From positions 1 to 36,943 of the IMG/VR virus record IMGVR_UViG_3300034106_002197: a stretch of DNA of 36,943 nucleotides. One strand, written 5' to 3'. This document shows, piece by piece, positions 1 to 36,943 of this stretch. The position numbers were made by a program, and so were the translations under genes. Position 1 is the stretch's first letter, and every line of letters begins with the position of its first letter. The notes under the pieces are model-generated. The model worked only from the letters and a program-made list of their open reading frames with translations. It was not told where the DNA came from and ran no database searches. This DNA comes from a virus.

Positions 1-699
1 AAGCGTAGTTGGCGTAAAGATGTATTTCCTTATTACAAGGCCAATCGAAAAAAGAATCGTGAAGAGTCTGAAATCGATTGGTCTTTGATCTTTAATTGCC
101 TAAACACCATTCGCGAAGAACTTAAAGATAATTTCCCATATCCTGTAATCCATCTTGATGGCGCAGAAGCTGACGACGTTATTGGTGTATTGGTGCAAGA
201 ATTCTCTAAGCGAGATCCATCTCAAAAAGAACATATCTTGATTCTATCTGGCGATAAGGACTTCATTCAGCTGCACTCATACAATAGTGCAGTTACAGTG
301 AAACAATTCGATCCTATAAATAAGAAATATGTTTCAGCAGATGATCCTAAGAAGTTCATGAAAGAACACATTATTAAAGGCGACGTTGGTGATGGTATTC
401 CAAACTTCTTGTCTCAAGACAATAGTTTTGTTGATAACATCAGACAAAAACCTATTCTTAAAAGGAATCTTTCCGAGTGGATTTCATATTCCACTCCACA
501 AGAATTTTGTAATGAAGAACTACTGCGTAACTATAAACGAAATGAATGTCTAATTGATCTTCGGTTTACACCAACACATATTCGCGAAGCTATCATGACT
601 CAGTTTGAACAACAAACTGGCAAGAATAGATCTAAAATCATGAACTACATGATTAAGAATCGCTTAAAAGTGTTGATGGAATCCATTAATGATTTTTAG
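1..699 (+). CDS. rnh: RNase H / 5'-3' flap exonuclease (T4 Rnh-like), 5' end missing
   Basis: The frame is open from base 1, so the gene begins upstream. 233 codons remain, against about 305 residues in T4 RNase H, so roughly the first 70 residues are missing. This FEN-family nuclease removes RNA primers and 5' flaps from lagging-strand fragments. Visible family marks are a basic segment at residues 1-20, the acidic metal-binding patch GAEADD (about 55-59), SGDKDF (about 83-88) and the helix-hairpin-helix GDVGDGIPN (about 127-135). The TTG at 85 lies inside the conserved core and is not a real start. In T4 rnh also stands near 33, 59 and 32, matching the later genes here, although several other genes intervene. 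Confidence 0.9.
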   Translation, partial: KRSWRKDVFPYYKANRKKNREESEIDWSLIFNCLNTIREELKDNFPYPVIHLDGAEADDVIGVLVQEFSKRDPSQKEHILILSGDKDFIQLHSYNSAVTVKQFDPINKKYVSADDPKKFMKEHIIKGDVGDGIPNFLSQDNSFVDNIRQKPILKRNLSEWISYSTPQEFCNEELLRNYKRNECLIDLRFTPTHIREAIMTQFEQQTGKNRSKIMNYMIKNRLKVLMESINDF

Positions 700-707
700 G
701 ATTAAAA

Positions 708-1145
708 ATGTATAAATCACTTTATGAAGAATTGTCTATAATTTCAGAACTTAAAACATCAAAAGAAAAAATAGAAGCGATCTTAATGCATCGCCGCCGA
801 GATGCTTTTAAATCTTTATTTGGTTTAGCATATGATCAAAGTATTAAATGGTTGTTACCAGAAGGTGAACCCCCGTTTAAACCTACAGAAGCTATAGACG
901 TAGAAAGCCGTTTGTTAAATGAAATTCGTAGAATGTATCTGTTTGTAGAAGGCGGTAATCCAAATTTAACTAAGTCACGACGTGAATTTTTATTCATTCA
1001 GTTGCTTGAATCAATTCATCCGCTAGATGCAAAATTGATCATTTCTATTAAAGATAGAAAATTACCATTTAAAGGTTTAACTAAAAAGATCGCACAACAG
1101 GCATTTCCAGATCTTAACATCGAGGCAATTAAAGAAGAGGCATGA
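708..1145 (+). CDS. DUF6433-family protein, function unknown
   Basis: 145 residues. It resembles a protein widespread in marine T4-like phages (DUF6433), with the recognisable stretches LLPEGEPPF, a run of acidic and basic residues before YLFVEGG, and LTKSRREFLFIQLLES. No catalytic motif, signal peptide or membrane segment is visible, and the protein is mostly helical and charged. It starts 8 bases after rnh, and its TGA overlaps the ATG of the next small gene (ATGA), so the two are probably translationally coupled. Position suggests a role in replication or nucleotide metabolism, but that is only context. The family assignment is from memory of the motif pattern, and the biochemical role is not known to me. 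Confidence 0.75.
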   Translation: MYKSLYEELSIISELKTSKEKIEAILMHRRRDAFKSLFGLAYDQSIKWLLPEGEPPFKPTEAIDVESRLLNEIRRMYLFVEGGNPNLTKSRREFLFIQLLESIHPLDAKLIISIKDRKLPFKGLTKKIAQQAFPDLNIEAIKEEA

Positions 1146-1312
1146 GCAAGTCGTTTAGAGAAAAAAGATCTCAAGATAAAGATCTTTATGAATCAATTCC
1201 AAATACAAGACGATCACATAAAGGTTTTAAGAAGAAAGAAAAAGTAGTCTATACAGCTCTTAAAACGCGTGATATTGAAACGCTCATTAAATACACTGAG
1301 GATGAAGATTAA
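1142..1312 (+). CDS. small basic protein (56 aa), unknown
   Basis: This short open frame sits exactly between two real genes. Its ATG overlaps the upstream TGA (ATGA), and its TAA overlaps the next ATG (TAATG). The 56-residue product is strongly charged: a lysine/arginine-rich centre (SHKGFKKKEK, residues 25-34) is followed by an acidic tail ending TEDED. There are no cysteines or hydrophobic segments. The perfect fit into the overlapping gene chain is the main reason to believe it is translated. I do not recognise a family. A small nucleic-acid-binding or interaction peptide would suit the charge pattern, but that is a guess. Confidence 0.7.
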   Translation: MSKSFREKRSQDKDLYESIPNTRRSHKGFKKKEKVVYTALKTRDIETLIKYTEDED

Positions 1313-1548
1313 TGCCTACGTATACATTTCGTAATAGTGAAATGGATGAAGTGTTTGACCAGTTCTTCTCTTCATACGCAAAAAAAGATGAGTTTCTCGT
1401 GGAAAACCCGCAACTACAACAAGTACTCCATCCTGTTGGAATCGGAGACCCAATTAGGCTGGGGTTGAGGAAACCCGACGATGCTTTTAGAGACAAACTC
1501 AAAGATATTAAACGAGCACATCGACGTAGCACAATTAATACATTTTAG
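1312..1548 (+). CDS. FmdB-like small protein that has lost its zinc-ribbon cysteines
   Basis: 78 residues starting MPTYTFRN, the N-terminal signature of FmdB-type zinc-ribbon proteins, which normally continue with CxxC. Here no cysteine is present anywhere, so no classical zinc ribbon can form. The C-terminal part (residues about 56-78, pattern DxFRDKLKDIKR followed by STINTF) resembles the tail of small proteins found next to phoH in other marine T4-like phages. Its ATG overlaps the previous stop (TAATG). Its last 68 bases overlap the start of phoH in another frame. Function is unknown. The FmdB link rests on the N-terminal motif and is moderate. Confidence 0.7.
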   Translation: MPTYTFRNSEMDEVFDQFFSSYAKKDEFLVENPQLQQVLHPVGIGDPIRLGLRKPDDAFRDKLKDIKRAHRRSTINTF

Positions 1549-2269
1549 GAGAGACAAGAAAAAGAAAAGACAGCAGACCTTTAAAGATCAAGATGCTCCG
1601 ATTCAAAAACACCATCTTAATCTGAAAGCTATAAAGCCGATAACACAAAATCAAAAGCTAGCTTTTCAACAATGGAAAGCAGGTCAAAATCTTTTACTTC
1701 ATGGACTTGCTGGAACAGGTAAGTCTTTTATTTCTCTTTATCTAGCACTGAAAGAAATTTATAACACGCAGTCATATTATAAGAAAATCCTTATAGTCAG
1801 AAGTGTAGTTCCTACACGAGATATGGGATTCCTACCAGGATCTATCAAAGAAAAAACTAAAGTCTTCGAATTACCTTATCAAGGTATCTGCACAGATTTG
1901 TTTGGTCGAGGAGATGCCTATGAGCTTCTCAAGACTAAACATATCATAGACTTTACCACAACTTCTTTTATCAGAGGAAATACATTTCACGATACTATAG
2001 TTATTGTGGATGAGGTAAATAATCTAACTTTCCATGAACTTGATTCAGTTATTACTCGTTTAGGTGATAACTGCAGAATGATGTTATGTGGAGATTATCG
2101 TCAATCAGATTTGGTCTATCACAACGATAGAAATGGACTAATAACGTTTATAGACGTATTAGATAAAATGAATGGATTCTCACACGTTGAATTTGAAGTA
2201 GACGATATAGTGAGATCTGGATTAGTGAAGGAATATATAATTGCTAAAAATACCCTTGGTCTCACGTAG
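1481..2269 (+). CDS. phoH: PhoH-like P-loop ATPase
   Basis: 262 residues with a PhoH-type ATPase core: Walker A GLAGTGKS (75-82), the family stretch VRSVVPTRDMGFLPGS (about 106-121), Walker B IVIVDE (about 173-178) and the sensor-like GDYRQSD (204-210). PhoH-like genes are common in marine phages; proposed roles include RNA-linked ATPase or helicase activity and phosphate-stress metabolism, but the function in phages is unsettled. The chosen ATG has GAGG ten bases upstream and makes a long 68-base overlap with the previous gene. A stronger AGGAG at 1549-1553 is followed by no in-frame ATG, GTG or TTG before the conserved region, so the long overlap is kept. The first 30-40 residues are poorly conserved and the start is less certain than the rest. 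Confidence 0.93.
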   Translation: MLLETNSKILNEHIDVAQLIHFRRDKKKKRQQTFKDQDAPIQKHHLNLKAIKPITQNQKLAFQQWKAGQNLLLHGLAGTGKSFISLYLALKEIYNTQSYYKKILIVRSVVPTRDMGFLPGSIKEKTKVFELPYQGICTDLFGRGDAYELLKTKHIIDFTTTSFIRGNTFHDTIVIVDEVNNLTFHELDSVITRLGDNCRMMLCGDYRQSDLVYHNDRNGLITFIDVLDKMNGFSHVEFEVDDIVRSGLVKEYIIAKNTLGLT

Positions 2270-2921
2270 TAAAACTTTTACACTAAATGAAGTCGAGTTT
2301 CATGAACTTGAAGCTTTTACTGAGAATAATAAACGATACTATATGACTCCTACTGGAGAAAAGTATCCATCTGTCACTACTGTATTAGGAAGTAGAGATA
2401 AGTCGTGGTTATATGAGTGGCGTAAAAAAGTAGGGGAAGAAGAAGCTAATCGTATTTCTCAGAGAGCTTCAAATCGTGGGACTCGACTTCATAAAATATG
2501 TGAAGACTATATTCGCAATAAAGAAGACTTCTGCGGTAATCAGCCACCGCTTGCAGTCGATATGTTTAGATCTATACAAAGATATGTAGACTATATCGAT
2601 GAAGTCTATGGCAATGAAATTGCTATCTATTCACATGAACTCAAAACCGCAGGTCGAATAGATGTATTTTGCAAGATGGGTGGTAAAAACGTTATCTTAG
2701 ACTTTAAGACTTCAAGTCGTCTTAAAACAGAAGATGAAATTGAAAATTATTTTCTACAGACGACCACTTATGCAATGGCGATCAAAGAACTAAAAGGAAT
2801 AGAAGTATCTAAGATCGTCATTCTAATAGCAGTAGAAGATAATGAGCCTCAATTCTTTATTAAGAATACAAGTGATTACGTAGAAAAAGTTAAGCAGGTG
2901 TTTAAAGAATATCATAGGTAA
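2241..2921 (+). CDS. PD-(D/E)XK nuclease, RecB/Cas4-like exonuclease fold
   Basis: 226 residues. The motifs appear in the expected order: an N-terminal helix HKICED (84-89), the metal-binding GRID (138-141), the catalytic DFK (154-156) and QTTTY (173-177), which fits the QxxxY motif of RecB-type nucleases. The fold therefore predicts a Mg-dependent DNA nuclease, probably an exonuclease used in recombination, DNA processing or host DNA breakdown. The start is a TTG with GAAGGA eight bases upstream; it overlaps the end of phoH by 29 bases, and no ATG occurs before the conserved PSVTTVL region. An alternative TTG lies 15 bases further in. Its neighbours phoH and the metallopeptidase form one tight plus-strand run. 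Confidence 0.85.
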   Translation: MLKIPLVSRSKTFTLNEVEFHELEAFTENNKRYYMTPTGEKYPSVTTVLGSRDKSWLYEWRKKVGEEEANRISQRASNRGTRLHKICEDYIRNKEDFCGNQPPLAVDMFRSIQRYVDYIDEVYGNEIAIYSHELKTAGRIDVFCKMGGKNVILDFKTSSRLKTEDEIENYFLQTTTYAMAIKELKGIEVSKIVILIAVEDNEPQFFIKNTSDYVEKVKQVFKEYHR

Positions 2922-2924
2922 TCG

Positions 2925-3386
2925 ATGCAAATAAGAGTCTCTTGTTCTTATGATGAAAAGTTGAAACGACAACTAAAAGATATGGCTCTATTTGTGTTAC
3001 CTAAACTCGTCAAAGGACGACCGATTCTTCTTAACAATTTGAAACTATATGTGAAGATGGATGATAAGCTTACTATAAAGGAAGAAGCTTGGGGATTGTG
3101 TTATTGGAAAGGAAATCCATATAGACCTAGAGCATTCTCTATATACATAAGAAGTTCTTTGTCTAACATAGGAATCATTCAAACATATATTCATGAACTC
3201 GTCCATGTCAAGCAATATCTTCTTGGTGAATTGACAGATCTCACATCTGGAAAAACTAAATGGAAGAAGAGGATATATGAAGATCTCGATGAACAATGGC
3301 ATGACTTATCGTCTCCCTGGGAGAAAGAGGCATACAAGATAAGCAAGTCTATGTATTTGAAGTACTATTGCCCTCCAATTATTTGA
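2925..3386 (+). CDS. HExxH zinc metallopeptidase-like protein
   Basis: 153 residues with a clear zinc-peptidase signature HELVH (90-94). A downstream PWEKEAY (131-137) has a glutamate that fits the third zinc ligand, as in small phage and plasmid metallopeptidases of the SprT/WLM-like type. There is no signal peptide or membrane helix, so it probably acts in the cytoplasm or is packaged. It starts 3 bases after the nuclease gene. The substrate is unknown; head maturation in T4 uses the unrelated serine protease gp21, so that role is unlikely. A host-directed or DNA-protein-crosslink role is possible but not shown. Confidence 0.75.
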   Translation: MQIRVSCSYDEKLKRQLKDMALFVLPKLVKGRPILLNNLKLYVKMDDKLTIKEEAWGLCYWKGNPYRPRAFSIYIRSSLSNIGIIQTYIHELVHVKQYLLGELTDLTSGKTKWKKRIYEDLDEQWHDLSSPWEKEAYKISKSMYLKYYCPPII

Positions 3387-3467
3387 TCCTGGCCTATGTA
3401 CATTATTTCGTAAATACGGTATTATATGCTTGTAAATGTGAAAACAACCTAACATATGGAATATATC

Positions 3468-3677
3468 ATGAATAAAGAAAAGTTTGCCAATCCTCCCCGT
3501 AAAGAAGCCACTCGAATTGGCTTTGAAACTGCAGAACGCATCTATTTGGCCAATGCTAGCCTCAAGACCAAAGAAGTGGTCAAGCTAATTGCCGATGAAT
3601 GCGGAGTCAACGAGACTCGTGCATACTACTACTTGTACTGGCCGCGTCGTAAACTGCGTAACCAGATCAAGCTATAA
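3468..3677 (+). CDS. small helix-turn-helix-like basic protein, GC-rich for this genome
   Basis: 69 residues from the ATG at 3468, which is preceded by GGA at a good distance; an upstream in-frame ATG at 3456 has no ribosome-binding site and would add four residues. The centre reads like a helix-turn-helix: a helix around TKEVVKLIADE, a turn at CGVN, and a second helix ETRAYYYLY, then a basic C terminus (RRKLRNQIKL). By hand count bases 3481-3660 are about 48% G+C, clearly above sampled neighbouring coding lines (about 33-38%), with C-ending codons like those in gp32, which suggests high expression. Its stop codon lies inside a perfect late promoter. A DNA-binding or nucleoid-like protein is plausible. 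I do not recognise the family. Confidence 0.65.
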   Translation: MNKEKFANPPRKEATRIGFETAERIYLANASLKTKEVVKLIADECGVNETRAYYYLYWPRRKLRNQIKL

Positions 3678-3680
3678 ATA
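3673..3680 (+). promoter_or_regulatory. T4-type late promoter (TATAAATA) before tRNA-Thr
   Basis: An exact match to the T4 late -10 element. With T4 spacing, transcription would start near 3686, only six bases before the tRNA 5' end at 3692. The element contains the stop codon of the upstream gene. It would drive tRNA-Thr, the lysin, gp33, gp59 and possibly gp32. Confidence 0.7.
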
Positions 3681-3691
3681 AGATTGTGTTG

Positions 3692-3767
3692 GCTGGCGTA
3701 GCTCAGCAGGCAGAGCAGGGGTTTTGTAAACCTCAGGTCGGGAGTTCGATTCTCTCCGCCAGCACCA
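3692..3767 (+). tRNA. tRNA-Thr (anticodon UGU), CCA encoded
   Basis: The cloverleaf folds completely. A perfect 7-bp acceptor stem pairs 3692-3698 with 3757-3763. The D stem is GCTC/GAGC (3701-3704 with 3713-3716). The anticodon stem is 3718-3722 with 3730-3734, with loop TTTGTAA giving anticodon TGT at 3725-3727. The T stem is 3740-3744 with 3752-3756 around loop TTCGATT. The discriminator base is A3764 and CCA is encoded at 3765-3767. The anticodon reads ACA and, by wobble, other Thr codons. That suits the very Thr-rich, ACA/ACT-rich baseplate genes of this phage. Confidence 0.95.
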
Positions 3768-3811
3768 TTTAATCCTGCAAGCGTTCATCATGTTTAAGCG
3801 ATTCTTTTAAC

Positions 3812-3843
3812 AGGACTTAAGTCCTCTCCCTTAAATAAGGAGG
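3812..3843 (+). promoter_or_regulatory. palindrome and possible ribosome-site-masking hairpin ahead of the lysin
   Basis: Bases 3812-3825 are a perfect 14-base palindrome that can fold as AGGAC/GTCCT with a TTAA loop. Bases 3823-3832 can instead pair with the strong Shine-Dalgarno AAGGAGG (3837-3843) around the loop AAAT, with a 3-base bulge. The two hairpins share 3823-3825 and exclude each other. The sequence CTTAAATA at 3830-3837 is a weak late-promoter look-alike. T4 is known to mask the ribosome site of its lysozyme gene e in early transcripts. A similar control here is inference. Confidence 0.4.
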
Positions 3844-3848
3844 AACAT

Positions 3849-4364
3849 ATGTTCAATCATTTTTTATTGTGCGCCGTATTAGCATGCGCACCTATAACAA
3901 CTTCTTATAACACTAATCCTACTGTACCTCTGACAATTACACAAAAAGTAGGATATAAACCATATAACAAGATCTTGAATGAAAGAGAAGTAAAGTGTCT
4001 TACGGACAACATTTACTTTGAAGCAAGAAGTGAAAAAGACATAGGTAAAAAGGCTGTTGCTCTTGTTACGCTTAATCGATTAAAAGACGACGAATATCCT
4101 AACACTATATGTAAGATTGTTCATCAAAGAAATCGATATAAATGTCAGTTTTCTTGGACATGTCAAAAAACACCGAAAGTGCGTGATTTATATACCTATA
4201 GTAAATGTCGTAAGATCGCCAAACAAGTCATATTAAATCATGAAGTGATGCATGATGTTACAAAAGGAGCAACTAATTTTCATCGAAGGGACATTCGTCC
4301 TGAATGGGCGAATCCACGTAAAAGGACTGTAGCTATAGGAAAACATGTGTTTTATAAATTATGA
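3849..4364 (+). CDS. endolysin, SleB-type cell wall hydrolase with N-terminal signal-like segment
   Basis: 171 residues. Residues about 45-171 match the SleB / Hydrolase_2 fold: IYFEARSE with the likely catalytic Glu58, then a helix GKKAVALVTLNRL, a loop with CQFSWTC, and near the end ATNFHRR and a WANP stretch before the final VFYKL. Such enzymes cleave peptidoglycan glycan strands. The first 19 residues are hydrophobic (MFNHFLLCAVLACAP), resembling a signal peptide or signal anchor. It lacks the usual positive start, and the Cys13 context is only a poor lipobox. A strong AAGGAGG lies 5 bases upstream of the ATG. The signal-like segment suggests Sec-dependent export (SAR-like or secreted), with any pinholin elsewhere. 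The gene ends ATGA into gp33. Confidence 0.88.
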   Translation: MFNHFLLCAVLACAPITTSYNTNPTVPLTITQKVGYKPYNKILNEREVKCLTDNIYFEARSEKDIGKKAVALVTLNRLKDDEYPNTICKIVHQRNRYKCQFSWTCQKTPKVRDLYTYSKCRKIAKQVILNHEVMHDVTKGATNFHRRDIRPEWANPRKRTVAIGKHVFYKL

Positions 4365-4603
4365 AAAAAGTAAACATCAAATCAGTAAAACCAGTACAAG
4401 AGTTCGTCAAAGAGATCGAGGCATATGTCAAAGAATCTAAGCTAGATTACTTAGATGCTGTTCTTCATTACTGCGAATTGAACTCACTCGAAATTGAAAC
4501 CGTAGCAGCTATGATTCGTAGCTCAAGTAGGATTAAAGCGAAGATTCAGCAAGAAGCTGAGGATGCTAACTATCTTCCTAAGACAGGTAAACTTCCAGTA
4601 TGA
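4361..4603 (+). CDS. 33: gp33, late promoter transcription co-activator
   Basis: 80 residues, shorter than T4 gp33 (112). The pattern of an N-terminal helix, LDYLDAVLHYCELNSLEIETV and a C-terminal basic segment ending in LPKTGKLPV matches gp33 of marine T4-like phages. In T4, gp33 binds the flap of host RNA polymerase and connects it to the sliding clamp gp45, while gp55 recognises TATAAATA. The ATG overlaps the lysin stop (ATGA), and its own TGA overlaps the next ATG (ATGA). The order 33-59-32 is conserved with T4, which strongly supports the call. There is no good Shine-Dalgarno, so translation probably depends on coupling to the lysin gene. Confidence 0.85.
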   Translation: MKKVNIKSVKPVQEFVKEIEAYVKESKLDYLDAVLHYCELNSLEIETVAAMIRSSSRIKAKIQQEAEDANYLPKTGKLPV

Positions 4604-5175
4604 CAGATGCTTTTGAAGCATACCAGAAATACTTAGCACTTAAACAACATTTCACGAGAGACGGGTACGATTATTTTAAGTATGGTGGCAAAGTGAGTGC
4701 CCGTCTCTCATCTTTTGAATCGAGAAAAGATAGGTTCTTTTTCTATAAGTTAGCCAAACGAAAGGATCTTGAGAACTTCCTTCTAGCCAACTTTATTGAT
4801 AAGGATGTATCTTGGGTCAGAGATCTTTTAGGTAATGAGGCAGAGCAGACATATACTGGTTGGCTTAAGCGTCAACAGTCTTTAGGGTATATGTTCCAGA
4901 ATGAACTGGATAAGCTAGGTGATGATCTAAATGACAATCTAATGGTAACTGATGGGCAACATCCCAAATTGTTCAGGCAGTTCTTAAGAAACGAGATCTC
5001 TATAGAGACGCTTGTTATCTTAAACGATATCTTAAAGTTCTTCAAACATTGGAACGATAAGATCGAAGAGAAGATTATATGGAATGATGTATATCGTAAA
5101 TGTACAAAATACCGACCTTTCCTTCGATTTGATCGTGAAGTATGTAAGAAAGCTTTACGAGAAAGGTTTACATAA
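4600..5175 (+). CDS. 59: gp59, loader of the gp41 replicative helicase
   Basis: 191 residues (T4 gp59 has 217), largely helical and basic. Recognisable features are the N-terminal AYQKYLALKQHF, the segment YDYFKYGGKV and the central KRKDLENFLLANFI. It lies between gp33 and gp32 exactly as in T4. In T4, gp59 binds fork DNA and gp32 and loads the gp41 helicase for replication and recombination-dependent replication. The ATG overlaps the gp33 stop by four bases. The sequence is complete with no frameshift. Identity comes from synteny together with the typical N-terminal pattern. Confidence 0.88.
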   Translation: MTDAFEAYQKYLALKQHFTRDGYDYFKYGGKVSARLSSFESRKDRFFFYKLAKRKDLENFLLANFIDKDVSWVRDLLGNEAEQTYTGWLKRQQSLGYMFQNELDKLGDDLNDNLMVTDGQHPKLFRQFLRNEISIETLVILNDILKFFKHWNDKIEEKIIWNDVYRKCTKYRPFLRFDREVCKKALRERFT

Positions 5176-5189
5176 TTAATGGGATATGG

Positions 5190-5197
5190 TATAAATA
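5190..5197 (+). promoter_or_regulatory. T4-type late promoter (TATAAATA) before gp32
   Basis: A perfect late consensus in the 88-base gap between gp59 and gp32. The predicted start near 5203 would give a leader of about 60 A-rich bases carrying two direct copies of ACTGTA (5199 and 5242 region). A largely unstructured leader would suit the autogenous translational repression known for T4 gp32; that link is inference. Confidence 0.65.
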
Positions 5198-5263
5198 TAC
5201 TGTACACTATGATGATGTGGACAAGAAATATACAAACATACACTGTAATACTAGGAGATATAC

Positions 5264-6154
5264 ATGGCATTTTCATTCGCAGACTATAATAAGACTCGTA
5301 AGAATCAGTTTGAGAAACTTGCTTCTCAGCTCACCAAACAGAGTTCTAATTCAAAGGAAGATGATCGTTTCTGGAAACCAGACGTAGACAAAGCTGGTAA
5401 CGGATATGCAGTCATTCGCTTCCTTCCTCCCCATCAAACTGAAGACTATGCTTGGGTTCAATACTTTGACCATGGTTTCCAAGGTCCAGGTGGTTGGTAC
5501 ATCGAAAAGTCTTTGACCACTCTTAATCAGAAAGATCCTGTATCTGAGTACAACTCTCAGCTTTGGAACTCTGGTCTTGAAGAGAACAAAGATGTTGCGC
5601 GTAAGCAAAAGCGTCGTCTACATTATGTGTCTAACATTTATGTAGTCAAAGATCCTTCCAACCCTCAGAACGAAGGCAAGGTCTTTCTCTTTCAATTTGG
5701 TAAGAAGATCTTTGATAAGATCAATGACTTGATGACTCCTCAGTTTCAGGACGAAGAGCCTATCAATCCATTTGACTTGGTCGAAGGTGCTAACTTCAAG
5801 ATGAAGATTCGTCAGGTCGAAGGTTATCGTAACTATGATAAGTCAGAGTTTGATTCAGTTGCGCCTTTGTTTACTGAAGAAGAGAAGTATGATGATGTGT
5901 TGAACAAGATTCAACCTTTGCAGACTTTCTTGGATCCTTCTCAGTTCAAGTCTTATGCTGAACTCAAGGCACGCCTACATCGTGTTCTTGGTTGGGATAA
6001 GAATGCCTTTGAAGAACAGGCACCAAAGACTGCCCGAGCTGAAGAGATGAAGTTTGAGGAACCTAAGAGTCTTAAGTCTACAGAATATGTGGACTCTGAT
6101 ACTTCAGATGACGATGATGGTCTTGACTTCTTTAAGAAGCTAGCTGAAGATTAA
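5264..6154 (+). CDS. 32: gp32, single-stranded DNA-binding protein
   Basis: 296 residues (T4 gp32 has 301). It has the gp32 layout: a basic N-terminal cooperativity domain (KLASQLTK near 18-25), an OB-fold core with FGKKIFDKIND and NPFDLVEGANFKMKI, and an acidic C-terminal tail (DSDTSDDDDGLDFFKKLAED) used to recruit replication partners. The T4 zinc-finger cysteines are absent and the whole protein has no cysteine. AGGAGATATAC before the ATG is a strong ribosome site. Codons are C/G-ending more often than in neighbours, as expected for a very abundant protein. The TAA shares the TTAA at 6151-6154 with the convergent minus-strand gene. Confidence 0.96.
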   Translation: MAFSFADYNKTRKNQFEKLASQLTKQSSNSKEDDRFWKPDVDKAGNGYAVIRFLPPHQTEDYAWVQYFDHGFQGPGGWYIEKSLTTLNQKDPVSEYNSQLWNSGLEENKDVARKQKRRLHYVSNIYVVKDPSNPQNEGKVFLFQFGKKIFDKINDLMTPQFQDEEPINPFDLVEGANFKMKIRQVEGYRNYDKSEFDSVAPLFTEEEKYDDVLNKIQPLQTFLDPSQFKSYAELKARLHRVLGWDKNAFEEQAPKTARAEEMKFEEPKSLKSTEYVDSDTSDDDDGLDFFKKLAED

Positions 6155-7905
6155 CCTGTTAAAGCGACTCCCAAATGAGCATGATATGCATTTTGGATAG
6201 CCGTTGAATTAGGTTTATTTTTAGAAGTTTTATCAGGAGTTACGTCTACAGGTCCTTGTGCAGAAGCTTGTGCATTGACTATCGTAGTCGTAGCTCCTGG
6301 TTCTTCTATCTTAGCTGCCATCGATGCCTTATCAATTTCACTTCCGGTACCGGCTTGTGCAACCATTTGTCCAGAAGCTTCTTCTCCTATCTTAGATCCA
6401 TATTGTTTTTCATATGAAGCAATATGTTCACTATATTTTTCTGCACTATTCGTAGCATATCCAGCTTTAGCTACTTGTAAACCAAATTCTGCTGCGGATC
6501 CTGATTCAATAGCTTTTTTATATCTAGGATTTTTTAGTACGCTTAGATATCCATCAGCAAAATCTTGAAGATCATCGAATTTTGCAAAATAAGATTTTAC
6601 TTGTACCCAATGTTTTCCAGCACTTTCCGCTTTATCAAACGAACCTTTTCCAAACCATTCATCTACTGTTGCTTTTTTACCCTTCTTATCCATTTTAGTA
6701 TCACGTTCTAATACTCGATAAAGTGATTCGCCCGATTGTTGTGCTTTCTTTAATTGTGCATCTGTATATTGTTCTTCTGTAAGAACAAACCCTCCTTTTT
6801 TAAATTTTCCAAAAGCTTTTATACCAGCATAGTTAAAATCTGCTGGCATGCTAGTGCCACTACCAGATTCCCCAGCCCATTGACCTAAAAATGCGATCGG
6901 CGGAACTTTTCCACCTAAACTCTCTGATACATATTTTGCATAAGGAAATAAAGCTTTCGCAAAATCATCTGGATTTGAAAATTTGCCATTAGATCCAGGT
7001 TTAACCTCTCCTTCTTTTACTGGAGTTACTGGTGTACCAGCCGAACTTCCAGCTGCAGATTTAGCAGGTTCTGTACGCTGAGCTACTCCTTTATTATATT
7101 GATCTGTATACGAAGTATTCGCTATACCAGCTTTCTCTTCATCTCGCGCTTGTTGTTCTTTTTGTAGACCTTCTTTTCTCGTGGTAGCTGCTCCTACCAT
7201 CTTCTCAGCTCCTTCAGTAACAGCAGTAACATCTATGCCTAACCAAGAAAGTAATTTACTCGTTTTAACGAAATCTATAAATGAGGTAAGCGCATTGATT
7301 TGTATTTCTTCAGCGAATTGTTTGATTTGATTTATAACTGTCAAAGGAAAATAAAGCAAATTAGTTATTGCATCGCCTATCACCATCGATAGGACGTCCC
7401 ATGCTGCAGGAAGATTTATAGTAAAAAATTTATGTACTGGATCGACTATGTACTCTTTGAATATAGGTCCTAAAAAATCTAGTGCCTCTTTCATTTTATC
7501 ATAAATCATACTAGGCAATTCTTTTATAAACGGTACTGCCTTTTTGATTAGGGCTATTAAAACAGGCGCAAATGCAACTAAAGTTAGTAGAGCAGGTCTT
7601 AAAATGCTAATAATATTGTTTGCAAAATCAGTAAGCTTCTTAATTGCAGGATTTTTCTCAAGTTCATCTAATGGACCTGCTTTGTCACCTGATTCTTCAC
7701 TCTGGCCTTCTTTTGTTGCTGGAGCTTCTTCAGTAAATTTCTCTACTTGAGCTGCTTCTTGAACCTGCTCTCTTTTGTATAAAGCGTTTTCATAGTTTTT
7801 AGTTGTAATTTTAAGCTTTACTATTTCATCTAAAATAGAGTTTAAAATCTTCATTCTCTCTGCGGAATCGTCTTCATTAGGAATAGCTTCTTGTTTATTA
7901 TCCAT
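6151..7905 (-). CDS. tape-measure-like virion protein with GH73-like muramidase domain
   Basis: 584 residues. Residues 1-90 are charged and helical, 98-128 form a hydrophobic segment (ILRPALLTLVAFAPVLIALI), 130-235 are amphipathic helices, and 260-305 are a Pro/Ala/Ser/Gly linker. Residues about 310-515 form a GH73/FlgJ-like glucosaminidase domain: AFLGQWAGESG with likely catalytic Glu346, NYAGIKA (358-364) and late NPRYKKA and KAGYATNSAEKYSEHI. The C terminus contains TTIVNAQAS, a type of tail seen in other marine T4-like virion proteins. It probably sits in the tail tube or hub and cuts peptidoglycan during DNA entry. It begins 2 bases after the 735-aa gene. Whether this or the 735-aa protein is the true tape measure (T4 gp29, 590 aa) is open. 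Confidence 0.75.
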   Translation of the reverse strand: MDNKQEAIPNEDDSAERMKILNSILDEIVKLKITTKNYENALYKREQVQEAAQVEKFTEEAPATKEGQSEESGDKAGPLDELEKNPAIKKLTDFANNIISILRPALLTLVAFAPVLIALIKKAVPFIKELPSMIYDKMKEALDFLGPIFKEYIVDPVHKFFTINLPAAWDVLSMVIGDAITNLLYFPLTVINQIKQFAEEIQINALTSFIDFVKTSKLLSWLGIDVTAVTEGAEKMVGAATTRKEGLQKEQQARDEEKAGIANTSYTDQYNKGVAQRTEPAKSAAGSSAGTPVTPVKEGEVKPGSNGKFSNPDDFAKALFPYAKYVSESLGGKVPPIAFLGQWAGESGSGTSMPADFNYAGIKAFGKFKKGGFVLTEEQYTDAQLKKAQQSGESLYRVLERDTKMDKKGKKATVDEWFGKGSFDKAESAGKHWVQVKSYFAKFDDLQDFADGYLSVLKNPRYKKAIESGSAAEFGLQVAKAGYATNSAEKYSEHIASYEKQYGSKIGEEASGQMVAQAGTGSEIDKASMAAKIEEPGATTTIVNAQASAQGPVDVTPDKTSKNKPNSTAIQNAYHAHLGVALTG

Positions 7906-7907
7906 GA

Positions 7908-10115
7908 TTATGTTTCTCTATAGAATAATTGATCAGCTATTGAACCCATATCTGGAGTAGGATCAGGTACATCGTCTATGCTATGCGGTCTTCCTTTAAC
8001 CATGATAGCTCTACTCGTTGAACCTCCTGATCCAATCACATTGACGCCACCATTATTTTTAGGAATAGGAGCAGTAGCTTCTAATGATTGATTAGTAATG
8101 TTATCTCCTGCTGCAGCTCCTGCTACAGGTACTGGGCTAATCGGACTAGACGCATCTGCTGGAGCTGTTGTTGCTCCAGTTGCTCCAGCTGCTCCAGTTG
8201 ATGGAACTGCTGTTGCGGCGCTTGCTCCAGCTGCTCCAGTTGATGGAACTGCTGTTGCTCCAGCTGCTCCAATTGCTCCAGTTGATGGAACTGCTGTTGC
8301 TCCAGCTGCTCCAGTTGCTCCACCACCCGAACTTCCAGTTGTTCCACTGCCCGAACTTCCAGTTGCAGGAGGTGTAGGCTCAGGTGTTGCTGGAGCTGTA
8401 GTTGCTCCAGATGAACCTTCTGGAGCAACTGGTTTAGGAGTTGCATCTGCTGGCTTTGGAGTTGCATCTGTAGAAGGTTTGCTTGCACCTTCATTAGGCT
8501 TTGGTTTAGAGTTAGATGCTGGAACTAGAGAACCCTTTGATTTAGATTGTTCTGCATCAAATGTTTGCTGTTTAGGATCATTTATAAGAGCATCTTTAGG
8601 CGTATAGTTTATAGTAACCGTATTTTTTGCAGTATCGACCTTTACATCATAGCCATCATATTCTTTATTGTTTTTTAGAAATTCTTCGGCACGGGCTTCC
8701 GCCATTTTTTCTAAATTTTTATTCTTTTCTTTCTCTTTCTTTTTTTGTTCAGATTCAAGTTTTTTCTTATCAAGATCACTTAGGTCTTTATCTGCGTCGT
8801 CTACAAGACCTTTTCCAAAAGTTTTAATTGTATCTTTTAATGCACCTGCTCCAGGTAATGTAATCTTATCAGCTAAATCCATGATAGTTTGGCCAATTGA
8901 TTTTTTAATATTGGCCACAACAGTTTGTATTGTAATTGCAAAATCTGATGCCATATCAGATATAGCATCTACTTTTTCTTCAAATAGCTTGGGTAACGTT
9001 TCCATGAAGAATTTTGGTAAAGTCTCTGTAAAAAACTTTGGCAGATCTTCCATAACAAAATCTAATGCTTTTGTTATCAATGGTTTTACATAGTTATTGA
9101 CAAGTCCAAGTATTACTGGATATACGCCTATGATAGCTAAAGCTATTATCCTTTCAACTCCCATGAATACATCAAATATGTTTCCGACAAAATCTAAAAA
9201 TTTAGCTAATGCTCCCTTTTTAGCAGTACCTTTAGCTTCAGGTTTATTTTCTGATTTAGCATCTGAACTAGGAGGAGGAACAGTATCTGCGGTTAACATT
9301 TTAAAAATGTTATCAAATGATTTATTGATCTCTACTAAGTTATCATGTATCTGAGAAAATATATCTGCATCAGGAGATTCTTTTGCAGCATTTTCTTCAA
9401 GACGTTTTTGAACGTCCTTTTTACCGATCATTAAATTTTCACGATCACCTTCGAGTTCATGAAATCTTTGAGTTTTAGTATCATATCTTACTTTTGCGGC
9501 TTTTAATTCTTCTTCAGATGCTCCTAAAGGATTTTCTTTTACTGCATCGGGCTTCTTAGTAGATTTTTCTGATTTATTAACTTTTTTTGCATCATCATTA
9601 GCAGGTTCAGGTGTATCTGCATTTTCTAAGTTAATTATTTTATCTTCAAGATCGCGAGTTATATTTTCCAGATCATCCAATCGTTCATTAATGCTATTGT
9701 AATCGGTTTTTAGATCAACTGATTGTACTGGTTCTGCTACAGGTTTAACTGGTTCTTGTTCAGTTTTTTTATCTACTTGCTCATCTATTTTAAGAGCGAT
9801 TTCTTCTGCAGGTACCTCAATTGGGAGAATTGGTTGTACTTCTGTCTCATTATGAGAAGCGGCACTTTCTAACTCATCGATTTTAATCGCTTGTTCTTTT
9901 AATTGATCATCATGTTCATCTAGTTTTTCATTTATATCATTTAATCTTTTGTTGACTTGATTATCACTAGATCTAACGTCATCTATTTTTTTATCTACTT
10001 CTTTATATTTTTCAGTTCTCTTTCTTCCATATAGAGCTGGATCTTCTAGTTTGGCAAGCTTATCATTTAAAGATTTAAAAATCTTCTTGATTTTTTTTAA
10101 CGATTCTTCGTTCAT
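7908..10115 (-). CDS. large coiled-coil tail/hub virion protein, tape-measure candidate
   Basis: 735 residues. The parts in order are: a coiled coil (1-165, many heptads such as KRLNDINEKLDEHDDQLKEQ); an acidic/Lys linker; a second helical block (198-275); a hydrophobic stretch (305-350); a tandem amphipathic repeat of LPKFF.ET type (358-380); a charged helix (440-480); a small beta-like part (485-510); a Pro/Ala/Thr/Gly-rich region (530-670) with tandem repeats; and a C-terminal tail with NVIGSGGST. It lies next to the gp26/gp51-like chaperone frame, where long-tailed phages usually encode the tape measure, and shares its architecture with the following 584-aa gene. No enzyme motif is seen. 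The ATG directly follows the upstream stop. Confidence 0.65.
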   Translation of the reverse strand: MNEESLKKIKKIFKSLNDKLAKLEDPALYGRKRTEKYKEVDKKIDDVRSSDNQVNKRLNDINEKLDEHDDQLKEQAIKIDELESAASHNETEVQPILPIEVPAEEIALKIDEQVDKKTEQEPVKPVAEPVQSVDLKTDYNSINERLDDLENITRDLEDKIINLENADTPEPANDDAKKVNKSEKSTKKPDAVKENPLGASEEELKAAKVRYDTKTQRFHELEGDRENLMIGKKDVQKRLEENAAKESPDADIFSQIHDNLVEINKSFDNIFKMLTADTVPPPSSDAKSENKPEAKGTAKKGALAKFLDFVGNIFDVFMGVERIIALAIIGVYPVILGLVNNYVKPLITKALDFVMEDLPKFFTETLPKFFMETLPKLFEEKVDAISDMASDFAITIQTVVANIKKSIGQTIMDLADKITLPGAGALKDTIKTFGKGLVDDADKDLSDLDKKKLESEQKKKEKEKNKNLEKMAEARAEEFLKNNKEYDGYDVKVDTAKNTVTINYTPKDALINDPKQQTFDAEQSKSKGSLVPASNSKPKPNEGASKPSTDATPKPADATPKPVAPEGSSGATTAPATPEPTPPATGSSGSGTTGSSGGGATGAAGATAVPSTGAIGAAGATAVPSTGAAGASAATAVPSTGAAGATGATTAPADASSPISPVPVAGAAAGDNITNQSLEATAPIPKNNGGVNVIGSGGSTSRAIMVKGRPHSIDDVPDPTPDMGSIADQLFYRET
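8160..8320 (-). repeat. tandem low-complexity repeat coding for Gly/Ala/Thr/Pro units
   Basis: Within the 735-aa gene, about four imperfect units of 42-45 bases (plus-strand core gttgatggaactgctgttg) encode copies of GAAGATAVPST and relatives (residues about 600-652). On the plus strand the same DNA produces spurious long open frames. Unit number is likely to vary between relatives through slippage. Confidence 0.8.
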
Positions 10116-10391
10116 TTAGTTTTTACTCGCCCAAGTAGTGAAACCCATGTATGCGCCTATAACTGAAGCCATTGCTATGTAGAACATTCCAAAGACATTA
10201 TCTAATGCCTTTATTCTGTCATCAGTAATAAGAGGAGACAAAAGAATTGCAGTAAAAACTACCATAGAATACAAAGCAAGCCATGCCATTCTACGGCGAT
10301 TTTTAAACTTATCTTCTGCAATATTTACTTCCACTTTTGATATTTTACCGTCATGATCTATGTCTATTTTTTCTTCTGTCTCTTCTGACAT
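10116..10391 (-). CDS. small membrane protein with a canonical EF-hand loop
   Basis: 91 residues. Near the N terminus the 12-residue stretch DIDHDGKISKVE has Asp at 1, 3 and 5, Gly at 6, Ile at 8 and Glu at 12, a textbook EF-hand/dockerin-like Ca-binding loop. A basic stretch (KFKNRRR) is followed by two hydrophobic segments, about 35-53 (MAWLALYSMVVFTAILLSP) and about 68-86 (FGMFYIAMASVIGAYMGF), separated by a charged loop. The size and two helices would suit a holin or a small virion membrane protein, but its place inside the baseplate operon is unusual for a holin. The ATG overlaps the TAA of the gp51-like frame (TAATG). The exact role is unknown. Confidence 0.75.
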   Translation of the reverse strand: MSEETEEKIDIDHDGKISKVEVNIAEDKFKNRRRMAWLALYSMVVFTAILLSPLITDDRIKALDNVFGMFYIAMASVIGAYMGFTTWASKN

Positions 10392-10576
10392 TATCTGTAA
10401 GCTTTCTCTCTTCGTTCTTTTTCTTCTTTTAAATATTGCAAAAGCATATCTACATAAATATCTCTTTCAAATGGCATCAATTCTTCTATTTCTGTTATCG
10501 AGTATTTGTGGTGCTGAGCCATCGCAAAAACTGTTGTATAATAGTTTTTTAGACTCGTGTGACTCAGCCCTATGTA
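10391..10576 (-). CDS. 51: gp51-like tail/hub assembly chaperone frame, reached by -1 frameshift from gp26
   Basis: 61 codons follow gp26 in the -1 frame and end at a TAA that overlaps the next ATG. The peptide begins YIGLSHTSLKNYY and contains AQHHKYSITEIEELMPFER, then a charged helix ending EEKERREKAYR. This resembles the extension part of tail assembly chaperones (the gpT part of lambda gpG-gpT) and the place of T4 gene 51 after 26. It lacks a convincing start of its own: the only ATG before the conserved core has no Shine-Dalgarno and cuts off the first 18 codons. Translation through the slippery site 10576-10582 would give a fused product of about 292 residues. Coding is clear; the gp51 label is tentative. 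Confidence 0.7.
   Translation of the reverse strand, partial: YIGLSHTSLKNYYTTVFAMAQHHKYSITEIEELMPFERDIYVDMLLQYLKEEKERREKAYR
10513..10568 (-). promoter_or_regulatory. frameshift-stimulating stem-loop downstream of the gp26 slippery site
   Basis: On the minus strand GCTGAGTC (10568-10561) pairs with GGCTCAGC (10520-10513): eight base pairs with one G-U. Inside the loop AAAAAC and GTTTTT (10549-10544 and 10531-10526) form a second stem. The first stem begins seven bases after the slippery heptamer, the usual distance for -1 frameshift stimulators. Confidence 0.6.
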
Positions 10577-11268
10577 AAAAAATCTTGCATAGAACTCAAT
10601 TTAATAACTCTATCATGTCCTAATGAATTTTTATAATGTAGTTCATGATAAAGCTTAGGCATCGTAATAAAAAACTGTTCTATCTTTTTAAACGATTTTG
10701 TGTCTAGATTTTCAAGGAAATCAATGAGTTCTTGTTCAGTACTTTCTTTAGCTGGATAAACATTTTCTTTATCATAGATTACATCAATGGTGTGTATAAG
10801 GATCTTATTGAGTAACTCATTTTGATCAGTTATACTTGACATCTTTTCGGTAATTTTGACACTTGGAAACTTTAATATCATACCGACTTCATCATTGATC
10901 TGAATTTTTTTATCATTTTCAGGATCGAATTTGATTTCTACTTCATCTAGATTAACTTCGAAATCATAGACTTCGTCATCTTCATTATCGCGATATCTGA
11001 GTTTAGCGATATTGTTTACAGACCTAGATCTAAGCTTTAAAAATACATATTCTAGATCAAACGTAGTTAGATCATCTATATTCAAATCATCGAAGCAACA
11101 ATTGTTTATGATTTGTTTTAGCGAAAACAGTATATCGTTATTTTCACCTTGTTGTGCCATAAGCAAAAGCTTTTCTTCTTTCACTAGAAAAGGTCTAAAT
11201 TTCATTTCCCTTTCAATAGAAGGAATCTTAATCGTGAATACCGGCGTTGCAATTTTTGGTAAAGCCAT
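10570..11268 (-). CDS. 26: gp26, baseplate hub subunit / assembly protein
   Basis: 232 residues (T4 gp26 has 208). The N terminus MALPKIATPVFTIKIPS, then KFRPFLVKEEKLLLMAQQ, and FDLEYVFLKLRSRSV are typical of gp26 in marine T4-like phages. The C terminus has FFITMPKLYHELHYKN and ends SSMQDFFT. It takes part in assembly of the baseplate hub. An AGGAGTATAGT before the ATG is a strong ribosome site. The stop TAG is reached just after the slippery TTTTTTT, so a fraction of ribosomes may make a longer gp26-gp51-like fusion. Upstream lies gp54, downstream the EF-hand membrane gene, all on the same strand. Confidence 0.88.
   Translation of the reverse strand: MALPKIATPVFTIKIPSIEREMKFRPFLVKEEKLLLMAQQGENNDILFSLKQIINNCCFDDLNIDDLTTFDLEYVFLKLRSRSVNNIAKLRYRDNEDDEVYDFEVNLDEVEIKFDPENDKKIQINDEVGMILKFPSVKITEKMSSITDQNELLNKILIHTIDVIYDKENVYPAKESTEQELIDFLENLDTKSFKKIEQFFITMPKLYHELHYKNSLGHDRVIKLSSMQDFFT
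10576..10582 (-). promoter_or_regulatory. -1 ribosomal frameshift slippery heptamer T TTT TTT
   Basis: In the gp26 frame the codons are GAT TTT TTT ACA TAG. Seven consecutive T residues make an ideal X XXY YYZ heptamer two codons before the gp26 stop. A -1 slip continues as TAC ATA GGG into the open gp51-like frame. Confidence 0.7.
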
Positions 11269-11285
11269 ACTATACTCCTAATTAT

Positions 11286-12137
11286 TTAAAAAAATCCTGA
11301 CAAACCACCGCCAATTATATTGGCATTATTGACTAAATTAATAGCATCTCCTACGCTTTGAGGTTTCTTTAATGCTGCTACTGTTGATACTATAGATCCT
11401 AACTTCATTATTTTCTGAAACGTTGATAAGCCAAAAGAAGATTCTGTTCCCGATGACTCAAATCTATCCGTGTGCCACGTCTTATAATAAAAATTTACAC
11501 CTATATTCATCATACTGTTTTGATCTGCCCAATTCATAGCTACTTGTGATAGTCTATATGGAAATGCATCTAATATCTGATATCTAAGTATTACGTCAGA
11601 CTGTGGATTAAATACTAAAATTTCTATATTACATGTGTATGAATCTTTATACGCAACTTTAAAGAATGAATTTGTTTCTTTTCTATTATCAAACATTACT
11701 ATACTATTCATCCAATTTTGAAAAAACGACATGACATTTCCTTTGCCGTCTCCAATAAATTGAAGTTCTATATCACCAAACACTGCAGTATGAGGAAATC
11801 TTTCTACAGGTCCAACTCCATGTATTATATTTTCTTCTACTGCAAGATCTACTCCTGGTAAATCAGTTTTCATACAAAAAAAACTAAGAGTTTTAGGATC
11901 TAATCGTTCACTTTGCATCAACTGATTAACTTTATTTTCAGTAAATGAATTTTTATTAACCGGGTAAAGAGATACTAAGAATAAATTTGTAGGCAATATA
12001 GATCTTGCACCCAAATTACTTCTAAACTCTTCAATATCAAATCCAGCGCTCTTTCTTTTTGGTAAAGAGCCATTGATACCTAAAAAACTAGAAATTTTAC
12101 TAGTTATAGCGTCAGTAAAAGTTGATGGACCTGACAT
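11286..12137 (-). CDS. 54: gp54, baseplate tail tube initiator
   Basis: 283 residues (T4 gp54 has 320). It carries the tail-tube-like beta fold: TDLPGVDLAVEENIIHG, a segment VERFPHTAVFGDIELQFIGD, FFQNWMNSIV and LRYQILDAFPYRLSQVAM, then MNIGVNFYYKTW. In T4, gp54 sits on the finished hub with gp48 and nucleates polymerisation of the gp19 tube. The start ATG directly follows the previous stop, with AAGGAAC as ribosome site. A C-terminal Gly/Phe tail (IIGGGLSGFF) closes it. Its partner gp48 lies in the divergent plus-strand operon, whereas in T4 48 and 54 are adjacent on one strand. Confidence 0.9.
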   Translation of the reverse strand: MSGPSTFTDAITSKISSFLGINGSLPKRKSAGFDIEEFRSNLGARSILPTNLFLVSLYPVNKNSFTENKVNQLMQSERLDPKTLSFFCMKTDLPGVDLAVEENIIHGVGPVERFPHTAVFGDIELQFIGDGKGNVMSFFQNWMNSIVMFDNRKETNSFFKVAYKDSYTCNIEILVFNPQSDVILRYQILDAFPYRLSQVAMNWADQNSMMNIGVNFYYKTWHTDRFESSGTESSFGLSTFQKIMKLGSIVSTVAALKKPQSVGDAINLVNNANIIGGGLSGFF

Positions 12138-12767
12138 TTATTTTGTTCCTTGTTTAATTATTGCTTTGCTTTCTTTCCAAATTACATTTTCTGATTTTTT
12201 TTGAAATCTTTGTAGAGGTAAAAATAAAGCTAATTCCCATTCTTTAGGAGGAATAAAGGCTATCTTAGACCTTATATTTTTATGTAAATACATGTGTATA
12301 CATGGTTGAAAAAATCTTAAATTTCTTCTTGATTCTAAAATACTATATGTCATTTTGGCCAAACGCGTAGTATCTTTTTCCATATCCTTTGAATTCAAAA
12401 GAGAATACATATTGTCCATAAAGATGGCTCTATATGGAGTCGGCAAATAATGTAAATTCAATCCATAAAATCCTTGAGTAACCATCTTAAATGGAAATAC
12501 TATAGGAAACGTATCATAATAGTCTAATGTTTTTTTATGTTTAGGAGCATAGTTATATAGAAAAAGACTACCTACTTGTTTAATATTTTTAATAGCAGGA
12601 ACATGTTCTTTCTCTAAAATTATTTTTGTAGGAACAGTTTTATTTTTACTTACTTCTGTTGCCTTCTGCCTAAACCATCTTCGCGATTCTTCTTCTCGCT
12701 TAAATGTTTCAGTGTGCGATTGCTTCAAAATAGTTTGATATATAGTCTCTTGAGCATCTTCTTCCAT
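12138..12767 (-). CDS. gp2-like DNA end protector / virion protein (tentative)
   Basis: 209 residues from the ATG at 12767, which overlaps the gp4 stop (TAATG). A GTG 48 bases upstream would add 16 residues inside gp4 but lacks support. The N-terminal third is helical and charged; the core reads LDYYDTFPIVFPFKM, then GFYGLNLHYLPTPYRA, followed by a helix with NIRSKIAFIPP and a C-terminal basic tail. This pattern occurs in a gene beside gp4 in marine T4-like phages that is often labelled DNA end protector. In T4, gene 2 is also adjacent to gene 4, so synteny supports gp2. I have no direct residue alignment to T4 gp2, so the function stays tentative. Confidence 0.55.
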   Translation of the reverse strand: MEEDAQETIYQTILKQSHTETFKREEESRRWFRQKATEVSKNKTVPTKIILEKEHVPAIKNIKQVGSLFLYNYAPKHKKTLDYYDTFPIVFPFKMVTQGFYGLNLHYLPTPYRAIFMDNMYSLLNSKDMEKDTTRLAKMTYSILESRRNLRFFQPCIHMYLHKNIRSKIAFIPPKEWELALFLPLQRFQKKSENVIWKESKAIIKQGTK

Positions 12768-13207
12768 TAGAACATGATACCTAATTCTTTTTCTGTGATT
12801 ATCATGAATTTCCACTCTCTACTAGAACAGTATTTATTCGCCGCTTCCCATTTAGCCTGATTTATTCCCCACGTCTGAACTTCATATAAATACTGTTTAT
12901 TGATCTGTGTTTTTGGAGTAGGCGCTATCGTCTGAGATTTAGGTTTAACCTCTATTACGATAGTTTCTATTAATCCTTCTTTATTCTTCTTCTTGACCCA
13001 GAAATCAGGGAAATATCGGTGAACTTTGCCATCAATAGGTGACTTATAAGGCACGAAGAATTCTTCGCTTGCCCACTGCACGACATTTGGATTACGATCA
13101 AGGTAAGTCATCAACTTAAGCTCATATGAAGAGCGATAAATAATAGTAGTTGGATTACCGTGATATTTTTGCGGATACTTGGCGTTAAAATAACCTTTAT
13201 AGCTCAT
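12767..13207 (-). CDS. 4: gp4 (gp50/65), head completion protein
   Basis: 146 residues (T4 gp4 has 150). Diagnostic stretches are MSYKGYFNAKYPQKYHG at the start, VIYRS-type IIYRSSYELKLM, WASEEFFVPYKSPIDG, HRYFPDFWVKK and VIEVKPKSQT. The PDF...VEVKPK pattern gives this protein a PD-(D/E)XK/TnsA-like nuclease fold, as noted for T4 gp4. It is needed to make heads competent for tail joining. It is the first gene of the minus-strand operon, 25 bases from the divergent gp48. A late promoter on this strand lies immediately before the ATG. Confidence 0.93.
   Translation of the reverse strand: MSYKGYFNAKYPQKYHGNPTTIIYRSSYELKLMTYLDRNPNVVQWASEEFFVPYKSPIDGKVHRYFPDFWVKKKNKEGLIETIVIEVKPKSQTIAPTPKTQINKQYLYEVQTWGINQAKWEAANKYCSSREWKFMIITEKELGIMF
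12885..12892 (+). promoter_or_regulatory. plus-strand late promoter consensus inside gp4
   Basis: Exact TATAAATA on the plus strand within the gp4 coding region, directed toward gp48 about 340 bases downstream. It could supply the plus-strand baseplate operon, with a leader antisense to the 5' two-thirds of gp4. The bases also encode conserved-looking gp4 residues (QYLYEV), so it may be coincidence. Confidence 0.35.
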
Positions 13208-13212
13208 AGTTT

Positions 13213-13220
13213 TATTTATA
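13213..13220 (-). promoter_or_regulatory. T4-type late promoter (TATAAATA) for the gp4-to-lysin-tail operon
   Basis: A perfect consensus on the minus strand in the 25-base divergent gap. T4 spacing puts the transcript start at or within one base of the gp4 ATG, so the message would be leaderless or nearly so. It is the only clear promoter for the whole 7-kb minus-strand baseplate operon. Confidence 0.65.
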
Positions 13221-13232
13221 AGAGGAACTTAA

Positions 13233-14447
13233 ATGGCGTTCGATCCATTAAATTTTGCAGCAGATACTGGTAAAACTATTGCTTCGCAAGTAACTGGTGT
13301 TGCCTCATCATTAACAAGTTCAGCTGGTAATTTTATTTCTGGGTTAAGTAAATCTGGATTATCATTAGATTCATTAAGATCTGTAGCAGCTTCCAAATTA
13401 GATTCATTATCTAATTTTTTACAAGGAGATACTGATCTAACAAGTAATTTCTCTAGAATAACACAGCAACAATTGGTTTTAGGACGGTCTAGTTCTAGTT
13501 CAGATCCAGAACAAAACATACCAAAATCACAAAGAGAAAGTAATACAGAGTCTATTACTTATCCACCTGATCTTGGAAATCATTACTTATCTGTAGAGTT
13601 TATGAAATATGACAGACCTTCTGCAATAAATCAAGTTAAATTTCATTCCGAATTTACAGCAAATTTACCTTTACCGCAGCAATTAGCTGATACTTTTGCT
13701 GTAAGATTGAGTCCACAAGATACCGGATTATTGGGTGCAGTAGTCGGTCAAGTTGAAAGTGCAAAAAAAGAATTTTCGAGCCAAGGCGCATCTGATATTA
13801 AAACATTATTAAACGATAGTGCAGGATTTGCTGTTCAGGCTGGTCAACAAGCCGTCGGAGGTGCCGTCGGCGCCGTATTAGGTGTTTCTGGCGAACAAGT
13901 AGTTGGCACTCTAGGTCAAAAAGCGGGGATGATTCCTAACCCGCACGTATCCGTCTTTTTCCAAGGCGTAGACGTAAGGCCTGCTATAGAATTTTCATGG
14001 ACATTTTCTCCTAGAAATGTACAAGAATCTGCTATGATTAAATATATTATTAAGATGTTTAAAAAACGTATATTGCCAGAAGTTTCTCCTAGTGCGCAAA
14101 ATCTAATGGCTTATCCACATATGGTTCAATTAACATTGCATCCATGGAAAAGAGATCAAACAATGCCGATTTATAAGCGTGGATTGATAGAAGGTATGAA
14201 CGTAAACTATACTCCAGGTGGATTAAGTTTTTTCGATGACTCATCGACTAATCCAGTATTTGTTACATTTTCATTTATATTTCATGAAATTGAAGTATTT
14301 ACAGCAAATGATTTTGGACAAAATAATAATATTGGAGATATCGCTGGATATGTTTCAGAAGCAGCAGATAAAGCTTATCAGTCTGCTAAAAGTGGTGCAT
14401 CTAGCATTTTATCGTCAGCGGCCGATCTATTAAGAACGAATAATTAA
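13233..14447 (+). CDS. 48: gp48, baseplate tail tube cap
   Basis: 404 residues (T4 gp48 has 364). The N-terminal 100 residues are Ser/Leu/Gly-rich and variable. The core has TYPPDLGNHYLSVEF, a Gly/Val-rich central helix, PHVSVFFQGVDVRPAIEFSW, then FSPRNVQESAMIKYIIKMFK and the late YTPGGLSFFDDS. These are marks of the gp48 tube-cap family, which also has a tail-tube-like fold. In T4 the protein attaches to the hub before gp54 and gp19. AGAGGAAC gives a strong ribosome site 5-8 bases before the ATG. It opens the plus-strand baseplate operon and diverges from gp4. Confidence 0.9.
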   Translation: MAFDPLNFAADTGKTIASQVTGVASSLTSSAGNFISGLSKSGLSLDSLRSVAASKLDSLSNFLQGDTDLTSNFSRITQQQLVLGRSSSSSDPEQNIPKSQRESNTESITYPPDLGNHYLSVEFMKYDRPSAINQVKFHSEFTANLPLPQQLADTFAVRLSPQDTGLLGAVVGQVESAKKEFSSQGASDIKTLLNDSAGFAVQAGQQAVGGAVGAVLGVSGEQVVGTLGQKAGMIPNPHVSVFFQGVDVRPAIEFSWTFSPRNVQESAMIKYIIKMFKKRILPEVSPSAQNLMAYPHMVQLTLHPWKRDQTMPIYKRGLIEGMNVNYTPGGLSFFDDSSTNPVFVTFSFIFHEIEVFTANDFGQNNNIGDIAGYVSEAADKAYQSAKSGASSILSSAADLLRTNN

Positions 14448-14461
14448 ACGAGCTATAATAA

Positions 14462-15328
14462 ATGAAATATTTTTCCAATTTGCCCGTAATTACATATGCA
14501 AATAACTTTGTTCGAAATATTTTAAGTCGTGCTAAAATTGTTGATGAATTTAAGAACAATCAGTCTACATACTACCCATATGTTTTAAAAGAAGGATCAG
14601 CATCCGGATTAAGACTTGAGAACTTATCATTTGATTATTACGATGATATTGATAATGTTTGGATAGTTCATCTAGCAAATGAAATTGTAGATCCATATTA
14701 TGATGCTCCATTAACTGGTATAGATTTTGAAGCATTTCTTACTAAAAAATATGGATCACTCAGAAAAGCCTATCAAACAGTAAAATTTTATCGTAATAAC
14801 TATGATCAAGACGATAGAATATTGACCATTTCGGGATATACAGCTTTACCAAGTCAGACTAAAAAGTATTGGACTCCAAGCGTAAACTTCGATAATAACA
14901 TCATAGGTTATGAAAGAATTAAAGACGATACAATTATTACCACAAATAAAATCTTAACGTTAGATGTTACATTAAGTGGGAATGCACAATTTCAGACAAA
15001 TGAAAAAGTAATTCAAGATACTTCTGGAGCTACAGGATTTATTACGTTTAGTAATACGACCGTAATTAGCGTTCAGCACATAACTGGAACATTTAGTAAT
15101 AACGCCACATATTATATAACTGGACAAGATTCTTCTGCAAATGCATCTCCTTCTACTATTACCACCATAAAAGAAAATCTTACAGAAAATGAAATAGCAT
15201 ATTTTTCTCCTGTTACGGCATATGACTATGAAAATGAATTAAATGAGTCTAAGAAAACTATAATTTTGATTGATAGTAAATATACTGGAATGATACAATC
15301 AGCATTTAATCAGGTAATGAATCAGTAA
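14462..15328 (+). CDS. 53: gp53, baseplate wedge subunit, with inserted module
   Basis: 288 residues against 196 in T4. The N-terminal part (1-140) has the gp53 pattern: YFSNLPVITYANNFVRNIL, NVWIVHLANEIVDPYYD and the helix FEAFLTKKYGSLRKAY. Residues about 170-235 contain an extra beta-rich module (QTNEKVIQDTSGATGFITF) of a kind found in gp7 and gp8 of this phage. The C terminus (YDYENELNESKKTIILID and following) is again gp53-like. gp53 joins wedges together and closes the baseplate. The start has no strong Shine-Dalgarno. The stop overlaps the next ATG (TAATG). Confidence 0.88.
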   Translation: MKYFSNLPVITYANNFVRNILSRAKIVDEFKNNQSTYYPYVLKEGSASGLRLENLSFDYYDDIDNVWIVHLANEIVDPYYDAPLTGIDFEAFLTKKYGSLRKAYQTVKFYRNNYDQDDRILTISGYTALPSQTKKYWTPSVNFDNNIIGYERIKDDTIITTNKILTLDVTLSGNAQFQTNEKVIQDTSGATGFITFSNTTVISVQHITGTFSNNATYYITGQDSSANASPSTITTIKENLTENEIAYFSPVTAYDYENELNESKKTIILIDSKYTGMIQSAFNQVMNQ

Positions 15329-16626
15329 TGGCCATAAAATCTTTTTCTCCCGGTGATGTAACTATACAACAGATATCTATAGTTAATATAGATGAAACTA
15401 AAACAGTAAATATTATTGAACAAGTACAACATTTTGATATATACGAATCGATTCTTTCTCCAGTAATTTTTGGTAGAATTAATATTGTTGATAAAGTAAA
15501 TATACGAGAAGGGTTTCCATTACTTGCAGAAAAATGTAAAGTTTTAATACAGTTTACTACTCCATCGCGTGATGATCCTGTTCCCCCACGAAAATTTGAA
15601 TTATTAGTTACTTCTATAGAAAATGTAGTTATGGATCCAAATGCATCAGGATCTAGTTATGATTTGCATTTAACGTCTATTGAAATAATAGAAAATGCTA
15701 AAGCAGTTTCACTTAAAGGTCTTCGTGGTGGCACAATTGATACGTATGTGCGATCTATATTAACTAATAATCTTAAAACAAAAAAACAGATTATTACTGG
15801 AGCCGGAGGTACAAAAGGTATCCAAGAATTGGATTTTCTACTAGTTAAACCGTTTCAAGTGCTTGACATGCTTAAACAGCGCGCTACATCTAATAGATAT
15901 AAATCAAACGTATATGTCTTTTTTGAAAATAAATTAGGATTCAATTTTGTTCCTATAGAATTCATTTTATCTGATCAGATAAAACTTATAAAAGATGCCA
16001 TGTTTTTTTATGATTCTGATTCTAGGTCTGATGTAAAAAATATTACTTATAGAAATATCTTAGGATATAACCATATATCTCAACAAAACACTGCTAAACT
16101 GATGAGTGAAGGTGCTCTAAATAATAGAACTAAAAGTATTGATATTAAAACCCGCAATAAAGTTACAAAAGATTTTAATTATTCAAAAGCACAACAAGAA
16201 TTTGAATATGCAAAAGGAGCAAAACCTATTCACTCTGCTTCATTTGAATCACAATATGGAAATCAACCATCTAAAACATTTAATATGATTAAAAGTTCTG
16301 GTGTACCAGACACATATATGGAAGATAAGCTTGGTTATGGTCATGCATTTATATCGATGTTGACTCAAAATATAGTTCGTGTATTAGTTTGGGGAGATAG
16401 TTACTTATCTGCAGGATATAGAATAAGATTGGAAACTCCTAAACCTAAAGCTTTAACTAAAGTAGGAGGAAAGCAAAAATCTGAAAATTCTGACATTACC
16501 TCAGGAGAATATCTAATAACACATATAAGGCATTCTATGAGTAAACAGAATTTAGATTTTAGATATTTTAGTTCTATGGAACTTATAAATGCAACATACG
16601 GTAAAGCCGGAGGATTTGACACGTGA
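15328..16626 (+). CDS. 27: gp27-like baseplate hub subunit
   Basis: 432 residues (T4 gp27 has 391). The N-terminal barrel begins IKSFSPGDVTIQQISIVN and includes VQHFDIYESILSPVIFGRI and DLHLTSIEIIENAKAVS. A central LLVKPFQVLDMLKQRA and a late GEYLITHIRHSMSKQNL fit the hub family (gp27/gp44-like torus). The trimer forms the central ring that holds the gp5 spike and the tube. It begins at a TAATG overlap with gp53 and ends in a GTGA overlap with gp5, so hub and spike are translated in tandem. Confidence 0.85.
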   Translation: MAIKSFSPGDVTIQQISIVNIDETKTVNIIEQVQHFDIYESILSPVIFGRINIVDKVNIREGFPLLAEKCKVLIQFTTPSRDDPVPPRKFELLVTSIENVVMDPNASGSSYDLHLTSIEIIENAKAVSLKGLRGGTIDTYVRSILTNNLKTKKQIITGAGGTKGIQELDFLLVKPFQVLDMLKQRATSNRYKSNVYVFFENKLGFNFVPIEFILSDQIKLIKDAMFFYDSDSRSDVKNITYRNILGYNHISQQNTAKLMSEGALNNRTKSIDIKTRNKVTKDFNYSKAQQEFEYAKGAKPIHSASFESQYGNQPSKTFNMIKSSGVPDTYMEDKLGYGHAFISMLTQNIVRVLVWGDSYLSAGYRIRLETPKPKALTKVGGKQKSENSDITSGEYLITHIRHSMSKQNLDFRYFSSMELINATYGKAGGFDT

Positions 16627-17375
16627 ATAGGTTTGCTGGTGAAAATAATTTTGTTTGGTTTCTGGCTGACGTAGTCAATATAAATGATCCTGATAAACTT
16701 GGTCAATGTCAAATACGTATAGACAACTTTCACGATCAAACAGAAGATGAAAACTTACCTTGGGCAATGCCGCTATTGCCGATCACTAGTGCAAGTTATC
16801 AGACTCCAGAACACGGTGAAGTAGGCACATCACCAACTGGCATTTTAGTGGGTAGCCATGTTTTTGGTTTTTTTGCTGATGGATCCATTGCAAAAGTACC
16901 GGTTATAATGGGAACTATTCCAGCTATCAAAGAAGGTGATATAAAAAAGCATGATGTACCACAACTTGCGCGAGAAGTGAATACATGGAAATCAAAACCT
17001 TTGATGGGTCCAGAACCAGAAACAACATACGGTTCAAAGTATCCATACAATAAAGTTACACGCACTCAGAGCGGTCATACGATAGAAATAGACGATACAC
17101 CAAATGCAGAACGAATTCATTTATATCATAAGTCTGGCACATATGTAGAAATTAGCGCAGATGGAAGAACAGTGACTAAAGTCGCTGGAGACAACTATAC
17201 TATTTTAGCTAAAAATGATGAAGTTTTTGTTCAAGGTGATGTAAAGATAACTGTCAAAGGTAACGTAAACATACAGATTGATGGTAATCTTGATACTAAA
17301 ATTAATGGTACTTGCAAGATAGAATCTAAAGGTGAAATGACCTTGATAGGTTCTAAGATTAATTTGAATCCGTAA
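16623..17375 (+). CDS. 5: gp5-like central spike protein without lysozyme domain
   Basis: 250 residues from a GTG overlapping the gp27 stop. Residues 1-110 form the OB-fold of gp5/VgrG spikes: FVWFLADVVNINDPDKLGQCQIRI, ENLPWAMPLLPITS and VGSHVFGFFADGS. Residues about 140-250 are short alternating beta strands (HTIEIDDTP, VEISADGRTVTKVAGDN, VKITVKGNVNIQIDGNL), which fit the triple-stranded beta-helix needle. T4 gp5 has 575 residues with a lysozyme domain between these parts; that domain is missing here. The muralytic function may be supplied by the GH73-like domain of the 584-aa tail protein. The stop overlaps the PAAR start (TAATG). Confidence 0.88.
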   Translation: MNRFAGENNFVWFLADVVNINDPDKLGQCQIRIDNFHDQTEDENLPWAMPLLPITSASYQTPEHGEVGTSPTGILVGSHVFGFFADGSIAKVPVIMGTIPAIKEGDIKKHDVPQLAREVNTWKSKPLMGPEPETTYGSKYPYNKVTRTQSGHTIEIDDTPNAERIHLYHKSGTYVEISADGRTVTKVAGDNYTILAKNDEVFVQGDVKITVKGNVNIQIDGNLDTKINGTCKIESKGEMTLIGSKINLNP

Positions 17376-17665
17376 TGCCAGCAATACACCGAAATAGCGA
17401 TTCAAGATCATGTGGAGCGACCACTATAGTTTCCGGTCAATCAACTGTTTTTGCCAATGGAAAATTAGTGTCTATCAATGATGATCTGAATACGCATGGA
17501 AAAGGAAATCTAATAGCTGTATGCAAAAACGTTTTTATTAATGGTAAATTAGTAGTCATAAATGGAAATTCTGCAAGTGCAGATTCTCTTTGTCCAGATG
17601 AAGGTGGAGATCATTGTGCTCCTTCTGCAAGTTCTGGAAGTGATAATGTTTTTGTAGGATCTTAA
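17375..17665 (+). CDS. 5.4: PAAR-domain spike tip protein (gp5.4-like)
   Basis: 96 residues with the PAAR layout: MPAIHRNSDSRSCGATTIV, then repeated strand-turn units STVFANGKLVSINDD and NVFINGKLVVINGN, and a C terminus SGSDNVFVGS. Several His and Cys residues (H5, C13, H41, C73, H80, C81) could provide metal ligands. PAAR proteins cap the beta-helix needle of gp5/VgrG and sharpen it for membrane piercing. Its start overlaps the gp5 stop, consistent with matched production of needle and tip. Confidence 0.9.
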   Translation: MPAIHRNSDSRSCGATTIVSGQSTVFANGKLVSINDDLNTHGKGNLIAVCKNVFINGKLVVINGNSASADSLCPDEGGDHCAPSASSGSDNVFVGS

Positions 17666-17671
17666 TAAATA
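17664..17671 (+). promoter_or_regulatory. possible late promoter (AATAAATA) before gp25
   Basis: Seven of eight bases match the late consensus, in the 31-base gap between the PAAR gene and gp25. It would start transcripts about 20 bases before the gp25 ATG, upstream of its AGGA ribosome site. It is one mismatch away from consensus in AT-rich DNA, so confidence is low. Confidence 0.3.
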
Positions 17672-17696
17672 CGTTTATCTAAATAGGAATTCAGAG

Positions 17697-18128
17697 ATGG
17701 CATCACCTTCAGTAGCAGATAGATATTCAGCAACAAGATCTAAAGAACAGTTTTTATATTCGGATTTTTTGACTAATTTTAATGTCCATCCTGATTCTAA
17801 ACAGTTTATGACGATTAAAAATGAAGTAGCAGTTACTCGTTCTATAAGAAATCTATTATTGACTAATAAATATGAAAGACTCTTTCAACCTACTATAGGA
17901 TCGAATCTTAGAAACTTTCTTTTTGAACCAATATCTCCTCAGACAGAAGCTTCTCTTAAGACACAAATAATACGTACTATAGAAAATCATGAACCCAGAG
18001 CTAAACTTATAGATGTAATAGTGACGGGATACCCAGAACAGAATGGATACGTAGTGACTATAATTTTTTATACTACTACGATCATTAATCCGATAACGAT
18101 AAATATACCTCTAATTAGAGTAAGATAA
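17697..18128 (+). CDS. 25: gp25, baseplate wedge subunit
   Basis: 143 residues (T4 gp25 has 132). It shows the gp25/GPW family pattern: YSDFLTNFNVHPDSKQF, then NEVAVTRSIRNLLLTNKYERLF, PTIGSNLRNFLFEP and the beta-rich C-terminal IIFYTTTIINPITINIPL. The strongly conserved EPISPQT segment near residue 80 is present. The protein sits at the core of the wedge, near the sheath-attachment ring. AGGAATTCAGAG precedes the ATG. The TAA overlaps the gp6 ATG (TAATG). Confidence 0.93.
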   Translation: MASPSVADRYSATRSKEQFLYSDFLTNFNVHPDSKQFMTIKNEVAVTRSIRNLLLTNKYERLFQPTIGSNLRNFLFEPISPQTEASLKTQIIRTIENHEPRAKLIDVIVTGYPEQNGYVVTIIFYTTTIINPITINIPLIRVR

Positions 18129-19918
18129 TGGCTACAAACACAAGTATAAACTTAGTAAACTTAGACTTTACTTCTCTTAAAGAGAGTTTTAAAACTTATC
18201 TTAAAACACAGGATGTTTTTAAGGATTATGATTTTGAAGGAAGCAATATCAACGTATTGCTTGACGTGCTTTCATATAATTCATATATGAATACGTTTTA
18301 TTTGAACATGATTGGCAACGAAATGTTCTTAGATAGTGCTCAGTTACGCGAGAGTGTTATTTCTCGAGCAAAAGAACTTAATTATACACCAAGATCATTC
18401 AAATCAGCTCGTGCATCTGTTATTTTAACAGTTCAAACTACTGGTAATACTGCCACTATAACTATGCCTAAAGGCACGCCATTCAATACACGAATTGGCT
18501 CTAATACATTTACTTTTACGACTGATCAAAACATAGTATTTTCCGGAGCTAATAGCACGTTTGTTTCCGATCAAATCGTAATCTATGAAGGTCAATATGT
18601 AAATGATACATTTACTGTAAATAATGTAGATACTAGACAAAGATTTGTTCTTTCTAATCCTACTATAGACACAGATTCTCTAACTGTTACTGTTATTGAA
18701 GATAACGGCGCCGAAATTTTATCATACTTAAGAGCAACTTCTTTGTTTGATAAGCAAGCTAATTCTCAGATATTTTTCGTTCAGGGTGCAGAAAACGATA
18801 AGTATGAAATTCTTTTTGGCGATGGTGTTCTTGGAAGAAAACCAAAAGATAACTCAATAGTTGTGTGTGAATATCGTATTTGTAAAGGTGAACTTCCAAA
18901 TGGTGCGTTTAAGTTTACATCTGATGGCACTATTGGAGGATTTTCAAACGTAGCTGTTTCTACGGTATCTGCAGCAGCTCAGGGCGCTATTCACGAATCA
19001 ATTGAGTCAGTTAAGTTTAATGCTCCAAGATATTTTACTACTCAAGAAAGAGCGGTGACTGCTGAAGACTATAGAAACCTTCTTCTTTTAAATTTCCCCG
19101 AAATCAATGCTGTATCAGTGTATGGCGGAGAAGAAGCTATTCCTGCAATATATGGAAAAGTATTTATTGCAGTAGATCTTAAGAATGTAGATGGTGTTCC
19201 TGATATTCGAAAGCAACAATATTACAATTTTATCAAACCAAGATCTTCTCTTTCAATTGATCCTGTGTTTATCGATCCAGATTTCATGTATGTAGATGTC
19301 ACGTCTACCGTTCGTTATAACTTAAATGTTACGTCATTAAATAGCGAATCAATTAAGCAAGAAGTCTTAACTGCAATAATTGCATTCAATAGCACTTATC
19401 TTGATGACTTCAATAAAACTTTACGCTATAGTAATTTTGTTAAGGCTATAGATGCTGCAGATAGAAGCATTCTAAGTAATGATACTATCGTGAGACCTAT
19501 AAGGTTAATAACTCCTACATTAAACGCTGATACGAACTATGATATTGATTTTGCTCAATCGATTGAAAATAATTTTGCAGCACTTGCGACACAGCATCCT
19601 AGTAATTACATATCATCAATAGAATCCACTAATTTTGTAACTAAAAATAAAATAGTTTTTCTAGAAGATGACGGTAATGGTGTAATTAGAATTGTTACAT
19701 TAGAAGGGAATAATCATGTTGTAGTTGAAAATGTAGGATCTATTGATTACAACACTGGAAAAGTACAACTCAGAAAATTAAACGTAACCTCATATTCTGG
19801 CACTGGAATCAAAATTTACGCCCGTACAAAGCGAAAAGATATATCTTCTTTGTTGAGAACTCTCTTAACAATCAAAGCTGAAGATGTCCGTATCAACATT
19901 ATTTCTGAGAGGGAATAA
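18128..19918 (+). CDS. 6: gp6, baseplate wedge subunit (gpJ-like)
   Basis: 596 residues (T4 gp6 has 660). The N-terminal part has the wedge signature FKTYLKTQDVFKDYDFEGSN and NVLLDVLSYNSYMNTFYLNM, then ESVISRAKELNYTPRS. The middle domain includes KYEILFGDGVLGRKP and the GpJ-like YFTTQERAVTAEDYRNLL. A C-terminal beta part has KIVFLEDDGNGVIRI. gp6 dimers form the continuous iris ring of the baseplate with gp25 and gp7. A weak late-like GATAAATA (18098-18105) lies upstream. gp7 follows after 3 bases. Confidence 0.93.
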   Translation: MATNTSINLVNLDFTSLKESFKTYLKTQDVFKDYDFEGSNINVLLDVLSYNSYMNTFYLNMIGNEMFLDSAQLRESVISRAKELNYTPRSFKSARASVILTVQTTGNTATITMPKGTPFNTRIGSNTFTFTTDQNIVFSGANSTFVSDQIVIYEGQYVNDTFTVNNVDTRQRFVLSNPTIDTDSLTVTVIEDNGAEILSYLRATSLFDKQANSQIFFVQGAENDKYEILFGDGVLGRKPKDNSIVVCEYRICKGELPNGAFKFTSDGTIGGFSNVAVSTVSAAAQGAIHESIESVKFNAPRYFTTQERAVTAEDYRNLLLLNFPEINAVSVYGGEEAIPAIYGKVFIAVDLKNVDGVPDIRKQQYYNFIKPRSSLSIDPVFIDPDFMYVDVTSTVRYNLNVTSLNSESIKQEVLTAIIAFNSTYLDDFNKTLRYSNFVKAIDAADRSILSNDTIVRPIRLITPTLNADTNYDIDFAQSIENNFAALATQHPSNYISSIESTNFVTKNKIVFLEDDGNGVIRIVTLEGNNHVVVENVGSIDYNTGKVQLRKLNVTSYSGTGIKIYARTKRKDISSLLRTLLTIKAEDVRINIISERE

Positions 19919-19921
19919 TAA

Positions 19922-22900
19922 GTGAAAGATATCGTCACTTACATTTCTCCCCTTATTGAGTCACAGTTCCCTTCCTTTTATAGAGAAGATGGACAAGTTT
20001 TTGTAACGTTTGTAAAAGCTTACTATGAATGGTTGGAACAAGCAAACAATACACTTTATCACTCAAGAAGACTATTAGAATATCGTGATGTGGATCAAAC
20101 AGTAGATAATTTTCTAATCTATTTTAAAGAAGAAACTCTTAAGAATATTCAGTTTGATACAGCTACAAATAAACGACTTTTCATAAAGAATGCGTTGGAT
20201 TTTTATAGATCTAAAGGTACAGAACGTTCTATAGATCTTTTCTTTAAATTAGTCTATGCCCAACCAGCTTCTGTTCGTTATCCTGGCGATGATGTTTTTA
20301 AACTTTCCGATAACACATGGAAAATTCCACTCTATATTGAGGTTACTGAGACTCCATATAACGCTGCATTTGAGGGGAGACAAATTACTGGTGTAAATAG
20401 CGGTGCCACAGCTTTCGTTGAAAATTATTCTGTAAAGAAAAAGATCAATGATCAAACTGATATTAATGGAAATAAGGTTAGAATTTCTAAAAATATTCAC
20501 GTATTTTTCTTGAGCAATTTAAAAGGCAACTTTAAGTACGGCGAAAAGGTAATTCATACTGGTACAACTGATCCACGAAATACTCCTGTCATTACCGGAT
20601 CATTGAATGAATTAGAAATTATTGCCGGTGCCTCAGATTATGTTGTAGGAGATATAGTCACTCTTACATCAAATACTGGTATGAATGGAAAGGCATACGT
20701 ATCTTCTGTTTATAACACGACTGGTCAAGTACAATTTAAACTATTAGAAGGCGGTTGGGGATACACGACTTCTCCAAAAATCATAATTGCAGAGAAAACG
20801 TTACAAGTCAATAATGTTATAGTTTCAAATGGAGCTTTGATTAATCCTTTCATTCAGTTTGAAACGTTTGTTCAGCCTAAAGCTAATATTGATTTTCAAG
20901 GAATGTCTGGAACATTTCAGGCAAATGATTTTATCTATAACTATTATGCCAACAATACTCTTTCCGGATATGGTCAAATAGTAACTATTTCTATATCCAA
21001 TACTGATACGACTACAGGAAATTTATACGTTTCTGTTGTTTCCGGTAATCTACAGTCAAATGCCCGATTCTACAATTCAGATAATACGATCTATGCAAAT
21101 ACTGTAACTTATACTGATAAAACTGCTACTGCAAATATTGTTGCATTTACTACAAATAATAGTTTAATACTTTCAGATATACAAAACGGGGTTTTAGTAA
21201 CAAAAGGCGAACAAGTATATCAGTCTAATTCTACCGTCGAATGGGCAAATGCTACAGTGCAAACTGTATCTAGAGCTGGCTCTAATCTTGTCGTAGAAAT
21301 TTCAAATACTCAAGGCGCGTTCTTATCTAATCAAAGAATACGTGGCAGAGCTTCTTCTGCTAATGCACTTCTAAGTTCATATTCTACATATATCGGCATC
21401 AATGATAGTTCTACGACTTCTGTTGCTTCTGTTACAATTACTGCAAACGGAGCAAATTATTCGAATGGAGATGTATTAAGTTTTACGTCTACTTCTGGTT
21501 ATGGCACATATGCAAGAGTAACCACTACTGCTGGTGGTAATATATCTGCTGTTACAATTGTGCGTCCAGGGACAGGTTATTTAACTACACCTAGTGCTAC
21601 GATCGCAAATAGTGCAAATCAGTATTTTTTCAATGCAAATACAGATGTTTCTAATACCACAGATTTTATAACAATATCTAATCATAATTTTGTAAATGCT
21701 CAATATGTGCAGTATAAAGTTACGGCATCAAACACCGCATTAAGCGGATTAGTCAATAATACAAAATACTATGTAAGAACAGCGAATTCTTTAGGTATAA
21801 CTGTTTCTACTGCTCCAAAAGGAAATGTAATTAATATTACTGCTGGCGCTACTGAAAATGGTCACTCGTTTACTGCTGTAGTATCTGGAGGATATGGCGC
21901 CTTCTTTACTCCTGTTTTAGGTAGTGCAATAGACTATAATAATGGTCTATTTTTATATGGTAAAACATCAAATACTACTGCATATCTTACAGCAGCAGGT
22001 CAAGGTAGTTTAGCATCATTTCAAATTGCAAGCCTTGACGATGAAGAAACTGTTTCTTTGAATTCAGATTTTCTTTATAGCAATAACGTGTATGGCGCCG
22101 ATTATTTAAATATTGTTATTGATGGCAGCAGTAATACAGCTCTTTCAGGATCAAATGCATACGGATTTCCAGCTAATCCCGCTGCCAATTTATCGTCTGG
22201 TACTTTGCAAAGTTTATTAGCTATTGATGATTTCACTATTGGTTCTATAAGTTTGATTAGTCAAACTAATCCTGGTCAAGATTATAACTTAGATCCATTA
22301 GTAACTATATTAGAACCAGTAGTTTATGGATATAAAAAACACGATTATATACTTACTACAAGAGAAAGTACGGCGAGTTTCTTAGAAGGTGAAAATTTAC
22401 TATTCATTTCACGAAAAGCTTTTGATGGTAAAAATGATATATCTAGCAGTTTTATTAGTATTACAAATAATATTTGGGCTAATGGCACTATTGTAACATA
22501 CAGTGTTGATAATGGTAATACGGTAATTGGCGGTCTTGCTAACAATTTTAATTATTATGTTGTACAGTCAAATACAAGCGGATTAAAACTATCGACCACC
22601 GCAAATGGATCTGCCATCGTGCTCACTCCGACAGCAACATCGCAAGTTGGTCATTATATTCAGAATGGAAGTTATTCTAAACTTGGTTTAATTAAGTCTA
22701 TTATTGATGAAAATACATTACAAGTTACAAGAACTTCTATGTTTGGTGAAATTCCAGAATATGCCAATTCATATGCAAAAGGTGAAACATCTTCGTTTAT
22801 ATCAATGATTACTGTAGCAGGTAAAGATAAAACTTTCTCTGGACTAAATGCTGAAGTATCTGCAAACGTTGTTACTGCAAATGGCGCAGTTGGTTCTTTG

Positions 22901-23536
22901 ATAGTATTTGATTCTGGTTATGGATATGAACGATTTGATATATCATCTTTTGCACGAGAAAATGATCCCGAAGCTACGGTAGGATTAGTAAAAGCAGTCG
23001 TAGAGCGTCAGGGCAAAGGCGAAGGTTTCTATCAATATACAAAAGGTTTTTTAAGTCAAGATAAATATATACATGATGGTGATTTTTATCAAGATTATTC
23101 TTATGAATTAGTGAGTAGAGTGCCTTATGAGCGGTATTCAGAAATGCTTAAGAAGGTTCTTCATGTTGCTGGTACTAAGATGTTCCCAGCAACAGAAGTA
23201 GAAAGTAATATTTCGATACCAATAACCGCAAGTAAATCTATTGAATTGAGAACTTCATTTAATCCTACATCTAATGTAGATGTATCCATTGATTTTATTA
23301 GATTACCTAATGGAAATAACAGCGTTCTATTATTAGGAAATACTGATGTGGTTGTTTATGATGTTGATACTGGAAATACGGTTATAACTGGATTAGCTAA
23401 TTGCACTTCTTATTATGTTGCATATGCTAATTCTACTGGATTTAAATTATCTACTACGGCAAATGGTTCTAACATAGTGAATTTACAGAGTCCATTGCCA
23501 AATGAAGTTGGTCATGGCATTACTAATATTCTATAA
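19922..23536 (+). CDS. 7: gp7, baseplate wedge initiator, module-expanded
   Basis: 1204 residues (T4 gp7 has 1032) from a GTG with GAGAGGGA upstream. The conserved N-terminal core includes LIESQFPSFYREDG, FVKAYYEWLEQANNTLYHSR, KNALDFYRSKGTERSIDLFF and VRYPGDDVFKLSD. The conserved C-terminal core is GFYQYTKGFLSQDKYIHDG followed by YSYELVSRVPYERYSEMLK and KMFPATEVES. Between and after these lie beta-rich inserted modules, including three copies of a roughly 70-residue unit with GL.N...YYV and LSTTANGS marks. The last copy forms the extreme C terminus, after the expected end of the core. gp7 starts wedge assembly with gp10 and gp8 in T4. Confidence 0.88.
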   Translation: MKDIVTYISPLIESQFPSFYREDGQVFVTFVKAYYEWLEQANNTLYHSRRLLEYRDVDQTVDNFLIYFKEETLKNIQFDTATNKRLFIKNALDFYRSKGTERSIDLFFKLVYAQPASVRYPGDDVFKLSDNTWKIPLYIEVTETPYNAAFEGRQITGVNSGATAFVENYSVKKKINDQTDINGNKVRISKNIHVFFLSNLKGNFKYGEKVIHTGTTDPRNTPVITGSLNELEIIAGASDYVVGDIVTLTSNTGMNGKAYVSSVYNTTGQVQFKLLEGGWGYTTSPKIIIAEKTLQVNNVIVSNGALINPFIQFETFVQPKANIDFQGMSGTFQANDFIYNYYANNTLSGYGQIVTISISNTDTTTGNLYVSVVSGNLQSNARFYNSDNTIYANTVTYTDKTATANIVAFTTNNSLILSDIQNGVLVTKGEQVYQSNSTVEWANATVQTVSRAGSNLVVEISNTQGAFLSNQRIRGRASSANALLSSYSTYIGINDSSTTSVASVTITANGANYSNGDVLSFTSTSGYGTYARVTTTAGGNISAVTIVRPGTGYLTTPSATIANSANQYFFNANTDVSNTTDFITISNHNFVNAQYVQYKVTASNTALSGLVNNTKYYVRTANSLGITVSTAPKGNVINITAGATENGHSFTAVVSGGYGAFFTPVLGSAIDYNNGLFLYGKTSNTTAYLTAAGQGSLASFQIASLDDEETVSLNSDFLYSNNVYGADYLNIVIDGSSNTALSGSNAYGFPANPAANLSSGTLQSLLAIDDFTIGSISLISQTNPGQDYNLDPLVTILEPVVYGYKKHDYILTTRESTASFLEGENLLFISRKAFDGKNDISSSFISITNNIWANGTIVTYSVDNGNTVIGGLANNFNYYVVQSNTSGLKLSTTANGSAIVLTPTATSQVGHYIQNGSYSKLGLIKSIIDENTLQVTRTSMFGEIPEYANSYAKGETSSFISMITVAGKDKTFSGLNAEVSANVVTANGAVGSLIVFDSGYGYERFDISSFARENDPEATVGLVKAVVERQGKGEGFYQYTKGFLSQDKYIHDGDFYQDYSYELVSRVPYERYSEMLKKVLHVAGTKMFPATEVESNISIPITASKSIELRTSFNPTSNVDVSIDFIRLPNGNNSVLLLGNTDVVVYDVDTGNTVITGLANCTSYYVAYANSTGFKLSTTANGSNIVNLQSPLPNEVGHGITNIL
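21662..21871 (+). repeat. gp7 repeat module, copy 1
   Basis: About 70 codons of the GLVNNTKYYV type, with VSTAPKGN and ending GHSF. Same pattern as the copies at 22451 and 23294. DNA identity is low, so the duplication is old. Confidence 0.65.
22451..22660 (+). repeat. gp7 repeat module, copy 2
   Basis: About 70 codons with VDNGNTVIGGLANNFNYYV, LSTTANGSAI and terminal GHYI. It is most similar to copy 3. Confidence 0.7.
23294..23530 (+). repeat. gp7 repeat module, copy 3 at the C terminus
   Basis: About 79 codons with VDTGNTVITGLANCTSYYV, LSTTANGSNI and terminal GHGI. It ends two codons before the gp7 stop, so it is an appended tail rather than an internal insertion. Confidence 0.7.
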
Positions 23537-23547
23537 AAGAGAGTAAG

Positions 23548-26500
23548 ATGGCAAATAATAAGTTAATTACGAGTTATTTTAGACTGCACAACGTAAAGCA
23601 GTTCATAGAATCTATTAATGAACCTGCTAATACGATCTATTACGTTTTCGGCGGTAAGCCTACTCAATATAGCTTAGGCGATAATGTTATTGATGCTCCT
23701 AATGGTAGTGTTCAGAGTTTGAATACTACTGTATATGATGAAATGGTATTTGCCAAAAAGATCACCACTTCTGACGTTGCTGTAATGGCCCATCGTTTTA
23801 ATTGGACTACTGGCACTACATATGACATGTACGATAGTCAAGACGGCGCTTTAGAAGATAAACAGTTTTTTGCTGTATCTCCAGAAGGCGGTACATATTA
23901 CATTTATAAATGTCTCTTCAATAACAATGATAAACCAGCAACAAGTCAACCTCTCTTCAGCGCCACCGGTGCAGATGATGTCATATATGAAACCGCTGAT
24001 GGTTATATCTGGAAGTACATGTACAAAGTAGATGCTACTACTTTCAATAAGTTTTCTACTTCTCTTTATATGCCTATCGTTGTCGATGCAAACGTAACGT
24101 CTAATGCAATTTCTGGTGCAATCGATGTAATTAAGATTGAAACTGGTGGGTTATTCTACAATAACTATCTTTCCGGTTCTTTCACGACTGCTGACGTTAG
24201 ATATGGCGGTCTTCCATTAAAATACAGAATAGCGTCAGGTGATGCTTCCGCTACAAATGATTTTTATACAGGCTGCATCATTAAAATTATTACTGGTGTT
24301 GGTGTTGGGCAATATAGAAGAATTACAAGTTATACCACAGACGGCGAATATAAATTCATCTTTATCGATACGCCTTTCACTACTACTCCTACATCTTCTA
24401 CTTTTGAAATAACTCCAGAAGTAGTAGTTTATGGTGATGGAAGACAAACAACAAACGTGGCTGCCCGAGCATTAATTAATTCTTCTTCGTCGAATACCAT
24501 TTATAAAATCGATGTTTTAAATCGTGGAGCTGGTTACTTCATAGCTTCAGCCAATGCTTATGCGTCGCCAGTCGTTAGAGTCTCTAATACTGTAAACGAT
24601 GCAAGGTTACGGCCGATTATAGGACCAAGAGGTGGTCATGGTCATGATGTAGAAGGCGAGTTATATACGAACCATCTTGGAATAAGTGTTAAATTCTCTA
24701 ATAATGAAAATCAAACAATCTCAACTGACAATGATTTTAGAACTGTTGGCGTAATCAAAGATCCACGATTTAACAATGTCAAATTAAACTATGATTCTTT
24801 GAAAGGATCAGGATTTACTGATACGGAAGAAGTTGTTCAGTTAGACCTTAAACAACTTGGCGGTAGTGTTGGTGTTTCTTCTACAAGTAAAAATATAGTA
24901 GGTCTTGGAACACTTACAACGATTGGCATTAATTCAGCTGGTAATACTACATTTTCAAATTCTGATATCATTACAATCTCAAATGTAGCAGTAAATGCTA
25001 TCTGTAATTTAGTGTCAAATTCAACTGGTTATATTGCAAGTATCAGTGTAGTTTCTGCTGGATTTGGCTTTAGCGATCCTGTATCTCCAGTTATTTCGGT
25101 AGCAAATGCATCTGGTGGTAACGTTAGATATGTCAATTCAAATATAATCACTGAAACTACTGCTTCAGCAAACGGCAGAGGATATTCAAATGGTGATTAT
25201 GTAATCGTTTCAAGCACAAGTGCAACGATCAACGCTCAAGCTAATATTACTACCAATTCTATTGGCGGTATTACATCTTTGCTTATAACAAATAGTGGTA
25301 AAGGATTTAATCTAAACGAAATTGCAACTATTACTATCACCGCAAATGGAGTTGGTTATGATTCCACTGTTAACAATCAATTAGCATTTAGTGGTGGTGG
25401 TGGGACTGGAGCTATTGCAACATTCGTTAATACAGCCACTGGTGCAATTAGTAGTGTAACTTTAGTCAACCCTGGAACTGCATACACATCGACTCCTACT
25501 GCTAATGCTATCGGCATATCACCATCAGTGGTCGCAACCTTCTCAGTAAGAATGCAATCAAATGGTCTTTCTTTAATAATTGCTAACAGTTCTGGCGGTT
25601 ATTCCAATGGTGCTAAAGTGGTTAATGCTACAGTTGTTTCAAACGGTAGTGTTGGATTATATGCAAATACAGATTACATAGTTTTCCCAAGTCCTTCTGC
25701 TACGACTGGTAATGCATTTGCTAACGTATTTACTGCAGCAGATGGCAGCATGGCTCTAGCTCTTGTAAATGCTACTGTGACCACACTTGGCAATAATTTT
25801 GGATTTACGCTTGACCCAGCTGCAACTCTAACTCCATATGTTGCTAATTCTACTGGTGGTCGTGTAAGATATTTAAATTCTAATATTGTAAGTTCAATAG
25901 CTGTTTCAAATTCTGCTCCTGTTTATAGAATTGGTACAGTCACGATAACTGCTAATGGTCAGGACTACAATTCTACTAAAATTTTACGAGTTGATGTTGC
26001 TGACGGTGGTATTGGATACAATTCTATTGCAAATAACATATTGATCTTTACTGGTGGTGCTGGTTCTGGTGCTAATGCAACTTTCGTAAACAATAGCTTA
26101 GGATCTATTATTTCTGTTACAATGGTAGCAAACGGTACAGGTTACACTTCAATACCAACTATATCTACGAATGCTACTGCAAATGGTATCGGCGCAAATC
26201 TTGTCCCCGTATTAGCTAATTCAATAACGTTTACAAGCACATCTGGTGGATATGGCGCTATAGTATTCTTTACTAATAATGCTTCAGGTAATATTGCATC
26301 TATTGTAGTCGCTAATAACGGATTTAATTACACAGGAAATACAACTGCCACTATATCTGACCCCGTAGGAACTGGAGCAACATTTACTGTTGCTGCAAAT
26401 AGTGCAGGTATTTTATTTGCCACAAATGATATTCTTTATGTCACTAATGGTTCTGTGAACGCTGTCGCTAATATCGCGATTAATGCTACATCATTTATGA

Positions 26501-28167
26501 CGTCGCTTGATGTTACAAATAGTGGCAGCGGATTTAATTCATCTACGCTATTCATTTATGCAGCAAATTCAAGTGCCGGAAATACTGGAAATACAAGATA
26601 TTTCAATAATACGGCAATCCGAAATATTTCAGTAGTCAGTGGTGGTTATACTGGGTTCTGTAGTAACAGCGATGTATTGACGATCAGTAATGGCACTATA
26701 AATGGAACTGCAAACGTAGTTTCAAATACAGTCGGTGGATTGTCTACCATCAATCTGACGGTAAGTGGTCTTGGATTTGCCAATCATTCTTCATTAGTTA
26801 TGAAGTTGACTAATGCTACTGGTGGAGAAATTCGTTATCTAAATGATTATATTGTAAACTCACATTCTATAGCAGATGGTGGTTCTGGTTACAATAATAC
26901 TGACGTAGTTGTTATTACGACCACAGGCGCAATCAATGCTACTGCAAATATTGTAACTTCTACTACAGGTACTATCTCTGCCATTCAGTTTAATAATAGA
27001 GGCAAAGGTATTTTCCCATCGTATATTGCTAATGTAAACATTGTTGCTGGTGGTACTGGGTATTCTAATGCAGATACGATCGTATTCTGCGGCGGTGGAG
27101 GAACGGGCGCAAATGCAGTACTTCTTACAAATGCGACAGGCGGTATCGTCAGAGCTTATGTAGTCAGTGGTGGCATTAACTATGATTGTGCTCCTACTAT
27201 TACAGTAGCAAATTCATCTGGCGGAACAGCGAACGGCTCAAGCGCAAATCTTACATCAAGTATTGCGAAACCATCATATCTTAGAATTTATAATGCAAAT
27301 AATAATCCATCATCAGGTCAATTTGCAGATATATCATTTACTGTTTCTCTCTCTGCAAATGCTTCAGTTGATCTTGGTTATTCGCCAACGTTGGTGGCCA
27401 ATCTTGCAATAGCAGCAGATATACAAACTACACTCGGTGATAGTGCTAATCTATATTTTACGAGCACAACCGCGCCTAACGTTTCTATCAATCTAACTGG
27501 TCAAACGACATCATTTAGCAGTTCATTAGGTGCTGGCGATTATGTTTATTTACAGACAAGCGATAATCAAACGGATTTATTACAAGTTAATAGCGTAACG
27601 AACTCCTCACATTTGGTGCTAACATCTTTCCCAGCGTTTACATCAAATGCAGTAGCAATTTCTGCTGCAAATGTTCAAGCTGATGGAAATGTATTAGATA
27701 AAGCTGCCGGTTATATTCAAGTTACAAATGTAGTTGGATTCTTTACGCAAGCTAATATTGTATATGGATTATCGTCTCAATCATCTGGTAATGTTACTGC
27801 CATTTCGTTTAATGGAGTTTCTAAGACTGGATCTACTGTAAATCAGTTGTTCTATTATGGAATTACTTCTAAGACGGGAGATTTTCAAGAAGATGAAATA
27901 ATATATGCTTCTGGAGCTACTGCGTATTTCCATTCAGGTAATAGTTCTGCCATATATGTAACTAATCAGAATGGACTTTTTTATCCTGGAAATACCGTAA
28001 CAGGTAATACGAGTGGCGCAACAGCTGTGTTATCTTCAGGTAGTACATATAAATATGAAGGTGATTTCATTAGAGGATCTGGAGATGTTATTTACATCGA
28101 AAATATCGAACCCATCTCTCGCTCTAATACCCAATCAGAAACTATAAAACTTATAGTGGAGTTTTAG
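23548..28167 (+). CDS. 8: gp8, baseplate wedge subunit, giant repeat-expanded form
   Basis: 1539 residues against 334 in T4. Residues 1-440 hold the gp8 start: MANNKLITSYFRLHNVKQF, then YYVFGGKPTQY, MYDSQDGALEDKQFFAV, ETADGYIWKYMYKVDA and a Gly/His loop PRGGHGHDVEGELYTNHLG typical of gp8. The last 60 residues (YKYEGDFIRGSGDVIYIEN, then SETIKLIVEF) are the gp8 end. Between them lie about 1000 residues of beta-rich repeats with GGGGTGAN, RYLNSN, GYSN.D and ITNSGKGF marks. In T4, gp8 dimers hold wedge arms together; the insertion probably projects from the baseplate. AGAGAGTAAG is the ribosome site. Confidence 0.88.
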   Translation: MANNKLITSYFRLHNVKQFIESINEPANTIYYVFGGKPTQYSLGDNVIDAPNGSVQSLNTTVYDEMVFAKKITTSDVAVMAHRFNWTTGTTYDMYDSQDGALEDKQFFAVSPEGGTYYIYKCLFNNNDKPATSQPLFSATGADDVIYETADGYIWKYMYKVDATTFNKFSTSLYMPIVVDANVTSNAISGAIDVIKIETGGLFYNNYLSGSFTTADVRYGGLPLKYRIASGDASATNDFYTGCIIKIITGVGVGQYRRITSYTTDGEYKFIFIDTPFTTTPTSSTFEITPEVVVYGDGRQTTNVAARALINSSSSNTIYKIDVLNRGAGYFIASANAYASPVVRVSNTVNDARLRPIIGPRGGHGHDVEGELYTNHLGISVKFSNNENQTISTDNDFRTVGVIKDPRFNNVKLNYDSLKGSGFTDTEEVVQLDLKQLGGSVGVSSTSKNIVGLGTLTTIGINSAGNTTFSNSDIITISNVAVNAICNLVSNSTGYIASISVVSAGFGFSDPVSPVISVANASGGNVRYVNSNIITETTASANGRGYSNGDYVIVSSTSATINAQANITTNSIGGITSLLITNSGKGFNLNEIATITITANGVGYDSTVNNQLAFSGGGGTGAIATFVNTATGAISSVTLVNPGTAYTSTPTANAIGISPSVVATFSVRMQSNGLSLIIANSSGGYSNGAKVVNATVVSNGSVGLYANTDYIVFPSPSATTGNAFANVFTAADGSMALALVNATVTTLGNNFGFTLDPAATLTPYVANSTGGRVRYLNSNIVSSIAVSNSAPVYRIGTVTITANGQDYNSTKILRVDVADGGIGYNSIANNILIFTGGAGSGANATFVNNSLGSIISVTMVANGTGYTSIPTISTNATANGIGANLVPVLANSITFTSTSGGYGAIVFFTNNASGNIASIVVANNGFNYTGNTTATISDPVGTGATFTVAANSAGILFATNDILYVTNGSVNAVANIAINATSFMTSLDVTNSGSGFNSSTLFIYAANSSAGNTGNTRYFNNTAIRNISVVSGGYTGFCSNSDVLTISNGTINGTANVVSNTVGGLSTINLTVSGLGFANHSSLVMKLTNATGGEIRYLNDYIVNSHSIADGGSGYNNTDVVVITTTGAINATANIVTSTTGTISAIQFNNRGKGIFPSYIANVNIVAGGTGYSNADTIVFCGGGGTGANAVLLTNATGGIVRAYVVSGGINYDCAPTITVANSSGGTANGSSANLTSSIAKPSYLRIYNANNNPSSGQFADISFTVSLSANASVDLGYSPTLVANLAIAADIQTTLGDSANLYFTSTTAPNVSINLTGQTTSFSSSLGAGDYVYLQTSDNQTDLLQVNSVTNSSHLVLTSFPAFTSNAVAISAANVQADGNVLDKAAGYIQVTNVVGFFTQANIVYGLSSQSSGNVTAISFNGVSKTGSTVNQLFYYGITSKTGDFQEDEIIYASGATAYFHSGNSSAIYVTNQNGLFYPGNTVTGNTSGATAVLSSGSTYKYEGDFIRGSGDVIYIENIEPISRSNTQSETIKLIVEF
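24890..27270 (+). repeat. array of beta-rich modules inserted in gp8
   Basis: Two alternating unit types can be followed in the translation. RY(L/V/F)N marks fall near 25123, 25867, 26597 and 26833. Gly-rich GG(G/A)G(T/S)GA marks lie near 25391, 26052 and 27091. Units are diverged at DNA level. The region is Asn/Thr/Ala/Gly/Ser-rich and has almost no charged residues. Confidence 0.75.
28048..28055 (+). promoter_or_regulatory. possible late promoter (TATAAATA) before the DUF4815 gene
   Basis: Perfect consensus in the 3' end of gp8, about 115 bases before the start codon at 28172. It lies in coding sequence (YKYEG), so chance in AT-rich DNA cannot be excluded. Confidence 0.35.
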
Positions 28168-28171
28168 CTAA

Positions 28172-31100
28172 ATGCCAATTCAAACAGATCTTAATTCTTC
28201 TCCTTATTTTGATGATTACACTGAAAAATCAGATTATTATAAAGTACTATTTCGTCCAGGAGTAGCTGTTCAAGTTAGAGAGTTGAATCAACTTCAAACT
28301 CTTTTACAAAAACAAATTGAGACGTTTGGCGATAATGTTTTTAAGCGTGGTGCAGTCGTACATGGATGCAACTATCAATTTCATAAACCTCTTCCATATG
28401 TAAAAATCGGTGATTTACAGGTAGATGGAACTCCAGTAAATGTCAGCGCATTTAAAGGTTATTTAGCTAAAAACACTTCTAATTTAGTATCTCAAATAGT
28501 AGAAACATCAACGGGATTTGAAGCGACTGCTCCTGATTTGAATACTTTACACGTTAAATATTTAAATCATGGATCATCTGGAAAACTTACTGCCTATACT
28601 CCTGGCGAAGTATTGACCATTTATGATCCACAGCTTTCTATTCCTTCTACTATAATCAATGTAAAATCTTCTGGATTTAGTAATACAGACGTACCAGTAT
28701 TTTTAAGTGCTATTGAAGTTCAAAATAGTACTGGTGGTCAAAATTTCGTAAATGCAACAGGTCAAGCATGTACATTTTCTGTTGGTGAAGTGATTACACA
28801 AGATGTATCTGGTGCTTTAGCTGAAATTCGTGAAGTAAATGCTACCGCAAAAGCTAGTACGCTTATTTTAAAAATAAGACCGCTTGCTTCACAACTTCGA
28901 ATCGGTAACACTGATTCATGGTCTTTCTTAGAAGGTTATCAGTTTACATCTTCTTCATCTAAGATTTCTGCTAATCTAACTAATTCAATTGGTCAAGATG
29001 CAACTGGTACTATCGTTACAGACGTAAATGGTGGCATCATAGCGTGTGTTCCGGTTAATAAAGGAAAAGGTTATTATGTAGAACCTTATGTTACAGTAAA
29101 GTATTCTACGCCTAATACTAGTCCTTCTGCCAATTCTTTGATCGATGCATTATCGATCACTGCAGAAAACTATTTAGCTAAGTGCACAGTAAATGCAAGT
29201 CCTGATGCAATTGGATCTGGTCTTGGGTTTAGCGTAGGTGAAGGCACGCTTTATCAAAAAGGATATTTTACTCGCGTAGAGCCGCAGTTTATTGTAGTAG
29301 AAAAATATTCTACTCTATCTGAAAAAATAGTGTGCTTTCAAACGCAAGAAGAGATAGTTCAATATACAACAGACCAAACTCTTTTAGATAATGCAACTGG
29401 TACGTATAATATTAATGCTCCTGGTGCAAATAGATTAAAACTTACTCCTAAATTAGAAGCTCATAGTCCAGCAGAAGCAGCAGAGCTTGAAGATTGTGTT
29501 TCATTAGTGGAATTTAGACCTATTCCTGTTCCTCTTGCATTAGCAGAAAGAACTATTACAAATGTTACAGTTACAAATGTAACAAACGTAGCAAATAATA
29601 CATTCGTAACAAATGTTGATAATAGAGTTAATATAGCAAACAACACTTTTGTTACTCAAATTACTAATCCAACTATTGAAAAAACAATTAGTAGTGAAAA
29701 TGATCTTGGAAATTATGTTATTGATGAGTTCTTATTAAGTTCTCAATCATATTCCGCAAATAGCGGATTGGTTACAGGCCAATTTTTAGCGGTAATAGAT
29801 CCTGGTTTGGCACATATTGATAATCAACGTGTCAATTTACCAAATAAAACATATGTTGATATAGATTCTGCATACCAAACTACTACTAAAAATGTCACAC
29901 TATCATTAGATTATGGCAATTACATCATTATCAACGAACTTGGTGGTTATTTTAAATTTAGTGTAGGTGCTACTATCTCTCTTAGAGATACTGTCAAAAC
30001 TTATCTAACATCATATACTGGCGCTGCAATATCAGCCGCTGGATCTGAAATAGGCGTCGCGCGAATTAGATCCATTGTTTTAGATTCAGGCGTGCCAGGA
30101 ACTCCAACCGCAAAATATCGCTTATACTTATTTGATATAAGAATGAATATTGGCAAAAACTTTAGACAAGTTTTAAGCGTATTTTATGATGGAAGTGGTA
30201 CAAGCGATGGTATAGGTGATGTTGTATTTGATTCTACTGGAAGCAATGGACCATACAATCCAGCAAAAAGCTCATTGATTTTTGATTCTGGCACTAAACC
30301 AGTAAAAGCCGTAAGAAATATTTCTTACACATATAGAACGGTAAATGATACATTATCAATTGCTAATTCAGGAACTATATCAGTTTCAGTTGCTGCAAAT
30401 CCCGGAGAATTTTTTCCATACCCAACAACACTAAGTTCTACAAACAAAGTAGATATTCTTGTTGTTCCTTTAGCTAATGCTTATAGTGCAACTGACGGAA
30501 GTGGAACTGTAACCGCATCTTCTGGTGGTAATACTATTACTGGAACGTCTACAAAATTTGATACTGATTTTAGAGTAGGCGATTATATTCGGATTGCAAA
30601 TTCTACTGCCGGCGAAATAAAGAGAATTTTTGGTATTGCAAGTAATACTTCTTTGTCTGTTACTGGAACTATAGCAAATAGTTATACTGGTGTACCACCA
30701 AAGGTTACTTTAGCATTCCCACAATTTGTACCGATTGCATTTAATGATCGTGATTATAGAACTGTATCAATAAGTGCTAATACCACGATGGTAATTAACA
30801 TTGGTAATACTATTGGTACTTCGGTTTCAGCTGTAGTAACATATAATGTTCAAAGAACTACGCCTTCTATTTCTAAAACAGTTACAAGAAAATCATATGT
30901 TAAAATTAATACTAGCACCAATGTTGCAAATTCTATTGGTCCATGGTGCTTAGGTGTTCCAGACATTATTAGATTAAGAAACGTTTATCTTGGAAATAGT
31001 TCTGCTGTAACGACAAGCGACACTAATGTTACATCTAATTTTTATATCGATCATAATCAAAGAAAAGATTACTATGATGTAGGATTTCTATATAAGAAAT

Positions 31101-32899
31101 CAAATTATACTGTTTCTAATTCAGTATATTTAATGGCAGAATTTGACGTTCTTACTACGACACAAGATGGATTAAAGACTGTATCTTCATATCCTATTAA
31201 TGATACTGCTATTCTAAATAATAATACTTCTGCTATCAATACATTAGAAATTCCGGAAATGTATCATGATAATGATAAGTATTATGACATACGAGACGTG
31301 TTTGACTTTAGACCGTATTCATCAAATACTGCGACGATTACAACTGATGCATCGTTAGCTTCTACGAATCCAATAGAGCCTACTCAACTTAATAGATTCA
31401 ATACTGTTAATGATAAAAAATTCCCAGCTCCAGGTTCATCGTTTACCGCTACACTTGATAAGTATATAGGGAGAATAGATGCTGTAATGATGTATGCAAA
31501 TGCAACCCCGGCGGTTATAAAGGGCAAAGACGCCGAAAATCCAAAACCACCGGGCTTGACACGAGAAGGCATGTTAATTAATTATTTAGTTGTTCCTCCA
31601 TATCCTTCTATTCCACAGCAAATAAATTCACAATTAAGAACTATTCTTGATAGAAAAATTGCTAGCATTAAATACACTAAGAAACGAGAAATTGATCACA
31701 TTGTTTCTGAACCCATAGGTCCAGATGGCCTGAAGTTTAATCAGCCAAAACGATATACCATGGCTGAAATTGGTCAATTAGAAAGAAGAATTGCAGATCT
31801 TGAATACTATACATCTTTAAGTTTTTCAGAAAATGCTTTAGCTAATGAAACTATAAAGAGTTCAGTAAATCCAACTTCTGATAGATTTAAATTTGGATTC
31901 TTTGTTGATGATTTTACTACATTAGATTTTGTTGAGTTGCAAAATCCAAATCAGAGTGCTACTATACAGCAAAACATGCTTCAACCAAAAACTCAGCAGA
32001 TTAAAATTAATTATAAATTTAATCGAGAGAATGCACAGACGTATAATACGATCAAAGGTGAAAAGGGAGCTACACATGTTGATCTATTAAATAAAACTAA
32101 AACTTTAGTAAGTCAAGACAAAGCTACAGAACCTACTACCGTTAGTGTAGCTGTAACACAGACTATTACTTCTACAACTGGTACAGAGGTTGCGACTACT
32201 CGAACAATAATTAGAGAAATCACTACAACTGAATATCAATTATTGACTGGCACACAGCAAGTAGTAGATCAGGCGAATCCAGTTAAAATAACAAAAATTG
32301 CAGATGGTACAATGCAACCAGCAAATCAAGAAGTTTATGCCAGCGGACCTAATGTACGCTTAGCTACGTTTACATGTGGTAAACTTCCTGGTAAAATTTA
32401 TGCAAGAGGCAGTAATCAAAAGAGCGCAAGATATGCGGTTCTCCAGAGAAAAAAGACAGATGGAACATTTCAAATTGTTAAAACCGCTTCATTCATAACT
32501 GGAAATCAAACATGGCAAATTGAATACGAGCATGTATTAAATAATGCTTATACTAATGATTATAGGATTACTGGTAGTAATACTGGTGGTGATAGCGATG
32601 GGGCAAGATTAAATATAAATCTAACGAGTGGTTATTATCCTCGAACTTCTGAATCACCTAACTATATTAATCAAACTACTTTTTCTGTTGATAGAGATAC
32701 AAATTCAACAAATACTACGGAAGTTATTCCAGGTTCGACAATAGTAGAAGATACTCAGACTATAACCAAATCGTTGTTCAATTCTAAGATGACAGCCTCG
32801 ATGGAAATAGATAAACTGTTTGCACCTCCTGCTACATTAAATAGCCCATTCATAGATCTGGCTGCAGCTATCAGATCTGATATAGATAGCAATAAGTGA
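28172..32899 (+). CDS. DUF4815-family giant tail/baseplate virion protein
   Basis: 1575 residues. The N terminus is a clear DUF4815 domain: YYKVLFRPGVAVQVRELNQL followed by LLQKQIETFGDNVFKRGAVV. The middle contains Asn/Thr/Ser-rich beta modules (FSVGEVITQDVSGALAEI, VNKGKGYYVEPYVTV) and a short tandem stretch of TNVTNVANNTFVTNV (about 455-490). A further conserved part has EIPEMYHDNDKYYDIRDVFD and a helix MAEIGQLERRIADLEYYTSL. The C-terminal part is helical and ends in DLAAAIRSDID. Family members occur in the baseplate/fibre region of marine T4-like phages, where T4 has genes 9-12; the exact role, wedge arm or fibre socket, is not established. It starts 4 bases after gp8. Confidence 0.8.
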   Translation: MPIQTDLNSSPYFDDYTEKSDYYKVLFRPGVAVQVRELNQLQTLLQKQIETFGDNVFKRGAVVHGCNYQFHKPLPYVKIGDLQVDGTPVNVSAFKGYLAKNTSNLVSQIVETSTGFEATAPDLNTLHVKYLNHGSSGKLTAYTPGEVLTIYDPQLSIPSTIINVKSSGFSNTDVPVFLSAIEVQNSTGGQNFVNATGQACTFSVGEVITQDVSGALAEIREVNATAKASTLILKIRPLASQLRIGNTDSWSFLEGYQFTSSSSKISANLTNSIGQDATGTIVTDVNGGIIACVPVNKGKGYYVEPYVTVKYSTPNTSPSANSLIDALSITAENYLAKCTVNASPDAIGSGLGFSVGEGTLYQKGYFTRVEPQFIVVEKYSTLSEKIVCFQTQEEIVQYTTDQTLLDNATGTYNINAPGANRLKLTPKLEAHSPAEAAELEDCVSLVEFRPIPVPLALAERTITNVTVTNVTNVANNTFVTNVDNRVNIANNTFVTQITNPTIEKTISSENDLGNYVIDEFLLSSQSYSANSGLVTGQFLAVIDPGLAHIDNQRVNLPNKTYVDIDSAYQTTTKNVTLSLDYGNYIIINELGGYFKFSVGATISLRDTVKTYLTSYTGAAISAAGSEIGVARIRSIVLDSGVPGTPTAKYRLYLFDIRMNIGKNFRQVLSVFYDGSGTSDGIGDVVFDSTGSNGPYNPAKSSLIFDSGTKPVKAVRNISYTYRTVNDTLSIANSGTISVSVAANPGEFFPYPTTLSSTNKVDILVVPLANAYSATDGSGTVTASSGGNTITGTSTKFDTDFRVGDYIRIANSTAGEIKRIFGIASNTSLSVTGTIANSYTGVPPKVTLAFPQFVPIAFNDRDYRTVSISANTTMVINIGNTIGTSVSAVVTYNVQRTTPSISKTVTRKSYVKINTSTNVANSIGPWCLGVPDIIRLRNVYLGNSSAVTTSDTNVTSNFYIDHNQRKDYYDVGFLYKKSNYTVSNSVYLMAEFDVLTTTQDGLKTVSSYPINDTAILNNNTSAINTLEIPEMYHDNDKYYDIRDVFDFRPYSSNTATITTDASLASTNPIEPTQLNRFNTVNDKKFPAPGSSFTATLDKYIGRIDAVMMYANATPAVIKGKDAENPKPPGLTREGMLINYLVVPPYPSIPQQINSQLRTILDRKIASIKYTKKREIDHIVSEPIGPDGLKFNQPKRYTMAEIGQLERRIADLEYYTSLSFSENALANETIKSSVNPTSDRFKFGFFVDDFTTLDFVELQNPNQSATIQQNMLQPKTQQIKINYKFNRENAQTYNTIKGEKGATHVDLLNKTKTLVSQDKATEPTTVSVAVTQTITSTTGTEVATTRTIIREITTTEYQLLTGTQQVVDQANPVKITKIADGTMQPANQEVYASGPNVRLATFTCGKLPGKIYARGSNQKSARYAVLQRKKTDGTFQIVKTASFITGNQTWQIEYEHVLNNAYTNDYRITGSNTGGDSDGARLNINLTSGYYPRTSESPNYINQTTFSVDRDTNSTNTTEVIPGSTIVEDTQTITKSLFNSKMTASMEIDKLFAPPATLNSPFIDLAAAIRSDIDSNK

Positions 32900-32923
32900 T
32901 AATCACAGTAAAAGGAACGCCTA

Positions 32924-35900
32924 ATGGCCAATAAGTCATATAATCTTCAAAGTTTATCTTCTTATTCAGTGGTGAAGATAGAAGGATTTTCATATACATA
33001 CGAAATCAACGCAAGTGGATTAAAACCTGGCGGAGTTTATGATTATTATGCAAATGATATTAAATGTAGTGAAAGAATAAAGCCAAAGGGTAAAAAATTA
33101 GGTGCAGATCTTATTGCTGATTCATCGGGTATAGCAGCGTTCGAACTAACTCCTGTATTACTTTTTCCGCTAATACCGGGTGGACTTACAAAACATAAAT
33201 TAGTTGGTCCTGATAATGTTCCTACTGCTCAGACATTGTCCACTCAAACACAACCGACTTCATTTACTAATTCATCAGCTTTACAAAAACCCAGTGTTCC
33301 TGCTAATACAGTATCAGTATCAGTAACATCAGATACAACTGCAACTACATCTAGAGATTTAGGCGTAATAAGACAATCTACTACATTAGATAATCTTTCT
33401 GTTACACCACTATCTGAAATTTCTTTGTATTTTGATTATATACAAACTTTTTTCATTGATAAGACACAAGTCGCTGGAGCAGCAACTGTTACATTAGATG
33501 GTGTCAATTTATATTTTAGACAAAAACCTAATGCAACAAATAATCAATCTCAGATACAAAATCCTGGTGTGTACATTTCTATTTGTCAAGTAACTCCAAA
33601 CGCAAGTGGAGTTTTACAACCTAATCTATCTAAAACTTACATTTCATCATTAGTAAGATTGCCGTATGATCAGATTAATCCATCTCTTGATGCTGCAAAT
33701 GTAACAACATTTAAATTTAGAACTCCATTAGAATTGCCAACAAATGCACATTATGGTATAATCATTAATTTTGAAGATCCGCAATTTTCTTTATGGACTG
33801 CTACACAAGGGCAAAAAATATTAAATACACAGACTACATTAGGTACAACATATTCTGATGGAATGTTGTTTAGAGCAAGTAATTATCAAGAAATTTCATC
33901 TGATGCTACTAACGGAGCTCTTTATAAGCCTCTGAGCGATACTGATCTAAAATTTGACGTTTCAGTGAATTACACTGAACAAGTTACAGTCGTAGATCCA
34001 AATCAACCTGATACACAAGTATTAAACTCCGAAACCATCGAATTAGTGAATGAGGATTATGAATTTTTAGAATTATCGAATATAGTTGCTGGTAACGCTT
34101 TATCGTCTATTATTGCTTCGAGTGATACTGATTCCACATTTGGATTTATTCCTGGAGAAATGGTATATCAAGATTTTGGTAATACTGCAGCAAACGTAAC
34201 ATTTTATAAGACTGGAACAGTTCAACCAGTAAATCCATCATCAGTTGCAATTACATATGCACAAACAGGTCTTGGGTTTGATGTTAATACATTAGCACTG
34301 AAAGGTACTGGAACTAAATTTACTTCCGAATTTGAAATAAATGATTCTATAATCATAACTGATGGAACTGCCGGTAACACTGATATTCGTAAAGTTGTTT
34401 CATTAAAAGACGATACGAGCATGTTATTAAACGAACCGGTTTCTTTTGCCAATGCTGCGGCTTATATTAAGAAAACTGCTACTGCTAAACTAGAATCTGT
34501 GTTGTTGAGACCTAACACAGTCATTTTAACAGAATCAAATGCAAGTGATAAAGTCAGATTTATTGATGACGGAATAAGTCTAATTACATTTACTGCTGGT
34601 TCTGGTTATGCAAATAGTGATTATGTGTTAATCTCAGGAGGCACATTAAACGCTACTGCAAATATTGTTACGAATGCAAGTGGTGGTATTACTCGGCTAA
34701 ATATAACGAATACTGGTTATGGCTTTACTACAACTCCTTCTTTTGCCGTAAAGAAGAGCGATGGTAGTGCTTCTGGAGGAACCTCAGCTGCATTTACTGC
34801 CACCATTGGAGCTCAATTAAAGGCAGTAATGTCTAATACAGTTGCGGCTATAGCAAACATTTCAAGTTTAGCTGTACATAAGTTTGTTCCAGATTTTCAT
34901 GTTAATGTAAGTGGAGGAACGATTTCAAACTCATCGGTTTCTTTTGCTGTTTTAGGCACTAGAAATTCTGATGGAAGCGTAACTTCTGGTTCTAACTACA
35001 CGAGAACGAATTATAATTATCTTCCATTACTTGAAAATGGAATGAATGAAAATACAAATTACGATGCAGTGATATTATCAAAATCTTTAGAAGTACTATA
35101 TGCTTCTACATTACCATATAAAAAGAGTTCTGCAATTACATTTAAAATAAGTACAAGTAATCCTTATCAATCTCCAAGTTATAACGGCGAACTAACTTCT
35201 GTTTATGCATTTAGAACAGAAATTAGTTCAGATGCAAATACTGATCAAACTTCAGCTTTAACACAGCATTACACTAAAAAACTTACATTTGCTCAAGGTC
35301 GTTTTGCAGAAGATTTACGCGTTACATCTACCATGTATAAGCCAGTTGGTACAGATGTTAAGATGTTTGCTCGTATTCATAATTCAGCAGATGAAGATGC
35401 ATTTGATGATAAGGCATGGACTGAACTTGAAGTAATCGATTCTACTAAGTTAGTAAGTAGTTCAGCAGATAACAAAGATTATATAGAAGTTACATATGGG
35501 TTTAGAGGATATCCACCAATCGGTAATACTATTACTGGCTACGCATATGCTAATAGTAATGTAGCAAATACTACGATTGTTGGAGTAGGTACCACATCGT
35601 TTAACACGGAATTGGCAAATGGTGATTTAATTGTTCTTTACGATCCACTGTTTGCTAATACAACTTATGCAGTAGCATTAGTAGCAAATACTCCTACGGC
35701 CACTGCATTTGAAATAAATACTCCTATAGCAAATGCTAGCTTACAAGCTGCAACGTTAAAGATTGATAAAGTACGTGCTGGTAACTCTCAATATTATGCC
35801 TTTAATAATATTCAAAATGAAAATGTCGTTAGATACTATAGTACAAGTAAGACGCCGTTTGACAATTATGATACAGTACAAATATTAGTAGTCCCATATG

Positions 35901-35962
35901 CTAATTCAGCATATACAGTTCCAAAATTGTATGATCTAAGAGTAATAGGTGTATCTGCATGA
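32924..35962 (+). CDS. large beta-rich tail/baseplate virion protein (1012 aa)
   Basis: The N-terminal 65 residues (EINASGLKPGGVYDYYAND onward, with SGIAAFEL) look like an Ig/fibronectin-type module common in phage structural proteins. Residues about 170-300 carry LYFDYIQTFFIDKTQVAG, a match to the QTFF(I/V) motif of large T4-like tail proteins, followed by VRLPYDQINPSLDAAN and HYGIIINFEDPQFSLW. A copy of the gp8 repeat type (GSGYANSDYVLISGG to about 34810) is inserted later. The C-terminal part includes KKLTFAQGRFAEDLRVTST. AAAGGAAC is the ribosome site. The stop overlaps the next ATG (ATGA). It is probably peripheral baseplate or fibre connector; no homologue can be named with certainty. 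Confidence 0.65.
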   Translation: MANKSYNLQSLSSYSVVKIEGFSYTYEINASGLKPGGVYDYYANDIKCSERIKPKGKKLGADLIADSSGIAAFELTPVLLFPLIPGGLTKHKLVGPDNVPTAQTLSTQTQPTSFTNSSALQKPSVPANTVSVSVTSDTTATTSRDLGVIRQSTTLDNLSVTPLSEISLYFDYIQTFFIDKTQVAGAATVTLDGVNLYFRQKPNATNNQSQIQNPGVYISICQVTPNASGVLQPNLSKTYISSLVRLPYDQINPSLDAANVTTFKFRTPLELPTNAHYGIIINFEDPQFSLWTATQGQKILNTQTTLGTTYSDGMLFRASNYQEISSDATNGALYKPLSDTDLKFDVSVNYTEQVTVVDPNQPDTQVLNSETIELVNEDYEFLELSNIVAGNALSSIIASSDTDSTFGFIPGEMVYQDFGNTAANVTFYKTGTVQPVNPSSVAITYAQTGLGFDVNTLALKGTGTKFTSEFEINDSIIITDGTAGNTDIRKVVSLKDDTSMLLNEPVSFANAAAYIKKTATAKLESVLLRPNTVILTESNASDKVRFIDDGISLITFTAGSGYANSDYVLISGGTLNATANIVTNASGGITRLNITNTGYGFTTTPSFAVKKSDGSASGGTSAAFTATIGAQLKAVMSNTVAAIANISSLAVHKFVPDFHVNVSGGTISNSSVSFAVLGTRNSDGSVTSGSNYTRTNYNYLPLLENGMNENTNYDAVILSKSLEVLYASTLPYKKSSAITFKISTSNPYQSPSYNGELTSVYAFRTEISSDANTDQTSALTQHYTKKLTFAQGRFAEDLRVTSTMYKPVGTDVKMFARIHNSADEDAFDDKAWTELEVIDSTKLVSSSADNKDYIEVTYGFRGYPPIGNTITGYAYANSNVANTTIVGVGTTSFNTELANGDLIVLYDPLFANTTYAVALVANTPTATAFEINTPIANASLQAATLKIDKVRAGNSQYYAFNNIQNENVVRYYSTSKTPFDNYDTVQILVVPYANSAYTVPKLYDLRVIGVSA

Positions 35963-36174
35963 CGACGTATGCTAAAACATCAATTCCTGGATTAGTTCGC
36001 GATATGAACACCCAATTCATAATAAATACTAATGATACAGAGTATGACAAAATTCTCGAACAAAGAAAACAGCATAGACAATCTCACGCGGTTCAGCAAC
36101 AGATTGACAGTCTGAAGAATGAATTCATAGAGTTAAAAGAAATGCTCAAACAAGTACTAAACGGAAGAGCGTAA
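35959..36174 (+). CDS. small coiled-coil tail protein (71 aa)
   Basis: The first half resembles a short conserved peptide in marine T4-like phages (PGLVRDMNTQFIINTND), and the second half is a coiled coil (QQIDSLKNEFIELKEMLKQVL). It overlaps the upstream gene by ATGA and the downstream fibre gene by TAATG, so it is clearly part of the structural operon. Comparable small proteins sit between baseplate and fibre genes in related phages. A connector or chaperone for the following fibre is plausible but unproven. Confidence 0.7.
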   Translation: MTTYAKTSIPGLVRDMNTQFIINTNDTEYDKILEQRKQHRQSHAVQQQIDSLKNEFIELKEMLKQVLNGRA

Positions 36175-36943
36175 TGGCAAGAACAGTAGCAAACCTTGAT
36201 GTAACTTCAGATACTTTTCAAAACTGGGTAAACAAGACTAATGAGCTCTTGTATTCTCTTTCTACAGAAGTTATCACTGGCAACTCTTCTATATCAAATA
36301 CCGGCACTACTTTAGAACCAAGAAAAGCACAACTTATTGGTCGGTTTGGTGCCAACACGCTTGTTGCCACTGATGAACTTCGTGGCGGTAATGTAGGTGA
36401 TACTGGATACGCTCTTCTTACGATTACTTCAAATACATTATTTGGCGGCAACTCATCTGTTAATGCTTCCTATGTAAATGCTCAGTCAAACGTTTATGTT
36501 AATAATGCTGTTCTTCAAGTCAATAGTCAGACGATTACAATTACTGGCAACACAAACATCAAAAGTAATAATTCTGTAACTGCTATTACTGTTACTGGTA
36601 ATGCTACAGTTTCAAATACGATTATTACTGGTACAGATCTTTTTGTTACAGCAGTCAATACTTCTGTCAACAGTAGATCGATTTTTACTGGCAATACTTA
36701 CATCAAAGCCAACTCTACGGTTACTAACATCACCGTTCAAGGTAATGGCACAACAGCAAATACGATTCTTGCTGGTAACCTTACACAGATTACTTCTAAT
36801 CTAGATATAACCGGTACGCTTCATACGATTGCTGGTAATGTAAACTTTGATAGTGCTGTTCTATTTGTAGACGCTACTAATAATCGAGTAGGTATTAATA
36901 ATAATGCTCCAGATGCTGTTTTTGTCGTTACAGGAACGGCAAA
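36174..36943 (+). CDS. tail fibre-like virion protein, cut by the window end
   Basis: Open from ATG 36174 to the last base, 256 codons. The N terminus MARTVANLDVTSDTFQNW and following KTNELLYSLSTEVIT form a short helical anchor common to phage fibre-like proteins. The rest is a Thr/Asn/Gly/Val repeat with ITGN and TNITVQGN-type strands, ending in LFVDATNNRVGINNNAP. The last is the well-known V(D)xxxxRVGIxxxxP motif of trimeric fibre and knob proteins. It probably forms an extended trimeric beta structure for host recognition. The C-terminal binding tip lies outside the window. The start overlaps the preceding stop (TAATG). Confidence 0.8.
   Translation, partial: MARTVANLDVTSDTFQNWVNKTNELLYSLSTEVITGNSSISNTGTTLEPRKAQLIGRFGANTLVATDELRGGNVGDTGYALLTITSNTLFGGNSSVNASYVNAQSNVYVNNAVLQVNSQTITITGNTNIKSNNSVTAITVTGNATVSNTIITGTDLFVTAVNTSVNSRSIFTGNTYIKANSTVTNITVQGNGTTANTILAGNLTQITSNLDITGTLHTIAGNVNFDSAVLFVDATNNRVGINNNAPDAVFVVTGTA

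Follow-up and report, generated by a model that had tools for sequence, protein, structure and literature searches.

The T4-like virus analyzed here, represented by a window of 36,943 nucleotides (IMG/VR record IMGVR_UViG_3300034106_002197, positions 1 to 36,943), appears to encode two forms of one tail-building helper protein in a single gene. Very probably, a programmed -1 frameshift at the end of gp26 yields a short and a long form of a tail assembly chaperone. This is the best reading of a comparison across related phages, because that comparison revealed an open -1 frame under selection, a conserved slippery heptamer, a covarying downstream stem, the lack of a start codon for the second frame, and homology to both gp26 and gp51 of T4.

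The features of the locus are collected in Table 1. The heptamer, the -1 frame and the TAATG overlap with the following gene, all described in the initial annotation, were confirmed from the sequence. The 3' end of gp26 reads GAT TTT TTT ACA TAG, with the heptamer in phase and two codons ahead of the stop. The gp26 product matches PF12322 (E 7.5e-49; 166.8 bits against a cut-off of 24.5; residues 11-231) and phrog_150 (E 5.4e-55), and is predicted to be an alpha/beta protein (AlphaFold2 pLDDT 87.4). The -1 frame product matches phrog_634, annotated as baseplate hub assembly catalyst (E 1.5e-25), in an alignment that spans positions 60-115 of 121, the C-terminal half of the profile, and is predicted to form three helices (pLDDT 77.6); both folds come from the two halves modeled separately as two chains. 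The predicted products are thus a short form of 232 aa and a long form of 231 + 61 = 292 aa, the latter extended at its C terminus, encoded within a tail gene cluster.

Table 1. Features of the gp26 locus and its downstream genes in the window.
Feature	Coordinates	Strand	Basis
gp26 / short chaperone form, 232 aa, zero frame	10570..11268	-	PF12322, phrog_150, AlphaFold2
Slippery heptamer T TTT TTT (codons GAT TTT TTT)	10576..10582	-	Sequence; kept in relatives
Zero-frame stop TAG of gp26	10570..10572	-	Sequence
7-nt spacer, heptamer to stem	10569..10575	-	Sequence and fold
Putative stimulatory stem, 5' arm (GCTGAGTCA)	10560..10568	-	Fold, covariation
Inner hairpin in stem loop (10549-10543 with 10532-10526)	10526..10549	-	Window fold
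Putative stimulatory stem, 3' arm (TGGCTCAGC)	10513..10521	-	Fold, covariation
-1 frame extension, gp51-type helical domain, 61 codons plus TAA (10393-10391)	10391..10576	-	phrog_634, pN/pS, predicted fold
Next gene, 91 aa, ATG 10391-10389 in TAATG overlap with the -1 frame TAA	10116..10391	-	Weak phrog_27150 match, E 8e-10
735-aa protein with G/A/T/P-rich low-complexity stretches	7908-10115	-	Candidate tape measure
584-aa protein with glucosaminidase domain, same gene run, downstream	6151-7905	-	PF01832, E 3.4e-9

Upstream of gp26 lies a tail tube-type gene (11286-12137, phrog_45), and PHROG matches place genes for the DNA end protector, head closure and the tube cap in its vicinity. Downstream, tape-measure-like genes had been proposed. 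The suggestion is plausible but unsupported: for the 735-aa protein, encoded after the 91-aa gene, Pfam and PHROG profile searches returned no family match of any kind, no tape-measure family was matched by either it or the 584-aa protein, and an annotated tape measure fragment of Cr30 matched none of the window's downstream proteins. The 584-aa protein is possibly a tail-associated lysin. The window also carries a tRNA-Thr gene with a TGT anticodon (3692-3767, plus strand).

To assess conservation of the site, relatives were collected with gp26 protein patterns from outside the frameshift site and were supplemented with annotated phages, giving 177 gp26 loci that fell into 111 clusters at 85% identity. 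A T TTT TTN heptamer, in phase and no more than 31 nt from the gp26 stop, was present in 107 of the 111 clusters, starting 7 to 31 nt ahead of the stop. The four clusters that lack it (three Ackermannviridae and Cygsa01) form a single clade in the tree, and only to this branch does the condition proposed as refuting the frameshift, relatives with their own start and no slippery run, apply. The final base of the heptamer was T in 55 clusters, C in 50, A in one and G in one, all of them compatible with tandem slippage. The first Phe codon was TTT in all 107 clusters, and the codon before it was always NNT (GAT 51, AGT 32, AAT 12, TCT 9, GCT 2, ACT 1) while encoding Asp, Ser, Asn, Ala or Thr. Elsewhere in the same genes TTT and TTC occurred 834 and 382 times, and NNT and other codons 1074 and 570 times. 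The summed log10 P of the conserved heptamer codons was -45 when clusters were treated as independent, a value that is overstated since the clusters are phylogenetically related. Because the heptamer is conserved, also in relatives with only six T, the T run is no assembly error.

The -1 frame was open for 51-75 codons at every complete locus. In comparisons of the window with its close relatives, the pN/pS of this frame was 0.10-0.15; third positions showed 19-27 changes, first and second positions 2-6 each. The claim that this frame has no convincing start also held: in the window the -1 frame showed no ATG, GTG or TTG from its upstream stop as far as 29 bases beyond the stop of gp26; its first ATG, at 10522, lies within the conserved domain, so that a start there would lose the conserved stretch GLSHTSLKNYYTTVFA. 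Across the relatives, 57 of 105 clusters, among them that of the window, had no ATG, GTG or TTG in the -1 frame up to position +17 from the stop; among the remainder, ATG was present in 31/105 and GTG or TTG in 17/105. An independent start for the -1 frame of the window was rejected on the strength of this census together with the conserved residues upstream of the first ATG.

Seven nucleotides past the heptamer the window can form a stem with one G-U pair, as the initial annotation had described, but of 9 bp rather than 8. An 86-nt RNA from the window folds at -19.6 kcal/mol (z = -3.8), a stability matched by none of 200 shuffles. Across the stem positions of 38 relatives, selected on the basis of the gp26 tree, 91.8% of cells were paired, compared to 21-32% when the arms were slid by 1-3 columns; two-sided changes affected six of the nine pairs, as many as were reached in only 2 of 500 shuffles, and RNAalifold recovered the same 9-bp helix independently. 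Heptamer, spacer and stem are thus conserved in the alignment of related gp26 loci, with compensatory changes. The second stem that had been noted inside the loop appears in the window fold but is absent from the consensus fold of the relatives, and for this reason no function is claimed for it. Over all clusters, the 62-nt stretch 3' of the site had a mean z of -1.83, whereas six control stretches ranged from -0.44 to +0.11. Inspection by eye revealed a shorter hairpin about 8 nt past the heptamer in cyanophages and a long hairpin in S-PM2. At one locus (L162:2190-2261) the clade-wide stem is weakened, but a local 7-bp hairpin, GGCTGAG/CTCAGCC, lies about as far from the heptamer as that stem. 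An Rfam search at the frameshift site returned no family. Many relatives have a GAGGG-like sequence 8-10 nt upstream of the heptamer, where the Glu codon of a Glu-Gly motif is GAG in 30 of 49 cases, compared to 285 of 1102 elsewhere (P 5e-7). This preference fits a Shine-Dalgarno-type stimulator, although no clear one was seen upstream of the heptamer in the window itself.

These conserved signals support the proposal that a programmed -1 frameshift appends a gp51-like domain to gp26. Most ribosomes translating gp26 would end at the TAG, producing the 232-aa protein, whereas a fraction would be paused by the downstream stem and slip one base back on T TTT TTT through tandem re-pairing of the Phe tRNAs. 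The shifted ribosomes would read 61 more codons to give a 292-aa protein bearing the gp51-type helical domain, presumably as the minority product. The two proteins would then serve as short and long tail assembly chaperones in tail or hub assembly, in the manner of gpG and gpGT of lambda. We infer the occurrence of slippage, its efficiency and the chaperone role of the gp26 products, the last from homology, gene position and prior literature.

In an alternative view gp51 is a gene of its own in the -1 frame, translated either from its own start or through termination-reinitiation once ribosomes reach the stop of gp26, and the T run is incidental. This view draws on the 31 clusters with an ATG close to where the frame should begin, which in some of them (KVP40, Cr30, BUCT608) forms a TAATG or TGATG overlap, and on the public records of many phages, where the frame is annotated as a separate gene. 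We consider it very unlikely, as 57 clusters, among them the window, offer no reachable start, the heptamer is kept whether an ATG is present or not, and conserved residues precede the first ATG of the window. Nonetheless, a separate short product is possible in the 31 ATG-bearing clusters, and both routes could then operate, with the long form made by frameshifting everywhere and a free gp51 domain made in addition in those lineages. The joint occurrence of heptamer and ATG in cyanophages, KVP40-like phages and Cr30 speaks for such a combination, which has no application to the window, where no usable start exists; we view it as a possible but rather unlikely arrangement.

A long form could also arise by slippage of RNA polymerase, not of the ribosome, on the T run, which has seven or more T in the window and in about half of the clusters. 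In the other half the run stops at six T and the next base is C, A or G, and six T is a short run for polymerase slippage. Moreover, a phased heptamer followed at fixed spacing by a covarying stem fits the ribosome, which leaves the polymerase a highly improbable agent.

In T4, genes 26 and 51 had been described as separate. Two genes are indeed present, but gp51 is itself gp26-like and carries an extension. PF12322 is matched by both T4 gp26 (8.8e-64) and T4 gp51 (3.9e-52), and gp51 also matches phrog_150 nearly end to end (3-248) in addition to phrog_634. A profile built from the -1 domains detected T4 gp51 with an E value of 3.5e-5, the best of 2000 shuffled decoys reaching 0.8. T4 gp26 is therefore the homolog of the short form of the window, whereas T4 gp51 has the same N-domain plus a C-terminal extension, like the predicted long form. 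T4 gene 26 has TTC TTT at the heptamer position and thus no heptamer, so that two separate genes in T4 stand against one gene with a frameshift signal in the window. From these profile matches T4 apparently makes both forms from two genes, and its gp51 appears to be a long form made without frameshifting. The phylogenetic tree places T4-type gp26 and gp51 on one side of a branch and all other gp26 proteins on the other, with a support of 91/80 that is below the strict threshold, in a tree with long branches; this topology is compatible with a gp26/gp51 duplication in the T4 lineage. Both T4 proteins have been listed among the hub assembly chaperones (PMC3004832).

In the Ackermannviridae (L093, L094, L098, L196-L213, L184) a gp51-type domain follows gp26 in the -1 frame without T TTT TTN; the site reads ATTTTCATTTAATTTTTGAA, and ATT or ATC stands in place of the ATG of L210-L212, VAP7 and Cygsa01; the domain is unannotated in the records of PWKp5, 3M and Maynard. 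These phages may initiate at a rare codon or slip in another way. A broader proposal, which we hold tentatively and at somewhat less than even confidence, is that frameshifting is the general route to the long chaperone in most T4-like phages, the separate genes 26 and 51 of T4 representing a derived duplication and the Ackermannviridae using another route (an ATT/ATC start or a non-canonical slip).

Public records treat the domain inconsistently. It is omitted from those of ACG-2014e and AS-szw and begun at an internal ATG in those of Mosig, Melnitz and HTVC008M, and a ribosomal slippage join appears in none of the public phage records examined. A common group of marine phages could thus be given a corrected annotation. 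Cyanophage gp51 has been described as about 20% of the T4 length, and gp51 as absent in Aeh1 (Sullivan et al., PMC3037559). This puzzle would be explained if the 200 residues missing from cyanophage gp51 were gp26, joined to it by the frameshift. In the Aeromonas phages AS-szw and PX29 the heptamer and the -1 domain are present, either unannotated or as a hypothetical protein, and a general frameshift, if real, would account both for the truncated-looking gp51 of cyanophages and for the apparent lack of gp51 in some Aeromonas phages.

Chaperones of two lengths in T4-like phages have a published precedent. A passage in PMC10885494 credits Vladimirov et al. 2022 with the short (TAC-N) and long (TAC-NC) forms and, in summarizing that work, states that some T4-like phages, instead of frameshifting, encode the short form in one gene and the long form in a second, fused one, while a statement in PMC12846349 cites the same study for poly-T slippery sites in T4-like TAC-N genes; the title of Vladimirov, Gautam and Davidson 2022 (doi 10.1016/j.virol.2021.11.003) argues for a non-frameshift mechanism. 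Our results on T4 gp26 and gp51 agree with the two-form scheme as summarized in these sources, and on their account the frameshift idea is less new than first thought. Our own contributions are the results on the lineage of the window, on the covarying stem and on the census of start codons. The case itself is well supported, and to the known two-form chaperones it adds evidence on signal conservation and on annotation errors.

In lambda, the short chaperone gpG ends near a slippery heptamer and the long form gpGT gains its C-terminal domain through a shift into the -1 frame, both being encoded in the tail gene cluster. The predicted gp26 cassette resembles lambda-type chaperones in its short form, its slippery heptamer and its C-terminal extension in the -1 frame, but the heptamer is different, no sequence similarity was shown, and the fold match is limited to a weak one with the HK97 chaperone 2ob9, which was the highest-probability PDB match listed by Foldseek (probability 0.41, but E 1.5). 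No Foldseek match had an E value below 0.001, and a PDB sequence search with gp26 and T4 gp51 returned nothing meaningful. At the chaperone locus of Pakpunavirus/Vandenendeviridae and Andersonviridae, described with phage Adele, a conserved poly-T motif closes the short gene and the -1 frame is open in all genomes (PMC12846349). The motif of those groups is GTTTTT, whereas that of the gp26 clusters is T TTT TTN, and the likeness drawn here is one of motif and frame.
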